64,000 bases of DNA from Ornithinimicrobium sediminis (lineage in GTDB: Bacteria; Actinomycetota; Actinomycetes; Actinomycetales; Dermatophilaceae), in assembly GCF_021272345.1 (NCBI RefSeq), contig NZ_JAJSDQ010000003.1, positions 62,001-126,000 on the forward strand, written 5' to 3'. The notes beneath the pieces are model-generated. The model made no database searches, was not told the DNA's origin, and saw nothing but the letters and a program-made list of their open reading frames with translations. Position numbers and translations under genes: made by a program. Position 1 is the first letter of the stretch; every line of letters begins with the position of its first letter. Shown in pieces: positions 1-64,000 of this stretch.

Positions 1-197
1 TGGAGAACGACACCTACTGCATCGACGTGCTGACCCAGGTCAGCGCCGCGACGAAGGCGCTGCAGGCGGTGAGCCTCGGTCTGCTCGAGGACCACATCGC
101 CCACTGCGTCATCGACGCCGCCAAGGAGTCGGACGAGGCCGGGCAGGCCAAGGTCGTCGAGGCCTCGGCCGCCATCGCCCGTCTCGTCCGCAGCTGA
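1..197 (+). CDS. csoR: CsoR-family copper-sensing repressor (C-terminal part)
   Basis: The 5' end lies outside the window; the last 64 residues and a TGA stop are present. CsoR-family proteins are all-helical repressors that bind Cu(I) through a Cys-His-Cys triad and release operator DNA. The visible part has the matching motifs YCIDVLTQ (first Cys) and DHIAHCV (His and second Cys), at the usual spacing. copZ and copA follow on the same strand, 36 bp downstream, which fits a self-contained copper-efflux operon. The helical N-terminus and its promoter cannot be seen. Confidence 0.9.
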   Translation, partial: ENDTYCIDVLTQVSAATKALQAVSLGLLEDHIAHCVIDAAKESDEAGQAKVVEASAAIARLVRS

Positions 198-233
198 CCC
201 CCCACCCACGACACCACACCACCAGGAGACCCC

Positions 234-449
234 ATGCAGACCACCACGATGACCGTCACCGGCATGACCTGCGGGCACTGCACCGCGTCGGTGACCGAGG
301 AGCTCCAGGAGATCGACGGTGTGCAGGACGTCCGCATCGACCTCGTGGCCGGTGGCGACTCGCCGGTCGAGGTCGACTCCGAGGGCCCGCTGGACCCGGA
401 GGCCGTCCGCGCCGCCGTGGCCGAGGCCGGCTACACCGTCAGCCTCTGA
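234..449 (+). CDS. copZ: Copper chaperone CopZ, heavy-metal-associated domain
   Basis: A 71-residue single HMA domain with the metal-binding motif GMTCGHC at residues 10-16, as in CopZ chaperones that hand Cu(I) to CopA-type ATPases or to CsoR. The start is supported by an AGGAGA Shine-Dalgarno sequence 8 nt upstream. The residues after the motif ([18 protein letters not shown]) follow the usual ferredoxin-like fold. It lies between csoR and the copper ATPase, 37 bp before the latter, so the three are probably co-transcribed. Confidence 0.93.
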
Positions 450-486
450 CCCGCACCACCGCACCCCCCGCTCGATCCGAGGAGCC

Positions 487-2688
487 ATGAGCACACCCAC
501 GCAGCAGTCCCAGCACGTCGACCTGGCCATCACCGGGATGACCTGTGCGTCGTGCTCGTCGCGCGTCGAGCGCAAGCTCAACAAGCTCGACGGGGTCGAG
601 GCCAGCGTCAACCTCGCCACCGAGAAGGCCAGCGTCACGTATGCCGCGCCGCTCACCGTCGAGGACCTGCTGGCCACGGTCCAGGCCACCGGCTACGGCG
701 CCGAGCCGGTCAGCGACCAGCCCTCGCAGAGCGAGCAGGGCCCCGACGAGCACGTGGGTGACGTCATCGGGGACCGTGCGCTGCTGCACCGGGCTGTCCT
801 GGCCACCGTGCTGGGCGCCGTCGTCTTCCTGCTGGCCATGGTGCCGCCGGTGCGCGACGCCGCCGGCTCTGCCGGCCCCTGGCTCCAGTGGGCCCTCACC
901 ACCCCGATCTACCTGTGGGCGGCCTGGCCCTTCCACCGCGCCGCGGCGGTCAACGCCCGGCACCTGGCCTCCACCATGGACACGCTGGTCTCCATCGGCG
1001 TGAGCGCTGCCTACTGGTACTCCGTGGTCGCGGTCTTCACCGGCTTCACGCACCACCTCTACTTCGAGGTCGCCGCGATCGTCACCTCGTTCCTGCTCAT
1101 CGGCCGCTACATCGAGGCACGCGCCAAGGCCTCCGGCAAGTCCGCCCTGACCGCGCTGCTGCACCTGGGCGCCAAGGACGTCGGTGTGCTGCGGCACGAC
1201 CCGACCAGCGGCGCCTGGACCGAGCAGCGCATCCCGACCGACCAGCTCCGGCACGGTATGCGGTTCGTCGTGCGCCCGGGTGAGAAGGTCGCCACCGACG
1301 GCGTCGTCGTCGACGGCCAGAGCACCCTCGACACCTCGATGATCACCGGCGAGTCCATGCCGGTCGAGGTCGCCACCGGCGACGAGGTCACCGGCGCCAC
1401 GGTCAACGGCCACGGCCGGCTGGTCGTGGAGGCGACCCGGGTGGGCAGCGAGACCACGCTGGCCCGCATCACCGCGCTCGTCGAGCAGGCGCAGACCGGC
1501 AAGGCCCCGGTGCAGCGCCTCGCCGACCGGGTGTCCTCGGTGTTCGTCCCCGTGGTGCTGCTCATCGCGCTGACCACCCTCGTGGTGTGGCTTCTGCTGG
1601 GTGCCAGCTTCGCCGAGGCGCTGGTGCCGACGGTGTCGGTGCTGATCATCGCGTGCCCGTGCGCCCTCGGGCTGGCGACGCCGACCGCCCTGCTCACCGG
1701 CACCGGCCGGGGCGCCGAGCTCGGTGTGCTCATCAAGGGCCCCCGCATCCTGGAGAGCACCCGGCGGGTCGACACCGTCGTGCTCGACAAGACCGGCACG
1801 GTGACCGTCGGTCAGCCGGTGCTGACGTCGGTGACCGTCGCCGGCCGGCTCTCCCGCGAGGCGGCCCTCACCGCCGCCGCAGCGGTCGAGGCGGGCAGCG
1901 AGCACCCCATCGCCCAGGCCGTGGTGACCGCGGCCACGGAGCAGGGCCTCACCGTGCCGGAGGTGCGTGACTTCACCAACCTGCCCGGCCAGGGCGCCCG
2001 CGGCTCCATCAAGGACACGGTCGTCACGGTCGGCCGGCCCGAGCTCTTCGACAGCGTGCCCGAGGAGCTCACCGCGGCGCTGCGCAGCGAGGGCAGCACC
2101 GTGCTGGTCGGCTGGGACGGGGTCGCCCAGGCGGCCCTGACCGTCGCCGACGAGGCCCGTCCCTCCAGCGCCGCGGCCGTCCAGCGGCTGCGCGACCTGG
2201 GCCTCACGCCCTACCTGCTCACCGGTGACAACGAGCACACCGCCCGCGCGGTCGCGGCCCAGGTCGGCATCGACGCCGACAAGGTGCGCGCCGGCGTCCT
2301 GCCCCAGGACAAGCACGCCGAGGTCGAGCGGCTGCAGGGCGAGGGCCGGGTCGTCGCCATGGTCGGCGATGGGGTCAACGACGCTGCCGCCCTGGCCCAG
2401 GCCGACCTCGGCATGGCCATGGGCTCGGGCACCGACGTGGCGATGGAGTCGGCCGACATCGTGCTGATGAGGCCCGACGTGGACACCGTCGCGAGTGCGA
2501 TCGGCCTGTCCCGCCGGACGCTGCGGATCATCAAGCAGAACCTGCTGTGGGCCTTCAGCTACAACACCGCGGCGATCCCGCTGGCCGCCCTGGGCCTGCT
2601 CAACCCGATGATCGCCGGCGGTGCCATGGCGGCCTCCAGCATCATCGTGGTGCTCAACAGCCTGCGGCTGCGCGGCTACGAGCGCTGA
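487..2688 (+). CDS. copA: Copper-translocating P1B-type ATPase
   Basis: A 733-residue heavy-metal P-type ATPase that exports Cu(I) at the cost of ATP. It has an N-terminal HMA domain with GMTCASC at 17-23, the ion-translocation motif CPC at 390-392, the phosphorylation motif DKTGT starting at D434, the P1B nucleotide-binding His-Pro pair at 473-474, and the hinge GDGVND at 627-632. About eight membrane segments surround these. The ATG at 487 is preferred over an upstream in-frame ATG at 319, because 319 lies inside copZ and 487 follows a GAGGAG site and directly precedes the HMA domain. Length and motifs are normal for CopA. Confidence 0.96.
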
Positions 2689-2702
2689 GCCACGCGTCCT
2701 GT

Positions 2703-2735
2703 GACGGTGCGCGCCCTGCCCGGGTGCGTACCGTC
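2703..2735. terminator. Stem-loop between convergent genes
   Basis: Arms of 10 nt (2703-2712 and 2726-2735) pair at 9 of 10 positions around a GC-rich loop. It lies in the 61-bp gap between the ends of copA and the convergent SLC13 permease gene, so it could stop transcription from both sides. There is no T-tract, as is common in GC-rich actinobacteria. Confidence 0.45.
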
Positions 2736-2749
2736 GCCGTCTCCGCGGG

Positions 2750-4555
2750 CTACAGAGGCCAGATGCGCGGCACGAGGAGCAGGGCCACCACCAGCCAGAC
2801 CAGCTGGATGGGCAGACCGAGCCGCCAGTAGTCGCCGAAGCCGTAGCCGCCGGGGTTCATCACCATGGTGTTGGCCGGGGTGGCGATCGGGGTGAGGAAG
2901 GCGGCGGCCGCGGCCACACAGACGAGCATGAGCACCGGCTCGACCGCCAGGCCGGCCTCCAGGGCGGAGGCGACGGCGATCGGGATCACGATCAGGGTGG
3001 TGGCCGCGTTGCTGATGACCTGGCTGAAGACCGCCGTGAGGGCGAACAGCACCGCGAGCAGCAGGGAGGGGTTGTCGACTCCCACCGCACCGATGATGCC
3101 CCCCGCGACGAGGTCGGCCGCGCCGCTGCTCTGGATGGCGGCCGACATGGGGATCAGCCCGCCGATGAGCACGATCGTCTGCCAGGAGACCGAGCGCAGG
3201 GCCTGCTCTGCGTCGACCACCCGGAAGAGCACCATGGCCGCGGCCGCCGCGAGCCCGGCGATCGCCGGCGGCACCAGCCCGAAGGTCAGCACCGCGATCA
3301 TGGCGACCAGCACACCCACCGCGACCGGGGCCCGGCGGCCCATCGGCACCGCCTGGCGCCGCACCAGCCCCGGCTCGTCGACCATGAGCACCCGTCGGTT
3401 GTCCACGAGGTCGTCGATCGCCGTCCAGTCGCCCTGGAAGAGCACCGCGTCTCCCTCGGCCACGACCGTGCCGGTCGGGTCGGCGTCCCGACCCTGCCGG
3501 CGCAGGGCCAGCATCACCAGGCCGGTCGGCCGGAGCATCCCGGCGAAGACCGACTCCCCCACCAGCGTCGAGCCGGGCGGCACGACGACCTCGGCCAGCC
3601 CCTCGTGCTTGCCCAGCATGCGTGGGACGTCCTCGCGCGAGGCGTGGTAGGTCGTCTCCAGCCCGAAGTGCTCACCCAGGGAGGTCAGCACCGCACTGGG
3701 GCCTTCGAGGACCACGGTGTCGCCCTCGGCCAGCGGGCGGCTCGGCTCCAGAGGTGCGCTGCGCCCTGTCTGCACGCCGGTCAGCCGGGCGTCCCGGAAG
3801 CCGGAGAGGTCCCAGTCGCGCGGGGCTGTGCCGACCAGCGGCGACCCGTCCGGCACCTCGAAGCGGAACAGGTGGGTGTGCAGGCCGTAGCGCTCCACCA
3901 TCGTGGCGGCATACCGGCTGAGGTCGGGCGGCGACGCCTGGTCGGCTCCCTTGGGCAGCAGGAACGGGCCGAGGGCGATGACCATGAGCACGGTGACCAG
4001 CAGCAGGGGCGCCCCGATCAGCGCGAACTCGAAGAAGCCGAACGGCTCACCGCCCTCACCCCGGATGGCCCCGTTGATGATGACGTTCACCGGAGAGCCG
4101 GTGAGGGCCAGCAGGGAGCCCGCGTGTGCCGCGAAGGCCAGCGGGATGAGCATCTGGGCGGGTGAGACCCCCAGACGCACCGCCACGACCACGACCATGG
4201 GCAGCAGTGCCGCGACCGACCCGTTGGGCGTGATCAGCGCGGTGAGCAGCGCCGACAGGATCATCACGGCCATCAGCACGCGGCCCTTGTTGCCCTCGGT
4301 CAGGCGCAGCACGGTCTGCCCGGCCCAGGTGGTCACACCGGTGGCGTCGATGCCCTCACCGACGACGAAGAGCGCGGCGATGAAGATGACCACCGGGTCG
4401 CCGAAGCCGCCGACGGCCGTCTGCAGGTCGACCAGGCCGGTGAGGAAGAGCGCGAGTGCGGCCAGCACCGCCACCAGCCCGACCGGCAGGCGGTTCCAGA
4501 CGAAGAGCGCCGTGACGACGCCCAGGATCAGCAGACTGGTGGTCGCGTCGTCCAT
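2750..4555 (-). CDS. SLC13/DASS-family permease with two TrkA-C domains
   Basis: A 601-residue membrane protein of the divalent anion:sodium symporter/citrate-transporter superfamily. The N-terminal (about 1-203) and C-terminal (about 410-601) halves are hydrophobic and flank a soluble insert carrying two RCK_C/TrkA-C-like domains (about 228-300 and 320-390). The helical-hairpin motifs TPNGS (about 109) and TGSPVN (about 152) match the substrate/Na+ sites of the family. Substrate is unknown; sulfate or dicarboxylates are usual. A TAGCCT hexamer at 4562-4567 ends 6 nt before the ATG, suggesting a leaderless transcript. The gene is convergent with copA. Confidence 0.88.
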   Translation of the reverse strand: MDDATTSLLILGVVTALFVWNRLPVGLVAVLAALALFLTGLVDLQTAVGGFGDPVVIFIAALFVVGEGIDATGVTTWAGQTVLRLTEGNKGRVLMAVMILSALLTALITPNGSVAALLPMVVVVAVRLGVSPAQMLIPLAFAAHAGSLLALTGSPVNVIINGAIRGEGGEPFGFFEFALIGAPLLLVTVLMVIALGPFLLPKGADQASPPDLSRYAATMVERYGLHTHLFRFEVPDGSPLVGTAPRDWDLSGFRDARLTGVQTGRSAPLEPSRPLAEGDTVVLEGPSAVLTSLGEHFGLETTYHASREDVPRMLGKHEGLAEVVVPPGSTLVGESVFAGMLRPTGLVMLALRRQGRDADPTGTVVAEGDAVLFQGDWTAIDDLVDNRRVLMVDEPGLVRRQAVPMGRRAPVAVGVLVAMIAVLTFGLVPPAIAGLAAAAAMVLFRVVDAEQALRSVSWQTIVLIGGLIPMSAAIQSSGAADLVAGGIIGAVGVDNPSLLLAVLFALTAVFSQVISNAATTLIVIPIAVASALEAGLAVEPVLMLVCVAAAAAFLTPIATPANTMVMNPGGYGFGDYWRLGLPIQLVWLVVALLLVPRIWPL

Positions 4556-4592
4556 GCCCGAAGGCTATCGGTGCCGGTCAGACGGCTGGGGA

Positions 4593-5231
4593 CTAGATGC
4601 GGACGGGCCCGTGCGCGGTCTCGAAGGTGACCCACTGCAGCGCCGGCGGCTCGTCGCCGAGGAACTCGAACTGCACGTCCTGCTCCCACTCGCGGGAGTC
4701 GTCGTCCAGCCCGAGCCACTCGCGCACCCGGTGGGAGTCGCCGGCGATGTAGAGGGTGGACAGCCTGACGTCGGAGTCGTCCAGGGTGGAGGGGTGGTGC
4801 TCCAGGGAGTCCCAGCGAAGGAAGAACGGCAGCTGCGGGTCGGCCATCAGCCCCTTGATGCCGATCTGCCGCCAGGTGAGGTCGACCCCTTCGGGGGTCA
4901 CCCGGTGCCCGGGGGCGGCGTCACGGCCCAGCCGCTCCTCGATGGCGGTGAGGTCCTCACAGGCGACGACCCAGGCCATCCAGCCACCGCCGCGCTCCGA
5001 CCGGGCACGCACGGCCTGGCCGAAGGGCACCTTGTCCGAAGCCGGGTGGTCGAGCACCTCGACGACCTCGACGTAGCGCTCGTCCGCGAGCGGCAGGACC
5101 ATGTTGCGCGTGCCGAAGCGTGGATGCACACCGCCGTTGTGGGGGGTGACGCCCAGCTGGTGCGCCAGCCGCTGGGCAGTCGCGTCCATGCCCTCGGGTC
5201 CCGCTGCGTAGACCACGTGATCGATGCGCAT
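4593..5231 (-). CDS. Glyoxalase-like (VOC superfamily) domain protein
   Basis: A 212-residue cytosolic protein opening with MRIDHVVYAAGPEG, the characteristic first strand of glyoxalase-like domain proteins. It continues with GGVHPRFGTRNMVLPL and RYVEVVEVLDHP, which carry the His and Glu expected at VOC metal sites. The function is not known; such proteins are usually annotated only by fold. The ATG at 5231 is preceded by a CACGAT hexamer (5238-5243) with a 6-nt spacer and by no Shine-Dalgarno site, consistent with leaderless initiation. It lies 37 bp beyond the SLC13 gene start. Confidence 0.75.
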   Translation of the reverse strand: MRIDHVVYAAGPEGMDATAQRLAHQLGVTPHNGGVHPRFGTRNMVLPLADERYVEVVEVLDHPASDKVPFGQAVRARSERGGGWMAWVVACEDLTAIEERLGRDAAPGHRVTPEGVDLTWRQIGIKGLMADPQLPFFLRWDSLEHHPSTLDDSDVRLSTLYIAGDSHRVREWLGLDDDSREWEQDVQFEFLGDEPPALQWVTFETAHGPVRI

Positions 5232-5296
5232 GCCGTCATCGTGACACAGCGCACGTCCGGCCCCGACAGCACCCCTGCGCGGGAACCGGCGCCCGG

Positions 5297-6115
5297 TCAG
5301 GCCCGGGCCAGGCGCCGCTGCCGCACGGCCTCGTAGAGCACGATGGCCGCCGAGGTGGCGACGTTGAGCGAGTTGGCCCGACCGACCATGGGGATGCGCA
5401 CGCGGTGCGTCGCGGCCGCCAGGACGCCGCCGGTGAGCCCGTCCTTCTCGGCCCCCACCGCGATGGCGACCGGCCCGGCATACGAGATGTCGGTGTGCTC
5501 GGTCTCGGTGTCCGGGGTCGCAGCGACCAGCGGTATGCGGTGCGCTGCCAGCCACTCCAGGGTCACCGCCGTGGGGTCGGCCGCCACCGGCACGGAGAAG
5601 ACCGTGCCCTTGGAGGCCCGCACCAGGTTGGGGTTGCCCCAGTCGGTCACCGGGTCGGCGGCGAGCACGCCGTCGACCCCGGCAGCGTCGGCGGTGCGCA
5701 GCATGGCTCCCAGGTTGCCCGGCTTCTCGACCCCCTCACACACCAGCAGCAGCGCGTCGTCCGGCACGGTCAGGTCGGCACAGTGCCGGGAGACCGACGG
5801 CACGACCCCGAGGAAGCCGTCGGGGCCCTCGCGGTAGGCCGTCCGCTCGAAGGCCGCACGAGCGACCTGCACGACCTCGCCGCCGGTGTCGGCGACGTGC
5901 TCGAGGACCTGCTGCTGGGACGCCGGGTCGGCCATGAGCTCGGGGCAGACGTAGAGGGTGCGCGGCACCACCCCTGCCTCGAGCGCCAGGGACAGCTCCT
6001 CGTAGCCCTCTACCAGGGTGAGCCCCTCGGTCTCGCGGACCCGACGGCGGCGGAGCGCGCCGAGCGCCTTGAGCCGGGGGTTGGCCGGGGAGGTGATGAC
6101 CAGGGGTGCGTTCAC
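5297..6115 (-). CDS. TrmH/SpoU-family RNA 2'-O-methyltransferase
   Basis: A 272-residue SPOUT methyltransferase. The N-terminal part (about 1-100, starting VITSPANPRLKALGAL) resembles the substrate-binding domain of TsnR/RlmB-type rRNA methylases. The C-terminal knot has motif 1 NLGAMLRTADAAGVDGV, motif 2 IAVGAEKDGL and motif 3 IPMVGRANSLNVATSAAI. It probably methylates 23S rRNA ribose; the site is unknown. The GTG start at 6115 overlaps the stop of the upstream HAD gene (GTGA), implying translational coupling. Confidence 0.9.
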   Translation of the reverse strand: MNAPLVITSPANPRLKALGALRRRRVRETEGLTLVEGYEELSLALEAGVVPRTLYVCPELMADPASQQQVLEHVADTGGEVVQVARAAFERTAYREGPDGFLGVVPSVSRHCADLTVPDDALLLVCEGVEKPGNLGAMLRTADAAGVDGVLAADPVTDWGNPNLVRASKGTVFSVPVAADPTAVTLEWLAAHRIPLVAATPDTETEHTDISYAGPVAIAVGAEKDGLTGGVLAAATHRVRIPMVGRANSLNVATSAAIVLYEAVRQRRLARA

Positions 6116-6957
6116 CGCACGCCGGCCCGCATCGTCGCCAGCACGTCCTCCAGCAGCAGCGCCAGACCGTCGTGCTCCACCGGGGCGGTGGTCTCGTCGG
6201 CTGCCTGGACGACCTCCGGCGGGGCCTGGCCCATCGCCACGCCGCGGGCCGCCCAGTGCAGCATCTCCAGGTCGTTGCGCTGGTCACCGACGGCCACGGT
6301 GTCCATCGGCTCGACACCCAGCAGCCGGCGCACCTGCTCCAGCGCAGAGGCCTTGGAGACCCCCTCGGGCGCGACGTCCAGCCAGGCGCTGAAGCCGATG
6401 GCGTAGTTGACCCCGTGCAGACCGATGCGCTCCACGGCCTCCTCGAAGTCGGCCGAGCTGCCGTTGACGTCACGGAAGGTCACGCGGGTCGCGGGATGGG
6501 ACACGAGCTCCTCGTCGCTCACCACCCGCTGCTCTCCCTGGAGCTCGAGCTCGGGGAAGAGGCGGCTGACCTTGAAGCCCACCCCCACCTCCTCCACGGC
6601 GATGAGCGCGTCCGGGAGCACCTGCCGCAGGGTCTCCACCGCCGGGCGCGGGTCGAAGGTGACCACCTCGTGCAGCCGGTAGCCCTGCGCCTCGGCGGAG
6701 TCGAGCACGATCGTGACCGCCCCGTTGGAGCACACGGCATACGTGCCGTCGACCGTCAGACCCAGGGCCTGCAGGACCGGCAGGGTCGCGACCACCGACC
6801 GGCCGGTCGCGATCATCACGTGCGCGTCGGTGGCGGCCAGGTCGCGCACGGACTGCTGGACACGGTCCGACAGATGCCCGTCGTGGTGCAGGATCGTGCC
6901 GTCCACGTCGAGGGCGACCAGGGGGCTGCCCATGAAGGACCGAGCGTTGACATCCAC
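6112..6957 (-). CDS. HAD-superfamily (Cof type IIB) hydrolase
   Basis: A 281-residue cytosolic phosphatase of the Cof/YwpJ group. Motif I is VALDVDGTIL near the N-terminus, motif II is MIATGRS, and the C-terminal motifs are KASALEQV and VAVGDQRNDLEML. Such enzymes dephosphorylate sugar phosphates or flavin precursors; the substrate is not predictable. I chose the GTG at 6957 because a TAGGCT hexamer (6965-6970) lies 7 nt upstream, the spacing repeated at many leaderless starts here. An internal ATG at 6933, just before the first motif, is the alternative. The stop overlaps the start of the methyltransferase gene. Confidence 0.88.
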   Translation of the reverse strand: MDVNARSFMGSPLVALDVDGTILHHDGHLSDRVQQSVRDLAATDAHVMIATGRSVVATLPVLQALGLTVDGTYAVCSNGAVTIVLDSAEAQGYRLHEVVTFDPRPAVETLRQVLPDALIAVEEVGVGFKVSRLFPELELQGEQRVVSDEELVSHPATRVTFRDVNGSSADFEEAVERIGLHGVNYAIGFSAWLDVAPEGVSKASALEQVRRLLGVEPMDTVAVGDQRNDLEMLHWAARGVAMGQAPPEVVQAADETTAPVEHDGLALLLEDVLATMRAGVR

Positions 6958-6974
6958 ACCGCCAAGCCTAGTTG

Positions 6975-8237
6975 TCACTCGCCGAGGGACAGCGCCTGCC
7001 TGAAGGTGATCCTGCCCTGCGTCTGCAGCAGCGCCCGCCGGTAGAGACGGGCCCCGAAGCGCACGGTCATCCAGCAGAAGGCCAGCGTGACCGCCAGGGA
7101 CAGCACCGGCTCCCACCACAGCGCCTCCCCCTCGAGCAGCCGGATCGGCATGAGGAAGGTCGACATGACGGGCACGTAGGAGCCGACGACGCTCCACGTG
7201 CCGTCCAGGCCCTGGGCGACGATGTACACCACGACCAGCCCGAGGGTCAGCGGCATGGTGGTCGTCTGCAGGTCCTCCGAGCGCGAGGCCATCGCCCCCG
7301 CGGCCGCCCAGATGCAGGCCAGCGCGATGAACCCGGCCACGAAGAAGGGCAGGTACCACAGCAGCGGCTCGGCCAGCATCGGCAGGAACGCGTCGTAGGC
7401 GGTGAAGCTGAGGCCCACCAGGCCGACGGCCACGAGCAGCACCATCTGCCCCAGCGCCAGGGCCGTGTTGCCGAGCACCTTCCCGGCCAACAGCTGGCGG
7501 ACCGGGATGGCGGCCGTGAGGATCTCCACGATGCGCGACTGCTTCTCCTCCACGACGCTCTGCGCGATGCTCAGCCCGAAGAGCAGCGACGCGACGTAGA
7601 AGAGCATCCCGAAGAGCAGCCCGGCCACGAAGACCACCAGCTCGCCCTCGCTGTCGTCGGCCGAGGCGTAGTCCACGAAGGCCACCTCGGTGCCGGCCAT
7701 GAGCTCGCCGAGGGTCGTGCCCGCCGCGGCGGCGTTGTCGGTCATGACCTGGCCGCGGACGGCCTCCTGCAGGGCCCCGGCGAGGCTCGCCGGCGGGTCG
7801 CCGTCGGCACCGACGGTCCAGGTGCCGCCCTCCCGGGTGAGCACGACGTCGGCCTCCTCGGCGGCGACCAGCTCGCGCCCGGCCGCCTCGTCCTCGACCT
7901 GCACGGCCGTCACGGTGGCCTCCTCGGTCGAGCCGCCGAACGGGTCGGCGCCCATCGAGGCCCCGGCCTGCTCGACGACGGCGACCGCGTCGGGGTCGGT
8001 GACCGCCACGCGGTACTCCGGGGCGGAGCTGAGGTTGAAGAAGAACGCCTGGATGCCGAAGATCGCCGCGATCAGCCCCACGGTGAACAGGGTCGACAGC
8101 AGGAAGTTGCGGTCGGTCAGCTTCACCCGGATCTCGCGACCGGCGACCAGCGTCCAGGGGCGGGCCGGGGGCTCGGTGCCCTCGGTCGCACCGGCCTGCG
8201 GGTCGGTCTGCTGGTGCCGTGCCGTCGTGGTGCTCAC
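6975..8237 (-). CDS. ABC-2 type exporter permease (NatB-like)
   Basis: A 420-residue membrane protein with one N-terminal transmembrane helix (about residues 45-65), a large extracytoplasmic domain, and five or six helices in the C-terminal half, the layout of NatB-type ABC-2 permeases. The GTG at 8237 overlaps the stop of the ATPase gene (GTGA), so the pair is translationally coupled and should form one exporter. Transported substrate is unknown; NatAB relatives export Na+ or drugs. A two-component system lies just upstream on the same strand and may control it. Confidence 0.87.
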   Translation of the reverse strand: MSTTTARHQQTDPQAGATEGTEPPARPWTLVAGREIRVKLTDRNFLLSTLFTVGLIAAIFGIQAFFFNLSSAPEYRVAVTDPDAVAVVEQAGASMGADPFGGSTEEATVTAVQVEDEAAGRELVAAEEADVVLTREGGTWTVGADGDPPASLAGALQEAVRGQVMTDNAAAAGTTLGELMAGTEVAFVDYASADDSEGELVVFVAGLLFGMLFYVASLLFGLSIAQSVVEEKQSRIVEILTAAIPVRQLLAGKVLGNTALALGQMVLLVAVGLVGLSFTAYDAFLPMLAEPLLWYLPFFVAGFIALACIWAAAGAMASRSEDLQTTTMPLTLGLVVVYIVAQGLDGTWSVVGSYVPVMSTFLMPIRLLEGEALWWEPVLSLAVTLAFCWMTVRFGARLYRRALLQTQGRITFRQALSLGE

Positions 8238-9115
8238 GCCGCGACCTCCCGGTAGATCTCGCTCAGCGTGGGGACGATCCGGGAGAAGTCGTGCACCGGG
8301 CCGCGGCGCACCGCCTCCCCGAGCAGGAGCTGGGCGGCCTGCTCGTCCTCGGGCTGGACCACGGCGGTGCTGCCGTCGACGTCCAGCACCTGCAGCCCCG
8401 GCATACCGCGCACCCACCCCGCGTCGCCGCCGAGGCTGACCCGGTAGCGCAGCGGGCCGGTGGAGCGCAGCGACGCGGACGTCCCGTTCGCGACGACGCG
8501 GCCACGGTGGAGCACGACGATGGAGTCACAGAGCCGGTCGACCAGGTCCAGCTGGTGCGAGCTGAAGAGCACCGGCACACCGGTGGCCGTGTGCTCGCGC
8601 AGCAGCTGGGACATCTGGTCCACCGCGGCGGGGTCGAGCCCGGAGAACGGCTCGTCCAGGATGAGCGCGACCGGGTGGCCCAGCACGGCGGCGATGATCT
8701 GGCCACGCTGCTGGTTGCCGAGGGAGAGGGTCTCGACCTTGGCGCGAAGGCGGTCGCCCAGGCCGAACCGCTCGAGCAGCTCGGTGGCCCTGCGCTGTGC
8801 GCCCGCGGCCGACATCCCGTGCAGCCGGCCGAGGTAGACGAGCTGGTCGAGGACGGGCTGCTTGGGGTAGAGGCCCCGCTCCTCCGGCATGTAGCCGAAG
8901 CGTGAGCACAGGTCGGTGGTCACCGGCTCGCCGTCCCAGCGGACCTCCCCGCCGTCCTTGGCCAGCAGCTTCATGACCATCCGCATCGTGGTCGTCTTGC
9001 CGGCGCCGTTGCCGCCGACGAAGCCGACCATCTGGCCGTCCGGCACGTCGAAGCTGACCTCGTCGACGGCCGTGATGTCGCCGAACCGCCGGGTCACCGC
9101 GTCCACCTGCAGCAT
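8234..9115 (-). CDS. ABC transporter ATPase (NatA-like)
   Basis: A 293-residue nucleotide-binding subunit with Walker A GGNGAGKT at 34-41, signature LSLGNQQRGQ, Walker B ALILDEPFSGLDP and a switch His in SSHQLD. About 80 residues follow the ABC core, as in DUF4162-type exporter ATPases. The ATG at 9115 has a GAGGGAG ribosome-binding site 7 nt upstream and is preferred over a GTG at 9133. The 127-bp gap to the response-regulator gene contains a TAGCGT hexamer and a GGCCC/GGGCC inverted repeat, so the ABC pair probably has its own regulated promoter. Confidence 0.92.
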   Translation of the reverse strand: MLQVDAVTRRFGDITAVDEVSFDVPDGQMVGFVGGNGAGKTTTMRMVMKLLAKDGGEVRWDGEPVTTDLCSRFGYMPEERGLYPKQPVLDQLVYLGRLHGMSAAGAQRRATELLERFGLGDRLRAKVETLSLGNQQRGQIIAAVLGHPVALILDEPFSGLDPAAVDQMSQLLREHTATGVPVLFSSHQLDLVDRLCDSIVVLHRGRVVANGTSASLRSTGPLRYRVSLGGDAGWVRGMPGLQVLDVDGSTAVVQPEDEQAAQLLLGEAVRRGPVHDFSRIVPTLSEIYREVAA

Positions 9116-9242
9116 GTCCACTCCCTCGTCCACCGCACGGCCCGTGGTCGGGCCACGCTGCCGACGCTACGCACCCGGCGTCCTGCGCACATCGGCCGGG
9201 AGGGGGAAGCCCGCTCATCCCCAGGTCGCAGCCGGAGCCGAC

Positions 9243-9944
9243 CTAGGCCCCGGGGCGCGCCAGCCCGGCCTCGAACGCCACGATCACGGCCTGCACCCGG
9301 TCACGCACGCCCAGCTTGGCGAGCACGTTGGAGACGTGGGTCTTGACCGTGGCCTCGCTGACCCACAGGTCCGCGGCGATCTCGGCGTTGGACAGGCCCC
9401 GGGCCAGCCGCACGAGGACGTCGCGCTCGCGGTCGGTGAGCTGGGTCAGGGCCTCGGTGGCCTGCGGCGGCCCCGGGGTCACGGCGGGCTCGGTCAGCCG
9501 CGGGCCGCCGTCGGCGTCCACCCGGCCGGTCATCCGGCTGATGACCCGCCGGGTCACCTCCGGCGCCAGCAGCGCGTGCCCCCCGGCGACGGCGCGGATG
9601 GCGTCGAGGAGGTCCTCGGTGTCGGCGTTCTTGAGCAGGAAACCGCTCGCGCCCGCCCGGAGCGCGTCGAAGAGGTAGTCGTCACGGTCGAAGGTCGTGA
9701 GGATGACGACACGCGCGTCGGACTCCGCGACCACGACGCGGGTGGCCTCGATGCCGTCCAGCACCGGCATCTGCACGTCCATGAGCACGACGTCGGGCCG
9801 GTGCTGCCGCACCCCTTCGATCGCCTGCCGGCCGTCGGTGACCTGACCGACGACCTCGATGTCCTCCTCGGTCGAGAGGATGAGCGCGAAGCCCGAGAGC
9901 AGGAGGGGCTGGTCGTCGACGAGCAGCACGCGCACCGGCCTCAC
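9243..9944 (-). CDS. LuxR/NarL-family response regulator
   Basis: A 233-residue regulator: receiver domain at about 4-125 with acidic pair D10/D11 and phospho-acceptor D56 (VVLMDVQMP), then a LuxR-type HTH (LTDRERDVLVRLARGLSNAEIA and VSEATVKTHVSNVLAKL) at about 165-225. A proline- and glycine-rich linker joins the two. The GTG at 9944 overlaps the kinase stop codon, so the two are coupled. The adjacent NatAB-like exporter is the most obvious regulatory target, by analogy with bacitracin/LiaRS- and DesKR-type systems; this is inference. Confidence 0.93.
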   Translation of the reverse strand: MRPVRVLLVDDQPLLLSGFALILSTEEDIEVVGQVTDGRQAIEGVRQHRPDVVLMDVQMPVLDGIEATRVVVAESDARVVILTTFDRDDYLFDALRAGASGFLLKNADTEDLLDAIRAVAGGHALLAPEVTRRVISRMTGRVDADGGPRLTEPAVTPGPPQATEALTQLTDRERDVLVRLARGLSNAEIAADLWVSEATVKTHVSNVLAKLGVRDRVQAVIVAFEAGLARPGA

Positions 9945-11443
9945 CGGACGGCTGCCTCGTCGGTGACACCGGACGGTGCGGGGGCGACCGGTGCCGGGGC
10001 CCCGCTGCCGGAGCCCCCACGAGCGCCGGTCCGGTCCCGGGGGACGCCTTCCAGGGGGAACCACACCCGCACGCGGTAGCCGCGCTCGGCCCGTGGGCCG
10101 ACCTCGACGCCCCCGCCGAGGTGGTGCGCACGCTCCCGCATCCCGACGTGACCGAGGCCGGTGCCGGAGGTGCCGACGCGTGGCGCCCCGTCGTCGAGGA
10201 CCTCCACCTCGACGACCCCGCCCTTGTCCTGTCCCTCGTGGTCCCGGCTGCTGCGGCCCGTTCCTCCACCGTCGTCGCCCCCCGCGCCGGCGACGACCCG
10301 GACGGTCACCGAGGCGTGCCGGGCGGTGGAGTGCCGGCGCATGTTGGCCAGCGCCTCCTGCACGACGCGGTAGACGGACAGCTGCACCGGTCCGGGCACC
10401 TGCGCACTGAGCCCGGGGGTGGACTCGACCAGCGTGTGCCGCACCTCGCACATCGGCGTGCCCGCCTGGTCGACAAGCACCGGCAGGTCGCCCAGCCCCG
10501 GCTGTGGGAGCCGGTCACCGGCCACCGCGCCCGGAGAGCCGTCGGCCTCGGCCTCTCCGCTGCGCAGCGTGCCGAGGAGGTCGCGCATCTGTCCGACCGC
10601 GTCGCGGGAGGAGCGCTCGACCGCGCTGAGGGCCTCGGCCGCTGCCTCGGGGTGGGTGGTGAGCACGCGACGGGCGGCGGCGGCCTGGACGCCCATGACC
10701 GAGACATGGTGGGCGACGACGTCGTGGAGCTCGCGGGCGATGCGAAGGCGTTCGTCGACGACCGCCTGGTCTCGCAGCCGCGCACTCTGCGCCCGGATCG
10801 TGTCGGCCTGGGCGACGACCTGGGCGGTCCGGTGAGCGCCACGCCAGGCGACCTGCCCGAGCACGATGGCACCGACGAAGTAGACGAGGTTCGTGAGCAG
10901 CACCCACATCACGGCGGCAGCCACCGGGGGGATCAGCCCCTGCGACTGGGGTGCCTCCTCTCCGAGGATCGCCTGCACCCCGGAGGCCAGCGCCAGGAAC
11001 CACGCCACCCACAGGAACATGGCGGCCATGATGGCCAGCACGACGTAGGGCACGGCTCGGCGTTCCCGCGCCCAGGCGACGCCGGAGTAGATCGCGAAGA
11101 AGTAGAGCACCTGCATCGGCAGCGAGGCGACCGCCAGAGGGACGACACTGCCCAGGACGAGGAGGTGGGCGGACGCACCGGCCGCGACGGACAGCGGGTG
11201 GGACCGGCGGAAGACCAGCAGGACGGCCGCGCTGACGACAGCGGCGTACTGCACCGGGCGGTCGCCACCACCACCCCCGTCGAGGCCGCCCAGCCCGCCC
11301 ATCGACAGCATCACCTCGAGCCCGAGGACACCCAGCACGAGGAAGGCCACCGTGATCCATACGTCCACCCGGCGCTGGGCGGGGGTGGGTCCGGGACGCC
11401 GCCACTCCTCCTCGGCCCCCATGAGTCGCTCGAACGCCTGCAC
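9941..11443 (-). CDS. DesK/LiaS-type sensor histidine kinase
   Basis: A 500-residue kinase. Residues about 25-200 contain five or six transmembrane helices with very short extracytoplasmic loops, as in intramembrane-sensing kinases. The HisKA_3 dimerisation helix has the phospho-acceptor H240 in RIARELHDVVAHH. The ATPase domain follows, with N-box VVQEALANMRRHS and G-box GTSGTGLGHVGMRER; a Gly/Asp-rich stretch interrupts it. The GTG at 11443 is supported by a TACCCT hexamer at 11450-11455 with a 6-nt spacer; an ATG at 11423 is the alternative. It is cotranscribed with the response regulator. Confidence 0.9.
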   Translation of the reverse strand: MQAFERLMGAEEEWRRPGPTPAQRRVDVWITVAFLVLGVLGLEVMLSMGGLGGLDGGGGGDRPVQYAAVVSAAVLLVFRRSHPLSVAAGASAHLLVLGSVVPLAVASLPMQVLYFFAIYSGVAWARERRAVPYVVLAIMAAMFLWVAWFLALASGVQAILGEEAPQSQGLIPPVAAAVMWVLLTNLVYFVGAIVLGQVAWRGAHRTAQVVAQADTIRAQSARLRDQAVVDERLRIARELHDVVAHHVSVMGVQAAAARRVLTTHPEAAAEALSAVERSSRDAVGQMRDLLGTLRSGEAEADGSPGAVAGDRLPQPGLGDLPVLVDQAGTPMCEVRHTLVESTPGLSAQVPGPVQLSVYRVVQEALANMRRHSTARHASVTVRVVAGAGGDDGGGTGRSSRDHEGQDKGGVVEVEVLDDGAPRVGTSGTGLGHVGMRERAHHLGGGVEVGPRAERGYRVRVWFPLEGVPRDRTGARGGSGSGAPAPVAPAPSGVTDEAAVR

Positions 11444-11546
11444 CGGTCCAGGGTATGCGGCGCCGGCCTGCCCACTCCTCCCCCGTACGACGGAGATCGA
11501 GGTCTACGCTGCGAGGACCAGGGCACCGAGGGATCAGGAGACGTTC

Positions 11547-12158
11547 ATGGCACTCACCGTCACCATCGTCGGAGCCGGGCGGGTCGGGTTGGCCCTCGGC
11601 ACCAACCTGGTCCGGCTGGGGCACACCGTGCGGTATGCCGTGCGTTCCAGCCGGGAGCACAGGCTGCCGGCGGGCACCGAGAGCGTCCCCGTCTCCGGGG
11701 CGTCCGAGGACGCCGACCTCACCATCCTCGCGGTGCCGCTGAGCGCGGTGGGGGAGATGGTGCAGGCGCTACGGATGCCGCCCGGTGCGATCGTCGTCGA
11801 CGCGACCAACCCGTTCGGCCAGCACCTGCCCGACGGCGTCCCGAGCGCAGCGCGGCTCATCGAGTCCCAGGCCGGCGACGTGCGGGTGGTGAAGGCGTTC
11901 AACATCCTGGGCTCCGAGCACATGACCGACCCTGGCCTGCCCGGTGGCCGCAAGCCGCTGCTACCGGTGGCCGCCGACGACGACCTGGCCCGGGCCAAGG
12001 TGGTGGGCCTGGCCCGGGACATGGGCTTCGACGCCGTCGAGGTCGGCGGCCTGGACAACGCGTCGGTCCTGGAGGAGGTGGCGCGCTTCTGGGGACTGCT
12101 CGCCTTCACCGGCGGCCGTGGCCGGGATGTCGTCCTGGTCGCCGAGCAGCGCAGCTGA
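11547..12158 (+). CDS. NADP(H)-binding F420-reductase-like protein
   Basis: A 203-residue Rossmann protein with dinucleotide motif VTIVGAGRVGLALGTNL at the N-terminus, NPFG at the end of the fold and VKAFN/LGSEHM, typical of NADP oxidoreductase, coenzyme F420-dependent (FNO-like) proteins. The true substrate is unclear; such proteins also include imine-reductase-like and ferric-reductase-like members. An AGGAG site lies 8 nt before the ATG, and a TACGCT hexamer near 11512 could be the -10 element. It is divergent from the histidine-kinase gene. Confidence 0.82.
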   Translation: MALTVTIVGAGRVGLALGTNLVRLGHTVRYAVRSSREHRLPAGTESVPVSGASEDADLTILAVPLSAVGEMVQALRMPPGAIVVDATNPFGQHLPDGVPSAARLIESQAGDVRVVKAFNILGSEHMTDPGLPGGRKPLLPVAADDDLARAKVVGLARDMGFDAVEVGGLDNASVLEEVARFWGLLAFTGGRGRDVVLVAEQRS

Positions 12159-12221
12159 GCCCAGGGCGCAGTGACGTCCACACCTGGGGGCAGCACAGCA
12201 GAGGCGCCGCGGGGGGGAGCG

Positions 12222-12827
12222 TCACGGGGCTGTCTCGGTGGTCCACTCCGGCCCCTGCACCCGACTGGTGCTGTAGCGGCCCGACCACCATCGCGGCGCT
12301 ACACGGGCCCGGTGCACACGCCGATGCGCCGGAAACCTCCTGCCCGCCGCGTCCCGGGCCGTGAACTCCGTCCTCGGGAACTGTTCGGAGCGCACCAGCT
12401 CGGCCGGTGCCTCCCCGACGGGAGACAGGGGGTCCACATGCACCAGGGCGAGCCGGTAGCCCGTGTCCTCCAGTGCCCTGGCCAGCGCGTGGAGCGTGAG
12501 CTCCCCGGCCCGCTTCTCCAGCCGCCACTGGTGGCTCTTGCTCCACCCCCGCCAGTCGGCATACTCCCGCTGCGAGCGCTGCGTCTCCCAGCGGTGCATC
12601 CTCATCGCCACGCCGACGGCAGCCTCCAGGTCGAGCGACTCCCTGCCCTGGACCAGCTCACGCGCGTACGTAGGGCGCGTCGGTCCCCTCCCGCGGACCA
12701 CGGGGACACGGGTGCCTCTGCCCGCAGCCGTCCGCCCCCTGTCCACAGTGCGACCACGGACACCGGTGCGGCCGTCTGCTCCGGTGGGAGCGGCTGCCGC
12801 TGTCCCGTCTGCTGAGGATGTCGCCAT
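12222..12827 (-). CDS. Hypothetical protein with helix-turn-helix-like segment
   Basis: A 201-residue basic protein. Residues 1-55 are low complexity (Ala, Gly, Arg and Thr). The middle (about 60-135) resembles an XRE-type HTH: LEAAVGVAMRMHRWETQRSQREYADW, WSKSHQWRLEKRAGELTLHAL and DTGYRLALVHVD, the last being typical of small actinobacterial XRE regulators. The tail after about 140 is again Arg-rich and unlike any family I recognise. The ATG at 12827 has only a weak GAGG site. It faces the NADP-oxidoreductase gene convergently. Confidence 0.65.
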   Translation of the reverse strand: MATSSADGTAAAAPTGADGRTGVRGRTVDRGRTAAGRGTRVPVVRGRGPTRPTYARELVQGRESLDLEAAVGVAMRMHRWETQRSQREYADWRGWSKSHQWRLEKRAGELTLHALARALEDTGYRLALVHVDPLSPVGEAPAELVRSEQFPRTEFTARDAAGRRFPAHRRVHRARVAPRWWSGRYSTSRVQGPEWTTETAP

Positions 12828-12990
12828 ACCTCAGCCTCGGGCCCATGGTCATCGCCGCACCGGCCTCACGTCATCCTGTGGACGGCCCGGATGGTGGGAC
12901 CGGGGCTGGGGACGGCGTGCACCGCCCCGCGCCGCCGAGGCTCGTCCTCCCCGGACCGGGGCGCCTGTGGAGCCGAAAGGCCGGCACTGC

Positions 12991-13062
12991 GCGGCTGCTG
13001 CACACCTGCCCCGAGCCATGGGGCAGGTGCCCCGCCGACCGGGGCAGACGTGCAGCAGCCGC
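12991..13062. repeat. Large nested inverted repeat in a 316-bp gene-free stretch
   Basis: Arms of 22 nt (12991-13012 and 13041-13062) are complementary at 20 of 22 positions. Nested inside are a perfect 9-bp stem (13004-13012 with 13020-13028) and a 5-bp stem (13029-13033 with 13041-13045), so the element can switch between one long hairpin and two short ones. It lies between the serS stop (13144) and the HTH gene start (12827), both on the minus strand. A terminator for serS or an attenuator is possible; no T-tract follows. I see nothing else that codes in 12828-13143. Confidence 0.6.
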
Positions 13063-13143
13063 ACGATCACCCTGGTCGGGCCGCGCACAGCGAGGGTCGA
13101 CGTCACGAAGCAGGCTCAGCCCCGACGCGACGCGGACGCAGCC

Positions 13144-14424
13144 TCAGACGGCTGCGACCGGACGCAGGACGTCCTCACCGACATAGGGACGCAGGGCCTG
13201 CGGCACGAGCACCGAGCCGTCGGCCTGCTGGTGGTTCTCCAGCAGCGCCACGACCCACCGCGTCGTCGCCAGGGTGCCGTTCAGCGTGGCCACGGCCCGG
13301 GTGCCCGAGCCCAGCGGGTCGCGCTCGCGGGTGCCCAGGCGTCGGGCCTGGAAGGTCGTGCAGTTGGACGTCGAGGTGAGCTCGCGGTGCCGGCCCTGGG
13401 TGGGGACCCACGCCTCGCAGTCGTACTTCCGGGCTGCCGGGCCGCCCAGGTCGCCGGCGGCCGTGTCGATGATGCGGTAGGGCACCTCCATGGCGTCGAG
13501 CATCTCGCGCTCCAGCTGCAGCATGCGTGCGTGCTCGGCGGGCGCGTCCTCGACGCGCACGTAGGCGAACATCTCGACCTTCTGGAACTGGTGCACCCGG
13601 ATCACGCCGCGGGTGTCCTTGCCGTGGCTGCCTGCCTCGCGGCGGTAGCACGTCGACAACGCCGTGTACCGCTTCGGCCCCTCGGACAGGTCGAGGATCT
13701 CCCCGGCGTGGAAGCCGGCGAGCGCCACCTCGGACGTGCCGGTGAGGTAGAGGTCGTCTGCCTCCAGCCGGTAGACCTCGTCGGCGTGGGCGTCCAGGAA
13801 GCCCGCACCGGCCATCGTCTCGGGGGTCACCAGGGTCGGCACCGCGAGCTGCTGGAAGCCCGCCTCGTAGGCACGCTCGAGGGCCATACGCATCAGCGCG
13901 AACTCCAGCCGGGCACCCACACCCACCAGGTAGTAGAAACGTGAGCCCGACACCTTGGCGCCCCGGCCCATGTCGATGGCGCCGAGCAGGGTGCCGAGCT
14001 CGAGGTGGTCCCGCGGCTCGAACCCCTCCGCGGCGAAGTCCCGCGGGGCACCGTGCTCCTCCAGCACGACGTAGTCGTCCTCGCCGCCGGCCGGCACACC
14101 GTCGATGACGACGTTGCCGATCCGGCGCAGGGCGCCGTCGCGCTCCGACGCCGCGTCGGAGGCCATCCGCTCCAGCTCCTTGACGTGGGCAGCAGTCTCC
14201 TTGACCTGGTCGAGGAGCACCTGCTTGTCCTCGCCGGAGGCCTTCGCGACCCGCTTGCCGAAGGCCTTCTGCTCGGCCCGCAGGCGCTCGAAGTCGGACA
14301 GCGCCGTGCGGTGGCGGGCATCGGCCGTCAGCACGAGGTCCACGAGGGTCTCGTCCTCACCACGTGCGCGCTGGCTGGCGCGCACCCGGTCGGGCTCGTC
14401 ACGAAGCATGCGGATGTCGATCAC
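13144..14424 (-). CDS. serS: Seryl-tRNA synthetase
   Basis: A 426-residue class II aminoacyl-tRNA synthetase that charges tRNA-Ser. The N-terminal antiparallel coiled coil (about 25-105) is followed by the catalytic core with motif 2 ([22 protein letters not shown]) and motif 3 ([19 protein letters not shown]). The [17 protein letters not shown] stretch is the serine/ATP pocket signature. The GTG at 14424 begins [17 protein letters not shown], the normal SerRS N-terminus, and follows a TACAGT hexamer (14431-14436) by 6 nt, suggesting a leaderless mRNA. A 6-bp hairpin overlaps the stop codon. Confidence 0.97.
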
Positions 14425-14481
14425 GCCCCAACTGTATGCCGGGTGGCCGGCCCGCAGGCCTCCCGGCAGTACGGTGCATGC

Positions 14482-15693
14482 ATGACGAACGAGCCGAGCT
14501 GGCTGCTGATGGGGGTGGTGGTGGCCCTGAGCCTCGCCCTGCTGGGGGTGGTGGCAGCCCTCACCCTGTCCGAGGCCACGGCCATGGCCGACCTCCGCGA
14601 GACCAGGAGGTCCGCCAGGCGGGCACGCGGTCGGGCTCCTCGGTCGGCGTTCGGCGGTGCGCCCGAGACCGCGCTGCAGCGCGTCGCGGTCATCGTCAAC
14701 CCGACCAAGTTCGACGACGTCGCCGCCGTCCGGCGCACGCTGACCCGGGTGTGCCGGGACAAGGGCTGGGACGAGCCGGTCTGGCTGGAGACGACGGCGG
14801 AGGACCCGGGCACCGGCCAGACGCGCGAGGCCCTGGAGGCCGGCGTCGACCTGGTCTGCCCGCTGGGGGGTGACGGCACCGTGCGCACCGTCGGGGCGGC
14901 ACTCGCCGACACCGGGGTGCCGATGGGCCTGCTGCCGGGTGGCACCGGCAACCTCCTCGCACGCAACCTGTCGCTGCCCATCGACTCGGTGACCCGGGCC
15001 TTGGAGGTCGCCCTGACCGGACGCAACGTGCGCATCGACACCTGCAGGATGACGCTCACCCGACCCACCGAGGCACAGGTCGCCGAGCGGGTGCTCGACG
15101 AGGACGACCCCAGCCAGGCGGTCGAGGACTCCGACGTCATCGGCCACGTCGACCCCGAGACAGGCGAGGTCACACCGGTCACCGACGAGGAGGTCTTCCT
15201 GGTGATGGCCGGAGTGGGCTTCGACGCCGAGGTGATGGCCGGTGCCCCCGAGGACCTGAAGGCGCGGATGGGCTGGGCGGCCTACGTCGTCTCGGCCGCA
15301 CAGCACCTCAAGGGTCCCGAGTTCGTCGCCGACCTCCGGCTCGACGACGGCACGCAGGTCCGCCGCCGCGCGCGCAGCATCATCGTCGGCAACGTCGGCA
15401 AGCTGACCGGGGGTGTGACCCTGCTGCCCGCGGCGCGCTTCGACGACGGGGTCGTCGACACCGTCGTCATCGCGCCCAAGGGCGTCGTGGGGTGGGGGGC
15501 GGTCGCGGCCCAGGTCCTCACCCAGCAGCGCAAGGGGCACAAGCGGGTGGAGCACTTCTCCTCGGGCCGGGTGCGCATGGAGCTGTCCAAGCCGATCGAG
15601 GTTCAGGTGGACGGGGACACCCTGGGCACGGCCACGGAGCTCGACCTGGTGGTCAACCCCGGCAGTCTCATCGTGCGGCTGCCGCAGGGCTGA
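14482..15693 (+). CDS. Diacylglycerol kinase-family lipid kinase, membrane-anchored
   Basis: A 403-residue protein with a predicted N-terminal membrane helix (about 8-32), unusual for a DgkB/YegS relative, then the DAGK catalytic domain. Signature motifs are VNPTKF, GGDGT at 129-133 and [12 protein letters not shown] (about 151-161), which bind ATP and lipid. An acidic insert around 195-235 separates the two lobes. It probably phosphorylates diacylglycerol or a related lipid at the membrane. The ATG at 14482 lies 6 nt after a TACGGT hexamer (14470-14475), and serS is transcribed divergently from the same 57-bp gap. Confidence 0.88.
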
Positions 15694-15727
15694 CCCTGGC
15701 GGTCGCCCTCGGTGCTTCTCATGCCGG

Positions 15728-16219
15728 TCAGTCGGCCCGCCCGGACCGGGCGGCGTCGAGCGCGTGCCGTTCCTCCGGGCTCAGCGTGATCTCGCTGCCG
15801 CCTTTGACCACCCCCTTGGCGTAGGTGCGGCTCTCACCCCGAGCGTGGATCGAGCTGATCACCATCCCGTCACCCCTGTCGTCGACGACGGCGGCGCTGA
15901 AGGACATCTGGCCACCCATGTCGCCGAAGGCGTCGTAGCGCACCACCGCCACGTGCTGCAGCGTCTGGGCCAGCCCGTCGCGGAGCTCGGCGACCGCCCG
16001 CTCCACCTCGTCGGTCCGGGCGCTCTCCCCGTCGACGCGTCGTGACTGCCGGGCGAGCACGGTGGCGACATCGGCGGCCCCGTCACCCCACAGCACCTGG
16101 AAGCGCCGCAGCATCACGGCATACCGCCGACGCTGCACCAGCGCCATGACCAGGGCCACCAGCGCGACGAGCAGCGCCACGGCGGCAAGACCGATCGAGG
16201 CCAGGTCGGACGGGTCCAC
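15728..16219 (-). CDS. DUF4446 family protein
   Basis: A 163-residue protein: one N-terminal transmembrane helix, a short helical stretch, then the conserved block [42 protein letters not shown], which identifies DUF4446, and SRTYAKGV. Function is unknown across the family. I prefer the GTG at 16219 ([10 protein letters not shown]), because a TACGCT hexamer (16227-16232) sits 7 nt upstream; a GTG at 16243 is the alternative. It is convergent with the lipid-kinase gene. Confidence 0.85.
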
Positions 16220-16282
16220 AGCCCCGAGCGTATGCGGTGGCACCCGCAGTGCGATGTCAGCCGGGCCGTCTAGGTTTGGGCC

Positions 16283-18472
16283 ATGGACGGGACCAGGCGG
16301 CGGCAGGGGGCCCTGCTGCTGCTCACCCTGACCGTCCTCGCGCTGCTCACCGCTATGGTGCTGAGCGTGGTCCAGCGTCCCGCGCCGCCGACGGCCGTCC
16401 AGGCATCACGGGTCGTCGTGGTCGGTGTGCCGGGCCTGGCGTGGTCGCAGGTGGACGCCGAGATGCCGCATCTGGCTCGCTGGGCCGACAGCGGCGCCGC
16501 GGGCAACCTCGTGGTCCGTGGCGCGCGTCTGGTCACCTGTGACGCCGACGGGTGGCTGACGCTCGGTGCCGGCCAGCGCGCCGCGGCCGCCGGCCCCTCG
16601 GCCGAGGACCCCGAGGGGTGCTGGAGCGGGGTCGAGCCCGTGACCGGGGGGGACGCCCCGCCCGGTGGTGCGCTCGTGCCCGAGATGCAGGTGTGGCAGG
16701 AGGGTGCCGACGGCCGACCTCTCGACGCTCGCCTCGGCTCCCTGGCGCGGGCCGTGGGCAGCGAGCCGGGCCTCGACGAGAGCTGCGTGATGATGGCGCA
16801 CGGACCTCTGGCCGCCCTCGGTGCGGCAGACGGGGAAGGGCAGGTCGCGGCCTACCGCGCGGGCACGCTCACCGAGTGGGCCGGCCCCTCCGGATGCCCG
16901 TTGGACCTCGTCGACACCGGCACCGCCACCGCGGCCGAGATCGACACGGCGCTGGCCCGCTGGGAGCCGCAGCTGCCGGAGGGCTCGCTGCTGGTCGTGG
17001 CCGGACTGTCCGACAGCCAGGTGGAAGGCCGTGCGGCGCTGCACCCCGTCGTGCTGCACACCGTCGGGAGCGACGAGACCCCCGGACTGCTGGTCTCGAC
17101 GACGACGCGACAGCCGGGGCTCGTGCAGACGGCCGACCTGACGGCGACGCTCGTCGACGTCCTCGGGGCGCCCGTGCCCGACCACGTCGCCGGCCGGCCG
17201 GTGACGGTCCGTCCCGTGGAGGACGGCACGGTGGACCGGCTGCGCGACGTCGGTGCCGCGGCGACCGGGGTGAGCGTGGTGCAGGGCTGGGTGTCCGCCG
17301 CCGTGCTGGCCGGTCTGGTCGTGGTGCTGGGCGGGGTGCTCCTGGCCCTACGGCGCCGCCCGGCGTCCCGGTGGCGCACAGCCCTGGCCGTCACCGGCAC
17401 GGCGGCCATGGCTGCCCCGGTGGCGGGCCACCTGTCGGCCCTGGTGCCGTGGTGGCGCGTCGGCCTGGGCGACCTGCCGGGCGAGCGCAGCTGGTGGGGC
17501 CCCGGCGTGGCGCTGTCCCTGGCCGTCCTCGCCCTCATCGCCCTGGTGCTCCTCGTGGCCTGGGGCGGCCCGTGGCGCCGGGACCCGCTCGGGCCGATCG
17601 CCGTCGTCGCGGCCGTCACCGTCGTGGCGCTCGGCGTCGACGTCATCGCCGGTGACGGCGACCACCTGTCCCTGACCTCCGTGGTGGGGGTCGCGCCCCT
17701 GCGGGCGGGGCGCTTCTACGGGATCGGCAACGTCGCCTTCGGCATCCTGTCCGCGGCCGGGCTGATCCTGGCCGGGTGCCTCGCCTCCTGGCTGCAGCCG
17801 CGACGGTGGGCCGCCGCCGCGGCCGTGCTCGTCACCGGCGGGAGCACCGCGGCCATCGGTGGGGTGCCGGTGTGGGGAGCCGACTTCGGCGGCATCCCCG
17901 CCATGGTGGCCTCCACCGCCGTGCTGGCACTCGCCGCGGCGGGTCTGCGGCTGACCGCCGCACGGGTGCTCCTCATCGGCCTCGCCGCGGTGCTCGTCTC
18001 GGCAACCGTGATGGTGCTCGACTGGGCGCGCGGGCCGCAGGCTCGCACGCACCTGGGCGACTTCGTCCAGTCGGCGCTCGACGGCGAGGCGCTGGGCATC
18101 GTGCTGCGCAAGCTCGACCAGAACGCCGGCATGCTCGTCGCCTACCCCGCGTCGTGGATCGCGGTCGTGCTGCTGGCGCTCATCCTCTGGGGCGTGGCCG
18201 ACGCCGGCTCACCGCCCGGACGCGCGATGGCGCCGCTGTGGCGGGTGCCGATGGTGCGCTCCACGACCTGGGCGCTGCTGGTCTGCTGGCTCGTGGGCTG
18301 GGCGATGAACGACTCGGGCATCGCCATCGTGGGTCTCGGCATCACCGTGGCCGTCGGCGCGGCGATCTCGCTGGCTGCCCGGGTGACCGGCCCCGGGTGG
18401 GTCAGCGAGCCGACGACGACCCTGGTGCCCGGCGACGCAGGCGCGCCCCCCGCCGCCGCAGCGCGCGCCTGA
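16283..18472 (+). CDS. Polytopic membrane protein with degenerate alkaline-phosphatase-like ectodomain
   Basis: A 729-residue protein. One N-terminal helix is followed by a roughly 300-residue extracytoplasmic domain beginning VVVVGVPGLAWSQVDAEMPHLARWADSG. This resembles the first strand of alkaline-phosphatase/phosphodiesterase-superfamily proteins but lacks an obvious metal-binding nucleophile motif. About ten transmembrane helices follow (about 335-705). It is conserved in actinobacteria next to glycosyltransferases, so an envelope polysaccharide role is a guess. The ATG follows a TAGGTT hexamer (16271-16276) by 6 nt. Its 3' end overlaps the convergent glycosyltransferase by 71 bp. Confidence 0.78.
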   Translation: MDGTRRRQGALLLLTLTVLALLTAMVLSVVQRPAPPTAVQASRVVVVGVPGLAWSQVDAEMPHLARWADSGAAGNLVVRGARLVTCDADGWLTLGAGQRAAAAGPSAEDPEGCWSGVEPVTGGDAPPGGALVPEMQVWQEGADGRPLDARLGSLARAVGSEPGLDESCVMMAHGPLAALGAADGEGQVAAYRAGTLTEWAGPSGCPLDLVDTGTATAAEIDTALARWEPQLPEGSLLVVAGLSDSQVEGRAALHPVVLHTVGSDETPGLLVSTTTRQPGLVQTADLTATLVDVLGAPVPDHVAGRPVTVRPVEDGTVDRLRDVGAAATGVSVVQGWVSAAVLAGLVVVLGGVLLALRRRPASRWRTALAVTGTAAMAAPVAGHLSALVPWWRVGLGDLPGERSWWGPGVALSLAVLALIALVLLVAWGGPWRRDPLGPIAVVAAVTVVALGVDVIAGDGDHLSLTSVVGVAPLRAGRFYGIGNVAFGILSAAGLILAGCLASWLQPRRWAAAAAVLVTGGSTAAIGGVPVWGADFGGIPAMVASTAVLALAAAGLRLTAARVLLIGLAAVLVSATVMVLDWARGPQARTHLGDFVQSALDGEALGIVLRKLDQNAGMLVAYPASWIAVVLLALILWGVADAGSPPGRAMAPLWRVPMVRSTTWALLVCWLVGWAMNDSGIAIVGLGITVAVGAAISLAARVTGPGWVSEPTTTLVPGDAGAPPAAAARA

Positions 18473-19157
18473 CGTCACGGTACTGCCGCGCGCGGTGCAG
18501 CTGAGCGCGCCAGTCACGCCCGGTCACCCGGTGCCGGAGGCTGCACGGCACCTCGAGCACCCGGCCGCGGGACCGCAGCACGTCGACGGTCAGGCCGACC
18601 TCGACCCCCCATCCCGGGGCCAGCGGCGTCGCTCCGTCGAAGGCCCGGCGACTGAGGCACCGCATGCCGCTGAGGGGCTGCACGGCCTCCCAGCCGGTGA
18701 GCTCCCGGATGCCGTCGCGGGCCAGCCTCACGACGAAGCCGAAGCCCCCGCCGGCGCGCTCCTGCGGCGGCAGGACGGCGATCGTCATGTCCGCCTCCCC
18801 TGCCAGCACCGGGTCGCAGAGCACCCCGAGAGATGCTGCGCTCGCCTCGAGGTCGGCGTCCACGAACAGCAGCGGTGCACCCGGGTGACGCGCGGCGGCG
18901 GCGTCGGCCCCCGTCTGCAGGGCAGCAGCCTTGCCGCGGTTGTGCGGGTGCACCCGCACCTCGGCCCCGGCCACGCGGGCGGCCTGCGCCGTGGTGTCGG
19001 TGCTGCCGTCGTCGACGACCACGACCGCCGTCACCTGCGGCACGAGCGACAGTGCGGCGAGGGTCGCGCCGAGCCGTTGCTCCTCGTCCTTGGCGGGCAC
19101 CACGGCGACGACGCCGCGCTCCCCCGGGGAAGGACGCGGCGTCGACGGGCCGGGCAC
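18402..19157 (-). CDS. Family 2 glycosyltransferase
   Basis: A 251-residue GT-A enzyme of the dolichyl-phosphate-glucose/ExoO type: VVAVVPAKDEEQRLGATLAAL, nucleotide-binding VVDDGSTDTTAQAA and the DxD motif FVDADLEA. It has an Arg-rich C-terminal tail (last 30 residues). The GTG at 19157 is 5 nt after the stop of the DUF5926 gene, so it probably depends on translational coupling; no Shine-Dalgarno site is seen. It transfers an NDP-sugar to an unknown envelope acceptor. The final 71 bp lie inside the 3' end of the opposing membrane-protein gene. Confidence 0.87.
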   Translation of the reverse strand: MPGPSTPRPSPGERGVVAVVPAKDEEQRLGATLAALSLVPQVTAVVVVDDGSTDTTAQAARVAGAEVRVHPHNRGKAAALQTGADAAAARHPGAPLLFVDADLEASAASLGVLCDPVLAGEADMTIAVLPPQERAGGGFGFVVRLARDGIRELTGWEAVQPLSGMRCLSRRAFDGATPLAPGWGVEVGLTVDVLRSRGRVLEVPCSLRHRVTGRDWRAQLHRARQYRDVRRALRRRGARLRRRAPGSSSAR

Positions 19158-19162
19158 GGAGG

Positions 19163-20044
19163 TCAGCGGAGGGTCACCTGGCGGCTGATGATGCCGTCGC
19201 GGGCTCGGCGCTCGTCGGGGGTGAGGGGCTCGTCCCGCGTGATCGCCTCCTCGTAACGCTGCTGCAGGGCGAGCAGCGCCTCCGTGTGGTCGGTCGGCGC
19301 GGTGTCGGCGGGCACCTCGAGCACGGGCACGAGAAGGCCAGCGGCGCGGAAGGCCCCCAGCAGCACGGTGCCTGCACCCAGGGTGTGCTGCCCGGCCGCC
19401 TGGAGCCGGGCCAGCGCGGTGACCGCGGCGTCCTCGTCGTCGCCGAGGATCCAGCGGATGTAGGTGCGCTCGCCCATCCGGCACCAGTAGGCGGACGGCA
19501 GCTCCTCGAGCCTGACCGTCGGCACGGCGGCGTCGTTGGTCTGCTCCAGGGCCGCCGCCACCTCGGGGGTCGCCTCGTCCTCCGCGACCCAGAACGAGAA
19601 GTCCTCGTGCACCGTGGGCTCGAGCCGCTGGTCGGGCGAGACCATGTCCTGCAACCGCGGGGTGCCCATCGTGGCCGGACGCACCGAGGTGACGGGAGAG
19701 CCTGGCTCGGCAGCGACCGCGACCAGCAGCGCCTGCGCGATGTCACGGCTCGCGTCCCCGCTGGACGTGCGCGACTGCAGGGCGACGAGCACCTCGCCGT
19801 CCGCGCGGTGCAGCGCCGGCATGGCGCCGGGCAGCACGGTGGCCAGCGTCACCTCCTGTGCGGCCCCCTCCGGCAGGGTGACCGTGATGCGCGCCGTCGC
19901 CGACGGGATGATCTCGCGCATCGCCACCCACTCGGTCTCATCGGCCAGGCCCTCGAAGGGCCGGGCGACGAACGGCGCGCGCTGCTGCGCCGGGTCGACG
20001 GTGGACGTGCCTGATGCGCGCTTGCGCCGAGAAGCCTTACCCAT
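19163..20044 (-). CDS. DUF5926-like protein
   Basis: A 293-residue cytosolic protein with a basic N-terminus (MGKASRRKRASG) and conserved stretches FVARPFEGLADETEWVAMREIIP and FSFWVAEDEATPEV. I recognise this as the actinobacterial family annotated DUF5926; the function is unknown. A TAGACT hexamer (20053-20058) ends 8 nt before the ATG, pointing to a leaderless transcript. It is divergent from the hydratase-family gene across only 38 bp and continues into the glycosyltransferase gene. Confidence 0.75.
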   Translation of the reverse strand: MGKASRRKRASGTSTVDPAQQRAPFVARPFEGLADETEWVAMREIIPSATARITVTLPEGAAQEVTLATVLPGAMPALHRADGEVLVALQSRTSSGDASRDIAQALLVAVAAEPGSPVTSVRPATMGTPRLQDMVSPDQRLEPTVHEDFSFWVAEDEATPEVAAALEQTNDAAVPTVRLEELPSAYWCRMGERTYIRWILGDDEDAAVTALARLQAAGQHTLGAGTVLLGAFRAAGLLVPVLEVPADTAPTDHTEALLALQQRYEEAITRDEPLTPDERRARDGIISRQVTLR

Positions 20045-20082
20045 GGCGCAGGAGTCTACGTGCGTCGTTAGGGTCGGTCGGT

Positions 20083-21156
20083 ATGACGGACGCCGGCTTC
20101 ACCGACACGGTGCTGCACGAGGTGGTCGGGCCGATCGGACGGCTCACCCTCAACCGCCCCCACGCCATCAACGCCCTCGACGACGCGATGGTGGTGGCCG
20201 CGCTGCACCGGCTGGAGGCCTGGGCCCAGACACCCGAGGTCAGGGCGGTGTGGGTCGAGGGCGCGGGCGACAAGGGCCTGTGCGCCGGGGGTGACGTGCG
20301 GGCGCTGCGCTCGGCCGTCCGCGACGGTGACGCCCCGCGCGCGCTGGAGTTCTGGGCACACGAGTACGCCCTCAACGCCCTCGTCGCCGCCTACCCCAAG
20401 CCCTACGTGGCGTGGATGGACGGCGTCGTGATGGGCGGCGGTGTGGGCATCTCGGCGCACGGGTCGCACCGCATCGTCACCGAGCGCACCCGGCTCGCGA
20501 TGCCCGAGACCGTCATCGGCTTCTTCCCGGATGTGGGCGGTCTGTGGTTCCTGGCCCGCGCCCCCGGTGAGCTCGGCACCCACGTCGCCCTCACCGGCCT
20601 GCCGGTCAACGGTGCCGACGCCGTGCTGCTGGGCCTGGCCGACGCGCTGGTGCCCTCGTCGGCCAAGGCCGCGGTCGAGGCCGACCTGGCCCGTGCCATG
20701 ACCGCCGACGACCCGCGCGGCTGGCAGGTGCCGGCCGTGGCCGCCGACGACCTGCCCGGGCCGACCCTGGCCCAGCACCGTGGCTGGGTCGACGACTGCT
20801 ACGGCAGCGACGACCCGGCCGAGATCATCGCCAGGCTGGCACGGCACCCCCACCCCGCAGCCCGCCGGACAGCGGCGCTGGTCGAGGAGCGCTCCCCGCA
20901 CTCGGTAGCCATCACCCTGGAGGCACTGCGCCGGGCCAGGTCGATGAGCGTGCAGGAGGTGCTCGAGCAGGACCGCGTGCTGGGCCACGCCTTCGTGCGG
21001 CACCACGACTTCGACGAGGGCGTCCGGGCCCTGCTGGTCGACAAGGACAACGCCCCCCGCTGGGCGACCACCCATGTCGCGGACATCAGCCGCGACCAGG
21101 TGCTGGCCGCCTTCGTCACCCCGCCTGACCCTGGCCCGGCCGCCCCCCGGTGGTGA
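20083..21156 (+). CDS. 3-hydroxyisobutyryl-CoA hydrolase-like crotonase
   Basis: A 357-residue enoyl-CoA hydratase-superfamily enzyme of the longer ECH_2 group. Key stretches are GLCAGGDVRAL (oxyanion-hole loop), DGVVMGGGVGISAHGSHRI and MPETVIGFFPDVGG, the last carrying the Glu/Asp pair of HIBYL-CoA hydrolases. The C-terminal extension of about 120 residues also fits. The expected reaction is hydrolysis of 3-hydroxyisobutyryl-CoA in valine breakdown. A TAGGGT hexamer (20069-20074) ends 8 nt before the ATG. No other valine-pathway genes are nearby. Confidence 0.88.
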   Translation: MTDAGFTDTVLHEVVGPIGRLTLNRPHAINALDDAMVVAALHRLEAWAQTPEVRAVWVEGAGDKGLCAGGDVRALRSAVRDGDAPRALEFWAHEYALNALVAAYPKPYVAWMDGVVMGGGVGISAHGSHRIVTERTRLAMPETVIGFFPDVGGLWFLARAPGELGTHVALTGLPVNGADAVLLGLADALVPSSAKAAVEADLARAMTADDPRGWQVPAVAADDLPGPTLAQHRGWVDDCYGSDDPAEIIARLARHPHPAARRTAALVEERSPHSVAITLEALRRARSMSVQEVLEQDRVLGHAFVRHHDFDEGVRALLVDKDNAPRWATTHVADISRDQVLAAFVTPPDPGPAAPRW

Positions 21157-21157
21157 C

Positions 21158-22336
21158 CTACTCGACCGCCGGGACAGGGTCCTGCCCTGCGGCCGGTTCC
21201 GGCCCTGACGCCGGGAGGAGCTCCCCGGCGGCCCGACCGCCGACGAGACGACGCCTGACCCGCAGCAGCATCGCCACCCCGGGCGCCGCCAGGGTCGCTC
21301 CCAGTGCCCCGGCCAGTGCGGCGCCGACGATCGTCGACCCGAGCGTCACGATCGGGTGGATGCTCAGGGCGTCGCTGGTCAGCTTGGTCAGCACCACCGT
21401 CTGCACGATGTTCTGCACCACGAGCACGACGACGAGCAGCACCAGCGTGGTCTGCAGGTCGGTCGACCCGAGCGCCACCAGGGTCGCGAACGCCCCGGAC
21501 ACGATGGCACCGAGGTAGGGGATGTAGGACGTCACCAGGGTCACCACCGCGATGGTGAACGCCAACGGCACGTCGAGCAGCCAGGCCGCCCCACCGATGA
21601 GCACGGCGGTGAGCAGGGCGGAGAGCGTGAGGCTGCCGAAGTACTGCCGGATCGAGGAGACCGCGTCGTCGATCACGCCGGCTCCGGTGACCTGCCCCAG
21701 GCCCAGGTGCGTGCCCACCCACGCGGTGAGCCGGTGCCAGTCCACCAGGATGTAGAAGAAGAGGAAGGCCCCGATCACCGAGCCGAGCAGGAAGGACGCC
21801 AGGCTCGAGAAGACCCCCGGCAGGTAGGACGCGACCCCGCCCCACGACTCGCCGACCAGCGCCGTGAGCTGCGTGCTCAGGGACTCCGCACCCCCCAGGT
21901 CCACGCCACGACCGGCCAGCCACCCCTCGATCGCCTCCAGGCCCGCCAGCAGCTGCGCCTGGACCTGGGCACCCTGTCCGAGGACGCCGGCGAACACCAT
22001 CCACACCGACCCCAGCACCGTCGCGACCAGCCCCAGGAGCATGACGACGGCGCCGAGCTGACGCGGCAGCCCGCGGCGCTGGAGAGCGTCCACCGCGGGC
22101 ACCAGGAGGGCACCGACCACCGCGGCGACGACCAGCGGCACGACCAGCCCCGACACCTGCGCCAGGAACGAGGTCACCGCGGCGGCGAGCAGGATGAGCC
22201 CCAGCGCCAGCCAGGCGCGCAGCCCCCAGCGGACGAGACCGGGGTTGCGTGCGTGCCGCCACGGGTCCGAGGGGCGCACCGGGTGCGCGGGCCTGCGCTG
22301 GCCTGCGCTCGACCCCGGTCGCTCGACCTCGCTCAC
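21158..22336 (-). CDS. AI-2E family transporter (PerM/YdiK-like)
   Basis: A 392-residue membrane protein with seven or eight helices. The central amphipathic region and the conserved C-terminal part VTLVTSYIPYLGAIVSGAFATLVAL and HPIVTLGSTIVGAAL are typical of AI-2E-family exporters/antiporters. Members move Na+/H+ or quorum signals; the substrate here is unknown. The GTG at 22336 has a strong GAGGAGG site. It converges on the hydrolase gene with one base between the two stop codons. Confidence 0.9.
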   Translation of the reverse strand: MSEVERPGSSAGQRRPAHPVRPSDPWRHARNPGLVRWGLRAWLALGLILLAAAVTSFLAQVSGLVVPLVVAAVVGALLVPAVDALQRRGLPRQLGAVVMLLGLVATVLGSVWMVFAGVLGQGAQVQAQLLAGLEAIEGWLAGRGVDLGGAESLSTQLTALVGESWGGVASYLPGVFSSLASFLLGSVIGAFLFFYILVDWHRLTAWVGTHLGLGQVTGAGVIDDAVSSIRQYFGSLTLSALLTAVLIGGAAWLLDVPLAFTIAVVTLVTSYIPYLGAIVSGAFATLVALGSTDLQTTLVLLVVVLVVQNIVQTVVLTKLTSDALSIHPIVTLGSTIVGAALAGALGATLAAPGVAMLLRVRRRLVGGRAAGELLPASGPEPAAGQDPVPAVE

Positions 22337-22408
22337 GGGTGCCTCCTCTGTGCGCCTGCTGCCCCGAGCGTCTGCCTGCGCCGCGGGTGCGGCAATCCTA
22401 GGGCCGCG

Positions 22409-23881
22409 TCACGGGCGCAGGGCGAGAGCCGCGCGTGCCTGGGCCATCTCGTCCCAGGGGACGGTCCCGGTGTCGCGCTCCAGCGTGTCCTCCGGCCCCT
22501 TGCCGGCGAGCACCACCGTGTCCTCCGGTGCCGCCTGCGCCACGGCATACCGGATCGCCTCGACCCGGTCGCCGACCGAGACGAAGTTGTCGCGACCGGT
22601 CTCCCGGGCACCGCGCTCCATCTCTCGCAGGATGTCGTCGAGCGGGGTGTCGCGGTGGTCCTCCTCGGTGAAGACCACCCGGTCGGCCTGCCGGGTCGCG
22701 ACCGCCCCCAGCGGGGCGCGCTTGGAAGGGTCACGCGGGCCGCCGGCGGACCCGAGCACCACCCACAGCAGGCCCTCGGTCGTGACCCGCACGGTGTCGA
22801 GCGCCTTCTCCAGGCTCGGCGGCGTGTGCGCGAAGTCGACGATCACCCGGGGCTGTCCTGGCGCACGCTCGACCATCTCCATGCGCCCGGGCACGCCCGC
22901 GAACGTGGCCAGCCCGGCGACCAGGGCCTCGACCGACAGGCCGGCCAGGTGGCCCGCGGCCAGGGCCGCCAGGGCGTTGGCGACGTTGAACCGTCCGATC
23001 ATCGGCAGCACGGCGGTCGTCACGCCGTCAGGCGTGCGGAGCCGGAAGCGCAGGTCGTCGGGCCCTTCGACCACGTCGGTCGCCACCCAGTCGGCCTCGG
23101 CGCCCTCCGCGCTGTAGGTCGTGCGCTCGGGCGCGAGCGGCACCAGCCGGTCGAACCAGGCGTCGTCGACGTTGAGCACGGCGGCCCGGGCCCGGCGGAC
23201 GAGCCGGGCCTTGGCATCGAAGTAGCCCTCCATGTCGCCGTGGAAGTCGAGGTGCTCACCGGTGAGGTTGGTCCAGACGGCCACGTCGTAGTCCACGGCC
23301 CGCACCCGGTCCAGCGCCAGGGCGTGGCTCGAGGTCTCGACCACCACTGCCTGGGCGGACTCACCGGCCATCTCGGCGAGGATCTGCTGCACCTGCGGCG
23401 CCTCGGGGGTGGTGAAGTGCTGCGGAGGCTGGCGGAGCACCCCGTCGGGCAGCTCGTAGCCGATCGTCGACAGCAGCCCGGTGCGCAGCCCGCCGGCCCG
23501 CAGCAGGTGCCGCGCCAGGCACGACGTGGTCGTCTTGCCGTCCGTGCCGGTGACCCCGACCACCGTCATCGCCCGGCTCGGGTGTCCCGCCACCTCCGCC
23601 GCCGCGTCCGCCAGCGCCTCCCGCGCGACCGGCACCTCGACATACGGCACCGGGCAGCCCACCCCGTCCGGAAGACCCTGCCCGAGCACGGCGACCGCCC
23701 CCCGCGCCACGGCGTCGTCGATGAAGGAGTGGCCGTCGAAGCGCGCCCCCGCGACCGCCACGAAGGCGTCCCCCGGCCGGACCCAGTCGGCCTGGTGGGT
23801 GACCCCCGTGACCTCGACGTCGGCCCCGTCACCGGACGGTGCGCTCAGGCGAAGGGCAGCAGCGAGGTCAGCCAGTCTCAT
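22409..23881 (-). CDS. MurE-type Mur ligase with atypical substrate motif
   Basis: A 490-residue ATP-dependent amide ligase: N-terminal UDP-binding domain (1-95), central domain with P-loop GVTGTDGKTTT and GEHLDFHG, and C-terminal domain with DFAHTPPSLEKAL. Canonical MurE enzymes carry DNPR (diaminopimelate) or a variant (lysine) in the C-terminal domain; here the aligned stretch reads VVFTEEDHRDTP, so N-P is replaced by D-H. It may add a different diamino acid such as ornithine, or be a MurE paralogue. The ATG at 23881 overlaps the MarR gene by 14 bp, so the two are coupled, and the gene is outside any division/cell-wall cluster. Confidence 0.85.
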   Translation of the reverse strand: MRLADLAAALRLSAPSGDGADVEVTGVTHQADWVRPGDAFVAVAGARFDGHSFIDDAVARGAVAVLGQGLPDGVGCPVPYVEVPVAREALADAAAEVAGHPSRAMTVVGVTGTDGKTTTSCLARHLLRAGGLRTGLLSTIGYELPDGVLRQPPQHFTTPEAPQVQQILAEMAGESAQAVVVETSSHALALDRVRAVDYDVAVWTNLTGEHLDFHGDMEGYFDAKARLVRRARAAVLNVDDAWFDRLVPLAPERTTYSAEGAEADWVATDVVEGPDDLRFRLRTPDGVTTAVLPMIGRFNVANALAALAAGHLAGLSVEALVAGLATFAGVPGRMEMVERAPGQPRVIVDFAHTPPSLEKALDTVRVTTEGLLWVVLGSAGGPRDPSKRAPLGAVATRQADRVVFTEEDHRDTPLDDILREMERGARETGRDNFVSVGDRVEAIRYAVAQAAPEDTVVLAGKGPEDTLERDTGTVPWDEMAQARAALALRP

Positions 23882-24449
23882 GGGGGCCCAGCGTAGGCTC
23901 CCCGTCGCCCGGCCGGACAGCATGCCGCTCGGCATACGGTGTGCCACTGAGGTCGGCCGTGCCGGGGTCGGCGTGCTGGACCGCCTCGGTCATCTCGGTG
24001 ATGACCTTGAGCACGAGCTCGAGCTCCTCGTCGGAGTAGGGGTCGAGGACCTTCACCATCTGCTCGGTCAGCGGCCGGAACATGCGGCGGCTGACCCCGG
24101 TGGCCTGCTCGCTCACGTCGAGCCTGACCCGGCGACGGTCCCGCTCGTCGGGGGTGCGCTCCAGGTGTCCGACCTTCTCCAGGCGGTCGACCAGGGCGGT
24201 CACGGCCGCGGCGGACAGGCTCATCTGCCGGGCGACGTCGCTGGGGCCCATCCTCTCCCCGCGCATCGCGGCCTGCGAGATCAGGTTCATCGCCGTGAGG
24301 TCGCTGCGGTGCAGACCGATGTGATGTCCGACACTGTCCCCGTACTGTTGCATCTGGCTCACCAGGGCGCGCACGGCGAAGGTGACACGGCGCACGGCAT
24401 CCCGTCCGGGAGCGGACCCGGGTCCGAACGCCTGGTGCGGAGCAGTCAC
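23868..24449 (-). CDS. MarR-family transcriptional regulator
   Basis: A 193-residue winged-helix regulator. The HTH core reads LTAMNLISQAAMRGERMGPSDVARQMSLSAAAVTALVDRLEKVGHLERTPDERDRRRVRLDVSEQ in outline, with the DxR wing motif. An N-terminal extension (about 25 residues) and a polar C-terminal tail are longer than usual. I prefer the GTG at 24449, which has an AAGGA site 6 nt upstream; an ATG at 24482 is possible. It probably controls the divergent lipid operon and its own MurE-containing operon. Confidence 0.88.
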   Translation of the reverse strand: MTAPHQAFGPGSAPGRDAVRRVTFAVRALVSQMQQYGDSVGHHIGLHRSDLTAMNLISQAAMRGERMGPSDVARQMSLSAAAVTALVDRLEKVGHLERTPDERDRRRVRLDVSEQATGVSRRMFRPLTEQMVKVLDPYSDEELELVLKVITEMTEAVQHADPGTADLSGTPYAERHAVRPGDGEPTLGPHETG

Positions 24450-24555
24450 GATGTCCTTGTAACCTTTAGAAAGTCGAACCATTGAACCACCAGAGTAGCG
24501 CCGATAGGGAGATCTGTGTGAAACGTACAGCGAGCCGACCGGTGGACCCCTGCTG
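24450..24555. promoter_or_regulatory. Divergent MarR / lipid-operon control region
   Basis: This 106-bp gap has a locally AT-rich block (24460-24495). It includes the near-palindrome around CTTTAGAAAG on the plus strand and two copies of GAACCA-like half-sites (24476-24488). A possible plus-strand promoter is TTGAAC, 17 bp, TAGGGA. A MarR operator here would regulate both directions. The assignment is by position only. Confidence 0.35.
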
Positions 24556-25836
24556 ATGTCGCTGCCCACCGTCGCGGTCATCGGGGCCGGAGTCTCCGGC
24601 CTCACCGCCGCCCATCTGCTGAAGGACACCCACCACGTCACCCTCTACGAGGTGGAGCCGCGCCTCGGCGGACACGTGCACACCCACGACGTGCTCGACC
24701 CGGACGGCACACGGCACCCGGTCGACTCCGGCTTCATCGTGCACAACGACCGCACCTACCCGCTGCTGCGCCGGCTCTTCGCCGACCTCGGCATCGAGGT
24801 GCGGCCGACCGAGATGAGCATGAGCATCAGCTGTGGCGGCTGCGGCCTGGAGTTCGCCGGCGGTCGCGGCGCCAAGGGCATCCTGGCCAAGCCGCTGCAG
24901 CTGCGCGACCCCCGCTTCCTGCGGCTCCTCACCGACGTCACGCGGTTCAACAAGCGTGCCCAGGCCTACCTCGAGGAGAGCCCGGAGACCGACCTCACCC
25001 CCCTGGGCCAGTGGCTCACCGAGCGGGGCTTCGACGACTACTTCACCCAGCACTACGCCGTCGCCGTCGTGTCCTGCGTGTGGAGCTCGGGGCACGAGAC
25101 CGCGCTGCGCTACCCCGCGCGCTACCTGTTCCGCTTCCTCGACCACCACGGTCTGCTCCGCATCGGCGGCAGCCCGCAGTGGTACACCGTGGTGGGTGGC
25201 TCCAGGACGTACGTCGAGGCGATCGCCGCGGCGCTGCCGGACGTGCGCACCGGGGACCCGGTCGTCGAGGTCTCCCGCGGTGAGCGGGTGCAGGTGCGGA
25301 CCGCCGCCGGCGCGGTCGACACCTTCGACCGGGTCGTGGTCGCCACCCACGCCGACCAGGCCCTGGGCATGCTGGCCGACCCGACCCCGGAGGAGGAGCG
25401 GGTGCTCGGGGCGTTCGGCTACTCGCTCAACCGCACCGTGCTGCACACCGACTCCTCTCTCCTGCCCGCGGCCACCCGCGCGCGGGCGTCGTGGAACTAC
25501 GCCATGAGCCACTGCGACGAGCAGGCCGGGGCCGCACGGGTGACCTACTGGATGAACCGGCTCCAGGGCCACGTGTCGGACCGGGACCTCCTGGTCACCC
25601 TCAACGCCGAGGAGCAGGTCGACCCGGCGACGGTGCTGGCGCGGATGGACTACACGCACCCGGTCTACACGCCGGAGTCCGTGGCGGCGCAGGGTGAGCT
25701 GGCCTCGCTCAACAGCGACACCACGGCCTACGCCGGGGCCTACCACGGCTGGGGCTTCCACGAGGACGGGTGCCGCTCCGGACACGCTGCCGCAGACTGG
25801 ATCCGCGAGCGGGCGACGGCACCCACGCAGGTATGA
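24556..25836 (+). CDS. FAD-dependent amine-oxidase-type oxidoreductase
   Basis: A 426-residue flavoprotein with dinucleotide motif VAVIGAGVSGLTAAHLL at 6-22 and HPVDSGFIVHNDRTYPLL, the hallmark of the NAD/FAD-binding proteins found with DUF1365 and cyclopropane-synthase genes in many bacteria. It probably oxidises or reduces an acyl chain in membrane phospholipid. The ATG at 24556 begins directly before the FAD motif; only a weak GGTGGA site precedes it. Its stop overlaps the next start (ATGA), giving tight coupling to the fused gene. Confidence 0.88.
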   Translation: MSLPTVAVIGAGVSGLTAAHLLKDTHHVTLYEVEPRLGGHVHTHDVLDPDGTRHPVDSGFIVHNDRTYPLLRRLFADLGIEVRPTEMSMSISCGGCGLEFAGGRGAKGILAKPLQLRDPRFLRLLTDVTRFNKRAQAYLEESPETDLTPLGQWLTERGFDDYFTQHYAVAVVSCVWSSGHETALRYPARYLFRFLDHHGLLRIGGSPQWYTVVGGSRTYVEAIAAALPDVRTGDPVVEVSRGERVQVRTAAGAVDTFDRVVVATHADQALGMLADPTPEEERVLGAFGYSLNRTVLHTDSSLLPAATRARASWNYAMSHCDEQAGAARVTYWMNRLQGHVSDRDLLVTLNAEEQVDPATVLARMDYTHPVYTPESVAAQGELASLNSDTTAYAGAYHGWGFHEDGCRSGHAAADWIRERATAPTQV

Positions 25837-27851
25837 CGGCGGTCGAGCTGCCGACGCTGCCCGCCCTGGTCCCGGGCACCGTCCAGCACCAGCGCAAGGG
25901 GCCGGTCGACCACCGGCTACGCCACGAGGTGTACCAGTGGCTGGTCGACCTCGAGCACCTGCCCGTGCTCGAGGGTCCGCTGCGCGCCGCCGCGGGCTTC
26001 CGCGCCGAGGACCACCTCGGCGACCCGGCCCGCAGCATCCGCGACAACGTCATCGCCTTCGCCCGCACCCACGGGGTCGACCTGCCCGACGACACCCGGG
26101 TGGTGATGCTGGCCAACGCCAGGGTGCTGGGCTACGTCTTCAACCCGCTCAGCGTCCACTGGTGCCTGGACCGCACGACGGGGCGGGTGCGCTGCGTCGT
26201 GGCCGAGGTGCACAACACCTACGGCGAGCGCCACGCCTACCTGCTGCGCACCGACGAGCGCGGGACGGCCGACACCGACAAGGCGTTCTACGTCTCCCCG
26301 TTCTACGACGTCAGCGGAAGATATCGACTGACGTTCCGGTTGTCACCCTCACGGGTCGCCGTGACGGTGAACCTGCACCGCGACGGTGACACGAGGAGCA
26401 GGCCGGACTTCACGGCCTCGTTCCACGGGACACCGGAGGCGGTGACCCGCAGGCGGCTGGTGGGCCAGGTGGCCCGTCGACCGCTGATGTCCCAACAGGT
26501 CAGCCTGCTGATCAAGGCCCACGGCATCTGGCTGTGGGCCCGTCGCCTGCCCCTGCAGCCCCGCCGTCCGCACCAGCCTCCCGAAGGGGTCGTGATGACT
26601 CAGTCCCAGACCGCAGCCACCGCCACCGACGACCCCGGCGAGGTCATGCCGGCCGTCCGGGAGGGCGGCCCACGCGCCGCCATCGCCCGACGCCTCTTCA
26701 CGTATGCCGAGCAGCGCGTCCGGGGCCGGGTGCTGTGGCCGGACGGCTCGCTCACCGGAGGTGGAGGCCCGGAGTCGCCGGTCTTCGAGCTGGTGCGACC
26801 CGAGCAGTTCTTCGCCCGGGTGGCCAAGGACTTCAAGATCGGCTTCGGCGAGGCCTACATGGCCGGGGACTGGCGACCGGCTGCGGGACACGACCTCGCG
26901 GACGTCCTCGAGCCGTGGGCGGAGCGCCTGACCGACCTGGTGCCGCAGCCCCTGCAGCGATTCCGCAGGCTGGTCGACCTGTCGGCCCCCCGGCAGCGCC
27001 GCAACGACCCGGACGGCGCCCGCTCCAACATCGAGGCGCACTACGACCTGTCCAACGAGCTGTTCAGCCGCTTCCTCGACCCGTCGCTGACCTACTCCGC
27101 GGCCCTCTTCGCCCAGGACGGCGCACCGTTCAGCGGCGACCTCGAAAAGGCGCAGCACCGCAAGATCGACTCCATCCTCGACATGGCCGGGGTCGGCGAG
27201 GGCACCCGCATGCTCGAGATCGGGTCGGGCTGGGGCTCCCTGCTGCTGCGCGCGGCCGAGCGTGGCGCGCAGGTCACCAGCATCACCCTCAGCTCCGAGC
27301 AGCTCGCCCTGGCGACCGAGCGGGTCCGGCAGGCAGGCCTGTCCGACCACGTCGAGGTGCGTCTGCAGGACTACCGGGACGTCCGTGGCAAGTTCGACGC
27401 CGTCGTCAGCGTCGAGATGATCGAGGCCGTCGGGGAGGAGTACTGGCCGACCTACTTCCAGACCATCGACACGCTGCTGGCCCCCGGCGGCACCGCGGCC
27501 ATCCAGGCCATCACCATCGGGCACGAGCGGATGCTGGAGACCCGCCGGTCGCACTCATGGATCCTGAAGTACATCTTCCCCGGCGGGTTGCTGCCCTCGC
27601 TGCGTGCCATCGACGAGGTGCTGGCGGAGCACACCCGGCTCCGGGTCACGCACGACCTGGCCTTCGGCCACCACTACGCCGAGACGCTGCACCGCTGGCG
27701 CACCCGCTTCGACGACAACTGGGACGAGATCAGCCGGCACGGCTTCGACGAGCGCTTCCGCCGGATGTGGGAGTTCTACCTCGGCTACTGCGAGGCGGGC
27801 TTCCGGGTCGACTACATCGACGTGCACCAGCTGCAGATGCGCCGCTCCTGA
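25833..27851 (+). CDS. DUF1365 protein fused in frame to a cyclopropane-fatty-acid synthase-like methyltransferase
   Basis: One uninterrupted 672-codon frame. Residues 1-254 are a DUF1365 protein (HQRKGPVDHRLRHEVYQWLVDLE, GYVFNPLSVHWC, EVHNTYGERHAYLL, KAFYVSPFYDVSGRY). Residues 255-672 are a SAM-dependent CFA-synthase-like enzyme (YMAGDWRP, NIEAHYDLSNELFSRFLDPSLTYSAALF, SAM motif EIGSGWG at 462-468, VSVEMIEAVGEEYW). These are normally two adjacent genes. At the junction, GTG-ATG at 26592-26597 follows GAAGGGG, so the methyltransferase might also start independently at 26595. It probably methylates or cyclopropanates unsaturated phospholipid acyl chains together with the FAD enzyme. Confidence 0.85.
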   Translation: MTAVELPTLPALVPGTVQHQRKGPVDHRLRHEVYQWLVDLEHLPVLEGPLRAAAGFRAEDHLGDPARSIRDNVIAFARTHGVDLPDDTRVVMLANARVLGYVFNPLSVHWCLDRTTGRVRCVVAEVHNTYGERHAYLLRTDERGTADTDKAFYVSPFYDVSGRYRLTFRLSPSRVAVTVNLHRDGDTRSRPDFTASFHGTPEAVTRRRLVGQVARRPLMSQQVSLLIKAHGIWLWARRLPLQPRRPHQPPEGVVMTQSQTAATATDDPGEVMPAVREGGPRAAIARRLFTYAEQRVRGRVLWPDGSLTGGGGPESPVFELVRPEQFFARVAKDFKIGFGEAYMAGDWRPAAGHDLADVLEPWAERLTDLVPQPLQRFRRLVDLSAPRQRRNDPDGARSNIEAHYDLSNELFSRFLDPSLTYSAALFAQDGAPFSGDLEKAQHRKIDSILDMAGVGEGTRMLEIGSGWGSLLLRAAERGAQVTSITLSSEQLALATERVRQAGLSDHVEVRLQDYRDVRGKFDAVVSVEMIEAVGEEYWPTYFQTIDTLLAPGGTAAIQAITIGHERMLETRRSHSWILKYIFPGGLLPSLRAIDEVLAEHTRLRVTHDLAFGHHYAETLHRWRTRFDDNWDEISRHGFDERFRRMWEFYLGYCEAGFRVDYIDVHQLQMRRS

Positions 27852-27877
27852 CGTCGGCTCGGGTGCACCTCGGCCCG

Positions 27878-28492
27878 TCAGCGGCGGCGCAGGAGCACGA
27901 CCGTGTCGAGCGCGGGCCGGTCGGCGTCGGCGACGTGGCGCTCCCTGACCTCGGACAGCTCGGTGTCCACGGGCAGGTCCTGGGTCACGGCAGCGACCTC
28001 GGCCGGGTCGAAGAGCACGCTGCGCTCCTGCGGGCCTCCGACGCCGTGCTCCAGGTTGCGCCCGGCATGCCCGATGAGCAGCACCGCACCGCCGGGACGG
28101 GTGCGCTCGACGGCCCCTCGCACCGCCTGCGCCCACTCCTGCGGCCCCAGGTGGAGGTAGCAGTGCAGCACCAGGTCGTAGGCCGACCGCTCGGAGTCGG
28201 GCACGGAGGCGGCAGCGTCGGCGACCCAGGCCGTCAGCCGGCCGCCGACGCTGTCGGCACGGTCCCGGGCCCACTCCCTGATCCGGTCGACGGCCACCCG
28301 CGAGAAGTCGGTCGCGTCGACCCGCCATCCCTGCTCGGCGAGCCAGACGGCGTTGCGACCCTCACCGGCGCCGACGTCCAGCGCCCGGCCCACGGGCAGG
28401 GTGGGGACGATCTCGGCGACCCACTGGTTGGGTGTGGCGGACCAGATCCGGTCCGCGGCCGCATACCGCTCGTCCCAGCTCGAGGCATCCAT
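27878..28492 (-). CDS. Class I SAM-dependent methyltransferase
   Basis: A 204-residue enzyme with motif I ALDVGAGEGRNAVWLAEQGWRVDATDFS, post-I ARDRADS, and motif IV YDLVLHCYLHL. The N-terminal WDERYAAADRIWSATPN is typical of the TehB/thiopurine-methyltransferase-like group (methyltransferase domain 25). Substrate unknown; TehB relatives methylate tellurite or small thiols. It is convergent with the lipid operon across 26 bp. Confidence 0.87.
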   Translation of the reverse strand: MDASSWDERYAAADRIWSATPNQWVAEIVPTLPVGRALDVGAGEGRNAVWLAEQGWRVDATDFSRVAVDRIREWARDRADSVGGRLTAWVADAAASVPDSERSAYDLVLHCYLHLGPQEWAQAVRGAVERTRPGGAVLLIGHAGRNLEHGVGGPQERSVLFDPAEVAAVTQDLPVDTELSEVRERHVADADRPALDTVVLLRRR

Positions 28493-28543
28493 GGCTCCGA
28501 CGCTCTCACACCAGGGACGAGGGGCCCTCGGGCCAGGGGTGGG

Positions 28544-28708
28544 TCAGCGCCCCATCAGACGGGAGAGGAAGCCGCCCTGAGGGGCGGTCTCGACGTGACC
28601 GGCGCAACGGTTGCCCGCAGGCACGCTGCGCATGACCTGGTCGACGTGCTGGCCGCACCCGGCCCAGGTCGTCTTGCCACAGGTCCTGCAGCTCACGGGA
28701 CGGCACAT
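28544..28708 (-). CDS. 54-residue Cys-rich (zinc-ribbon-like) actinobacterial protein
   Basis: Starts MCRPVSCRTCGKTTWAGCGQ and has five cysteines (2, 7, 10, 18, 35) with His21 and His38, enough for one metal site. I recognise this as a small protein widespread in actinobacteria with no established function. It ends in a GGFLSRLMGR tail. AAGGAG (complement of 28716-28721) precedes the ATG by 7 nt. Its promoter is overlapped by a CsoR-type palindrome (28746-28761), suggesting control by copper or another CsoR/CstR-family ligand. The upstream TetR gene is in the same orientation. Confidence 0.85.
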   Translation of the reverse strand: MCRPVSCRTCGKTTWAGCGQHVDQVMRSVPAGNRCAGHVETAPQGGFLSRLMGR

Positions 28709-28742
28709 GGTTGATCTCCTTCGGACGAGGTCTGGTGTGACG

Positions 28743-28773
28743 AGTATACCCCCAGGGGTATCTAGCTGCGCAA
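28743..28773 (-). promoter_or_regulatory. Promoter overlapped by CsoR/CstR-type operator
   Basis: A perfect palindrome at 28746-28761 (arms ATACCCC and GGGGTAT around CA) matches the operator type of CsoR-family repressors. On the minus strand a near-consensus -10, TATACT (28743-28748), overlaps its distal arm. A TTGCGC -35 candidate (28768-28773) lies 19 bp upstream, inside the TetR gene's end. A bound repressor would block RNA polymerase at the Cys-rich gene. Confidence 0.7.
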
Positions 28774-29373
28774 CACCCGGACGACGACCACGTCCAGCGC
28801 GTCGTGGAGGGCCTGCGGCCGCGCGCCGAGCGCCAGCTGGTCACGCACCACCGAGGGGGCCAGAGCCGCCAGCAGGAGGTCGGCCCAGTAGTGCGGGTCG
28901 GGGACGCGCGCAGACCCCAGGGCGGAGCAGAGAGCACGCAGGTGGAGGTGCCAGACCGCGTGCGGGCCCGTCCTGCGGCCTTCCTGGCGCTCGACGGCCA
29001 GGAGCAGCTCGAGGTTGGCCAGGGTGCGGTCGAGCAGCGCGTGGATGAAGGCGCGGATCCGCTCGGCCGGGTCCACCGGCTCGCCCGACCCTGGGCCCAG
29101 AGGGGCAGGGCCGGAGAGGAAGGCCTGCTGGAACTGCCGCTCCCCCTCGTCCAGCACGGCCAGCAGCAGTCCCTGACGGTCACCGAACCGGCGGTAGAGC
29201 GTGCCGACCCCGACCCCGGCCCGGCGGGCGACCGCCTGCATCGAGACCTCGTCGGGGTCGTCGGCCATCAGCGAGGTCGCCGCCTCGAGGATGGCGGCCC
29301 GGTTGCGCGCCGCGTCGGCCCGCACCCCTCGGGACAGCCCCATGAGGGAGACGGGCTGCGGCTCGCTGGGCAT
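28762..29373 (-). CDS. TetR-family transcriptional regulator
   Basis: A 203-residue regulator with an N-terminal HTH: RADAARNRAAILEAATSLMADDPDEVSMQAVARRAGVGVGTLYRRFGDRQGLLLAVL. The remainder is the helical ligand-binding/dimerisation domain (TetR_C SBD-like). Ligand unknown. The ATG at 29373 is preceded by CGAGGAG. A candidate operator lies in the divergent gap (29403-29416) over a TACAGT -10-like hexamer. Downstream, the Cys-rich gene has its own promoter. Confidence 0.9.
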   Translation of the reverse strand: MPSEPQPVSLMGLSRGVRADAARNRAAILEAATSLMADDPDEVSMQAVARRAGVGVGTLYRRFGDRQGLLLAVLDEGERQFQQAFLSGPAPLGPGSGEPVDPAERIRAFIHALLDRTLANLELLLAVERQEGRRTGPHAVWHLHLRALCSALGSARVPDPHYWADLLLAALAPSVVRDQLALGARPQALHDALDVVVVRVLRS

Positions 29374-29402
29374 CGCGGACTCCTCGTGAGGACGACGGTC
29401 CG

Positions 29403-29466
29403 CTCACTGTAGCGAGCCACGGTGGCAGCCCTGCGGGTCACGGGCGGACGGACACCGGACCGTCCG
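29403..29466. promoter_or_regulatory. Candidate TetR operator and inverted repeat in a divergent gap
   Basis: CTCAC-TGTA-GCGAG (29403-29416) is an imperfect palindrome that includes a minus-strand TACAGT -10-like hexamer, as expected for an autoregulated TetR gene. A second inverted repeat pairs CGGACGG (29445-29451) with CCGTCCG (29460-29466) just upstream of the pyrophosphatase-like gene. Both are positional guesses. Confidence 0.35.
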
Positions 29467-29485
29467 GACGTGGCAGACTCGGGCC

Positions 29486-29989
29486 ATGAGCCACCGAGAC
29501 CTGCCCCGCGACGAGCTCCACGCCCAAGGGATGGTCGAGGTGGTCGTCGAGATCCCCCAGGGCCGGCACAGCAAGTTCGAGGAGGACGACGACGGCCGCA
29601 TCTGGTTCGACCGGCGCATCGGCGGCCCTGCGGGCTTCCCGGGGGAGTACGGCTACGTCGTCGGTGCCGGCGGTGAGGACGGGGACGCCCTCGACGCGCT
29701 GGTGCTCATGCCCGAGGCGACCTTCCCGGGGGTGCACATGATCGCCCGGGTCATCGGGGCCTTCCTGCTCTCGATCGGCGACCGGCGTGAGACCAAGCTC
29801 ATCTGCGTCGCCGTCAACGACAGCTCCAGCGACCACCTGAAGGACCTGGGCGACCTGCCGTCCGCACAGGTCGACGAGCTGGTCGCCTTCTTCGAGGCCT
29901 ACCGCATGCTCGAGCCCGGCACGATCGAGGTGCTCGAGCGCCAGGGGCGCGACCAGGCTCTGACGATGGTCCCCGGCTCCGGCCACTGA
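29486..29989 (+). CDS. Divergent family I inorganic pyrophosphatase
   Basis: A 167-residue soluble protein aligning along family I pyrophosphatases: VVVEIPQGRHSKFE (Glu, Lys and Glu of the active site), IWFDRRI (Arg), GFPGEYGYV (Tyr) and the metal-binding EDGDALDALVL (three Asp), then KDLGDL and FFEAYRMLEP. The usual YK near the C-terminus is YR, and the sequence between blocks is quite divergent, so it may be a paralogue with another phosphoanhydride substrate. A CAGACT hexamer (29474-29479) ends 6 nt before the ATG. Confidence 0.85.
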   Translation: MSHRDLPRDELHAQGMVEVVVEIPQGRHSKFEEDDDGRIWFDRRIGGPAGFPGEYGYVVGAGGEDGDALDALVLMPEATFPGVHMIARVIGAFLLSIGDRRETKLICVAVNDSSSDHLKDLGDLPSAQVDELVAFFEAYRMLEPGTIEVLERQGRDQALTMVPGSGH

Positions 29990-30013
29990 GCACGGCGCTG
30001 CCGCCCGAGGGCC

Positions 30014-31057
30014 CTACCGGTCGGAGGACGGCTTCCACAGGTTGACCCCGGCCTCGACGGCGTGCTGGTCGATCCTCGTCAGCTCCTCGGAGGTGAAGCC
30101 CAGGTTGTCCAGGGCCCCCAGACTGTTGTCGAGCTGGCTCACGCTGCTGGCACCGACCAGCACCGAGGTCACCCGGTCGTCGCGCAGGGCCCAGGCCAGC
30201 GCCATCTGGGCCAGCGTCTGTCCGCGCCCGCGCGCGATCTCGTCGAGCGCGCGCACGTGCGCCAGCGAGCGCTCGTCGAGCAGGTCGGGGTCCAGTGACT
30301 TCCCCTGCGAGGCGCGGGAGCCCTCGGGTATGCCGTCGAGGTACTTGTCCGTGAGCATCCCCTGCGCCAGCGGGGAGAAGGCGATGCAGCCGACGCCGGT
30401 CTCACCCAGCACGTCGAGCAGGTCCTCCTCGACCCAGCGGTTGAGCATCGAGTAGGACGGCTGGTGGATCAGCAGCGGGGTGCCCATGGACCGCAGCACC
30501 TCGACCGCCTCCCGGGTGCGCGCGCCGGAGTAGCTGGAGATGCCGGCATACAGCGCCTTGCCCTGGCGGACGGCGGTGTCCAGCGCCCCCATCGTCTCCT
30601 CCAGCGGCGTCGTGTCGTCGAAGCGGTGGCTGTAGAAGATGTCCACGTAGTCGACGCCCATCCGGGCCAGTGACTGGTCCAGGGAGGCCAGGACGTACTT
30701 GCGGGACCCGCCGCCCTGTCCGTAGGGACCGGGCCACATGTCGTAGCCGGCCTTGCTGCTGAGGACGAGCTCGTCGCGGTGGCGGCGGAAGTCCTGGGCG
30801 TAGAGGGTGCCGAAGTTGCGCTCGGCCGCCCCGTAGGGCGGGCCGTAGTTGTTGGCCAGGTCGAAGTGGGTGACCCCGCGGTCGAAGGCCCTGCGCAGGA
30901 TCGCCCGCTGGCGCTCCAGCGGCACGTCGTCGCCGAAGTTGTGCCACAGGCCGAGCGAGACGGCCGGCAGGTCGAGACCGCTGCGCCCGGTGCGGCGGTA
31001 GGTCATGGCGTCGTAGCGCCCGGGGTCGGCCTGGTAGTCGTCGGCGTGGAGTGTCAT
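30014..31057 (-). CDS. Aldo/keto reductase, YghZ/Gpr type
   Basis: A 347-residue NADPH-dependent AKR14-like enzyme. It has the Asp-Tyr-Lys-His tetrad context THFDLANNYGPPYGAAERNFG, LVLSSKAGYDMWPGPYG and DIFYSHRFDDTTPLEETMGAL, plus SPLAQGMLTDKYL. These features match E. coli YghZ (L-glyceraldehyde-3-phosphate reductase), which detoxifies aldehydes. CATGAT (31064-31069) ends 6 nt before the ATG, suggesting leaderless initiation. It is convergent with the pyrophosphatase-like gene. Confidence 0.9.
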   Translation of the reverse strand: MTLHADDYQADPGRYDAMTYRRTGRSGLDLPAVSLGLWHNFGDDVPLERQRAILRRAFDRGVTHFDLANNYGPPYGAAERNFGTLYAQDFRRHRDELVLSSKAGYDMWPGPYGQGGGSRKYVLASLDQSLARMGVDYVDIFYSHRFDDTTPLEETMGALDTAVRQGKALYAGISSYSGARTREAVEVLRSMGTPLLIHQPSYSMLNRWVEEDLLDVLGETGVGCIAFSPLAQGMLTDKYLDGIPEGSRASQGKSLDPDLLDERSLAHVRALDEIARGRGQTLAQMALAWALRDDRVTSVLVGASSVSQLDNSLGALDNLGFTSEELTRIDQHAVEAGVNLWKPSSDR

Positions 31058-31105
31058 GGGCCCATCATGCCGGTGCGTCCGAGGCCTCCGATACCGGCCA
31101 GGCGC

Positions 31106-31963
31106 TCATGCCGAGAGGTCGATGGTGCCGCTGACCCGCACCTGCGCCGCACCGCCGACCCACAGCTCGCCCCCCTCGGTCGCGACCTGCACGCGGCCGT
31201 GCCTGCCCAGGGCGGTCCCCTGGGCGGCGACGTAGGCCGGGGGGAGCAGTCCCTCGCCCGTCAGCCACATCGCCAGGCCGGCGTTGAGACTGCCGGTGAC
31301 CGGGTCCTCGGGGATGCCGAGGTCGGGGCAGAAGGCACGCACCTCCACGTCGGCCGGACCTCCCGGGCCGTGCCGTCCGATGACACCGACCTCGGTGCCT
31401 CCCAGCGCGGCCACGGCCGCGAAGTCAGGCCGCAGGTCGAGCACCGTCTGCGCGTCCGGCAGCAGGACCCCCAGCCAGTGCGGGCCGTTGTCCACCCAGC
31501 TCATCGCCAGGACGTCGGTGTCGGCCAGCCCGAGCGCCCGCAGCACCCGGGTGCGCAGCTCGTCGGCCGGCGGGCCGGAGCGCACCAGGGGCGGCGCCGC
31601 GAAGGCCAGGGTGTCCTGCGCGCGGCGCACCCGCACCAGGCCGGCTCCGCACTCCTGGACGAGGAGCTCGGGGTCGGCCGGCGCACCTCCCGCCTCGAGC
31701 CAGGCACGGGCACTGCCCAGGGTCGGGTGCCCGGCGAACGGCAGCTCCCCGCCCGGGGTGAAGATCCGCAGCCGGTAGTCGGCGCCGGGGTCCGTGGGGG
31801 GCAGCAGGAAGGTGGTCTCCGACAGGTTGGTCCACCGCGCGACGGCGGCCATGTGCTCGTCGGAGAGCGTGTCGTCGTCGGCCAGGTGCACGACGGCCAC
31901 CGGGTTGCCGCCGAAGGGCCGGGTGGAGAAGACGTCGACCTGGGTGAAGGCGTGCGTGCTCAC
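31106..31963 (-). CDS. PhzF-family isomerase/epimerase-like protein
   Basis: A 285-residue protein with the PhzF two-lobe fold signature: FTQVDVFSTRPFGGNPVAVV, WTNLSETTFLLPP (catalytic Glu context), FTPGGELPFAGHPTLGSA and EDPVTGSLNAGLAMWL. Most PhzF relatives outside phenazine clusters are of unknown role; no phenazine genes are nearby. The GTG at 31963 lies 6 nt after a TACGGT hexamer (31970-31975), which suggests it starts its own transcript rather than being read only from the metalloprotease operon 38 bp upstream. Confidence 0.87.
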   Translation of the reverse strand: MSTHAFTQVDVFSTRPFGGNPVAVVHLADDDTLSDEHMAAVARWTNLSETTFLLPPTDPGADYRLRIFTPGGELPFAGHPTLGSARAWLEAGGAPADPELLVQECGAGLVRVRRAQDTLAFAAPPLVRSGPPADELRTRVLRALGLADTDVLAMSWVDNGPHWLGVLLPDAQTVLDLRPDFAAVAALGGTEVGVIGRHGPGGPADVEVRAFCPDLGIPEDPVTGSLNAGLAMWLTGEGLLPPAYVAAQGTALGRHGRVQVATEGGELWVGGAAQVRVSGTIDLSA

Positions 31964-32001
31964 GGTCCGACCGTAGCGTGCAGCCGTCGTCCGGGGCCGG
32001 C

Positions 32002-32460
32002 TCAGGTCGCGAGGTGCGCGGGGGGCCCGGCCACGACCCAACGGCCCGCCTGCTGCTCGAAGGCGACCCGCACCGACTCCAGCGGCAGGAGCTCCCCGTG
32101 CCGCACGCCGCACACGGCCGCAGTCACGGTTGCCGTCCCCGGGCCTTCCTCGGTGCTGACCCTCAGGACGCCGACGACGGTGTCACCGCGCGGGTCCAGC
32201 CCGGCGAGCTCGACAGGGCCGACGAGCCGGGCCGGCGGGCCTCCCCCCGAGACGGCAGAGGCCTCGGCGAGCGCCGCGGCGTCGGCCTCGAGCCCTTCCT
32301 CGGCGAGGCGCACCAGGGAGCCCGCTGCGGTCTGCTCGACCGCCAGAGGCAGGTCCGCCAGCCGGACCGGTCCGCTCCCACCCGGCAGCGGGGCGCCGGC
32401 GAGGACGGACCGCAGGACGATGGCCTGCGGCCCGTCGCTCGCACCGATGACCTCAGTCAC
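32002..32460 (-). CDS. Hypothetical protein, last gene of the metalloprotease operon
   Basis: A 152-residue protein beginning VTEVIGASDGPQAIVLRSVLAGAPLPG and ending AFEQQAGRWVVAGPPAHLAT. It is rich in Ala, Gly, Leu and Val but soluble, with no signal peptide or membrane helix. Alternating hydrophobic stretches (DTVVGVLRVSTEE, TATVTAAVCGV) suggest beta structure. I do not recognise the family. The GTG at 32460 overlaps the stop of the acidic-protein gene by 8 bp, so it is translationally coupled to it and probably works with it. Confidence 0.7.
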   Translation of the reverse strand: MTEVIGASDGPQAIVLRSVLAGAPLPGGSGPVRLADLPLAVEQTAAGSLVRLAEEGLEADAAALAEASAVSGGGPPARLVGPVELAGLDPRGDTVVGVLRVSTEEGPGTATVTAAVCGVRHGELLPLESVRVAFEQQAGRWVVAGPPAHLAT

Positions 32461-32824
32461 CGTCGCCGCCCAGGGCGTCGACCTCGTCGAGGTCCAGGGG
32501 CGGCGGAGCCTCCCCGGGGACGGCCCCGACCGCCGACCCGGTGCCGGCGTCGGCGCCCTGCTCGGACGGTGCCGGCGCCGCGTCGCCGGCACCGAGCTCT
32601 TCGGAGCCCCCGAGGGCGGTGTCCGGCGCCGGGGCCTCACCACCGCCGCCGGAGAGCCCGGCGGCCTCACCCCCCTGCTGGGGGTCGGGCTCGGGCGGCT
32701 CGCTCGACTCGCCGAGCTGGCCGGCCCCGAAGGCGTCGTCAGGTGCCGGGGCCTGGTCGGAGGCGCCGCCCAGCGACGCACCGCCCTGGTCCCCGAGGTT
32801 GATGTTGATCGTCACGTCGGCCAC
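32453..32824 (-). CDS. Acidic Ala/Gly/Pro-rich low-complexity protein
   Basis: A 123-residue protein starting VADVTININLGDQGG. After one short beta-like segment it is disordered in appearance and strongly acidic, with almost no Lys or Arg. A motif of the type APAPD(D/T)A(F/L)G occurs twice (about 25 and 68), and DLDEVDALGGDGD closes the protein. No signal peptide. The GTG at 32824 follows GAGGAGG by about 6 nt; an in-frame ATG at 32857 would overlap the upstream gene's end region and has no such site. Codon use is normal for the window, and the coupled overlap with the next gene supports it being real. Confidence 0.7.
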   Translation of the reverse strand: MADVTININLGDQGGASLGGASDQAPAPDDAFGAGQLGESSEPPEPDPQQGGEAAGLSGGGGEAPAPDTALGGSEELGAGDAAPAPSEQGADAGTGSAVGAVPGEAPPPLDLDEVDALGGDGD

Positions 32825-32858
32825 GGCTGGCCCTCCTCGCTCGTCGTGTCCCAGCACA

Positions 32859-33083
32859 TCACAGGTAGACCGCGATGATCTTGCTGTCCGCGGCGTCGGT
32901 GGTCACCGACACGGACTTGCCGCTGTCGCGGGCCGCGGTGAGCACCAGGTGGGTGTTGGTGTGCCCGTCGGTGCTGGTGCCGTTGACCTGGCGCCAGCCC
33001 CCCGGGGTGTTGAGCCAGGCCCAGGCGTTCTTGCTGTGCGGCGTGCTGTAGATGCGGCCGATGGTGGTGTTGTAGGCAGCCAT
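32859..33083 (-). CDS. Free-standing copy of the metalloprotease C-terminal domain
   Basis: A 74-residue protein that is essentially one domain: RIYSTPHSKNAWAWL, GWRQVNGTSTDGHTNTHLVL and a C-terminal IIAVYL. It matches residues about 280-345 of the adjacent metalloprotease (RVYTTPHSKNAWAYP, GWRKVAPTSTDGVTNTFAAL, ITSVYF) at nearly half the positions by eye. I do not recognise the domain. It could be an immunity/inhibitor-like or adaptor copy, or a substrate. It starts 33 bp after the protease stop with a GAGGAG site about 11 nt upstream; same operon. Confidence 0.85.
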   Translation of the reverse strand: MAAYNTTIGRIYSTPHSKNAWAWLNTPGGWRQVNGTSTDGHTNTHLVLTAARDSGKSVSVTTDAADSKIIAVYL

Positions 33084-33116
33084 GGTGGGTGTTCTCCTCG
33101 TGCGTGGGGTGGTGGT

Positions 33117-34154
33117 TCAGAAGTAGACGGAGGTGATCTCGGTGCCGGTGACGAGCATCGTCGCCGGCTTGTCGGAGGCGCGGGCCTGGACCAGCGCCGC
33201 GAAGGTGTTGGTCACGCCGTCGGTGGAGGTGGGGGCGACCTTGCGCCAGCCGACCCCGGTCGGGTATGCCCAGGCGTTCTTCGAGTGCGGCGTGGTGTAG
33301 ACCCTGGCCAGGGTCTTGGTCATCCACTGCTGCGCGCCGTAGATGGACTGGATGCCGTCGATGTCGTCCTGGTGCAGGAACCGGTGAGGCCCCCCGTAGT
33401 AGGGGTACATCAGCGCCCCCGACACCGTGGAGTGCGCCAGGCCCAGGGCGTGGCCGAACTCGTGGGCTGCCACCGTGTAGAGGTCGATGCCCGTGGCCGG
33501 CAGGCTGACCGTCCACGTCTCGGCCTCGTCGAAGTGGGTGTCGCCCGCGATGTCGCCGCCGTTGGGCGGTGGGTAGTAGGCATGCGCCAGCACCCCACCC
33601 GGTCCGTCGAACGGGCTGCCGTCGCCGTGGTTGCCGGCGGCGAAGCGGATGCGGATCTCGGGGTTGCTGGCGTTCGGGATCTCGCCGAAGGTCAGCGGGG
33701 TCACCGCCGCCCAGTAGCCGAAGGCCGTCGAGACCGCCGCCCGCACCTGGGCCTGGCTCAGGTCCGGGGTGAACTCCACAAAGCCGTAGCGCAGCGTCGT
33801 GGTGCTCCACTTGTTGCCCTGGGCGACGAACTCCGCCGAGACCGGCTCTGCGGTGTCGGGGAACCCGCAGCGCGGCTTCGTCATCAGGTCGCGGGTCGCC
33901 TTGTTGAGCTTGCCCGTGACCGGCAGGTCGTAGTGCTCCTGGAAGGTGCGCAGCGCCTCCTCGGTCCGGTCGTCGAAGGTGCCGTGCTCGGGCTCCTCCT
34001 GTGCCATCGCGTGGTCCACGCCGAACTCGTCCAGGACCGGCGACTCGAGATAGCCGAACTGCGACAGGTAGTTCTGCAGCCGTTCGACATCCGCGCCCGT
34101 GTCCCCCTTCTTCAAGCCGGTCGACTTCGGGACCAGCTCGTCCTGTGTCGTCAT
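33117..34154 (-). CDS. Matrixin (MMP-like) zinc metalloprotease with cysteine-switch propeptide
   Basis: A 345-residue predicted zymogen. Residues 14-92 form a PG_binding_1 domain (LKKGDTGADVERLQNYL and TFDDRTEEALRTFQEHYDLPVTGKLNKATRDLM). PRCGFPD at 94-100 (C96) resembles the cysteine switch of animal MMPs. The catalytic domain follows with the structural-zinc/calcium loop GNHGDGSPFDGPGGVLAHAY, HFDEAETW, zinc motif HEFGHALGLAH at 231-241 and Met-turn ALMYPYY. Residues about 280-345 are a domain of unknown type duplicated in the next gene. There is no signal peptide, which is odd for a matrixin. AGGAGG precedes the ATG, and a 7-bp hairpin (34171-34186) sits just upstream of that site. Confidence 0.92.
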   Translation of the reverse strand: MTTQDELVPKSTGLKKGDTGADVERLQNYLSQFGYLESPVLDEFGVDHAMAQEEPEHGTFDDRTEEALRTFQEHYDLPVTGKLNKATRDLMTKPRCGFPDTAEPVSAEFVAQGNKWSTTTLRYGFVEFTPDLSQAQVRAAVSTAFGYWAAVTPLTFGEIPNASNPEIRIRFAAGNHGDGSPFDGPGGVLAHAYYPPPNGGDIAGDTHFDEAETWTVSLPATGIDLYTVAAHEFGHALGLAHSTVSGALMYPYYGGPHRFLHQDDIDGIQSIYGAQQWMTKTLARVYTTPHSKNAWAYPTGVGWRKVAPTSTDGVTNTFAALVQARASDKPATMLVTGTEITSVYF

Positions 34155-34206
34155 CGTGCCTCCTAGCGGCCCCGGCAGGTGCCGGGCCGGTGTGTGAGCC
34201 GCCCGT

Positions 34207-34220
34207 GGCGGACGTCCGCC
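34207..34220. promoter_or_regulatory. Perfect 14-bp palindrome upstream of the metalloprotease operon
   Basis: GGCGGACGTCCGCC is its own reverse complement. It lies 53 bp upstream of the protease ATG, between it and the 11-bp repeat array, close to a TAGCGT -10-like hexamer on the minus strand (34246-34251). It could be an operator. High GC makes short palindromes frequent, so confidence is limited. Confidence 0.4.
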
Positions 34221-34259
34221 GGGTGGGTGCCCGGCCGTGACGTGGACGCTAGGCGGGGT

Positions 34260-34314
34260 GCCGTGAGGCGGGCGTGACGCCGGCGTGAGCCCGGCGTGAG
34301 TCTGCCGTGGGCCG
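34260..34314. repeat. Five direct repeats with 11-bp period (candidate SARP/BTAD binding site)
   Basis: The core CGTGA (CGTGG in the last) begins at 34262, 34273, 34284, 34295 and 34306, exactly 11 bp apart; the extended unit is G(G/C)CGTGAG. SARP-family activators bind heptamer direct repeats at 11-bp spacing next to the -10 region. A BTAD regulator gene starts at 34366 on one side, and the metalloprotease operon starts at 34154 on the other. A minus-strand TAGCGT (34246-34251) lies 8 bp from the array and a plus-strand CATACT (34339-34344) lies 24 bp away. Confidence 0.7.
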
Positions 34315-34365
34315 TATCGCCAGGACCCGGTTCGGCTCCATACTGGGGACGAGGATCGGGGAGAG

Positions 34366-35085
34366 ATGGACACGGGACCTGAGCTGTCGATCAGCCTGCT
34401 GCCCACGTGCGTGCTGTCCCGCGCCGGGGGCGAGGTGGTGGTGCCCCTGCGGGTCCAGCGGCTGCTGGCTCTGCTGGCTCTCTCCCACGACCGGCCGCTG
34501 ACGCGGGCCCACGTCGCCGGGTCGCTGTGGCCGGACACCACGTCGAGCCGGGCCTTCAGCAGCCTGCGGTCCACCCTGCGGGGCCTGCGCAGCCTCGACC
34601 CGCTCGTGCGGGTGGACGTCGAGAGCGTGCGCCTCTCCCCCGAGGTGCACGTCGACTGGGTGGAGGCCGTCGACCATGCCCGCAGGATCCTCGACGATGA
34701 CACCCGGGTGCCCGCCCTGCGGGCGGTGCAGCTGCTGCGCCGCGGGCTGCTCACCGACTGGTGCGAGGAGTGGCTGGACGCCGAGCAGCACTCCTTCCTG
34801 CAGCTGCGCGTCCACGCCCTGGAGACCCTCTGCCTGCAGCTGAGCCAGGACGGTCGCCATGCCCTCGCCGTCGAGGCGGGTCTGGCCGCCGTCGCCTGTG
34901 AGCCACTCCGGGAGAGTGCCCACCGCGCACTGATCCGTGCCCACCTCGCCGAGGGCAACCACTTCGACGCCATGGCGCAGTTCCGTCGCTTCGAGCGCGA
35001 CCTGCGCACCGAGCTCGGCCTGTCCCCCGGCCCGGGCGTGACCAGGCTGCTGCCGGGGTGCAGCCCCGTCACCGCGCCGAGCTAA
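34366..35085 (+). CDS. BTAD-domain (SARP/AfsR-like) transcriptional regulator
   Basis: A 239-residue protein. Residues about 5-80 form an OmpR/PhoB-type winged helix (LLPTCVLSRAGGEVVVPLRVQRLLALLALSHDRPLTRAHVAGSLWPDTTSSRAFSSLRSTLRGL in outline). Residues about 85-232 are a bacterial transcriptional activation domain (DWVEAVDHARRIL, AVQLLRRGLLTDWCEEW, ALIRAHLAEGNHFDAMAQFRRFERDLRTELGLSPGP). No ATPase or TPR extension, so it has the short SARP architecture. It is divergent from the metalloprotease operon, its likely target. ATG follows GGGGAGAG, and CATACT at 34339-34344 is a -10 candidate. Confidence 0.92.
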   Translation: MDTGPELSISLLPTCVLSRAGGEVVVPLRVQRLLALLALSHDRPLTRAHVAGSLWPDTTSSRAFSSLRSTLRGLRSLDPLVRVDVESVRLSPEVHVDWVEAVDHARRILDDDTRVPALRAVQLLRRGLLTDWCEEWLDAEQHSFLQLRVHALETLCLQLSQDGRHALAVEAGLAAVACEPLRESAHRALIRAHLAEGNHFDAMAQFRRFERDLRTELGLSPGPGVTRLLPGCSPVTAPS

Positions 35086-35129
35086 CATCCGCCAGGAAGG
35101 ACCCCGACCCGGAAGCAGGCGAGGCGCGC

Positions 35130-36071
35130 ATGGGCGACGCACCGGCACACCCCACACGTGCGCAGATCACCGAGGCCCGCAGGCTCGTCGCAGGTCACGT
35201 CCGCCGCACCCCGGTGCTGGACGTGACGCTCGACGACGGACGGCCGGTGACGCTCAAGCTGGAGCAGCTGCAGCACACCGGCTCGTTCAAGCCGCGGGGG
35301 GCGTTCCACTCCGTGCTGTCCGCGCCCCGACGGCCCGACCTGCTGGTGGCCGCCTCCGGTGGCAACCACGGCCTGGCGGTGGCCCACGTGGGCCGCAGCC
35401 TCGGCATCCCCGTGCAGGTCTTCGTGCCGGCGACCGCGCCGGCGGTGAAGGTGGCCCGGCTGCACGCGCTGGGGGCGCAGGTGCACCAGGTCGGCGAGCG
35501 GTATGCCGAGGCGCTCGAGGCGAGCGCAGCCGCCGCGGCGGCTCCCGGAGCCCTGGCCGTGCACGCCTACGACGGGCTGCCGACCGTCACCGGTCAGGGC
35601 ACCCTGGCCGCCGAGCTGGAGGAGCAGACCGATGCCGGCACGGTCCTGGTGGCCGTCGGCGGTGGTGGGCTCATCGGAGGCGTGGCGTCCTGGTGGGCAG
35701 GTCGCCGTCGCATCGTCGCGGTGGAGCCGCACGGGTGCCCGACGATGCACACGGCGCTGGCCGCCGGGTGGCCGGTCCCGACCGCCCCCTCGGGTCTGGC
35801 CGCCGACTCCCTGGGTGCCACGGTCGTCGGACAGGTCGGCCTCGCGGCGTGCCGGGCCGCCGAGGCCGTCTCCGTGCTCGTCGGTGACGACGACATCGCG
35901 CAGGCACGGCAGTGGCTGTGGCGCCACGTCCGCGTCGCCGCGGAGCCCGGGGGTGCGACGGCCCTGGCGGCCCTGCTCTCCGGGGCCCACCGCCCGGACG
36001 ACGCCGAGCGCGTCTGTGTCATCGTGTGCGGCGCCAACGCGAGCCCGGCCGACCTGACCGACGTCGACTGA
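35130..36071 (+). CDS. PLP-dependent threonine/serine dehydratase-like enzyme
   Basis: A 313-residue fold-type II PLP enzyme. The Schiff-base Lys is K54 in GSFKPRGA; SGGNHGLAVAH and VAVGGGGLIGG bind the substrate carboxylate and the PLP phosphate. It lacks an ACT domain, so it resembles the catabolic or racemase-like short dehydratases. The reaction is likely deamination of Thr/Ser or a related beta-elimination. The ATG at 35130 is the first Met before the conserved N-terminus; only a weak site precedes it. It lies 44 bp after the BTAD gene on the same strand. Confidence 0.87.
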   Translation: MGDAPAHPTRAQITEARRLVAGHVRRTPVLDVTLDDGRPVTLKLEQLQHTGSFKPRGAFHSVLSAPRRPDLLVAASGGNHGLAVAHVGRSLGIPVQVFVPATAPAVKVARLHALGAQVHQVGERYAEALEASAAAAAAPGALAVHAYDGLPTVTGQGTLAAELEEQTDAGTVLVAVGGGGLIGGVASWWAGRRRIVAVEPHGCPTMHTALAAGWPVPTAPSGLAADSLGATVVGQVGLAACRAAEAVSVLVGDDDIAQARQWLWRHVRVAAEPGGATALAALLSGAHRPDDAERVCVIVCGANASPADLTDVD

Positions 36072-36096
36072 GGCCGGCACACCGCATACTGCCCCC

Positions 36097-36609
36097 ATGA
36101 CGATCACCGACACGGACCTCAGGCACCTGCGCCGCTGCGTCGACCTCGCGCGCGAGGCCCTCGAGGACGGCGACGAGCCCTTCGGCTCGGTGCTGGTCGG
36201 TGCCGACGGCACGGTGCTGTGCGAGGACCGCAACCGGGTGAAGGACGGCGACCACACCCGGCACCCCGAGCTCGCCCTCGCCCGGTGGGCCGCCGCCCAC
36301 CTGTCCGAGGCCGACCGGGCCGCGGCGACGGTCTACACCTCCGGCGAGCACTGCCCCATGTGTGCCGCCGCCCACGGGTGGGTGGGGCTGGGCCGCATCG
36401 TCTTCGCGACCTCCACCGGGCAGCTCACGGCCTGGATGCACGACGCGGGCGTGCCGCCGGGTCGCGTGGCACCGCTGCCGGTCGCGGTGGTGGCACCGGG
36501 CGTGACCGCCGAGGGACCGGTCGAGACGTTCGCCGAGGAGGTCCGGTCGATGCATCGGGCCGCGTGGGAGCACGCACCTGTCGCAGCGGACCATCCGACC
36601 GACCCTTGA
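36097..36609 (+). CDS. Nucleoside/cytosine deaminase-family protein
   Basis: A 170-residue zinc-dependent deaminase of the TadA/guanine-deaminase group: EPFGSVLVGADG, zinc ligand and catalytic Glu in RHPELA (H56, E58), and GEHCPMCAAAHGW (C86, C89). The substrate could be guanine or another nucleobase; TadA itself is unlikely because the tRNA-binding C-terminus is absent. CATACT (36085-36090) ends 6 nt before the ATG, suggesting a leaderless transcript separate from the dehydratase gene. Confidence 0.88.
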   Translation: MTITDTDLRHLRRCVDLAREALEDGDEPFGSVLVGADGTVLCEDRNRVKDGDHTRHPELALARWAAAHLSEADRAAATVYTSGEHCPMCAAAHGWVGLGRIVFATSTGQLTAWMHDAGVPPGRVAPLPVAVVAPGVTAEGPVETFAEEVRSMHRAAWEHAPVAADHPTDP

Positions 36610-36630
36610 TGGGAGCCCCGGCCCTCGGTA

Positions 36631-36651
36631 ACGTGGCGGAGGTCACCACGT
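36631..36651. promoter_or_regulatory. Inverted repeat upstream of the FAD oxidase gene
   Basis: ACGTGG (36631-36636) and CCACGT (36646-36651) form a 6-bp inverted repeat with a 9-nt spacer, flanked by GGTAAC and a partial match GTAACC. It is about 150 bp upstream of the oxidase ATG, in an otherwise featureless 189-bp gap. A regulator site is possible. Confidence 0.3.
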
Positions 36652-36798
36652 CGCCGACGTAACCGTGGCGTCGGCGCACACCCGGGGCACTCCCGGCCAG
36701 GACGCGCCGCCCCCGGGGCACCGTCGACGTCGTGCAGACCGCCTGCGGCGACCCGCCGAAGCAGGGGCCTGCATGGCCCCGGAGCAGGAGCCGGACCC

Positions 36799-38217
36799 AT
36801 GACCACCCACCAGGGGACCCTGGAGGTCCCGGAGCTCGAGGACCTGCGAGCAGAGCTGAGCGGCGTCCTCCTCGAACCCGACGACCCGGACTACGACGAC
36901 GCCCGCCGCGTGTGGAACGGGATGGTCGACGTCAGTCCCCGCGCCCTCGTGCGGGCCTGGTCCACGGAGGACGTGGACCACGTCATCGACACCGTGCGCC
37001 GGACGGGCCTGCCGCTCGCCGTGCGCGGCGGCGGGCACAACATCGCCGGACACGGGACGGTCGAGGGCGGGATCGTGCTCGACATGAGCCCCCTGCGGGA
37101 CGTGTCCGTCGACCCCGACCGCCGCCTGGTCACCGTGGGTGCGGGAGCCACCCTCGCCGACGTCGACGCCGCGACAGCGCCGCACGGGCTGGCGGTGCCG
37201 GTGGGTGTCGTCGGAGGCACCGGCATCGCAGGGCTGACCCTGGGAGGTGGGGTCGGCTGGCTCACCCACAGCGACGGTCTCACCATCGACCACCTGGTCG
37301 CGGCAGAGCTGGTCACCGCCGAGGGAGAGCACCTCCACGTCGACGAGCAGACCCACCCGGACCTGCTCTGGGGGCTGCGCGGTGGGGGCGGCAACTTCGG
37401 TGTGGTGACCTCGTTCACCTTCCGAGCCCGCCCGCTGCGCTCTCCGGCGTACGTGGGCAACCTCGTCTACGCGCGTCCGCACTGGCGCAGCACCCTCCGG
37501 GCGGTCGACGCCTGGACCGCCACGCTTCCGGACGCGATGAACGTCATCGTGAGCTTCCTGGTGCCGCCTCCCCAGTTCGAGATGGGGGACGAGGCAGTCA
37601 TGATCGTGGCCTTCGCCTGGGCCTCGGACGACCACGACGAGGGCCGCGCGGTCGTCCGGGACCTGACGGACACGGCGCCACCGGACGACGAGGAGACCGG
37701 CCCGCTGCCGTGGACGCAGTGGCAGACGGCCCTGGACGAGGCCTTCCCGAAGGGCTCACGGGGCTACTGGAAGAACGCGTCCCTCTCCCGGCTGGACGAC
37801 GAGGTGCTCGAGGTGGTCGTCTCGTATGCCGAGCAGCTCACGTGGGTGGGGACCGGCATCGACCTGCACCACCTCGAGGGCGCCTTCGCCCGGGTGCCCG
37901 AGGACGCGACCGCGTTCCCCAACCGTTCTGCCAGGTTCTGGCTGAACATCTACGGGTTCTGGCAGGACCCGGAGGAGGACGAGCGGCTCAGCGACTTCGC
38001 CCGCCGCATGCACGCGGCCCTGGCGCCGTTCGCCGAGCAGGGTGAGTACGTGAACTTCCTCGGCGCCGAACGAGGCGCAGACGCGGACCAGCGTGCGCGT
38101 GCGTCCTACGGCGAGGCGACGTGGCGGCGGCTGGTGACGCTGAAGGACCAGTACGACCCGGACAACCTGTTCCGGGGCAACCAGAACATCACCCCCAGCC
38201 GCCCGGCCCGCTCCTGA
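36799..38217 (+). CDS. FAD-linked oxidase, BBE/6-hydroxynicotine-oxidase type
   Basis: A 472-residue oxidoreductase of the PCMH superfamily. The flavin-binding motif VRGGGHNIAGHGT carries H80, the usual covalent FAD attachment residue; GGTGIAGLTLGGGVGWLTHSDGLTIDHL and LRGGGGNFGVVTSF follow. The C-terminal BBE element reads YGEATWRRLVTLKDQYDPDNLFRGNQNI. Members oxidise sugars, alkaloids or phenolics with O2; the substrate is unknown. A CAGGAG site lies about 8 nt before the ATG. No signal peptide. Confidence 0.9.
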   Translation: MTTHQGTLEVPELEDLRAELSGVLLEPDDPDYDDARRVWNGMVDVSPRALVRAWSTEDVDHVIDTVRRTGLPLAVRGGGHNIAGHGTVEGGIVLDMSPLRDVSVDPDRRLVTVGAGATLADVDAATAPHGLAVPVGVVGGTGIAGLTLGGGVGWLTHSDGLTIDHLVAAELVTAEGEHLHVDEQTHPDLLWGLRGGGGNFGVVTSFTFRARPLRSPAYVGNLVYARPHWRSTLRAVDAWTATLPDAMNVIVSFLVPPPQFEMGDEAVMIVAFAWASDDHDEGRAVVRDLTDTAPPDDEETGPLPWTQWQTALDEAFPKGSRGYWKNASLSRLDDEVLEVVVSYAEQLTWVGTGIDLHHLEGAFARVPEDATAFPNRSARFWLNIYGFWQDPEEDERLSDFARRMHAALAPFAEQGEYVNFLGAERGADADQRARASYGEATWRRLVTLKDQYDPDNLFRGNQNITPSRPARS

Positions 38218-38250
38218 CCGTCCCCCGGTCGGCCCGTCACGTCGTGGGCG

Positions 38251-38994
38251 TCACGGCTCCACGGCGGCCGGCTTCTGCCCCCGACGCACCAGGTAGCTGC
38301 CGAGCCCGATGAGCAGCACGATGCCGAACAGCGCCCACAGCAGCGCAGCCGGGTCCTCCAGACCCGCGGCGCCGACCTGCACGTAGAGCGCGACGGCAGG
38401 CAGGATGCCCAGGGCGGTGCCGACGACGTAGGGGCGCAGCGGCACCCCGGTCGCCCCGGCCACGTAGTTGACCGCCATGAACGGGGCGACCGGCATCAGC
38501 CGGACCGCGAGGACAGGCCACACGCCGGTGCCCGAGAGCTGCTCCCACACCTGGCTGCGGTGCTGCCGGATCGTCGACTCGACCACGGGCAGCAGCGCGC
38601 TGCGCGCCAGCACCCATCCCAGCAACGCGCCGGCCATGGCCCCCGCCCACACCACCCCGACGCCCAGGACCCCTCCGAACACGGCACCGGCCAGCACCGT
38701 GAACAGGCCGAGCGGCACCGGCAGCAGGCTCAGCACGGCATACGTCGCGACGAACAGCACAGGCCCCCAGACCCCGGCACGGTCGACGGCGCCCCGCACC
38801 GCGTCGCCCTCGAGCCATCCGGCCTGCCAGGCCAGGCCGACGGCCAGGAGCAGCACCGCACCCACCGCGAGGTCGACCGCTACGCGACGCCTGCCCATCC
38901 GCTCACTCCTGGTGCTCCGCACGGCCGTGGTGGCCGGGTCGTCCTCCACGTAAGGCGCTGAGGAGAGCGGCGTGTTCCCGCCCTGCTCATCCAT
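38251..38994 (-). CDS. TVP38/TMEM64 (DedA-like) membrane protein
   Basis: A 247-residue protein with five or six helices and the VTT/SNARE-associated signature: FGGVLGVGVVWAGAMAGALLGWVLAR, VRLMPVAPFMAVNYVAGATGVPLRPYVVGTALGILP. Such proteins are related to lipid scramblases and transporters. Its ATG overlaps the end of the ABC ATPase gene by 8 bp, so it is the last gene of a five-gene operon. A second TVP38 protein starts the divergent operon at 43064, as in E. coli ydjX/ydjZ. Confidence 0.9.
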   Translation of the reverse strand: MDEQGGNTPLSSAPYVEDDPATTAVRSTRSERMGRRRVAVDLAVGAVLLLAVGLAWQAGWLEGDAVRGAVDRAGVWGPVLFVATYAVLSLLPVPLGLFTVLAGAVFGGVLGVGVVWAGAMAGALLGWVLARSALLPVVESTIRQHRSQVWEQLSGTGVWPVLAVRLMPVAPFMAVNYVAGATGVPLRPYVVGTALGILPAVALYVQVGAAGLEDPAALLWALFGIVLLIGLGSYLVRRGQKPAAVEP

Positions 38995-40072
38995 CGGCGG
39001 TCTCGGCCAGGCCGGCCGCCGGCGCTGCCGGCACGCACCAGGCGTCAGGAGCCACCACCAGCCCGACGCACTCCCCGATCCGGGTGGCGGTGCCGAGCGG
39101 GACCTCGGCCCGCACGACGGCGGTCGGCAGCCGGGGATGGCTCACGCTCACCTCGACGACCTGTCGCGCACCGACCCGGGTCGTGCCCACGACCGTGCCG
39201 ACCGCGGTCGCCGACGGGTCCGTCCCGTGGGTGATGCCCACGGTCTCCTGTCTCAGCAGCAGCGTGGCCGCCGGGGTCACGGTCGCCGCGCCGCACGGCA
39301 GCGTCCCCAGCGCGGACACATGCCCCGCCGGGGTCAGCACCCCGCCGATCTCGCTGAACCCGCCGACAACCCTGGCCACCGCCACCGAGGCGGGCGCCGA
39401 GTAGAGCTCCTCGACCGGCCCGACCTGTGCCAGGCGACCCTCCACCAGCACCGCGACCTCGTCGGCCAGCGCCGCCTCGGCCATGTCATGGGTGACCATG
39501 AGCAGCGTCGGCTCGAGCGCTGCCCGCACCTCGATAAGCAGCCGGTGCATGGCCGACCTCAGCTCGGTGTCGAGCGCGCTGAACGGCTCGTCGAGCAGCA
39601 GCACCTCCGGCTCGGCCGCCAGCGCCCGGGCCAGGGCCACCCGCTGCTCCTGGCCGCCGGAGAGGGCGCGGGTGCGCCGGGAGGCCAGCTCACCGAGGTG
39701 GACCAGCGTCAGGTAGCGTCGGGCCGCCTCCCGCGCCTCCCTTCGCGGACGCCCTGCGACACGGCCGGCGAACGCCACGTTGTCGAGCACGTCCAGGTGC
39801 GGGAAGAGGTGAGGCTTCTGGAACATCATCGTCATCCCGCGTCGCTCCGGGGGCAGGCCCAGCACGCTGCGGTCACCGACCCGCACGTCACCGGTGTCCG
39901 GGCGGGTCAGACCCGCGACGAGCCGCAGCAGGGTCGACTTGCCGGAGCCGGACGGGCCCACCACGGCCGTCATGCGTCCCTCGGCGAGGTCCAGCCCCAC
40001 GTCGGTCAGCACGGGCTGTGCCGAGTCCGGGTGGCGGTAGGAGAGGCCGCTGAGCCGCAGCGCGGAGGTCAT
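38987..40072 (-). CDS. YnjD-like ABC transporter ATPase
   Basis: A 361-residue ATPase: Walker A VGPSGSGKST, Q-loop MFQKPHLFPHLDV, signature LSGGQEQRVALARAL, Walker B VLLLDEPFSALD and switch VTHDMAEA. After about residue 235 there is a TOBE-like regulatory domain, as in spermidine/thiamine/iron importers. The ATG at 40072 overlaps the permease stop codon (ATGA). With two permeases and a lipoprotein it forms a complete importer. Confidence 0.9.
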   Translation of the reverse strand: MTSALRLSGLSYRHPDSAQPVLTDVGLDLAEGRMTAVVGPSGSGKSTLLRLVAGLTRPDTGDVRVGDRSVLGLPPERRGMTMMFQKPHLFPHLDVLDNVAFAGRVAGRPRREAREAARRYLTLVHLGELASRRTRALSGGQEQRVALARALAAEPEVLLLDEPFSALDTELRSAMHRLLIEVRAALEPTLLMVTHDMAEAALADEVAVLVEGRLAQVGPVEELYSAPASVAVARVVGGFSEIGGVLTPAGHVSALGTLPCGAATVTPAATLLLRQETVGITHGTDPSATAVGTVVGTTRVGARQVVEVSVSHPRLPTAVVRAEVPLGTATRIGECVGLVVAPDAWCVPAAPAAGLAETADG

Positions 40073-40857
40073 CGCCGGGTCCTGCTCGCCTCGAGTGACC
40101 GTGCCACCAGTGGTGCGGTGAGCACGGCGGCCACGAGGGGCACCACCATGAGCGTCGAGAGCACGGCCACGACCGGCTCGTTGCCCAGCCCGGAGGCCCC
40201 CGCCGCGACCAGCACCGGCGCGGTGACGAGCCGGCCCCCGCCGATGACGACCGTGACGACGTAGTCGCTCCACCCGACGAGGAAGGCCAGGGCTGCTGCT
40301 GCCAGCAGTGCCGGGGCCAGGACGGGCAGCGTCACGGTGCGCAGCGCCTGCGTGCCGGTGGCTCCCAGCATCCGCGCCTGGTCCTCCAGCTGCGGGTCGG
40401 TCACCGCGTAGGCCGACCGCAGCACGTAGGTCGTGTACGGCACGGCATACGCCACCAGCAGGCCGACCACCGCGACGAGGCCGGGGATGCCCAGGCGCAG
40501 GAGGAGGACGTCCAGCCCCATCGCGAGGGCGAAGGGCGGCAGGGCCACCGGGAGCAGCAGGAGCGCCGCGGACACCCCGTGCCACCGGCTGCGCCCCCAG
40601 GCCAGAGCCCGTCCGGCCAGGGCCCCCAGGGGAGTGGCGAGGGCAGCCACCGCCAGGCCCAGGGCCGCCGAGCGGCCCAGTGCGGGAAGCCCGCCCTCGG
40701 CCACCGCCTGCTGCCAGCCGGACCACCCCCACTGCGTCGGCAGCGCGGCACCGGCGGGCCACCGGTCCGCGACGCTCCACAGCCCCAGCGGCACCAGGGG
40801 CAGGGCGAACCAGAGCGCCAGCAGCACCACGGCGACGCGGCCGCCCAGCGCGCTCAC
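40069..40857 (-). CDS. ABC transporter permease (second half of a YnjC-like pair)
   Basis: A 262-residue binding-protein-dependent permease with six helices and the EAA loop LEDQARMLGATGTQALRTVTLPVLAP. The GTG at 40857 overlaps the preceding permease stop (GTGA). In E. coli YnjC the two permease units are fused in one polypeptide; here they are separate genes. Confidence 0.88.
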   Translation of the reverse strand: MSALGGRVAVVLLALWFALPLVPLGLWSVADRWPAGAALPTQWGWSGWQQAVAEGGLPALGRSAALGLAVAALATPLGALAGRALAWGRSRWHGVSAALLLLPVALPPFALAMGLDVLLLRLGIPGLVAVVGLLVAYAVPYTTYVLRSAYAVTDPQLEDQARMLGATGTQALRTVTLPVLAPALLAAAALAFLVGWSDYVVTVVIGGGRLVTAPVLVAAGASGLGNEPVVAVLSTLMVVPLVAAVLTAPLVARSLEASRTRR

Positions 40858-41729
40858 CGGCCGACCCCCCACCGTCGCAGCAAGGGCACCGCGAGGGCCG
40901 CGACTGCGAGGGCCACCGTGATGCCGACCAGGGCCGCTGCGGCGGCCTGCGGGCGCGCAGCGAGGTCGATGGAGGAGAAGAGTCGCTGGGCCAGCACGGG
41001 CAACGGCTCGGGGTAGGCGCGGCCGAGCAGCCAGGCCACCTCGTAGGAGCCGAACGCGTAGAGGAAGGCGATGCCCGCCGAGGCCAGCAGCGCCGGGGCA
41101 GCGAGCGGCACGGTCACGCGGAGCAGACGCTGCCGGGCATCGGCGCCGAGCACGGCGGCGACCTCCTGCAGGTCGGTCAGCCGGCGGCTCAGCGACGCGG
41201 TGACCACCAGGGCCACGAAGGCCGACTCCTTCCACGCGAGCTCCAGCACCACGGCGACCGGCCAGCCGCCGCCGACGAGCTCGGGCCAGGCCGTCGGCGC
41301 CACCCCCAGCCAGCGCGGCAGCAGCCCACCTCCGGAGAGCAGCAGCCCCACCGTCGCGGCACCGACGAGGTGGGGCACCGACAGCACCGTCGCGGTCAGG
41401 GCGCCCAGGCGACGGCGCACCCCGGCCGACCGCACGAGCAGCAGCGCGGTGGCCATCCCCACGGCCGCCGCCAGGAGCGTCGAGAGCGTTGCGATCACCA
41501 GCGACTCGCGCAGGCCCAGGAGCAGGTCGCCGCCGAGGGCCACGAACGCCGCCGCACCCGGCGTCGGAGCGCCGACGAGCGGCAGCAGGCCGAACGCCGT
41601 CATCAGCACCGAGACCGTGGCGGTCCCGGCCACGGCTCCGGTCACCACCACGGCGGGCAGCAGCAGGCGGGCTCCCCCGCGGGCGGGAGCACGGGGCACC
41701 TCGCCCTCCCCCGCAGGGGGTCCGGTCAC
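40854..41729 (-). CDS. ABC transporter permease (first half of a YnjC-like pair)
   Basis: A 291-residue permease with six helices; the EAA loop reads LQEVAAVLGADARQRLLRVTVPLAAP. The N-terminus is a short Gly/Arg-rich cytoplasmic stretch. The GTG at 41729 overlaps the stop of the substrate-binding-protein gene. Together with the downstream permease and ATPase it should form the membrane core of one importer. Confidence 0.87.
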   Translation of the reverse strand: MTGPPAGEGEVPRAPARGGARLLLPAVVVTGAVAGTATVSVLMTAFGLLPLVGAPTPGAAAFVALGGDLLLGLRESLVIATLSTLLAAAVGMATALLLVRSAGVRRRLGALTATVLSVPHLVGAATVGLLLSGGGLLPRWLGVAPTAWPELVGGGWPVAVVLELAWKESAFVALVVTASLSRRLTDLQEVAAVLGADARQRLLRVTVPLAAPALLASAGIAFLYAFGSYEVAWLLGRAYPEPLPVLAQRLFSSIDLAARPQAAAAALVGITVALAVAALAVPLLRRWGVGR

Positions 41730-42967
41730 GGGTCCGCCAGCACCGCACGGCGCCAGCCCTCGTCGAGCGCCGGCACCCAGGCCGAGGAGAGCTCCGGGGC
41801 CGCGCCCTCGGACAGCTCCTCGTAGGACGGGACGACGGGTGAGGCCGACAGCGCCTCGAGCAGCGCCCGGTCCTCGTCCTCCAGCCGCTCGAGGTCGAGC
41901 ACGGTGAACTGCCCCCACACCGACGGGTCGGCCTTCGCCGCCTGCTGCTCGGGCGACAGGGCCAGGTCGGCCACCACCATCGCGGCGGCCTGCGACCCCG
42001 AGGTCGTCGGGATGGCCAGGAAGCTCGCGTTGCCGATCGTGCCCTCCTCGAGGGGCAGCACCCGGGTGGTCTGCGGGTAGGTGCCGTCGGCGACGAGGTC
42101 GGTCAGCGTGGCCGGCCCGTAGGTCATCGTCATGTCCACCTCCCCGTCGGCGAAGAGCGTGTCCAGCGCCGTGACGTCGCGGGGGTAGGTGCGCCCCTCC
42201 CGCCACAGCGAGGGTGCCAGCCTCCCGAGCCGGTCCCACACCCGTGGGGCCAGCGTGTCGTACGCCTCCTGGTCGAACGCCGCGGGCACCTGCTCGTGAC
42301 CTTCCGACACGTCGTACAGGACGTGTCGCACGAACACCGAGCCGGTGAAGTCAGGCGGGGCCGGGTAGGTGAAGCGCCCCGGGTTGGCCTGCGCCCAGTC
42401 CAGGATGCCCGCGAGCGTGGTGGGCGGGTCGGTGACCCGGGCGCTGTCGTAGACGAAGGCGAACTGAGCCTTGTGCCAGGGTGACTCGCACCCGTCGACC
42501 GCGGTGCCGAAGTCCTCGGTGAGCAGCGGGTCGTCCGGGTCGGTGAGTTCCAGGTGCGGCAGCAGCGGCGTCCAGCCGCACAGCCAGGCGTCCGCCTGGC
42601 GGCCCGTGGCGAAGGTGTCGCCGTTGACCCACACCAGGTCCACCGCCCCGTCGTCGGTGCCGGCCTGCACCTCGGCGAGCACCCGGGTCAGCGCCTCGCG
42701 GGTGTCGGCCACGGGCACCCGCCGGAGCGTGACCCCCTGCTCGGCGGCGGCCGGGGCGAGCACGTCGTCGACGTAGGCGTTGCCCTGGTCGTCCCCGCCC
42801 CACATCCACAGCGAGACGGTCTGGCCCTGGGCCGCCTCCTGCACCTCCGTCCAGTCCGCGGGCAGGTCGTCGGGGGCGCCACCGGCCTGAGGCGCCGCGC
42901 ACCCGGCGAGCGCGAGCGCCAGGGCCGCGGACAAGGCGGCGACCCGGCGCGGCATACGGTGGGACAT
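41726..42967 (-). CDS. YnjB-like substrate-binding lipoprotein of an ABC importer
   Basis: A 413-residue protein with a lipoprotein signal (MSHRMPRRVAALSAALALAL, then AGC with C23 as the lipid-modified Cys). The mature start WTEVQEAAQGQTVSLWMWGGDDQGNAYVDD, the VTLRRVPVADTREALTRVLAE stretch and DLVWVNGDTFATGRQADAWLCGW match the YnjB family of extracytoplasmic binding proteins. Ligand unknown. GAGAGG precedes the ATG at 42967 by 6 nt. It leads the operon SBP, permease, permease, ATPase, TVP38, all with overlapping stop/start codons. Confidence 0.9.
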   Translation of the reverse strand: MSHRMPRRVAALSAALALALAGCAAPQAGGAPDDLPADWTEVQEAAQGQTVSLWMWGGDDQGNAYVDDVLAPAAAEQGVTLRRVPVADTREALTRVLAEVQAGTDDGAVDLVWVNGDTFATGRQADAWLCGWTPLLPHLELTDPDDPLLTEDFGTAVDGCESPWHKAQFAFVYDSARVTDPPTTLAGILDWAQANPGRFTYPAPPDFTGSVFVRHVLYDVSEGHEQVPAAFDQEAYDTLAPRVWDRLGRLAPSLWREGRTYPRDVTALDTLFADGEVDMTMTYGPATLTDLVADGTYPQTTRVLPLEEGTIGNASFLAIPTTSGSQAAAMVVADLALSPEQQAAKADPSVWGQFTVLDLERLEDEDRALLEALSASPVVPSYEELSEGAAPELSSAWVPALDEGWRRAVLADP

Positions 42968-42982
42968 GCTGGCCTCTCGCAG

Positions 42983-43043
42983 GTGACGGCGGTCACGTGA
43001 GGAACACACTGGGAGCACGGTGGCTTCCCGTGACAGCATGTCA
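42983..43043. promoter_or_regulatory. Two palindromes in the divergent ynjB-like/TVP38 promoter region
   Basis: GTGAC-GGCG-GTCAC (42983-42996) and TGACA-GCA-TGTCA (43031-43043) share the half-site TGAC and lie about 48 bp apart between the two divergent operons. They could be bound by one dimeric regulator acting on both. I could not recognise a clean ECF-type promoter here. Confidence 0.45.
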
Positions 43044-43063
43044 GCCTGACCTGGAGGAACATC

Positions 43064-43759
43064 GTGACGCCCAGCAACCTCGGCACGTTCGTGCGGGGCA
43101 CGGTGCTGCTCGTCGTCCTCCTGCTCGTGTGGTGGGCCGCCTCCCAGGTCGGCGCACCGGACGTCGAGGAGACCCGGGCACGGATGGAGCAGGCGGGCCT
43201 GTGGGGCCCGGTCTCCTTCCTCCTGCTCTTCGCCACCCTCACTTTGCTCGCCGTGCCCAAGAGTGTGCTGACCGTCGTCAGCGGTGCGGTGTTCGGCATG
43301 GCGGTCGGCTCCCTGCTGGCCTGGACCGCGGGCCTGGTCGGCGCCGTCGCCGCCTTCGCGGTCGGCCGGCTGCTGGGCCGTGACGCGGTCGAACGGCTCA
43401 CCCGGGGACGCCTGGAGCGCATCGACCAGCACCTGCGCGACAACGGCATGTGGTCGATCTTCACGGTCCGGCTGATCCCGGTCGCGCCGTTCACCGCCAT
43501 CAACTACGGGTCCGGGCTGAGCGGCGTCCCGTTCCCTCCGTATGTCGTCGGCACCGCGCTCGGGATGGTCCCCGGCGTCGTGGCCTACGCCTCCATCGGG
43601 GCCTACGGCACCGAGGACCCGTGGCGTGCGGTGTTCGTCGCCGGCGGGGTGGTGCTGCTCGTCGCCGCCGCAGGAGCGCTGCTGCGCCGTCGCGCCCGCG
43701 GGGCACGAGCGCGGGGCGTGGAGCCGGGTGTGGAGCCCGACGAGGGCGCGCGTGCTTGA
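43064..43759 (+). CDS. TVP38/TMEM64 membrane protein (second copy)
   Basis: A 231-residue membrane protein with an N-terminal helix, LFATLTLLAVPKSVLTVVSGAVFGMAVGSLLAWTAGLVGAVAAFAVGRLLGRD and VRLIPVAPFTAINYGSGLSGVPFPPYVVGTALGMVPG in outline, the VTT-domain core. The C-terminus is basic, then acidic. GTG at 43064 has a GGAGGAAC site. Its last 8 bp overlap the start of the phosphatidyltransferase gene, linking both to membrane-lipid work. Confidence 0.9.
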   Translation: MTPSNLGTFVRGTVLLVVLLLVWWAASQVGAPDVEETRARMEQAGLWGPVSFLLLFATLTLLAVPKSVLTVVSGAVFGMAVGSLLAWTAGLVGAVAAFAVGRLLGRDAVERLTRGRLERIDQHLRDNGMWSIFTVRLIPVAPFTAINYGSGLSGVPFPPYVVGTALGMVPGVVAYASIGAYGTEDPWRAVFVAGGVVLLVAAAGALLRRRARGARARGVEPGVEPDEGARA

Positions 43760-44381
43760 CCGGGTGGCGCGCCGGGCGCTCGACCCGGCTGTGACCCGCG
43801 CCGCCGCGGCGGTGGACCGGCCCTGGCTCTCCCCCGACCGGCTCACCGTCGCGGGGCTGGTCATCGGCCTGGGCAGCGCGGTCGCCGCGGGGCTCACCTG
43901 GTGGTGGGTGGCACTGGTCCTGTGGCTGGCCTCCCGGGTGTGCGACGGGCTGGACGGGCCGCTGGCCCGCCGCCGTGCCCGCGGCCGGCCCGAGCCCGCG
44001 TCGCAGGCGGGAGGCTTCCTCGACATCACCGCCGACTTCACCGTCTACGGCGCCACGGTCGTCGGGGTGGCGGTCGGCGTCACGTCGGCCTACCCGGACA
44101 CCAGCTGGCTGCCCTTCCTGCTGGTGCTGCTCGCCTACTACGTCAACGGGGCGGCGTTCCTGGCGTTCTCCTCCGTCGCCGAGCGCACCGGCCGCCGGAT
44201 CGACGACGGCCGGTCCCTCAGCTTCCTCGGCGGCCTGGCCGAGGGCACCGAGACCGTCGTCGTCCACTCCCTGTGGCTGGTGCTGCCGCAGCACGCGGGG
44301 GTGCTGGCGCTGGTCTGGGCCGCCGTCGTCGGAGTCAGCGCGGCGCACCGGGTGGTCGCCGGCTACCGGGCCCTGAGGTAG
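43752..44381 (+). CDS. CDP-alcohol phosphatidyltransferase (YnjF-like)
   Basis: A 209-residue integral membrane enzyme. The family motif appears as CDGLDGPLARRRAR followed by GGFLDITADF; the segment between the AR and the G is longer than the canonical eight residues. Five or six helices. It transfers a phosphatidyl group from a CDP-activated lipid to an alcohol acceptor. The GTG at 43752 overlaps the TVP38 stop, and the stop is one base from the convergent flavoprotein gene's end. E. coli YnjF sits in the equivalent gene neighbourhood. Confidence 0.86.
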   Translation: MLDRVARRALDPAVTRAAAAVDRPWLSPDRLTVAGLVIGLGSAVAAGLTWWWVALVLWLASRVCDGLDGPLARRRARGRPEPASQAGGFLDITADFTVYGATVVGVAVGVTSAYPDTSWLPFLLVLLAYYVNGAAFLAFSSVAERTGRRIDDGRSLSFLGGLAEGTETVVVHSLWLVLPQHAGVLALVWAAVVGVSAAHRVVAGYRALR

Positions 44382-44382
44382 G

Positions 44383-45855
44383 TCAGCGGCGGTCCAGCCA
44401 CCACCGGCGGGCACCGGCGAGCGCCCGGGTCGCGGTGCGCACCGCAGGCTGCTCCAGCGCCTGGCGCGCATGGGCGACCGCGGCGTTCCACGGGCCGTCG
44501 TCGTAGGTCGGGTACGGGTGCACGACCCCGGCGAGGTCCCGGGTGGTCAGGCCACGGGTGATGGCCAGGGTCACGACGCCGAGGCTCTCCCCCGCGCGTG
44601 GGCCGACCAGGGTGGCTCCGACGATGCGGCCCTTGCGGTCGACGGCCAGCCGGCTGACGCCCTCGGTCTGCCCCTCCGCGACCGCCCGGTCGAGGTGGGC
44701 GTGGTCCCACTCGGCCAGGGTCATGCCCTCGGGCAGCGGGTCGGTGGCGACCCCCACGGCCGCGACCTCCGGGTGCGTGAACGTGACCCGCGGCAGGGCT
44801 GCTCCGGACACGCTGCGGCGCAGACCCAGCACGGCGTTGCTCGCCGCCAGGCTGCCGTGCGCTGCGGCGACATGGGTGAACTGCGGCTTCCCGGTCAGGT
44901 CCCCGGCTGCCCAGATGCGTGGGTTCGTGGTGCGCAGGCGGTCGTCGACGACCAGGAACCCACCCGGCCCCACCTCGACCCCGGCCGACGCCAGCCCCAG
45001 GTCGGCCGTGCGCGGCGAGCGGCCGACGGCCACGAGCAGCCTGCCGAAGGCCACCCGGGTGCCGTCCTCGAGCAGCAGGGCACCGGTGCCGTCCGGCCCG
45101 GGCTCCACCCGGGCCACGGCCTGTCCGGTCCGGACCCTCACGCCGTCGGCCTCCAGCGACGCGGTGACCAGCCGAGCGGCATACACGTCCTCCCGCGGCA
45201 GCAGCCGGGAGGCCCCCTCCACCACCGTGACCTGGGTGCCGAGCCGGGCGAACGCCTGGCCGAGCTCGGCGCCGATGCTCCCGCCGCCCAGCACCACGAG
45301 GTCACGCGGGAGCCCGGTGAGCCCCCAGACCGAGTCGCTGGTGAGGTATGCCGTGTCCGCCAGCCCCGGGACCGGTGGCACCGCGGGGGCCGCACCGGTG
45401 GTGACCAGGGCCTGGCGGAAGGGGATGGTGCGACCGTCCACGTCGAGGGTGCCCGGGCCCGTGAAGCGTGCGTCACCGGTCAGCACCCGCACGCCGGCGG
45501 CCTCCAGGGCCTCCGGGGTGTCCACCGGCTCGATGTGCGCGATGACGCCGCGGACGTGCTGCATCACGCGGGTGAAGTCGACCCGCACTCCGGAGACGTC
45601 GACGCCCAGACGGGCCGCCCGCCGCGCGGACGCCGCGGCCTCCGCCGCCGCGATGAGCGACTTGGACGGCACGCACCCGGTCCACAGGCAGTCCCCACCG
45701 GGGCGCTCCCGCTCGACGAGGAGCACCCTCACCCCCAGGCGGGCCGCCGTCTTGGCGCCGACGATGCCCGCGGTGCCGCCACCGACGACCACGAGGTCCC
45801 AGGGCGCTGCGTCGAGCCGCCCGGCGGCCGCCCGGGTGGCGGCCGGTGCGGTCAC
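44383..45855 (-). CDS. MerA/lipoamide-dehydrogenase-like FAD disulfide reductase
   Basis: A 490-residue class I pyridine nucleotide-disulfide oxidoreductase: FAD motif DLVVVGGGTAGIVGAKTAARLG, redox pair C56/C61 in CLWTGCVPSK, NAD motif LVVLGGGSIGAELGQAFARLG, second FAD motif RIWAAGDLTG and dimerisation-domain VVHPYPTYDD. It lacks the C-terminal Cys pair and N-terminal HMA domain of true mercuric reductase, so mercury is unlikely. MerA-like proteins of this kind are often found beside TVP38 proteins. The GTG at 45855 overlaps the anti-sigma gene stop. Confidence 0.9.
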   Translation of the reverse strand: MTAPAATRAAAGRLDAAPWDLVVVGGGTAGIVGAKTAARLGVRVLLVERERPGGDCLWTGCVPSKSLIAAAEAAASARRAARLGVDVSGVRVDFTRVMQHVRGVIAHIEPVDTPEALEAAGVRVLTGDARFTGPGTLDVDGRTIPFRQALVTTGAAPAVPPVPGLADTAYLTSDSVWGLTGLPRDLVVLGGGSIGAELGQAFARLGTQVTVVEGASRLLPREDVYAARLVTASLEADGVRVRTGQAVARVEPGPDGTGALLLEDGTRVAFGRLLVAVGRSPRTADLGLASAGVEVGPGGFLVVDDRLRTTNPRIWAAGDLTGKPQFTHVAAAHGSLAASNAVLGLRRSVSGAALPRVTFTHPEVAAVGVATDPLPEGMTLAEWDHAHLDRAVAEGQTEGVSRLAVDRKGRIVGATLVGPRAGESLGVVTLAITRGLTTRDLAGVVHPYPTYDDGPWNAAVAHARQALEQPAVRTATRALAGARRWWLDRR

Positions 45856-46151
45856 GGTGTCTCCTGCCCGTGCGGGCCGCGCGGTGAGCCGGTGAGCTCG
45901 TCGAGGTAGCCGCGCAGCCGGGTCAGGCTGGCCTCGTCGGGCTCCGGACGCTGCGACCAGCCGGCCAGGGCGTGGTGCAGGGCGTGCAGCTCGTAGGCCG
46001 AGTCGGCGCACTTGGCGCAGACGGCCAGGTGCTCCTCGATGCGGGCGATCTCGCCGGGCGTGAGCGGTGCGGAGGGGTCCGCGTCGAGATAGCGCTGGAG
46101 GCGACGGGCCGACCACATGCAGGTGACCATCTGGCGCAGTGATGACCTCAT
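45852..46151 (-). CDS. Zinc-finger (ZAS) anti-sigma factor
   Basis: A 99-residue cytosolic protein with HLAVCAKC, the H-x3-C-x2-C motif of zinc anti-sigma factors, and an additional upstream Cys11 in MVTCMW. No membrane helix follows, so it resembles soluble RsrA/ChrR-N-type regulators that respond to thiol or metal stress. Its ATG overlaps the sigma-factor stop (ATGA), the standard arrangement for a cognate pair. It is cotranscribed with the flavoprotein gene, which may be a regulated function. Confidence 0.87.
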   Translation of the reverse strand: MRSSLRQMVTCMWSARRLQRYLDADPSAPLTPGEIARIEEHLAVCAKCADSAYELHALHHALAGWSQRPEPDEASLTRLRGYLDELTGSPRGPHGQETP

Positions 46152-46711
46152 GACTGCCTTCCTGGGGAGAGTGCGTCGGAGCCGAGAGCCTCGCGCACAC
46201 GCCGGCGAGCACGGCTGAGGCGGGACATGACGGTGCCGACGGGGATGCCGAGGGTGGCGGCGGCCTCGGCATAGCTGAGGTCGTCGACGTCCACCAGGAC
46301 CAGCACGGCGCGGAAACGGGGGTCGAGGGTGGCCACCGCGGCGGCCAGCTGCTCGTCGAGCGTGCCGTCGACCACGGTGTCCTCGGCGCTCTGCTGGCGG
46401 GCGGCACCGAAAGCCGGGCGGGCGTCGCCCACGCGGTCCCAGTCCGCGAGGGTGTCGGGCCGGCGCCGGCGGTGCATGTTCACGTGCGTGTGCCGCAGGA
46501 TCGTCAGCAGCCAGGCCCGCGGGTGTCGCCCGTCGAAGCGGTCGATGGCGCGGTAGGCCCGCAGCAGCGACTCCTGGACGAGGTCCTCCGCGTCGGCGCG
46601 ACGCCCGGTCAGCGACAGGGCCACCCGCAGCATGACCTCGATCTGCGGCTCCACGTGCTCGCGGAAGGCGCGAGCCGGGTCCTCGAGCGCAGGGCGGGTG
46701 GGCGGGGGCAC
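46148..46711 (-). CDS. ECF sigma factor
   Basis: A 187-residue group 4 sigma factor: region 2 (FREHVEPQIEVMLRVALSLTGRRADAEDLVQESLLRAYRAIDRF, AWLLTILRHTHVNMHRRRRP) and region 4 (LDPRFRAVLVLVDVDDLSYAEAAATLGIPVGTVMSRLSRARRRVREAL). I chose the GTG at 46711. The in-frame ATG at 46765 shares the CATG with the divergent gene's ATG at 46764, leaving no room for either promoter, although it cannot be excluded. The sigma, anti-sigma and flavoprotein genes form an operon; targets probably include the adjacent transport and lipid genes. Confidence 0.88.
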   Translation of the reverse strand: MPPPTRPALEDPARAFREHVEPQIEVMLRVALSLTGRRADAEDLVQESLLRAYRAIDRFDGRHPRAWLLTILRHTHVNMHRRRRPDTLADWDRVGDARPAFGAARQQSAEDTVVDGTLDEQLAAAVATLDPRFRAVLVLVDVDDLSYAEAAATLGIPVGTVMSRLSRARRRVREALGSDALSPGRQS

Positions 46712-46763
46712 ACCGGGGTAACCCGCTGACGGGCCCCGGCTCTTCCCGGCCGATACTGGGCCC

Positions 46764-47849
46764 ATGCCCGAGCCTTCCGTCCTCCTGCTGGTCGGGGCGG
46801 GCCACGCCCACCTGCACCTGCTGGCGGAGGCCGGGAGCCTGCGCGCGGCCGGTCACGACGTGCACCTCCTGGCGCCGGCCACGTTCGCCTACAGCGGGGT
46901 GGCCTCGGCAACGGCTGCCGGCGCCCTGCCGCCGGGCTCGGGCACGCTCGACGTGGCCGGGCTCGCGGGACGGACCGGCGTGCGCCACCACGTGGCCCGG
47001 CTGGTGTCGGTCGACCTGCCGGGCCACCGGGTGCTCACCTCCGACGGCGTGTGGCTGGCCTGGGACGTGCTCTCGGTCAACATCGGCAGCGTCGCCTCCG
47101 CCGACGGCCTGGTCGTGGACCCCGACGTGCTGCGGGTGAAGCCTCTGGAACAGCTCGCCGCGCTGGCCGAGCGGGTGCGGGAGGCAGCACCGCGCGGGGC
47201 CCGGGTGACGGTGGTCGGTGGCGGACCCTCCGGGCTGGAGCTCGCCGGCCACCTGTCCGTCCTGCCCGGCGTCGCCTCGGTGCTGCTGCTCGAGGCGGGC
47301 CCCGTCGTGGGCGGGGCACTCCCCCAGGGTGCTCGCCGTCGGGTGCGCCGGCTGCTGGCCGACCGCGCGGTGGTGGTCAGGACGGGGGTGGCGGTCACCG
47401 AGGTGCGCTGCGGGCACGTGCTGACGCGGGACGGCGAGGTGCTCGACCACGACGTCGTCGTGCTGGCCACCGGTCTCGTGGCGCCCCCGCTCGTCGCCGC
47501 CACCGGCCTCGGGGGGCCGCAGGGCGTCCCCGTCCGGGCCACCCTGCAGCACCGCGACCACGACGAGGTGTACGCCGCCGGTGACTGTGCCGACTTCCTG
47601 CCGGGACGGCTGCCACGCATCGGGGTGCACGGTGTGCGCCAGGGTCCGGTGCTGCTGGCGAGCCTGCTCGCCCGGAGCCAGGGGGAGGCGCTGCCCGCCT
47701 ACCGGCCGCAGCGCCACGCCCTGCAGGTGCTCGACCTCGGCGGGGGCGCGGGCCTGGCGGCGCGCGGCCGGTGGTGGTGGCAGGGAGCCTCGGCGCTCCG
47801 CCTCAAGCGGGTCATCGACCGGCGCTGGCTGGCGGCCTACCGCCCGTGA
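46764..47849 (+). CDS. NAD(P)/FAD-dependent oxidoreductase (NDH-2/SelD-associated type)
   Basis: A 361-residue flavoprotein: N-terminal VLLLVGAGHAHLHLLAEAG with the GAGHAH motif characteristic of the flavoprotein family also found fused to SelD, second nucleotide motif VTVVGGGPSGLELAGHL and YAAGDCADF. A C-terminal stretch is rich in Arg/Trp (RGRWWWQGASALRLKRVIDRRWL). The electron donor and acceptor are unknown. GATACT (46752-46757) ends 6 nt before the ATG, suggesting leaderless initiation. Divergent from the sigma gene. Confidence 0.86.
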   Translation: MPEPSVLLLVGAGHAHLHLLAEAGSLRAAGHDVHLLAPATFAYSGVASATAAGALPPGSGTLDVAGLAGRTGVRHHVARLVSVDLPGHRVLTSDGVWLAWDVLSVNIGSVASADGLVVDPDVLRVKPLEQLAALAERVREAAPRGARVTVVGGGPSGLELAGHLSVLPGVASVLLLEAGPVVGGALPQGARRRVRRLLADRAVVVRTGVAVTEVRCGHVLTRDGEVLDHDVVVLATGLVAPPLVAATGLGGPQGVPVRATLQHRDHDEVYAAGDCADFLPGRLPRIGVHGVRQGPVLLASLLARSQGEALPAYRPQRHALQVLDLGGGAGLAARGRWWWQGASALRLKRVIDRRWLAAYRP

Positions 47850-47855
47850 GGCGCC

Positions 47856-49835
47856 TCAGCGGGCCGTCAGCCACATGGCCTGGTATGCCGCCAGACGGAG
47901 GTCGTCGTACTCCGTCACCGGCGGCGGTGCACCTGTGAGGTGGTCGAGGACGGCGTGCGGGTCGAGGCCCTGCGCGGCCAGCCACCAGGCCGGCACGTAG
48001 CGGTCGTGCTCGGTCACGTTGTAGATGCCGACCATCGCTCCCAGCGGGTGCTGCCGGACGACCCCGAGCACCCCTGGAGCACCCGTCGGGAGGGGGTGCG
48101 CCGACACGCTGGCATGCAGGTGCGGCAGCGAGGCCCGGGCCCGCACCATGGCCCGCAGGCCACGGCATACGCGGGCAGCGGGCGAGCCGGGGTCGTCGGC
48201 GAGCGCGTCGACGACGTCCCAGTCCAGCGCCGGCCGGTGCGCCCACCGGTTGTCCTCGGCGTGCTCGGCCACCTCGTCCCAGTGCGGGTCGTTGAGCGCC
48301 GCGATCTCGTCACCGGACCAGATCACCGGGATGCCGCCCCACCCGAGGACGAGCGCGTGCCCGAGCAGCAGCCGGCCGACCGCGTCGTCCAGACGCCCCC
48401 GGTCGCCGTCACGCAGGGCCCGGCCGACGCCCGCCAGGCTCGCCGCTGAGCCGCTGACCCGCATGTCACCGGTCGCCAGGTTGTGCTGGAAGACGAGCCC
48501 GTCGGCGAAGGACCCCTCGAAGTCGCCGGTGTAGAAGCGCGACAGGAAGCCACGGTGCTCGTAGCCGTTGAGCTGCACGGCCGCCGCGTCACCGTCGTCG
48601 ATGGCCCACCCGATGTCGTCGTGACAGCGCAGGTAGGTGATCCAGGCGGTGGTCGACGGGATCGCCGGGATGCGGGCCAGGGCGTGCGCGGCCAGCGTCA
48701 CGTCCCGGCTGGCCAGCATCGACCAGATCTGCACCATGAGGCTGTTGTGGTAGGCGAGGTCGCTCACCTTGCCGTGATGGACACCGCGGCCCAGGTAGTG
48801 GACCAGGTCGTCCGGCCCGACGATGGCCTCCGCCTTGAAGACCAGCGCGGGGGCCGCGATGCGGGCCACCGCGCGCAGCGCCTGGGTGAGCTGGTGCACC
48901 TCGGGCTGGTTCTGGCAGTTGGTGCCCTTGCGCTTCCAGGTGAACGCGATCGCGTCCAGCCGCAGCACCTCCACCCCGTGGTTGGCGAGGTTGAGGATGA
49001 CGTCGGCCATCTCGCAGAAGACGTCGGGGTTGGCCCAGTTGAGGTCCCACTGGTAGGCGTTGAACGTCGTCCACACCCACGCCGACAGCTCCTCGTCCCA
49101 GGTGAAGTTGCCCGGCGCGAAGTCCGGGAAGACCTCCGGCAGGGTCGCCTCGAACGCGTCCGGCTCGGTGCGGTCCGCGTAGACGTAGAAGTAGTCACGG
49201 TAGTGCGGGTCCCCGCTGCGGGCGGCCACGGCCCACTCGTGCTCCTGCGCGACGTGGTTGAGGACCAGGTCCAGGCACAGGCTGACCCGGTTGGCGCGCA
49301 GCGTCGCCGCGAGGTCACGCAGGTCGTCCATGGTGCCCAGGTCCGGGCGGACCGAGCGGTAGTCGGCCACGGCGTACCCCCCGTCGTTGGGGGCCGGTCG
49401 CGGCTCGAGCAGCGGCATGAGGTGCAGGTAGGTGACACCCAGGTCACGCAGGTGGTCCACCCGCTCGGCGACCCCGGGCAGCCCGGTGCCGGACGCGGCG
49501 TACCGCTCGGTGTAGGCGGCGTAGCCGACCATGTCCGGCCGCTGGAACCAGTCCGGCTCCAGCAGCCGCTGCTCGTCGAGGACGTGCAGGTCGTCGGCCC
49601 GACCGGCGTAGGCCGCGGCGGCCAGCTCCAGCAGCCGCCCCGCGACCGTGTGCGGGTCGGCGTAGACCTCCAGACCCGTGACGAGGTCGTCCCACCAGCG
49701 ACGCGCCCGCAGCCAGAAGGTGGTGCGCCGGTGCGCCGGCAGGGGGGCCAGCCGCTCCCCCACGGCACGCGCGCTGGCCACCGGGAGGTCAGGCAGCGAC
49801 ACAGGGGAGGGTGTAACCGCTGTCACGGGTCCCAT
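47856..49835 (-). CDS. GH13 amylosucrase-like alpha-glucan enzyme
   Basis: A 659-residue glycoside hydrolase family 13 protein with the helical N-terminal domain and barrel of amylosucrases. Conserved sites are DLVLNHV (189-195), nucleophile D294 in LRLDAIAF, acid/base E336 in FKAEAIVG and the transition-state Asp in CHDDIGW (404-409). Spacing between the three acids is close to that in Neisseria amylosucrase. It would use sucrose to make alpha-glucan, or hydrolyse or isomerise sucrose. I favour ATG 49835; GTG at 49853 and 49826 are alternatives. No signal peptide. Confidence 0.9.
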
Positions 49836-49908
49836 CCCACCACACCGGCCCACCCGGGACCAGGGTCCGCCGTGCCCGGGCCGCCGGCATACCGCCGTCG
49901 TGCGTGGC

Positions 49909-50034
49909 TCAGAAGACCATCGTCCACGCCGCGGCGCCGGCCGGCACGGCCATGGCGATGATCACCACCAGCGCAATCACGCGCTGGCGCCGGGCGCGGG
50001 CCCTGCGCATCTCGGCCAGGTCGTCGTGCGTCAT
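49909..50034 (-). CDS. 41-residue single-pass membrane protein
   Basis: [20 protein letters not shown], then a hydrophobic helix ([20 protein letters not shown]) and F. The N-terminus is basic, so it should be cytoplasmic with the helix spanning the membrane. AAAGG lies about 8 nt before the ATG. A GATAAT -10-like hexamer on the minus strand lies in the AT-rich patch about 80 nt upstream. Function unknown. The arrangement of start, ribosome-binding site and promoter makes it more than a chance frame. Confidence 0.6.
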
Positions 50035-50114
50035 CTCGTGTGCCTTTCGGGTCGACGGTCGCAGGGGACAGACTGTACGGCCCCCACCTGTGCCGGACCA
50101 TGTCGCGTCTCGTC

Positions 50115-50156
50115 GTGTATAGGGCATTATCAGCTTTAGTTTAGAGTGGCCTATCG
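50115..50156. promoter_or_regulatory. AT-rich divergent promoter region with DtxR/IdeR-like box
   Basis: This is one of the few AT-rich patches in the window. On the minus strand GATAAT is a near-consensus -10 for the 41-residue gene. On the plus strand 50136-50154 matches the DtxR/IdeR iron-box consensus at about 13 of 19 positions, and ATAGG/CCTAT arms frame the patch. Together with the structured leader at 50191-50337, this accounts for the 306-bp gap 50035-50340. Confidence 0.4.
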
Positions 50157-50190
50157 AACACGATCCGGTTGCCCGAGCAGCCCTTGGCGA

Positions 50191-50337
50191 GGCAGGATGC
50201 CCGTCGTGACCTCCTGCAGCGGCATCCTGCCGCCTCCGGCCTCCTGACCGGAGCGCCCACGCCCTGACCGGCCGTCCTGTGCGGCCGACGGGCCTGCGCT
50301 CCGGACCTGACACCCCCGTCGGCCCCCTCAGGAGCGC
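50191..50337 (+). promoter_or_regulatory. Structured mRNA leader with mutually exclusive pairings (attenuator candidate)
   Basis: Hairpin 1: perfect 11-bp arms 50191-50201 and 50221-50231, enclosing the start codon of a 16-codon leader peptide. Hairpin 2: perfect 9-bp arms CCGGAGCGC (50248-50256) and GCGCTCCGG (50296-50304), beginning one base after the leader-peptide stop, with a CGGCCG inner stem. The ribosome-binding site of the downstream gene, GGAGCGC (50331-50337), is identical to part of the first arm, so the second arm can pair with either. This is the logic of a translational switch controlled by ribosome position or ligand. Confidence 0.65.
50197..50247 (+). CDS. Leader peptide (16 codons) upstream of an EamA transporter
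   Basis: Reads MPVVTSCSGILPPPAS and stops one base before the 5' arm of hairpin 2. GAGG lies 4 nt before the ATG. Three consecutive Pro codons (12-14) close to the stop are a known cause of slow translation. Because its start codon lies in hairpin 1 and its stop abuts hairpin 2, its translation would reshape the leader RNA and so the access to the transporter's ribosome-binding site. Too short to prove from sequence alone. Confidence 0.5.
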   Translation: MPVVTSCSGILPPPAS

Positions 50338-50340
50338 CCC

Positions 50341-51309
50341 GTGACACCCACCCGCACCTTCGCGTCGGGCACCGACGCGTCCGCACTCGGCCTGCTGCAG
50401 ATCTGCGCGGCCGGGGCCCTCTGGGGCACCGGCGGGCTCGCGGTCGTCGTGCTCCAGGACCTCACCGACCTCACCGTGCTCATGGTCAGCGCGCACCGGA
50501 TGGCGGTCGCGGCCGCGGTCCTGCTGCTGCTGGTCGCGGTGCTGCGCCGCCTGGGGCACGTCCGCGCCGTGCTGACCGCAGCGCCCGCCCGGGTCTGCGC
50601 CGTGGGGCTCAGCACCGCGGCCTACCAGGCGCTGTACTTCACCGCCGTCGTCAACGTGGGGGTCAGCGTCGCGACGGTGGTCGCCCTGGGGCTGGCCCCG
50701 GTGCTGGTCACGGTCTGGGAGAGCGTCCGCTCGCGGTCGCTGCCCGCGCCTGGCCGTTGGCCCGTGCTCGCGGCGGCCCTCACCGGTCTGGTGCTGGTGA
50801 GCCTGTCGGAAGGGACCACCTCGGGACCCAGGCCGGCACTCGGCATCGCCGCTGCCGTCGCCGCCGGCACCGGGTATGCCGTGGCGACCGTGGTCGGGCG
50901 CGACCTCGCCCGGGGCTCCCAGGCCATCGTCCTGACCACGGCCGCGACGACCGTGGGCGCCGCGGTGCTGCTGCCCGTGGGGGTCGTGGCCAGCTGGGGG
51001 CGTGCGCCGGTGCTGACCGCCGACCCCCAGGCCGTCGCCGTGCTCCTCTACCTCGGGGTGATGACGATGGCACTCGCCTACGGCCTGCTCTACGCCGGCC
51101 TGCGCACCACCTCGGGCAGCGCCGCCGTCATCGCCACCCTCGTGGAGCCGGTGACCGCCGCCCTGCTGGCCGCCTGGCTGCTCGACGAGCGCCTCGGCCC
51201 GCTGGGGGTGGTCGGAGCCGTGCTCATCCTGGCTGCGGTCGCCGGCCTGGCGCGCGTGCCGCACAGGCCCGCAGGCCCTGCGGTGCGTCGGCTGCGCCGG
51301 CGACCCTGA
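50341..51309 (+). CDS. EamA/DMT-family transporter
   Basis: A 322-residue membrane protein with ten helices in two EamA repeats (about 17-150 and 165-300): ICAAGALWGTGGLAVVVLQDL and STAAYQALYFTAVVNVGVSVATVVAL; second repeat AVATVVGRDLARGS and TSGSAAVIATLVEPVTAALLAAWLLDERLG. It probably exports a metabolite or drug. The GTG start at 50341 has AGGAG 7 nt upstream, which can be sequestered by the leader RNA. The C-terminus ends in a basic Arg-rich tail. Confidence 0.9.
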   Translation: MTPTRTFASGTDASALGLLQICAAGALWGTGGLAVVVLQDLTDLTVLMVSAHRMAVAAAVLLLLVAVLRRLGHVRAVLTAAPARVCAVGLSTAAYQALYFTAVVNVGVSVATVVALGLAPVLVTVWESVRSRSLPAPGRWPVLAAALTGLVLVSLSEGTTSGPRPALGIAAAVAAGTGYAVATVVGRDLARGSQAIVLTTAATTVGAAVLLPVGVVASWGRAPVLTADPQAVAVLLYLGVMTMALAYGLLYAGLRTTSGSAAVIATLVEPVTAALLAAWLLDERLGPLGVVGAVLILAAVAGLARVPHRPAGPAVRRLRRRP

Positions 51310-51415
51310 CCCTGGCGCCGCGCACGCCCGTTCTGCGACAATCCGGCACCGAGGGGACTCGACGGAACGGACCGACACCGGTCCACCGTGGCCCCCCGCA
51401 TCCTCGGAGGACATC

Positions 51416-52174
51416 GTGCCGGACACCGTGACGCAGCAGGAGCCCGACGTGCGGCTGGCCGCGAGGGCCGTCGACCTCGTCAAGGTCTACGGGGCGGGCG
51501 ACACCGAGGTGCGGGCCCTCGACGGCGTCACCGTGGACTTCCCGGCAGGTCAGTTCACTGCCGTGATGGGGCCCTCCGGATCAGGCAAGTCGACGCTGCT
51601 GCACTGCATGGCAGGTCTGGACGGCGTGGACAGCGGCACCGTGATGGTCGGGGACACCGACATCACCGGGCTCAAGGACGCCGACCTCACCCGGCTGCGC
51701 CGTGACCGGGTGGGTTTCGTCTTCCAGGCCTTCAACCTGCTGCCGATGCTCACCGCCGCGGAGAACATCGAGCTGCCGCTGCGCCTGGCGGGGCGCACAC
51801 CCGACCGCGGGTGGGTGGACACGGTCATCGACGCCGTGGGGCTGCGGTCCCGGCTCGGTCACCGCCCCGCCGAGCTCTCCGGCGGGCAGCAGCAGCGGGT
51901 CGCCGGAGCGCGAGCCCTGGCCGGCCGCCCGGAGGTCGTCTTCGCCGACGAGCCGACCGGCAACCTCGACTCCCACTCCAGCGGCGAGCTGCTGGGCTTC
52001 CTGCGGCGCAGTGTCACCGAGTTCGGCCAGACGGTGGTCATGGTCACCCACGACCCCACCGCCGCCGCGTACGCCGACCGCGTGCTCTTCCTGGCCGACG
52101 GGCGCATCGTCGACGAGATGGCCGGCCCGACCTCCGAGCGGGTGCTGGACCGGCTCAAGGAGCTCGGGGGCTGA
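51416..52174 (+). CDS. LolD/MacB-type ABC exporter ATPase
   Basis: A 252-residue ATPase: Walker A GPSGSGKST, signature LSGGQQQRVAGARAL, Walker B EVVFADEPTGNLDS and switch His in VTHDPTAA. FVFQAFNLLPMLTAAENIELPL is typical of the MacB/LolD/FtsE branch. GTG at 51416 follows GGAGGACATC. It is 2 bp upstream of the FtsX-type permease gene, forming a mechanotransmission-type exporter. Confidence 0.93.
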   Translation: MPDTVTQQEPDVRLAARAVDLVKVYGAGDTEVRALDGVTVDFPAGQFTAVMGPSGSGKSTLLHCMAGLDGVDSGTVMVGDTDITGLKDADLTRLRRDRVGFVFQAFNLLPMLTAAENIELPLRLAGRTPDRGWVDTVIDAVGLRSRLGHRPAELSGGQQQRVAGARALAGRPEVVFADEPTGNLDSHSSGELLGFLRRSVTEFGQTVVMVTHDPTAAAYADRVLFLADGRIVDEMAGPTSERVLDRLKELGG

Positions 52175-52176
52175 CC

Positions 52177-54705
52177 ATGTGGAACGTCACCCTGGCGGGG
52201 CTGCGGACCCACCTGCTGCGGCTGGTGATGACCGGGCTCGCCGTGGTGCTGGGGGTCGCGTTCGTCTCCGGCACCCTCATGCTCACCGACTCCATGAGGC
52301 TGGCGTTCGACGACGTGGTGCGCAGCACCGCAGGGGGCCTGGACCTACAGCTGCGGGGCACCTCCGAGGTGTCCTCGGCCACCACCGCCGCCGACGAGCG
52401 CACGCCGGTCACCCAGGACCTGCTGGAGGAGGTCGCCGAGGTCGAGGGGGTGCGTCTGGCCGAGGGGGTGGTGCAGGGCTCGGCGCAGCTGGTCGGCGCG
52501 GACGGCACGCCCGTCGGGGGCGGCGGTCCACCGGCCATCGGGGCCAACGCCCCCAGCGAGCCGGGCCTGGGCGGGGTCGACCTCCAGGAGGGCCGCTTCC
52601 CCGAGCGGGAGGGCGAGGTGGCGATCGACCTCGCGACGGCTCAGTCGGAGAGCTTCGCCCTGGGCGACACCCTGACCGTGGTCACCCCGAGGGGAGCCGA
52701 GCAGGTCGAGCTGACCGGCCTGGTGCGCTTCGGCGAGTCCGACAACCTGGCCGGCGCGACCGTGACGCTCTTCGAGGCCGACGCCGCCCTGGAGCGGTTC
52801 AGCCCGGACGGCAGCTGGTCCAACGCCGAGCTCTACGTGGAGGAGGGCGCGGACCGGGCCGAGGTCGCACAGGCAGCGGCAGCGGTGGCAGGCGAGGGCT
52901 TCGAGGTCATCACCGCCGAGGAGCTGGTGGACGAGACGCTCGCGTCGATCGGCGGCTTCCTCGACGTCTTCGCCACCGCCCTGCTCGTCTTCGCCGGTGT
53001 CTCGCTCTTCGTCGGCGCCTTCATCATCTTCAACACCTTCTCGATCATCGTGGCCCAGCGCACCCGGGAGTTCGCCCTGCTGCGTGCCCTCGGCGCGAGC
53101 CGTCGGCAGGTCCTGCTGGCCATGCTGAGCGAGGCCGCGGCCATCGGGGCGGTCGCATCGGCGGTCGGCGTCGCGCTGGGCGTCGGCATCGCGACGGGCA
53201 TGGTCGCGCTGCTGGAGGCGGTCGGCTTCGCCCTGCCCACCGCCGGACTGGTCCTCACCCCCCGCACGGTGGTCCTCGGCATGGTGGTGGGCGTCGTGGT
53301 GACCGTGGTCTCCGCGCTCCTGCCCGTCGTGCGCTCGACCCGGGTGCCACCGGTCGCGGCGCTCCAGGCGGTGGCCGCCCCGGTGACCCCCCGGGCCGGT
53401 GCGGCACGCTACGTGCTCGGTGGGCTGGTGACCGCCGCCGGGGTCGCCGGCCTGCTCGGCGGGCTGTTCGCCGGCGGCGGGGTCACCCTGGTCGGTGTGG
53501 GCGCAGCGCTGGTGTTCCTCGGCATCGCAGTGCTCAGCCCGCTGTTCACCCGGCCGTTGGTCCGGGCGCTGGGGGTGCCGGTGGCCACGCTGGCCGGGGT
53601 GCAGGGCGACCTCGCCCGCGAGAACGCGATGCGCAACCCCCGGCGCACCGCCTCCACGGCGGCGGCGCTGATGATCGGCCTCGGGCTGGTCGGCTTCGTG
53701 ACGATCTTCGCCGCCTCGCTGCGGGCGACCGTGGCCGAGGCCGTCGAGGACCTCTTCGCCGCCGACCTGCAGATCAGGTCCTCCACCTTCACCGGCCTGC
53801 CCGACGAGCTGCCGCAGCAGGTCGAGGCGCTGCCCGAGGTCGACCTCGTCGGCATCCAGCAGGTCACCGACGTCAGGGTCGGGGAGCGCACCGGCTTCGC
53901 CCTGGCGATGGACCCCGCCACGATGGACGAGCTCTTCGTCCTCACGATGCAGGAGGGGTCCACCGCCGCCCTGGCCGACGGCGGGATCCTGATGACGCCC
54001 GACCTCGCCGAGGCCGGGGGCTGGTCGGTCGGCGACCCGGTGCCCACGGCCTTCGGGCTCACCGGTGAGACCGAGCTCGTGCTGCGCGGCACCTTCACCG
54101 GCGCCGGCGACGTGCAGTACGTCCTCGACAGCGGCACGTACCGCGACAACGTGCGCTCCACCCAGGTCTTCTCGGTGCTGATGCGGCTCGCGGAGGGGGT
54201 GTCCGTGGAGGCGGGCCGCACGGCCGTCGAGGCCGTGGTGGCCGACCTGCCGTCCGCGGTGGTGACCGACGAGGAGGGCTTCCGTGAGGAGCTGGAGGGC
54301 ACCGTCAACCAGCTGCTGGCACTGGTCTTCGGCCTGCTCGGCCTCTCCGTGGTGATCGCGCTCTTCGGCATCGTCAACACCCTCGCCCTCAGCGTCTTCG
54401 AGCGGGTGCGTGAGCTGGGCCTGGTCCGTGCCATCGGGATGACCCGCCGGCAGGTGCGCGCGATGGTCCGGTGGGAGGCCGTGCTCATCGCGGTGCTCGG
54501 GGCCGTCCTCGGCCTGGTGGTCGGCGTCTTCTTCGCCTGGGTGCTCGCTCTGGCGCTGGAGGAGCAGCTCACCGCCTTCGTCATCCCCTACGGCCAGCTG
54601 GGGCTCGCCCTGGTCGCCGCGGCCCTGGCAGGAGTGCTGGCGGGGGTGCTGCCTGCACGGCGCGCCGCCAAGGTCGACATCCTCACGGCCATCACGGTCG
54701 AGTAG
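52177..54705 (+). CDS. FtsX/MacB-type ABC permease
   Basis: An 842-residue permease with two FtsX modules. An N-terminal helix is followed by an extracytoplasmic MacB_PCD-like domain (about 45-245), helices around 260-410, a second soluble domain (about 495-690), and four final helices (about 710-840). The LRALGASRRQVLLAML and VRAIGMTRRQVRAMVRWE loops contact the ATPase. Such actinobacterial transporters handle envelope peptides or lipids. ATG at 52177 closely follows the ATPase gene stop. Confidence 0.92.
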   Translation: MWNVTLAGLRTHLLRLVMTGLAVVLGVAFVSGTLMLTDSMRLAFDDVVRSTAGGLDLQLRGTSEVSSATTAADERTPVTQDLLEEVAEVEGVRLAEGVVQGSAQLVGADGTPVGGGGPPAIGANAPSEPGLGGVDLQEGRFPEREGEVAIDLATAQSESFALGDTLTVVTPRGAEQVELTGLVRFGESDNLAGATVTLFEADAALERFSPDGSWSNAELYVEEGADRAEVAQAAAAVAGEGFEVITAEELVDETLASIGGFLDVFATALLVFAGVSLFVGAFIIFNTFSIIVAQRTREFALLRALGASRRQVLLAMLSEAAAIGAVASAVGVALGVGIATGMVALLEAVGFALPTAGLVLTPRTVVLGMVVGVVVTVVSALLPVVRSTRVPPVAALQAVAAPVTPRAGAARYVLGGLVTAAGVAGLLGGLFAGGGVTLVGVGAALVFLGIAVLSPLFTRPLVRALGVPVATLAGVQGDLARENAMRNPRRTASTAAALMIGLGLVGFVTIFAASLRATVAEAVEDLFAADLQIRSSTFTGLPDELPQQVEALPEVDLVGIQQVTDVRVGERTGFALAMDPATMDELFVLTMQEGSTAALADGGILMTPDLAEAGGWSVGDPVPTAFGLTGETELVLRGTFTGAGDVQYVLDSGTYRDNVRSTQVFSVLMRLAEGVSVEAGRTAVEAVVADLPSAVVTDEEGFREELEGTVNQLLALVFGLLGLSVVIALFGIVNTLALSVFERVRELGLVRAIGMTRRQVRAMVRWEAVLIAVLGAVLGLVVGVFFAWVLALALEEQLTAFVIPYGQLGLALVAAALAGVLAGVLPARRAAKVDILTAITVE

Positions 54706-54717
54706 CGCCGACGGGGC

Positions 54718-55224
54718 TCAGCGCTCGCGACGCCGCACGATGTGACCGACGACCTCCGGGACCCAGCCGGTGTCACCGCGCATCCACCGGCCGCCGACGA
54801 GGTTGGTCGGCACCACCACGAAGTCGTGCCGGAACCCCCCGGCCACCGCGAGGTCGGTGCCGAAGACGTCGGTGACGATCTTCCAGTCGAGGTCGGTGTG
54901 CCGGTCGAGGTGCTCGCCGACCCCCATGGCGTAGCGCTCGACGACCGCCGCGTGATCACCCTTGCGGTTGCCGGCGACCCAGGCCTGGAAGGCGGCGTCG
55001 TAGCCGGCACCGATGGAGGTGAGGTCGTCGAGGTCGACCCCCTCGGCCTCGAGCTCGCGCACGGCACGGGCGATCCGGGCCTCCTCGTCCGGGCCGATCC
55101 GGGTGGCGCCCGGCTCGAGCACACCCCCCTCGTCGCTGACGTCCTCCTCGGAGGGCAGCTCGAGGCTCGGACCGGAGCTGACCGGCGGTGACTCGGGCCC
55201 CTTCTTGCGGCTGAACCATCCCAT
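54718..55224 (-). CDS. DUF3806 domain protein
   Basis: A 168-residue cytosolic protein. Residues 1-50 are polar and acidic. About 60-168 (VDLDDLTSIGAGYDAAFQAWVAG, VERYAMGVGEHLDRHTDLDWKIVTDVFGTDLAV, GWVPEVVGHIVRRRER) match DUF3806, of unknown function. The ATG at 55224 (MGWFSRKKG) is preceded by TATGGT (55231-55236) at 6 nt, so the mRNA is probably leaderless. Convergent with the exporter operon. Confidence 0.85.
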   Translation of the reverse strand: MGWFSRKKGPESPPVSSGPSLELPSEEDVSDEGGVLEPGATRIGPDEEARIARAVRELEAEGVDLDDLTSIGAGYDAAFQAWVAGNRKGDHAAVVERYAMGVGEHLDRHTDLDWKIVTDVFGTDLAVAGGFRHDFVVVPTNLVGGRWMRGDTGWVPEVVGHIVRRRER

Positions 55225-55288
55225 CGCCCCACCATATCCACCGGGACGTCCTCGGGTGGGCCGTCGGTGGCCCACCCGGGACCGGGCC

Positions 55289-56239
55289 TCAGTGCGCCGC
55301 AGCGGCCTCCTTCGGGCGCGGGACGAGATGCATCAGGGCGACGACGACCGCCCCGACGACCAGGCCGATGACGGCGGAGGCGAGGGTGTTGGTGAGCCAG
55401 GCCAGGGCACCGGCCGCGGCCGGGACGGCCTCGGCGACCCACTCCTCGGCGTGGTGGACGAGGTCGTAGGGAGCCGTGAGGCCCAGCTCGTCGGCACCCA
55501 CGAGCAGGATGTGACCGCCCACCCAGAGCATCGCGACGACGCCCACCACGGACAGGGCGGCCAGCAGCTTCGGCATACCTCTCACCATCAGCTCGCCCAG
55601 CCGCTGCGCCGAGGTGGAGTCGCGCTCGGTGAGGTGCAGGCCGATGTCGTCCATCTTGACGATGAGGCCGACGGCGCCGTAGACGAGGGCCGTGATGCCG
55701 ATGGCGACGACCACGAGGATGGCCGCGCGGGAGAGGAACGGCTCGTCGGCGACCTCGTTGAGCGCGATGACCATGATCTCGGCGGACAGGATGAAGTCGG
55801 TGCGCACCGCACCCTTGACGACCGTGTCCTCGTGCTCGGGGTCGAGCGCCACCGAGGGCGTGTCCTGCTCCGCCGGATGGTGCCCGCTCACCTTCTCCCA
55901 GATCTTCTCGGCGCCCTCGTAGCAGAGGTAGGTGCCGCCCAGCATGAGGACGGGCGTGAGGACCCAGGGCACGAACTGGCTGAGCAGCAGGATCGCCGGG
56001 ACGATGAGGAGCAGCTTGTTGCGCAGCGACCCGGTCGCGATGCGCCTGATGATCGGCAGCTCGCGCTGGGCGGCCAGCCCCTGCACGTAGCGCGGCGTGA
56101 CGGCGGCGTCGTCGACGACCACGCCCGCTGCCTTGGCGCCGGCGCGACCGGCGGCGGCGCCGACGTCGTCGATCGAGGCCGCAGCGAGCTTGGCCAGCGC
56201 GGCGATGTCGTCCAGCAGGGCGACGAGTCCGCCGGCCAT
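55289..56239 (-). CDS. DUF808 (YedI-like) membrane protein
   Basis: A 316-residue inner-membrane protein: GGLVALLDDIAALAKLAAASIDDVGAAAGRAGAKAAGVVVDDAAVTPRYV at the N-terminus, then five or six helices and conserved GGTYLCYEGAEKI, TDFILSAEIMVIALNEV and VKMDDIGLHL, identifying DUF808. Function unknown. ATG at 56239 follows GCAGAGGCAGC; TACTGT further upstream may be the -10. Confidence 0.9.
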   Translation of the reverse strand: MAGGLVALLDDIAALAKLAAASIDDVGAAAGRAGAKAAGVVVDDAAVTPRYVQGLAAQRELPIIRRIATGSLRNKLLLIVPAILLLSQFVPWVLTPVLMLGGTYLCYEGAEKIWEKVSGHHPAEQDTPSVALDPEHEDTVVKGAVRTDFILSAEIMVIALNEVADEPFLSRAAILVVVAIGITALVYGAVGLIVKMDDIGLHLTERDSTSAQRLGELMVRGMPKLLAALSVVGVVAMLWVGGHILLVGADELGLTAPYDLVHHAEEWVAEAVPAAAGALAWLTNTLASAVIGLVVGAVVVALMHLVPRPKEAAAAH

Positions 56240-56320
56240 CAGTGCTGCCTCTGCAGCGGGATGATGCTCACAGGCGACACAGTAGACCGGTCGGCCCGAC
56301 GCGGCGCTCCGTCAGGACAC

Positions 56321-57526
56321 TCACGTGTGCGCGCGCAGGTACCTCCCGAAGTGCGGCACGGTGAAGGCGATGCGCCCCCGCTCCCCGGAGTAGATGAGCC
56401 CCTTCTTCAGCAGCGCGTCACGCGCCGGTGACAGGGACTGCGGCTTGCGGTTCAGGTAGGTCGCCACGTCGGAGGTCGCGACCGACTCCACCGCCTCCTC
56501 GGCGAGGTCGCCGGTCGGCTGGGCACCGAGGTCGGCCATGGCCCGGAGGTACTCCCGCTCCCCCGGCGTCGCGCGCTCGTAGCGTGAGCCGAAGAAGCCG
56601 ACCGCGAGCTCGGCCTCGGCCTCCGGGGCGCCGACCCGCACGTCCTCGGCGCTGATCGGCGACTGCGGCGCCAGGTCCCAGACCGACTTGCCGTAGGCCT
56701 GGATGAAGTAGGGGTAGCCACCGGTCGCGGCATACATCTCGGCGAGCGCCTCGGGGGTGAAGTCGGCGCCCTCCTCCTGCGCCGGGGCCTGCAGCGCACG
56801 GGCCGCCTGTTCGCGGTCGAGCCGGTCGATGCGCGAGTAGCGGAAGAGCCGCTCGGAGTAGGACTTGCTCGCCGACAGCACCGCCGGCAGGTGGGGCAGC
56901 CCGGCCCCCACGACGATGACCGGCAGCGCGGACTGGCTCAGCTCGTGACACGCTGCGCAGACCGCCGAGACGTCCTGGGGCCCCAGGTCCTGCATCTCGT
57001 CGACGAAGACCGCGACACCCTTGCCGACGTCGGCGGCCAGTCCCCCGACGTCCGTGAGCAGCTCGACGAGGTCGATCTCGATGTCCCCGGAGTCCGCCCT
57101 GCCGGAGACCGCCGGGGCGTCGATGCCGGGGTTCCACCGGTCGCGCAGCTTGGCACCGGGCGCCTCCCGCTGGGCGAACGCCTTGATGACGCCGAGCACA
57201 TGGTCGAGCTCCTCCCCCCGGGGGTGACCGAGCTCGCGGACGGCCATGTGCAGGGCGGCCGCCATGGGCCGGCGCAGCGCCTGGTCAGGGCGTGCCTCCA
57301 GCTTGCCGGTGCCCCACTTGGCCCGGACCGCCGACGAGCGCAGGGCGTTGAGCAGCACCGTCTTGCCCACGCCGCGCAGGCCGGTGAGGACCATCGAGCG
57401 CTCGGGTCGCCCGCGGGCGATGCGCTCGAGCACGACCTGGAAGGCCTGGATCTGCTCGTCACGGCCGGCGAGCTCGGGCGGGCGCTGGCCCGCGCCGGGG
57501 GCGTAGGGGTTGGTGACCGGGTCCAC
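56321..57526 (-). CDS. AAA/ORC-like ATPase with C-terminal winged helix
   Basis: A 401-residue P-loop ATPase: Walker A VLTGLRGVGKTVLLNAL (about 47-63), Walker B AVFVDEMQDL, sensor VVGAGLPHLP and Arg-finger region FRYSRIDRLDREQA. C-terminal residues (about 320-401) form a winged helix (VATSDVATYLNRKPQSLSPARDALLKKGLI). Actinobacterial relatives are standalone ATP-binding proteins of unknown role. The GTG at 57526 lies 6 nt after TACGAT (minus strand, 57533-57538), suggesting a leaderless transcript. Confidence 0.87.
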   Translation of the reverse strand: MDPVTNPYAPGAGQRPPELAGRDEQIQAFQVVLERIARGRPERSMVLTGLRGVGKTVLLNALRSSAVRAKWGTGKLEARPDQALRRPMAAALHMAVRELGHPRGEELDHVLGVIKAFAQREAPGAKLRDRWNPGIDAPAVSGRADSGDIEIDLVELLTDVGGLAADVGKGVAVFVDEMQDLGPQDVSAVCAACHELSQSALPVIVVGAGLPHLPAVLSASKSYSERLFRYSRIDRLDREQAARALQAPAQEEGADFTPEALAEMYAATGGYPYFIQAYGKSVWDLAPQSPISAEDVRVGAPEAEAELAVGFFGSRYERATPGEREYLRAMADLGAQPTGDLAEEAVESVATSDVATYLNRKPQSLSPARDALLKKGLIYSGERGRIAFTVPHFGRYLRAHT

Positions 57527-57532
57527 GATCGG

Positions 57533-57599
57533 ATCGTATGCGGTTGTCTACGTCAGACCCGATAGGCCCGGATAGTCCGCGAGTGTCGCGGGCTAGAGT
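57533..57599. promoter_or_regulatory. Bidirectional leaderless promoter
   Basis: TACGAT on the minus strand (57533-57538) and TAGAGT on the plus strand (57594-57599) each end exactly 6 nt before a GTG start codon. The 79-bp gap thus carries two back-to-back promoters whose mRNAs would begin at or next to the start codons. Between them is a partial direct repeat of GATAG-type words (57561-57577). Confidence 0.5.
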
Positions 57600-57605
57600 C
57601 GGGGG

Positions 57606-57839
57606 GTGACCGTGGAGCGACTGCTGGGCCTGCCGATGGGCACCCGTGTCGTCGTGCGTCATCTCATCGAGGGCGGAGAGCGCGCGAGCGACGCGCTCGG
57701 GGATCTCGTCGCGCGGGACGACACCACCGTCGTGGTGCAGACCCGGCGCGGGCCCGAGCACATCGCTCTCGCGGACGTGCTGCTCTGCAAGCCGGTGCCG
57801 CCACCGCCGCAGCGGCGCGGTGCCCGGCGTCCCGGCTGA
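57606..57839 (+). CDS. Orphan SH3-like domain protein (Rv0428c-type acetyltransferase N-terminal domain)
   Basis: A 77-residue protein, MGTRVVVRHLI, DALGDLVARDDTTVVVQTRRGPEHIALADVLLCKPVPPPP. This matches the beta-barrel domain that normally precedes a GNAT acetyltransferase in actinobacteria, but no acetyltransferase follows. It may be a truncated gene or a deliberate single-domain protein. GTG at 57606 is 6 nt after TAGAGT. Convergent with the rhodanese gene. Confidence 0.75.
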   Translation: MTVERLLGLPMGTRVVVRHLIEGGERASDALGDLVARDDTTVVVQTRRGPEHIALADVLLCKPVPPPPQRRGARRPG

Positions 57840-57841
57840 GG

Positions 57842-58168
57842 TCAGATGACCTTCGGGTCCTCGTCGGTGTCGGCCACCATCGGCTTGCCGGCCGCCGCCC
57901 AGGCCTTCATGCCACCGGCGACGTTGACGGGGTCGAAACCCTCACGCTGCAGCCACTCGACCGCGCGGGAGGACCGCCCCCCGCTGCGGCAGATCACCGG
58001 GATCTGCTCACCGTGGGGCACGTTGCCGAGGCTGGTCGGGAGGTCGGCCAGCGGAGCGTAGATGGCGTTCGGCGCACGGCCGGCCGTCCACTCGTCCTTC
58101 TCCCGGACGTCGAGCACGACAGCGTCGTCGGACAGTTGGGTCACGTCGATCTCGGGTACGTTGCTCAT
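57842..58168 (-). CDS. Single-domain rhodanese-like sulfurtransferase
   Basis: A 108-residue protein: VVLDVREKDEWTAGRAPNAIYAPLADLP, the active-site loop VICRSGGRSSRA with catalytic Cys, and NVAGGMKAWAAAGKP. It should transfer sulfane sulfur to thiols or cyanide. The ATG at 58168 lies 6 nt after CAGGAT (58175-58180). It is separated from the glycosylase gene by the repeat array at 58241-58428. It is 14 kb from the ynj-like module, so I do not treat it as YnjE. Confidence 0.9.
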   Translation of the reverse strand: MSNVPEIDVTQLSDDAVVLDVREKDEWTAGRAPNAIYAPLADLPTSLGNVPHGEQIPVICRSGGRSSRAVEWLQREGFDPVNVAGGMKAWAAAGKPMVADTDEDPKVI

Positions 58169-58240
58169 GGCGCCATCCTGCCAAACTCCGGCCAAGATTT
58201 CAGCCTCGGACCTGGCACTTCGCTGCCACTACCCCCTCCC

Positions 58241-58428
58241 GTTGCCAGGGAAAAAGCACCCCACCCCCGCACGTTGCCAGGGAAAATGCGCCCTACTCCT
58301 CGCGCTGCCAGGGAAACTTGCATCCCTCGCAAGCCCGTCAGGAGGGCGCGAAACCCCGAGCAACAGGCCCAGGGAGGGTGCGAAACCCCGAGCAACACGC
58401 CCCGAGGGGACGCAAAACCCCGAGCAGA
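58241..58428. repeat. Two opposed triplets of about 32-bp intergenic repeats
   Basis: Type A (core GTTGCCAGGGAAAA) starts at 58241, 58273 and 58304; type B (core GCGAAACCCCGAGCAAC) at 58348, 58380 and 58412. The period is 32 (31 once) in both. The reverse complement of B begins GTTGC and has a GGG block and terminal GC in the same places as A, so the two sets face each other around a CTTGC/GCAAG hairpin (58317-58333). The last B copy abuts the glycosylase stop codon. Function unknown; 58169-58429 otherwise holds no gene. Confidence 0.75.
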
Positions 58429-58429
58429 G

Positions 58430-59290
58430 CTACTTGAGGAGGCGCGACATACGGCGGTCGGCGAGCAGCTTGCCGCCGGTCTGGCAGGTGGGGCAGTACT
58501 GCAGCGCCGAGTCGGCGAAGCTGACCTCCCGCACGGCGTCACCGCAGACGGGGCACTCCTGGCCGGCGCGGCCGTGCACCGCCATCCCGGCACGCTTGGC
58601 GTCCTTGAGCTCCGCGGCGGGCTTGCCGCCGGCCACGTCGACGGCATGGGCCAGGACCTCGCGCAGTGCTGTGTACGCCGCGTCGACCTGCTCCTCGGTG
58701 AGCGTCGAGGCGAGCGCGAACGGCGAGAGCCGGGCCGCGTGCAGGATCTCGTCGGAGTAGGCGTTGCCGATGCCGGCGATGACGCTCTGGTCGCGCAGCA
58801 GCCCCTTGACCTGGGTGCGGCGACCCTCCAGGATCGCGGCGAAGGCCTCCCGGGTGAACTCCTCGGCCAGAGGGTCGGGCCCCAGCGACGCGATGCCCTT
58901 GACCTCCTGCGGGTCGGTCACGAGGTAGGCAGCGAGCCCCTTGCGCGTGCCCGCCTCGGTCAGGTCGAAGCCGGAACCGTCGTCGAGCCGCACCCGCAGC
59001 GCGATCGGGGACCTGCCGGGCCGGATGCGGGTGGTCGACAGCGCGTCGGACCAGCGCAGCCACCCCGCCCTGGCCAGGTGGAAGACCAGGTGCGTGCCGT
59101 CGACGTCGAGGTCGACGAACTTGCCGTGCCGGGCGACCCCGTCCACCGGCCGACCCACGAGCGAGTCGGGCGGCGGGTCGAAGGTCTTCAGCACTGCGAC
59201 GGAGCCGAGCTCCACGTCGGTGACGACCCGGCCCACCGCGCGCACGGACAGGAAGTCGGTCAGCGCCTGGACCTCGGGCAGCTCCGGCAC
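58430..59290 (-). CDS. Fpg/Nei-family DNA glycosylase
   Basis: A 286-residue base-excision repair enzyme. It starts MPELPEVQALTDFL (encoded GTG), giving the catalytic Pro2 and Glu3, has the beta-hairpin Lys in ARHGKFVDLDVDG, the helix-two-turn-helix region VIAGIGNAYSDEILHAARLSPFA and a C-terminal zinc finger ECPVCG plus YCPTCQT. It removes oxidised bases and nicks the abasic site. It is close to an App1-type phosphatase gene on the same strand. Confidence 0.94.
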   Translation of the reverse strand: MPELPEVQALTDFLSVRAVGRVVTDVELGSVAVLKTFDPPPDSLVGRPVDGVARHGKFVDLDVDGTHLVFHLARAGWLRWSDALSTTRIRPGRSPIALRVRLDDGSGFDLTEAGTRKGLAAYLVTDPQEVKGIASLGPDPLAEEFTREAFAAILEGRRTQVKGLLRDQSVIAGIGNAYSDEILHAARLSPFALASTLTEEQVDAAYTALREVLAHAVDVAGGKPAAELKDAKRAGMAVHGRAGQECPVCGDAVREVSFADSALQYCPTCQTGGKLLADRRMSRLLK

Positions 59291-59299
59291 GGCAGCCTC

Positions 59300-60409
59300 C
59301 TACTCCTCCACCTGCGGCACCCACGAGCTGGGCTTGAGCCGGCCCATGCGTTGGCGTGCGCTCTGGATCAGAGTATGCAGCGTGTAGCCCTCCGGCGCCC
59401 GCAGCATGGGCACCCCGCCGTGACCGTGCCGCTTGCCCAGCAGCTCGTCGGTCGCGATGGGCAGGCCGTGCGAGAGCACCTGCTGGGCGGGTGTCAGCTG
59501 GCGGATGCCGACCGCCTCGACCTTGTCGGGGTGGGCGTGCGCGAAGTCGCCGTAGAGCTGCGGGTCGTGCTGGCCGTCGTCGCCGACCAGGATCCACCGC
59601 ACGCCAGGGAACTCACGGACCAGCCGCTCCAGCTGGTTCGCCTTGTGCTCGCGCCCGCTGCGGAACCACCCGGTGTTGGTGGGGCCCCAGTCGGTGAGCA
59701 GGAGCGGGCCCGCCGGGAAGCCGTGCCTGCGCAGGAAGCGCGTCAGGGTGGGAGCCGTGTTCCAGGCGCCGGTGGACAGGTAGAAGATCGGTGTGCCCGC
59801 GCTCTCGCTGAGGAACGAGCGGTACATCGTGGCCATGCCGGGCACCTCCTCACGCACCTGCTCGTCCCGGACGAAGGTGTTCCACGCCGCGATCAGGGGA
59901 CGCGGGAGGTGGGTGACCATCACGGTGTCGTCGATGTCACTGACGACCCCGACCTCCAGGTCGGCCCGGACGACCTGGACCGGCGTGGTGAGCATGTCAC
60001 CGCTCATGACGGTGAGGTGTGCCTCGTGCCAGCCTTCCTGCAGCCCGTGGCCGGCGACGACGGCGTCGACGTAGCCGCCACGGTCGGTGCGGGCGACCAG
60101 GGTCGCGTCACCGACCTGGATGCGCACCGGGGTGTTGGCCGCGGGCGCGGTGAAGAAGGCACGCCAGCCGCGCTGCACCAGGTCGGCCTCCTCGATCTCC
60201 TGCCGAGAGCTGCGGGCCTCGGGGACCTGGGTGCTGAGGTCGACCTCCTCCCGGCTGAGCAGGACCCGGGCGAACACGCGCACCTGCCCGGGAGTGCCGT
60301 AGCCGGTGTACCCGATGAGGCGCTCCTGCCAGCCACGGGCGCGCAGGACCGACTCGATGCTGTCGAAGAAGGTGTTCTCGATCACGGCAGCGATATGGGG
60401 CCGGGCCAT
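59300..60409 (-). CDS. App1-like phosphatidate phosphatase domain protein
   Basis: A 369-residue protein with an N-terminal beta-rich domain (about 25-130) and a HAD-like catalytic domain: DxDxT motif VVSDIDDTVMVTHLP, YLSTGAWNTAPTLTRFLRRHGFP and LVGDDGQHDPQLYGDFAHAHPDKV. This matches the App1/DUF2183 conserved domain. It likely dephosphorylates phosphatidic or a related lipid. TAGGGT (60417-60422) lies 7 nt before the ATG, indicating leaderless start. Divergent from PPK2 across 113 bp. Confidence 0.88.
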   Translation of the reverse strand: MARPHIAAVIENTFFDSIESVLRARGWQERLIGYTGYGTPGQVRVFARVLLSREEVDLSTQVPEARSSRQEIEEADLVQRGWRAFFTAPAANTPVRIQVGDATLVARTDRGGYVDAVVAGHGLQEGWHEAHLTVMSGDMLTTPVQVVRADLEVGVVSDIDDTVMVTHLPRPLIAAWNTFVRDEQVREEVPGMATMYRSFLSESAGTPIFYLSTGAWNTAPTLTRFLRRHGFPAGPLLLTDWGPTNTGWFRSGREHKANQLERLVREFPGVRWILVGDDGQHDPQLYGDFAHAHPDKVEAVGIRQLTPAQQVLSHGLPIATDELLGKRHGHGGVPMLRAPEGYTLHTLIQSARQRMGRLKPSSWVPQVEE

Positions 60410-60486
60410 GGCGCCTACCCTAGCCACGTCGGCCGACCGCGCAGGTCCGTGTGCCCGCGCCGAGGCCGCGCCCGGGGCCGGCGTGA

Positions 60487-60515
60487 TTGGCAAAGCAGGC
60501 TCCGCCCGGTTGACT
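60487..60515 (+). promoter_or_regulatory. Promoter of the PPK2 gene
   Basis: TTGGCA (60487-60492) is a near-consensus -35, with a 17-bp spacer to TTGACT (60510-60515) as the -10. The -10 ends 7 nt before the ATG at 60523, and there is no Shine-Dalgarno sequence, so transcription should start at the A of the start codon. Confidence 0.6.
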
Positions 60516-60522
60516 GGGCCGC

Positions 60523-61389
60523 ATGAGCCAGCCCGCGGCCGCACCCCCGCCGGACCCGCGCATCGACCCCGACGCGTGGCGCCGCGGCGGCTACCCGTAC
60601 TGCTCCCGGCTGGGCAAGGAGGAGTACGCGGTGGCCAAGCGTGACCTACAGGTGGAGCTGCTCAAGCTGCAGCACTGGGTGCGGGAGACCGGAGCCCAGC
60701 TCCTCGTCGTCTTCGAGGGCCGGGACGCGGCGGGCAAGACCGGCACCATCCGCCGCTTCACCGAGCACCTGAGCCCCCGGGGCACGCGGGTGGTGGCACT
60801 GGACAGGCCGACCGAGCAGGAGCGCACCCAGTGGTACTTCCAGCGCTACGTGCAGCACCTGCCCAGCGGTGGGGAGATCGTGCTCATGGACCGTTCCTGG
60901 TACAACCGGGCCGGGGTGGAGCGGGTCATGGGCTACTGCAGCCCGGAGCAGTACATGGAGTTCATGCGGGCGTGCCCGGAGTTCGAGCGCATGCTCGTCA
61001 ACGCCGGGATCTCGCTCACCAAGCTGTGGTTCTCGGTGGGTCGCGACGAGCAGGCGCACCGCTTCGCCACGCGCTCGTTCGACCCGGTCAAGCAGCTGCG
61101 GCTCTCGGACAGCGACCTGGTCAGCGTCGACCGCTGGGACGCGTACACCCAGGCCAAGGACGCGATGTTCTTCTACACCCACACCCCTGAGGCGCCGTGG
61201 ACGGTCGTCCGCTCCAACGACAAACGCCGCGCCCGGCTGGAGGCGATGCGGGTCGTGCTCGCACAGTTCGACTACCCGGACAAGGACCCGTGGGTGGTGG
61301 GTGAGGTCGACCCGCGGGTCGTGTCCGCCGCGAAGAGCACACGCACCCAGGCGGTCACCCGGGCACAGCCGGTGCGCAAGCGCCGCTGA
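60523..61389 (+). CDS. ppk2: Polyphosphate kinase 2
   Basis: A 288-residue cytosolic PPK2: Walker A FEGRDAAGKTG at 64-74, Walker B-type DRSWYNRAGVERVMGY from 123, lid region with TRSFDPVKQLRLSDSDLVSVDRWDAYTQAKDAMFFYTHT in outline and APWTVVRSNDKRRARLEAMR. It makes NTPs from polyphosphate and NDPs/NMPs (class I single-domain type). Starts leaderless at 60523. The C-terminus is a basic tail. Confidence 0.94.
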   Translation: MSQPAAAPPPDPRIDPDAWRRGGYPYCSRLGKEEYAVAKRDLQVELLKLQHWVRETGAQLLVVFEGRDAAGKTGTIRRFTEHLSPRGTRVVALDRPTEQERTQWYFQRYVQHLPSGGEIVLMDRSWYNRAGVERVMGYCSPEQYMEFMRACPEFERMLVNAGISLTKLWFSVGRDEQAHRFATRSFDPVKQLRLSDSDLVSVDRWDAYTQAKDAMFFYTHTPEAPWTVVRSNDKRRARLEAMRVVLAQFDYPDKDPWVVGEVDPRVVSAAKSTRTQAVTRAQPVRKRR

Positions 61390-61395
61390 GGCGGC

Positions 61396-63033
61396 TCAGT
61401 CGTCCTGGCCGGAGGGTGCCACGTTGCCGCCGCGGACGTCCTCCACGAGGACCTGCTGCTCGAGCACACCCTGGTCCACCGCGGCCCAGGTGGGTCCGTC
61501 GACGACGCCGGTCGGCTCCAGGCCCGCGGCGGCCTGTGCGTCCCGGACCGCCTGCTCGGTGAGGGGACCGAAGACGCCGTCGGTCTCGGCGCCGACCTGG
61601 GCCTGCAACGTCGCCACCGCCTGGCCCCGGTCACCGACCTGCAGGGTCATGCCCCGGTAGGGGATCGTCGGGTAGTCGGTCACCTCCAGCACCCGCCACA
61701 GCAGTGCGCTGGTGCTCGGTGCCGTGCTGAGCAGCGGGTGCTCCTCGGTGAACTCCCGCAGGGCGCCGGCGGTGACCGGCCCGAAGGCCCCGTCCGCCTC
61801 GACGCCCAGCGCGCGCTGGAGCAGCTCGACCCCGGAGCCCTTCGAGCCCTCCGCCAGCTCGGTGCGGTAGAAGTCGGTGTAGGGGGTGACCATGTGCTCC
61901 GGCAGCGGCACGGCGAGCGCCGACTCGGGCAGCTGGGGCAGCTCCCAGCCCAGCGCCGCGGCGTAGGTCAGCTGGTCGAGGACCCCGGTCTGGGGCACAC
62001 CACGCTCGGTCTGCCAGGCGAACAGCGCCTCGCGCGTCGCATCGTCCAGCACACCGGTCTGCGGCACCTCGAGCAGGGGCTGGACCAGCCCCACCCCGGC
62101 ACCCGAGCCTCCGGGCCGGACGTCGGAGTAGCCGCTCCAGACGGCCGAGAGCATGCCCGGCTGGCAGGGCTCGGCACGGGGGCCGACCGGCACCGCGGCA
62201 TACGCACCGGCCACGATCGCGCACGGGCCGTGGTCCGGCACGGTGACAGGCTCCCCGGTCCACCACGACGTGCGCATCATCGCGCCGTCCCAGGTGAAGG
62301 AGAAGTGGATGTGGTCGGTGTGCGGCGACTGGCCGACATACCCCTGCCACCCCGACCCCTCGGGACGCCAGGAGCGCTCGTTCCAGATGATCGACTGGAT
62401 GCCGAAGCGCTTGGCCATCTCGCCGTCGTTGTCGGTGAGCCAGGTGACGACGGCGTCGCCGATGCGGCGGTCGTGCGGGTCGAAGGCGTTCAGCTGCCAG
62501 TCGATGGCGCGGCCGTCGTAGTGCTCCGACTTCTGGTCGATGCACGTCCGCGACGTCGTGTACCCGGGCCGGCCGAAGTGCTGCCCGACGAGGTTGCCGA
62601 AGGCCTCGAGGCCGGGTCGGTCGACGGGGTCGCAGATGACGTTGCCCTGCCAGGGGAGGGTCTCGTCGACGTCTTCCGGCACACCCTCGTTCTCCGGCGG
62701 GGACGGGACGGGGTAGGCGGGGTCGGGGGCGAGAGTCAGGAGGGGCGCGGGCCCGGTGGACCGGCCGCCGTACGCGGAGCCGGTGCCGCTCCTGCCCGAG
62801 GAGGTGGTGTCGGGGTCGGTGGGGTCAGCCCCGGTGGTCGCGGCGGAGTCGGCGGTGGTCGTGCCGGAGGACCCTTCGGCCGCCTCCTCCGCCTGCGCTG
62901 CGGGGACGACCGCGAGGGTCAGCGTGAGCGAGACAAGACCCACCAGCGAGCGGAGCGCACGGCTCAGGACGACCGGTCGACGAGAGGCCCCGCAGGCACT
63001 CTCGGACCCGCGCTCGCGCTGTTCTGCGACCAC
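61396..63033 (-). CDS. Secreted peptidase-like protein with peptidoglycan-binding repeats
   Basis: A 545-residue exported protein. The signal sequence ends near AQA (46-48), followed by a Thr/Ser/Gly-rich linker. A catalytic-like domain (about 125-265) carries SEHYDGRAIDW (H171, D178) and HTDHIHF (H243), the zinc-ligand pattern of D-alanyl-D-alanine/LD-carboxypeptidase-like proteins. PG_binding-type repeats follow (about 315-360, 395-440, 455-515). It probably acts on cell-wall peptides. GTG at 63033 follows AGGGGT. Convergent with PPK2. Confidence 0.88.
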   Translation of the reverse strand: MVAEQRERGSESACGASRRPVVLSRALRSLVGLVSLTLTLAVVPAAQAEEAAEGSSGTTTADSAATTGADPTDPDTTSSGRSGTGSAYGGRSTGPAPLLTLAPDPAYPVPSPPENEGVPEDVDETLPWQGNVICDPVDRPGLEAFGNLVGQHFGRPGYTTSRTCIDQKSEHYDGRAIDWQLNAFDPHDRRIGDAVVTWLTDNDGEMAKRFGIQSIIWNERSWRPEGSGWQGYVGQSPHTDHIHFSFTWDGAMMRTSWWTGEPVTVPDHGPCAIVAGAYAAVPVGPRAEPCQPGMLSAVWSGYSDVRPGGSGAGVGLVQPLLEVPQTGVLDDATREALFAWQTERGVPQTGVLDQLTYAAALGWELPQLPESALAVPLPEHMVTPYTDFYRTELAEGSKGSGVELLQRALGVEADGAFGPVTAGALREFTEEHPLLSTAPSTSALLWRVLEVTDYPTIPYRGMTLQVGDRGQAVATLQAQVGAETDGVFGPLTEQAVRDAQAAAGLEPTGVVDGPTWAAVDQGVLEQQVLVEDVRGGNVAPSGQDD

Positions 63034-63158
63034 GCTGACACCCCTTGCTCACGGACTGGATCAGCTCGACTCTATGCCTCCGCGGCCCGACCCGCCAGAG
63101 GCGGAAGTGCGACGGTCATGTCTGGTGCGACACACGGCGTTCCCGGACGTTCTGGTGG

Positions 63159-63182
63159 TGTGACGTATGGGGCTGTTGTGAC
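63159..63182. promoter_or_regulatory. Direct repeat of GTCACA upstream of the cell-wall protein gene
   Basis: GTCACA occurs on the minus strand at 63159-63164 and 63177-63182, 18 bp apart, about 130-150 bp upstream of the secreted-protein gene. Direct repeats of this word are reported for MtrA-type response regulators, which control peptidoglycan hydrolases in actinobacteria. A TAGAGT hexamer nearer the gene may be the -10. Confidence 0.35.
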
Positions 63183-63194
63183 CAGTGAGGACGG

Positions 63195-63854
63195 TCAGCC
63201 GAGGGCCTGGACCTTCTCCACCTGGGCCTCCACGACACGGACGACGTCCTCCTCCGAGACCCCGGTCGCGAGGACCGCCACCACGGTGCTGCCGAGCGTG
63301 CGGCCGCCCATCGTCATCTCGAACTCCTGGTCGGCGGCGCCGATCGTGAGGCGGGTGCCCTCGAGGCCCTCGAGCTCGGCGAAGGTGAGGGTCATGGCGA
63401 TGCCCGACTCCTCGATCTCGATCTCCCCGCACTCGTCGTTGACCTCGGCCAGCGGCACCAGGGGTGAGGAGCCGTCGGTGGTCGCCACGACCAGCTCGAC
63501 GTTCTGGGGCAGCATGCTGGTGGTGTCGTCGCCGCTGAAGCTGACCGACGACTCGGCCGCGAGGTCGTCGTCGCCGAAGCTGGTGGACTCCAGCGCCTCG
63601 CGGCAGGCTTCCGGCACCTCCTGGCCCTCGATGAGCGCGGCCAGGGACTCGTCCGGGGCGGCTGTGGCCTCGGAGCCCTCCTCCTGCTGGGCGACCGGGC
63701 CGCGCGTGAACCCCTCGAGGGGGAACTCCTCCTCGGTCAGGAGCACCTCGGCGGTCTGCTCCTGGGTCAGCTCGGCCCCTTCGTCACCGCCGCAGGCGGA
63801 GAGGGCCAGGACCGAGGTCACGGTGGCGGCGAGCGCGGTGACGGTGCGACGCAT
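63195..63854 (-). CDS. Secreted lipoprotein of unknown function
   Basis: A 219-residue lipoprotein: signal MRRTVTALAATVTSVLALSA and lipobox Cys21 (LSAC), then an acidic ectodomain (ELTQEQTAEVLLTEEEFPLEGFTRGPV) with likely disulfide partners at Cys in EVPEACREAL and NDECGE. It ends with a helix VVRVVEAQVEKVQALG. It resembles the sensor-like extracellular domains of actinobacterial lipoproteins, but I cannot name the family. CCAGGAGG precedes the ATG. A TACGCT -10 candidate lies near 63910. Confidence 0.85.
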   Translation of the reverse strand: MRRTVTALAATVTSVLALSACGGDEGAELTQEQTAEVLLTEEEFPLEGFTRGPVAQQEEGSEATAAPDESLAALIEGQEVPEACREALESTSFGDDDLAAESSVSFSGDDTTSMLPQNVELVVATTDGSSPLVPLAEVNDECGEIEIEESGIAMTLTFAELEGLEGTRLTIGAADQEFEMTMGGRTLGSTVVAVLATGVSEEDVVRVVEAQVEKVQALG

Positions 63855-63912
63855 GGTGGTGCCTCCTGGACGCGGGCGACGGGGCGTGCACCCCGGGGCA
63901 CCGCCGAGCGTA

Positions 63913-64000
63913 TCCGTGGGCCCGGGCGGTGACCCTCACCTCACCACCCGAGCCCACGGACCCCAGTCCCGTGCGGCCCGCCTCACCGGACCGCACGGGA
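63913..64000. terminator. Two strong stem-loops at the window end
   Basis: Hairpin 1 pairs 63913-63931 with 63941-63960 with very few mismatches. Hairpin 2 pairs TCCCGTGCGG (63967-63976) with CCGCACGGGA (63991-64000) perfectly. They lie upstream of the lipoprotein gene, so they could terminate transcripts of a gene beyond the window. Neither has a T-tract. Confidence 0.5.

What the first reader, a model, noticed from the sequence alone, without database searches (positions are those of the whole stretch)
32002..35085. Candidate undescribed system: cysteine-switch metalloprotease, its free domain copy, an acidic disordered protein and a SARP-like regulator
Seen: a PG_binding/PRCGFPD/HEFGHALGLAH matrixin without a signal peptide, a separate gene for its C-terminal domain, an acidic low-complexity protein and an unknown protein coupled by overlaps, all divergent from a BTAD regulator with 11-bp repeats between. 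Known: matrixins with a PRCGxPD propeptide are typical of animal MMPs and are kept latent by Cys-zinc binding; SARPs switch on linked clusters. Inference: a regulated proteolytic system in which the small domain protein is an adaptor, decoy or inhibitor.
Basis: partly seen in the sequence, partly recalled or inferred. Interest (0 to 1): 0.85.

Follow-up and report, generated by a model that had tools for sequence, protein, structure and literature searches.

The report
Protease cassette with paired OB-fold domains
A rare gene cassette found in distant bacteria couples one of four unrelated proteases to a small toxin-B-subunit-like domain, a second free copy of that domain, a disordered acidic protein and, it seems, an inhibitor matched to the protease, which looks like an undescribed way to package and control a protease.

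Summary
In detail: at 32002-34154 (-) lie a cysteine-switch matrixin (M10), a free 74-residue copy of its C-terminal domain, an acidic disordered protein and protein D, divergent from a SARP-type gene (34366-35085). It is not a local oddity. All five genes recur in an unnamed congener and in Microbacterium ulmi. The domain plus its free copy as next gene (gap 10-72 nt in 12 of 12 measured) recurs in Bacteroidota and Pseudomonadota behind three other protease families: M6, papain C1A, astacin M12A. In 14 of 14 domain-bearing genomes two adjacent copies were found. The acidic gene follows in 12 of 13 testable cassettes. The fourth gene changes with the protease: papain cassettes carry a chagasin-family (I42) inhibitor (2 of 2), M10 cassettes carry D (3 of 3); D also sits beside domain-less relatives of this matrixin but in no other DOM cassette searched. 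The domain (AlphaFold pLDDT 85) is a predicted OB-fold resembling AB5-toxin B subunits and CipA by structure, not sequence. A hydropathy scan shows no signal peptide on 14 proteases or 13 free copies. Best reading: a latent, inhibitor-guarded, leaderless protease co-assembled through OB-fold domains. Assembly, inhibition and release are inferred. Nine literature searches found no description.

The parts
33117..34154 (-). Leaderless M10 matrixin: MMP-type pro-peptide with PRCGFPD cysteine switch (Cys96), catalytic domain with HEFGHALGLAH, C-terminal domain ('DOM', residues 277-345)
33117..33323 (-). cis copy of DOM at the C-terminus of the protease
32859..33083 (-). Free DOM copy, 74 aa; predicted OB-fold (pLDDT 85), nearest to AB5 B subunits by structure, CipA also listed
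32453..32824 (-). Acidic disordered protein: MADVTINI start then repeated Pro-x-Pro-acidic motifs; third gene of the cassette across phyla
32002..32460 (-). Protein D: partner found beside this clade of M10 proteases; candidate inhibitor/immunity protein
34366..35085 (+). SARP-type regulator (BTAD), divergent; 51% and 43% identical to those beside the cassette in G013 and M. ulmi
34260..34310 (+). Five 11-bp-spaced heptamers (consensus GGCGTGA) between the divergent genes: candidate SARP operator

Best explanation
A dedicated, sporadically spread protease cassette. SHOWN by sequence: a leaderless protease of one of four unrelated families carries the same ~70-residue C-terminal domain (DOM); a second gene makes the domain alone; a third (12 of 13 testable cassettes) makes a disordered protein with repeated Pro-x-Pro motifs; a fourth varies with the protease class (chagasin with papain, D with M10); some cassettes have a regulator gene next door (SARP in the three M10 cassettes, LuxR-type in L058 by Pfam). 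INFERRED: DOM is an oligomer-forming OB-fold of the AB5-B/CipA type, and the free copy co-assembles with the protease's own DOM in the cytoplasm, so that several domains carry one or few proteases; the acidic protein is a multivalent linker for that assembly; the protease is kept silent by its pro-segment (Cys96 on zinc in M10) and by the class-matched inhibitor (D); after release by lysis or an unknown route, DOM (perhaps a carbohydrate- or surface-binding module, since the nearest domain-less matrixins have a DUF346-type repeat module in that place) holds the protease on its target.
For: DOM cis+free pair beside M10, M6, C1A and M12A proteases; two copies, adjacent, in 14 of 14 domain-bearing genomes (13 searched with the DOM profile or free copy; G013 only with the whole protease); gaps of 10-72 nt in 12 of 12 measured. 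Acidic gene third in 12 of 13 testable cassettes; in the 13th (Kriegella) the free DOM carries a ~60-residue N-terminal extension instead. Chagasin I42 in 2 of 2 papain cassettes (3.5e-17, 3.7e-13). D in 3 of 3 M10 cassettes, beside 9 of 9 M10 loci at >=57% identity to P0001 and 0 of 20 at <=54% (8 of the 9 were in the D profile's seed); in Kriegella D is beside the M10 gene, not in the DOM/papain cassette on another contig. No signal peptide by hydropathy in 14 cassette proteases and 13 free copies (highest 10-residue mean 1.47, against 2.74 for a signal-like start in the same scan). OB-fold: AF2 pLDDT 85, top PDB hits AB5 B subunits, TMq 0.72-0.73; CipA 0.66. CipA is an OB-fold protein that forms crystals in its cell from tetramers (passages of PMC9530169).
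Against: Foldseek E is 3.5e-3 at best and no hit reaches 1e-3; pro-protein-glutaminase also matches (TMq 0.69-0.70, rmsd 2.0-2.1, E 6.5e-2), so the likeness is not exclusive to B subunits. A profile search of PDB sequences gave no AB5 or CipA hit. No oligomer was modelled. The PxP pattern was defined after reading the sequences; it is not significant in L091 (59 of 1000 shuffles) and weak in L019 and L064. Only chagasin is an inhibitor by family; D's predicted fold only weakly resembles NTF2-like proteins (TMq <=0.39), not a known inhibitor; L063 has no evident fourth gene and L061's looks different. The window's D has a fairly hydrophobic stretch near its N-terminus (1.84), read here as helix 1. 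Route of release unknown. Free copies are not one clade (p-AU 0.006, long branches present), so the pair arose or was homogenised more than once.
Confidence: 0.5

Rival explanations
1. AB5-like cell-targeting protease: free DOMs plus the protease's DOM make a B-type ring that binds glycans on a target cell and brings the protease to it, as in the protease-carrying AB5 toxin SubAB (recalled).
For: The top structural matches are AB5 B subunits, with SubB and Stx2B also in the list; adjacent gene pair.
Against: No signal peptides; catalytic part and B-like domain are covalently joined; structure-only resemblance with E above 1e-3.
Confidence: 0.2
2. The free DOM is a decoy or inhibitor: it competes with the protease's own DOM for a receptor, or caps it, so the small protein and not D is the control element.
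For: Same domain in cis and in trans next door; free copies are diverged from cis copies; the model also matches pro-protein-glutaminase, a pro-enzyme (which part of that chain is matched was not shown).
Against: A domain that goes with four unrelated catalytic folds can hardly inhibit every active site directly; class-specific partners are encoded separately.
Confidence: 0.15
3. Cargo of an extracellular contractile injection system (eCIS): leaderless toxins with their immunity proteins, loaded into an injection particle.
For: eCIS marker PF14065 in 5 of 14 DOM genomes against 21 of 236 drawn Actinomycetota; in G013 genes that look by eye like eCIS parts end about 15 kb from the cassette, the marker itself 46 kb away.
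Against: Marker absent from 9 of 14, the window's genome included; in the other four positive genomes marker and cassette are on different contigs; the control is one phylum, not matched.
Confidence: 0.1
4. Ordinary: an intracellular protease whose free copy is a chance duplication, with unrelated neighbours.
For: Rare and sporadic: one new true case (G745) in the draws.
Against: Same gene order with four protease families in three phyla.
Confidence: 0.03

Closest known systems
AB5 toxin B subunits (LT-II B, CfxB, CtxB/LT B, pertussis, SubB, StxB)
   Same: Predicted monomer fold b-b-b-a-b-b (OB-fold), TMq 0.72-0.73 to LT-II B; small gene next to the gene of an enzyme, here a protease as in SubAB (recalled).
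   Different: No signal peptide, no sequence similarity found, B-like domain also fused to the enzyme, cassette has acidic and inhibitor-type genes.
CipA crystalline inclusion protein of Photorhabdus
   Same: OB-fold protein that self-assembles inside its cell (passages of PMC9530169); listed by Foldseek (7xhs, E 4.8e-2, TMq 0.66).
   Different: No protease partner or cis copy known to me (recalled); no sequence match.
Polymorphic toxin/immunity systems (peptidase toxins with class-specific inhibitors such as Imm35)
   Same: Exchangeable enzyme with an immunity gene that follows the enzyme class (passages of PMC3482391).
   Different: There the variable toxin is C-terminal; here the constant DOM is C-terminal, there is a free copy, and no trafficking domain was recognised.
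Bacterial matrixins with MMP pro-peptide and DUF346-type repeats
   Same: Same catalytic and pro-domain, same downstream D gene in the nearest ones.
   Different: C-terminal repeat module (DUF346 by Pfam in L022, the others by eye) in place of DOM; no free copy or acidic gene seen downstream.

Membership tests
Matrixin (M10) with cysteine switch | M10 catalytic domain with HExxHxxGxxH | tested here: met
   PF00413 7.5e-54; HEFGHALGLAH
Matrixin (M10) with cysteine switch | MMP-type pro-peptide with PRCGxPD | tested here: met
   PRCGFPD, Cys96; alignments to MMP-1 and MMP-3 from residues 65 and 67
Matrixin (M10) with cysteine switch | latency by Cys-Zn, lost on mutation | not testable with these tools
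   motif only
AB5 toxin B subunit | OB-fold of B-subunit topology | tested here: met
   model pLDDT 85, best PDB hits AB5 B subunits, but E 3.5e-3 at best
AB5 toxin B subunit | Sec signal peptide | tested here: not met
   hydropathy scan of 13 free copies and 14 proteases, none signal-like (not a trained predictor)
AB5 toxin B subunit | sequence similarity to a known B subunit | tested here: not met
   profile against PDB sequences, only spurious repeat hits
AB5 toxin B subunit | pentameric ring, glycan binding | not testable with these tools
   no oligomer model run
Polymorphic toxin/immunity | recognised N-terminal trafficking domain with variable C-terminal toxin | tested here: not met
   Pfam shows none in the cassette proteases scanned, NCBIfam none in the window's; constant part is C-terminal
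Polymorphic toxin/immunity | immunity gene specific to toxin class | tested here: inconclusive
   chagasin with papain 2 of 2; D with M10 only; inhibition not shown
eCIS cargo | eCIS in the same genome | tested here: not met
   PF14065 absent from the window's genome and 8 further DOM genomes; present in 5 of 14
Known anti-phage defence | match to PADLOC models | tested here: not met
   0 hits for 9 proteins at E 0.01
SARP regulator | BTAD plus OmpR-type DNA-binding domain | tested here: inconclusive
   BTAD 6.6e-18; Trans_reg_C only E 0.14

The most novel reading that the evidence does not exclude
A previously undescribed, modular 'protease particle' system spread across phyla: OB-fold domains of the AB5-B/CipA type, one fused to a leaderless protease and the rest supplied by a free gene, assemble in the cytoplasm with a multivalent acidic linker; the catalytic part (M10, M6, papain or astacin) and its matching inhibitor are exchanged as a unit, while the assembly part stays constant. 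It would be an AB5-like architecture that is built without secretion and carries interchangeable proteases.
Probability: 0.35. Interest if true: 0.88.

Novelty: categorically new. Interest (0 to 1): 0.78.

Why it matters
If true it gives (1) a new domain family with a B-subunit-like fold outside secreted toxins of pathogens, relevant to where AB5 toxins came from; (2) a natural modular scaffold that pairs an exchangeable protease with its exchangeable inhibitor; (3) a candidate bacterial inhibitor family (D) for MMP-type proteases, testable directly on purified proteins.

Tried and rejected
Peptidoglycan-binding role for the N-terminal domain: not taken as evidence, because the hit overlaps the MMP pro-peptide. 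Phage or plasmid origin: no DOM hit in viral contigs (53 pattern matches, none confirmed), plasmids or phages; PADLOC none; PHROGs only PG_binding-type endolysin matches for P0001 and two matches (one a peptidase family, one of unknown function) for the L056 papain. Chance free copy: disfavoured by synteny. Weak DOM hits dropped before counting: G999 (L099; the frame reads by eye as an AsnC-type regulator) and G1470 (L101; the matched stretch reads by eye like part of an outer-membrane beta-barrel protein; my first looks had taken the wrong strand). Three matches at E 0.1-0.4 in the window's genome also dropped. Weak D hit G494 (E 0.005, 47 positions) dropped. L061's fourth gene has a below-cut-off Pfam match (UL128, 0.0014), judged chance. 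eCIS cargo: kept as a rival only. PDB sequence hits of the DOM profile (designed TIM barrels, E 1e-4 to 1e-3) judged spurious because each repeat scores only about 5 bits. VIA-align was not available. BFVD search gave nothing below E 1.8e-2. I considered reading through the stop between the protease and the free-copy gene to fold the pair as one chain and did not do it.
Full report
WHAT IS THERE. On the minus strand, in order: an M10 matrixin without signal peptide (33117-34154; PF00413 7.5e-54 and an N-terminal PF01471 hit; PRCGFPD with Cys96 and HEFGHALGLAH), a 74-residue protein (32859-33083) 47% identical to the protease's last 69 residues, an acidic low-complexity protein (about 32453-32824) and protein D (32002-32460). 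Divergent from them is a BTAD protein (34366-35085; PF03704 6.6e-18). The gap between holds five 7-mers at 11-bp spacing (34260-34310), not reached in 300 Markov resamplings; G013 has three such units (0 of 300); in M. ulmi they are weaker before the protease and absent before the SARP gene.

CONSERVATION OF THE FULL SET. Of 97 genomes searched with P0001 as 'relatives' (the window's own included) 9 had a match at E 1e-3; only the window's genome and one congener, G013, had a full-length relative, the other seven were partial or weaker matches. G013 has all five genes in the same arrangement. Microbacterium ulmi, from the one genome-contig scan, has the four operon genes in the same order and the SARP gene convergent downstream. 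SARP identities to the window's are 51% and 43%, D 41% and 31%. In all three the acidic and D genes overlap by 8 bp.

THE DOMAIN IS A GENERAL MODULE. The scan of genome contigs (one genome for each of 84,980 species, by the tool's description) with the protease returned 44 loci; nine matched essentially through the C-terminal domain (L056-L064). There the domain ends a papain (L056, PF00112 4.1e-41), M6 proteases (L058 1.7e-25, L061 4.6e-23; L063 3.4e-4, below its cut-off; L057, L059, L060, L062 assigned by similarity, not scanned) and an astacin (L064 1e-51), and in each the next gene is the domain alone. Kriegella aquimaris has a diverged papain version (PF00112 2.1e-45). The gap from the protease stop to the free copy's start is 10-72 nt in 12 of 12 measured. 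A search of 15 whole genomes (10 chosen because they had the domain, 5 because they had a related M10) gave matches in 11, two copies each, adjacent; with the window's genome, G745 and G013 (the last searched only with the whole protease) that is 14 of 14. No family in the libraries matched the free copies scanned: Pfam (P0002, L058, L064), NCBIfam and PADLOC (P0002), PHROGs (P0002, L058). The domain is rare: matches in 1 of 396 drawn genomes of the phylum (the window's own), 4 of 249 (family of Algibacter, one of them new), 1 of 250, 2 of 240 and 2 of 248 (the last two each include the query genome and one weak hit that I rejected on reading it). No viral, plasmid or phage record matched the queries used (A1; P0002; the Algibacter cis domain). 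Members lie in Actinomycetota, Bacteroidota and Pseudomonadota (labels).

THIRD GENE. A disordered protein that begins with a short M..T-I-x-I type strand and then repeats Pro-x-Pro motifs follows the free copy in 12 of 13 testable cassettes (window, G013, M. ulmi, L056, L058-L064, G745; L057's contig ends too early). It is clearly acidic (15-21% D+E) in 8 of the 12 and only 9-11% in L021, L056, L062 and L063. The thirteenth, Kriegella, has a comparable ~60-residue stretch fused in front of its free domain, which suggests that the two act together. Motif counts exceed composition shuffles at 1 of 1000 or fewer in 9 of 12, at 18 and 23 of 1000 in two and at 59 of 1000 in one; the pattern was chosen after seeing the sequences.

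FOURTH GENE AND PROTEASE CLASS. Both papain cassettes carry a chagasin-family cysteine-protease inhibitor (I42, 3.5e-17 and 3.7e-13). Three of 3 M10 cassettes carry D. D homologues stand downstream of related matrixins that lack DOM and end in a repeat module instead (DUF346 by Pfam in L022, the only one scanned; the others by eye). A D profile over all ORFs of the fetched loci hit 9 of 9 M10 loci with 57% or more identity to P0001 and 0 of 20 with 54% or less; eight of the nine had been found by reading and were in the profile's seed, L029 was not, and not every contig among the 20 runs far downstream. In 22 whole genomes D hits at E 1.2e-16 or better occurred in 8, each with an M10 of this clade; none in the 10 genomes with other DOM cassettes (one chance-level hit, G494) or the 4 with more distant M10s; in Kriegella D is beside the M10 gene on one contig while the DOM/papain/chagasin cassette is on another. 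So D follows the matrixin, as chagasin follows the papain. That a gene which tracks one peptidase class is its inhibitor is the argument used for Imm35 in polymorphic toxins (passages of PMC3482391). Four flavobacterial-type M6 cassettes (L058, L059, L060, G745) share, by eye, an 88-97-residue protein there; the astacin cassette has a 159-residue ORF without Pfam match; L061 has a 122-residue protein with a signal-peptide-like start; L063 has none evident; L062 and L057 end too early.

FOLDS. Free DOM in an alignment of 22 sequences: pLDDT 85, strands-helix-strands. Foldseek against PDB: LT-II B 3.5e-3 (probability 1.00, TMq 0.73), then pertussis, Citrobacter CfxB, CT/LT B, later CipA (4.8e-2, TMq 0.66), pro-protein-glutaminase (6.5e-2, TMq 0.69-0.70, rmsd 2.0-2.1), Stx2B and SubB; none at 1e-3 or better. 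A profile search of PDB sequences shows no such relative, so this is a fold resemblance, not a family assignment. CipA forms crystals in its cell from OB-fold tetramers, and its authors noted the LT-IIb likeness (passages of PMC9530169). D family (representative L027, 10 sequences): pLDDT 90.7, with only weak NTF2-like resemblance (best E 1.3e-3, TMq 0.39 or less).

EVOLUTION. In the tree of 26 domains free and cis copies are each clustered (4 label changes against 9.0 and 8.9 shuffled) but a single free clade is rejected (p-AU 0.006), with long branches for the papain and astacin copies. So the pair was re-made or homogenised more than once, or the model is pulled by long branches.

SECRETION. 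A hydropathy scan (not a trained predictor) found no signal-like start in 14 cassette proteases and 13 free copies; highest 10-residue means 1.47 and 1.46, against 2.74 and 2.58 for two signal-like starts in the same scan. Among other matrixins, L027's 2.1 lies before its likely true start and L030 has 1.8. eCIS marker PF14065: 5 of 14 DOM genomes (a sixth hit of 16 searched, G499, has no DOM) against 21 of 236 drawn Actinomycetota, an unmatched control. In G013 genes that look by eye like eCIS parts end about 15 kb from the SARP gene; the marker is 46 kb away. The window's genome has none, so eCIS is not required.

MECHANISM AND LIMITS. See Best explanation: conserved cassette, shown; fold, predicted; co-assembly, linker role, inhibition by D, and release, inferred. 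The SARP link is synteny plus repeats. Of the M6 cassettes L058 has a LuxR-type gene upstream (GerE 9.5e-18) and L063 one judged by eye; L059's upstream gene had no Pfam hit.

LITERATURE. Nine searches of the held library, of which I saw the listings. I read the abstract and one section of PMC12587646 (bacterial MMPs and gene transfer; its text has no hit for peptidoglycan, cysteine or DUF346), and passages of PMC9530169, PMC11297309, PMC7159879 and PMC3482391. None of what I saw describes this cassette. Most subscription papers and preprints are not in that library, so 'undescribed' holds only for these searches.

Noticed in passing
L110-L112 (G013:C1, about 3,192,000-3,223,000): A gene cluster with an eCIS marker (Pvc16_N) and genes that look by eye like tail-tube, PAAR and baseplate parts ends about 15 kb from the cassette in the congener G013.
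   Followed up: partly
L025 1569-3149; L026 32-2005: Two domain-less matrixins begin with repeats (EMPEGKMTEAADPG-like in L025, looser in L026) of unknown role ahead of the pro-peptide.
   Followed up: no
L057 5832-7397, L059 6675-8240, L061 6684-8225: M6 proteases of the cassettes start with a Cys-containing stretch followed by P-P-S-P, which resembles the repeated motif of the acidic protein.
   Followed up: no
L050, L052, L054 (Crocinitomix MAGs): Large (770-787 aa) matrixin ORFs in which no RCGxxD switch motif was found.
   Followed up: no
G000:C7:20574-20672: A second, weak M10-like match (25.9 bits) elsewhere in the window's genome.
   Followed up: no
BFVD hit Q9T1U1: Best viral structural match of the domain (E 1.8e-2, TMq 0.70) is protein p7 of phage APSE-1 of an aphid symbiont.
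   Followed up: no
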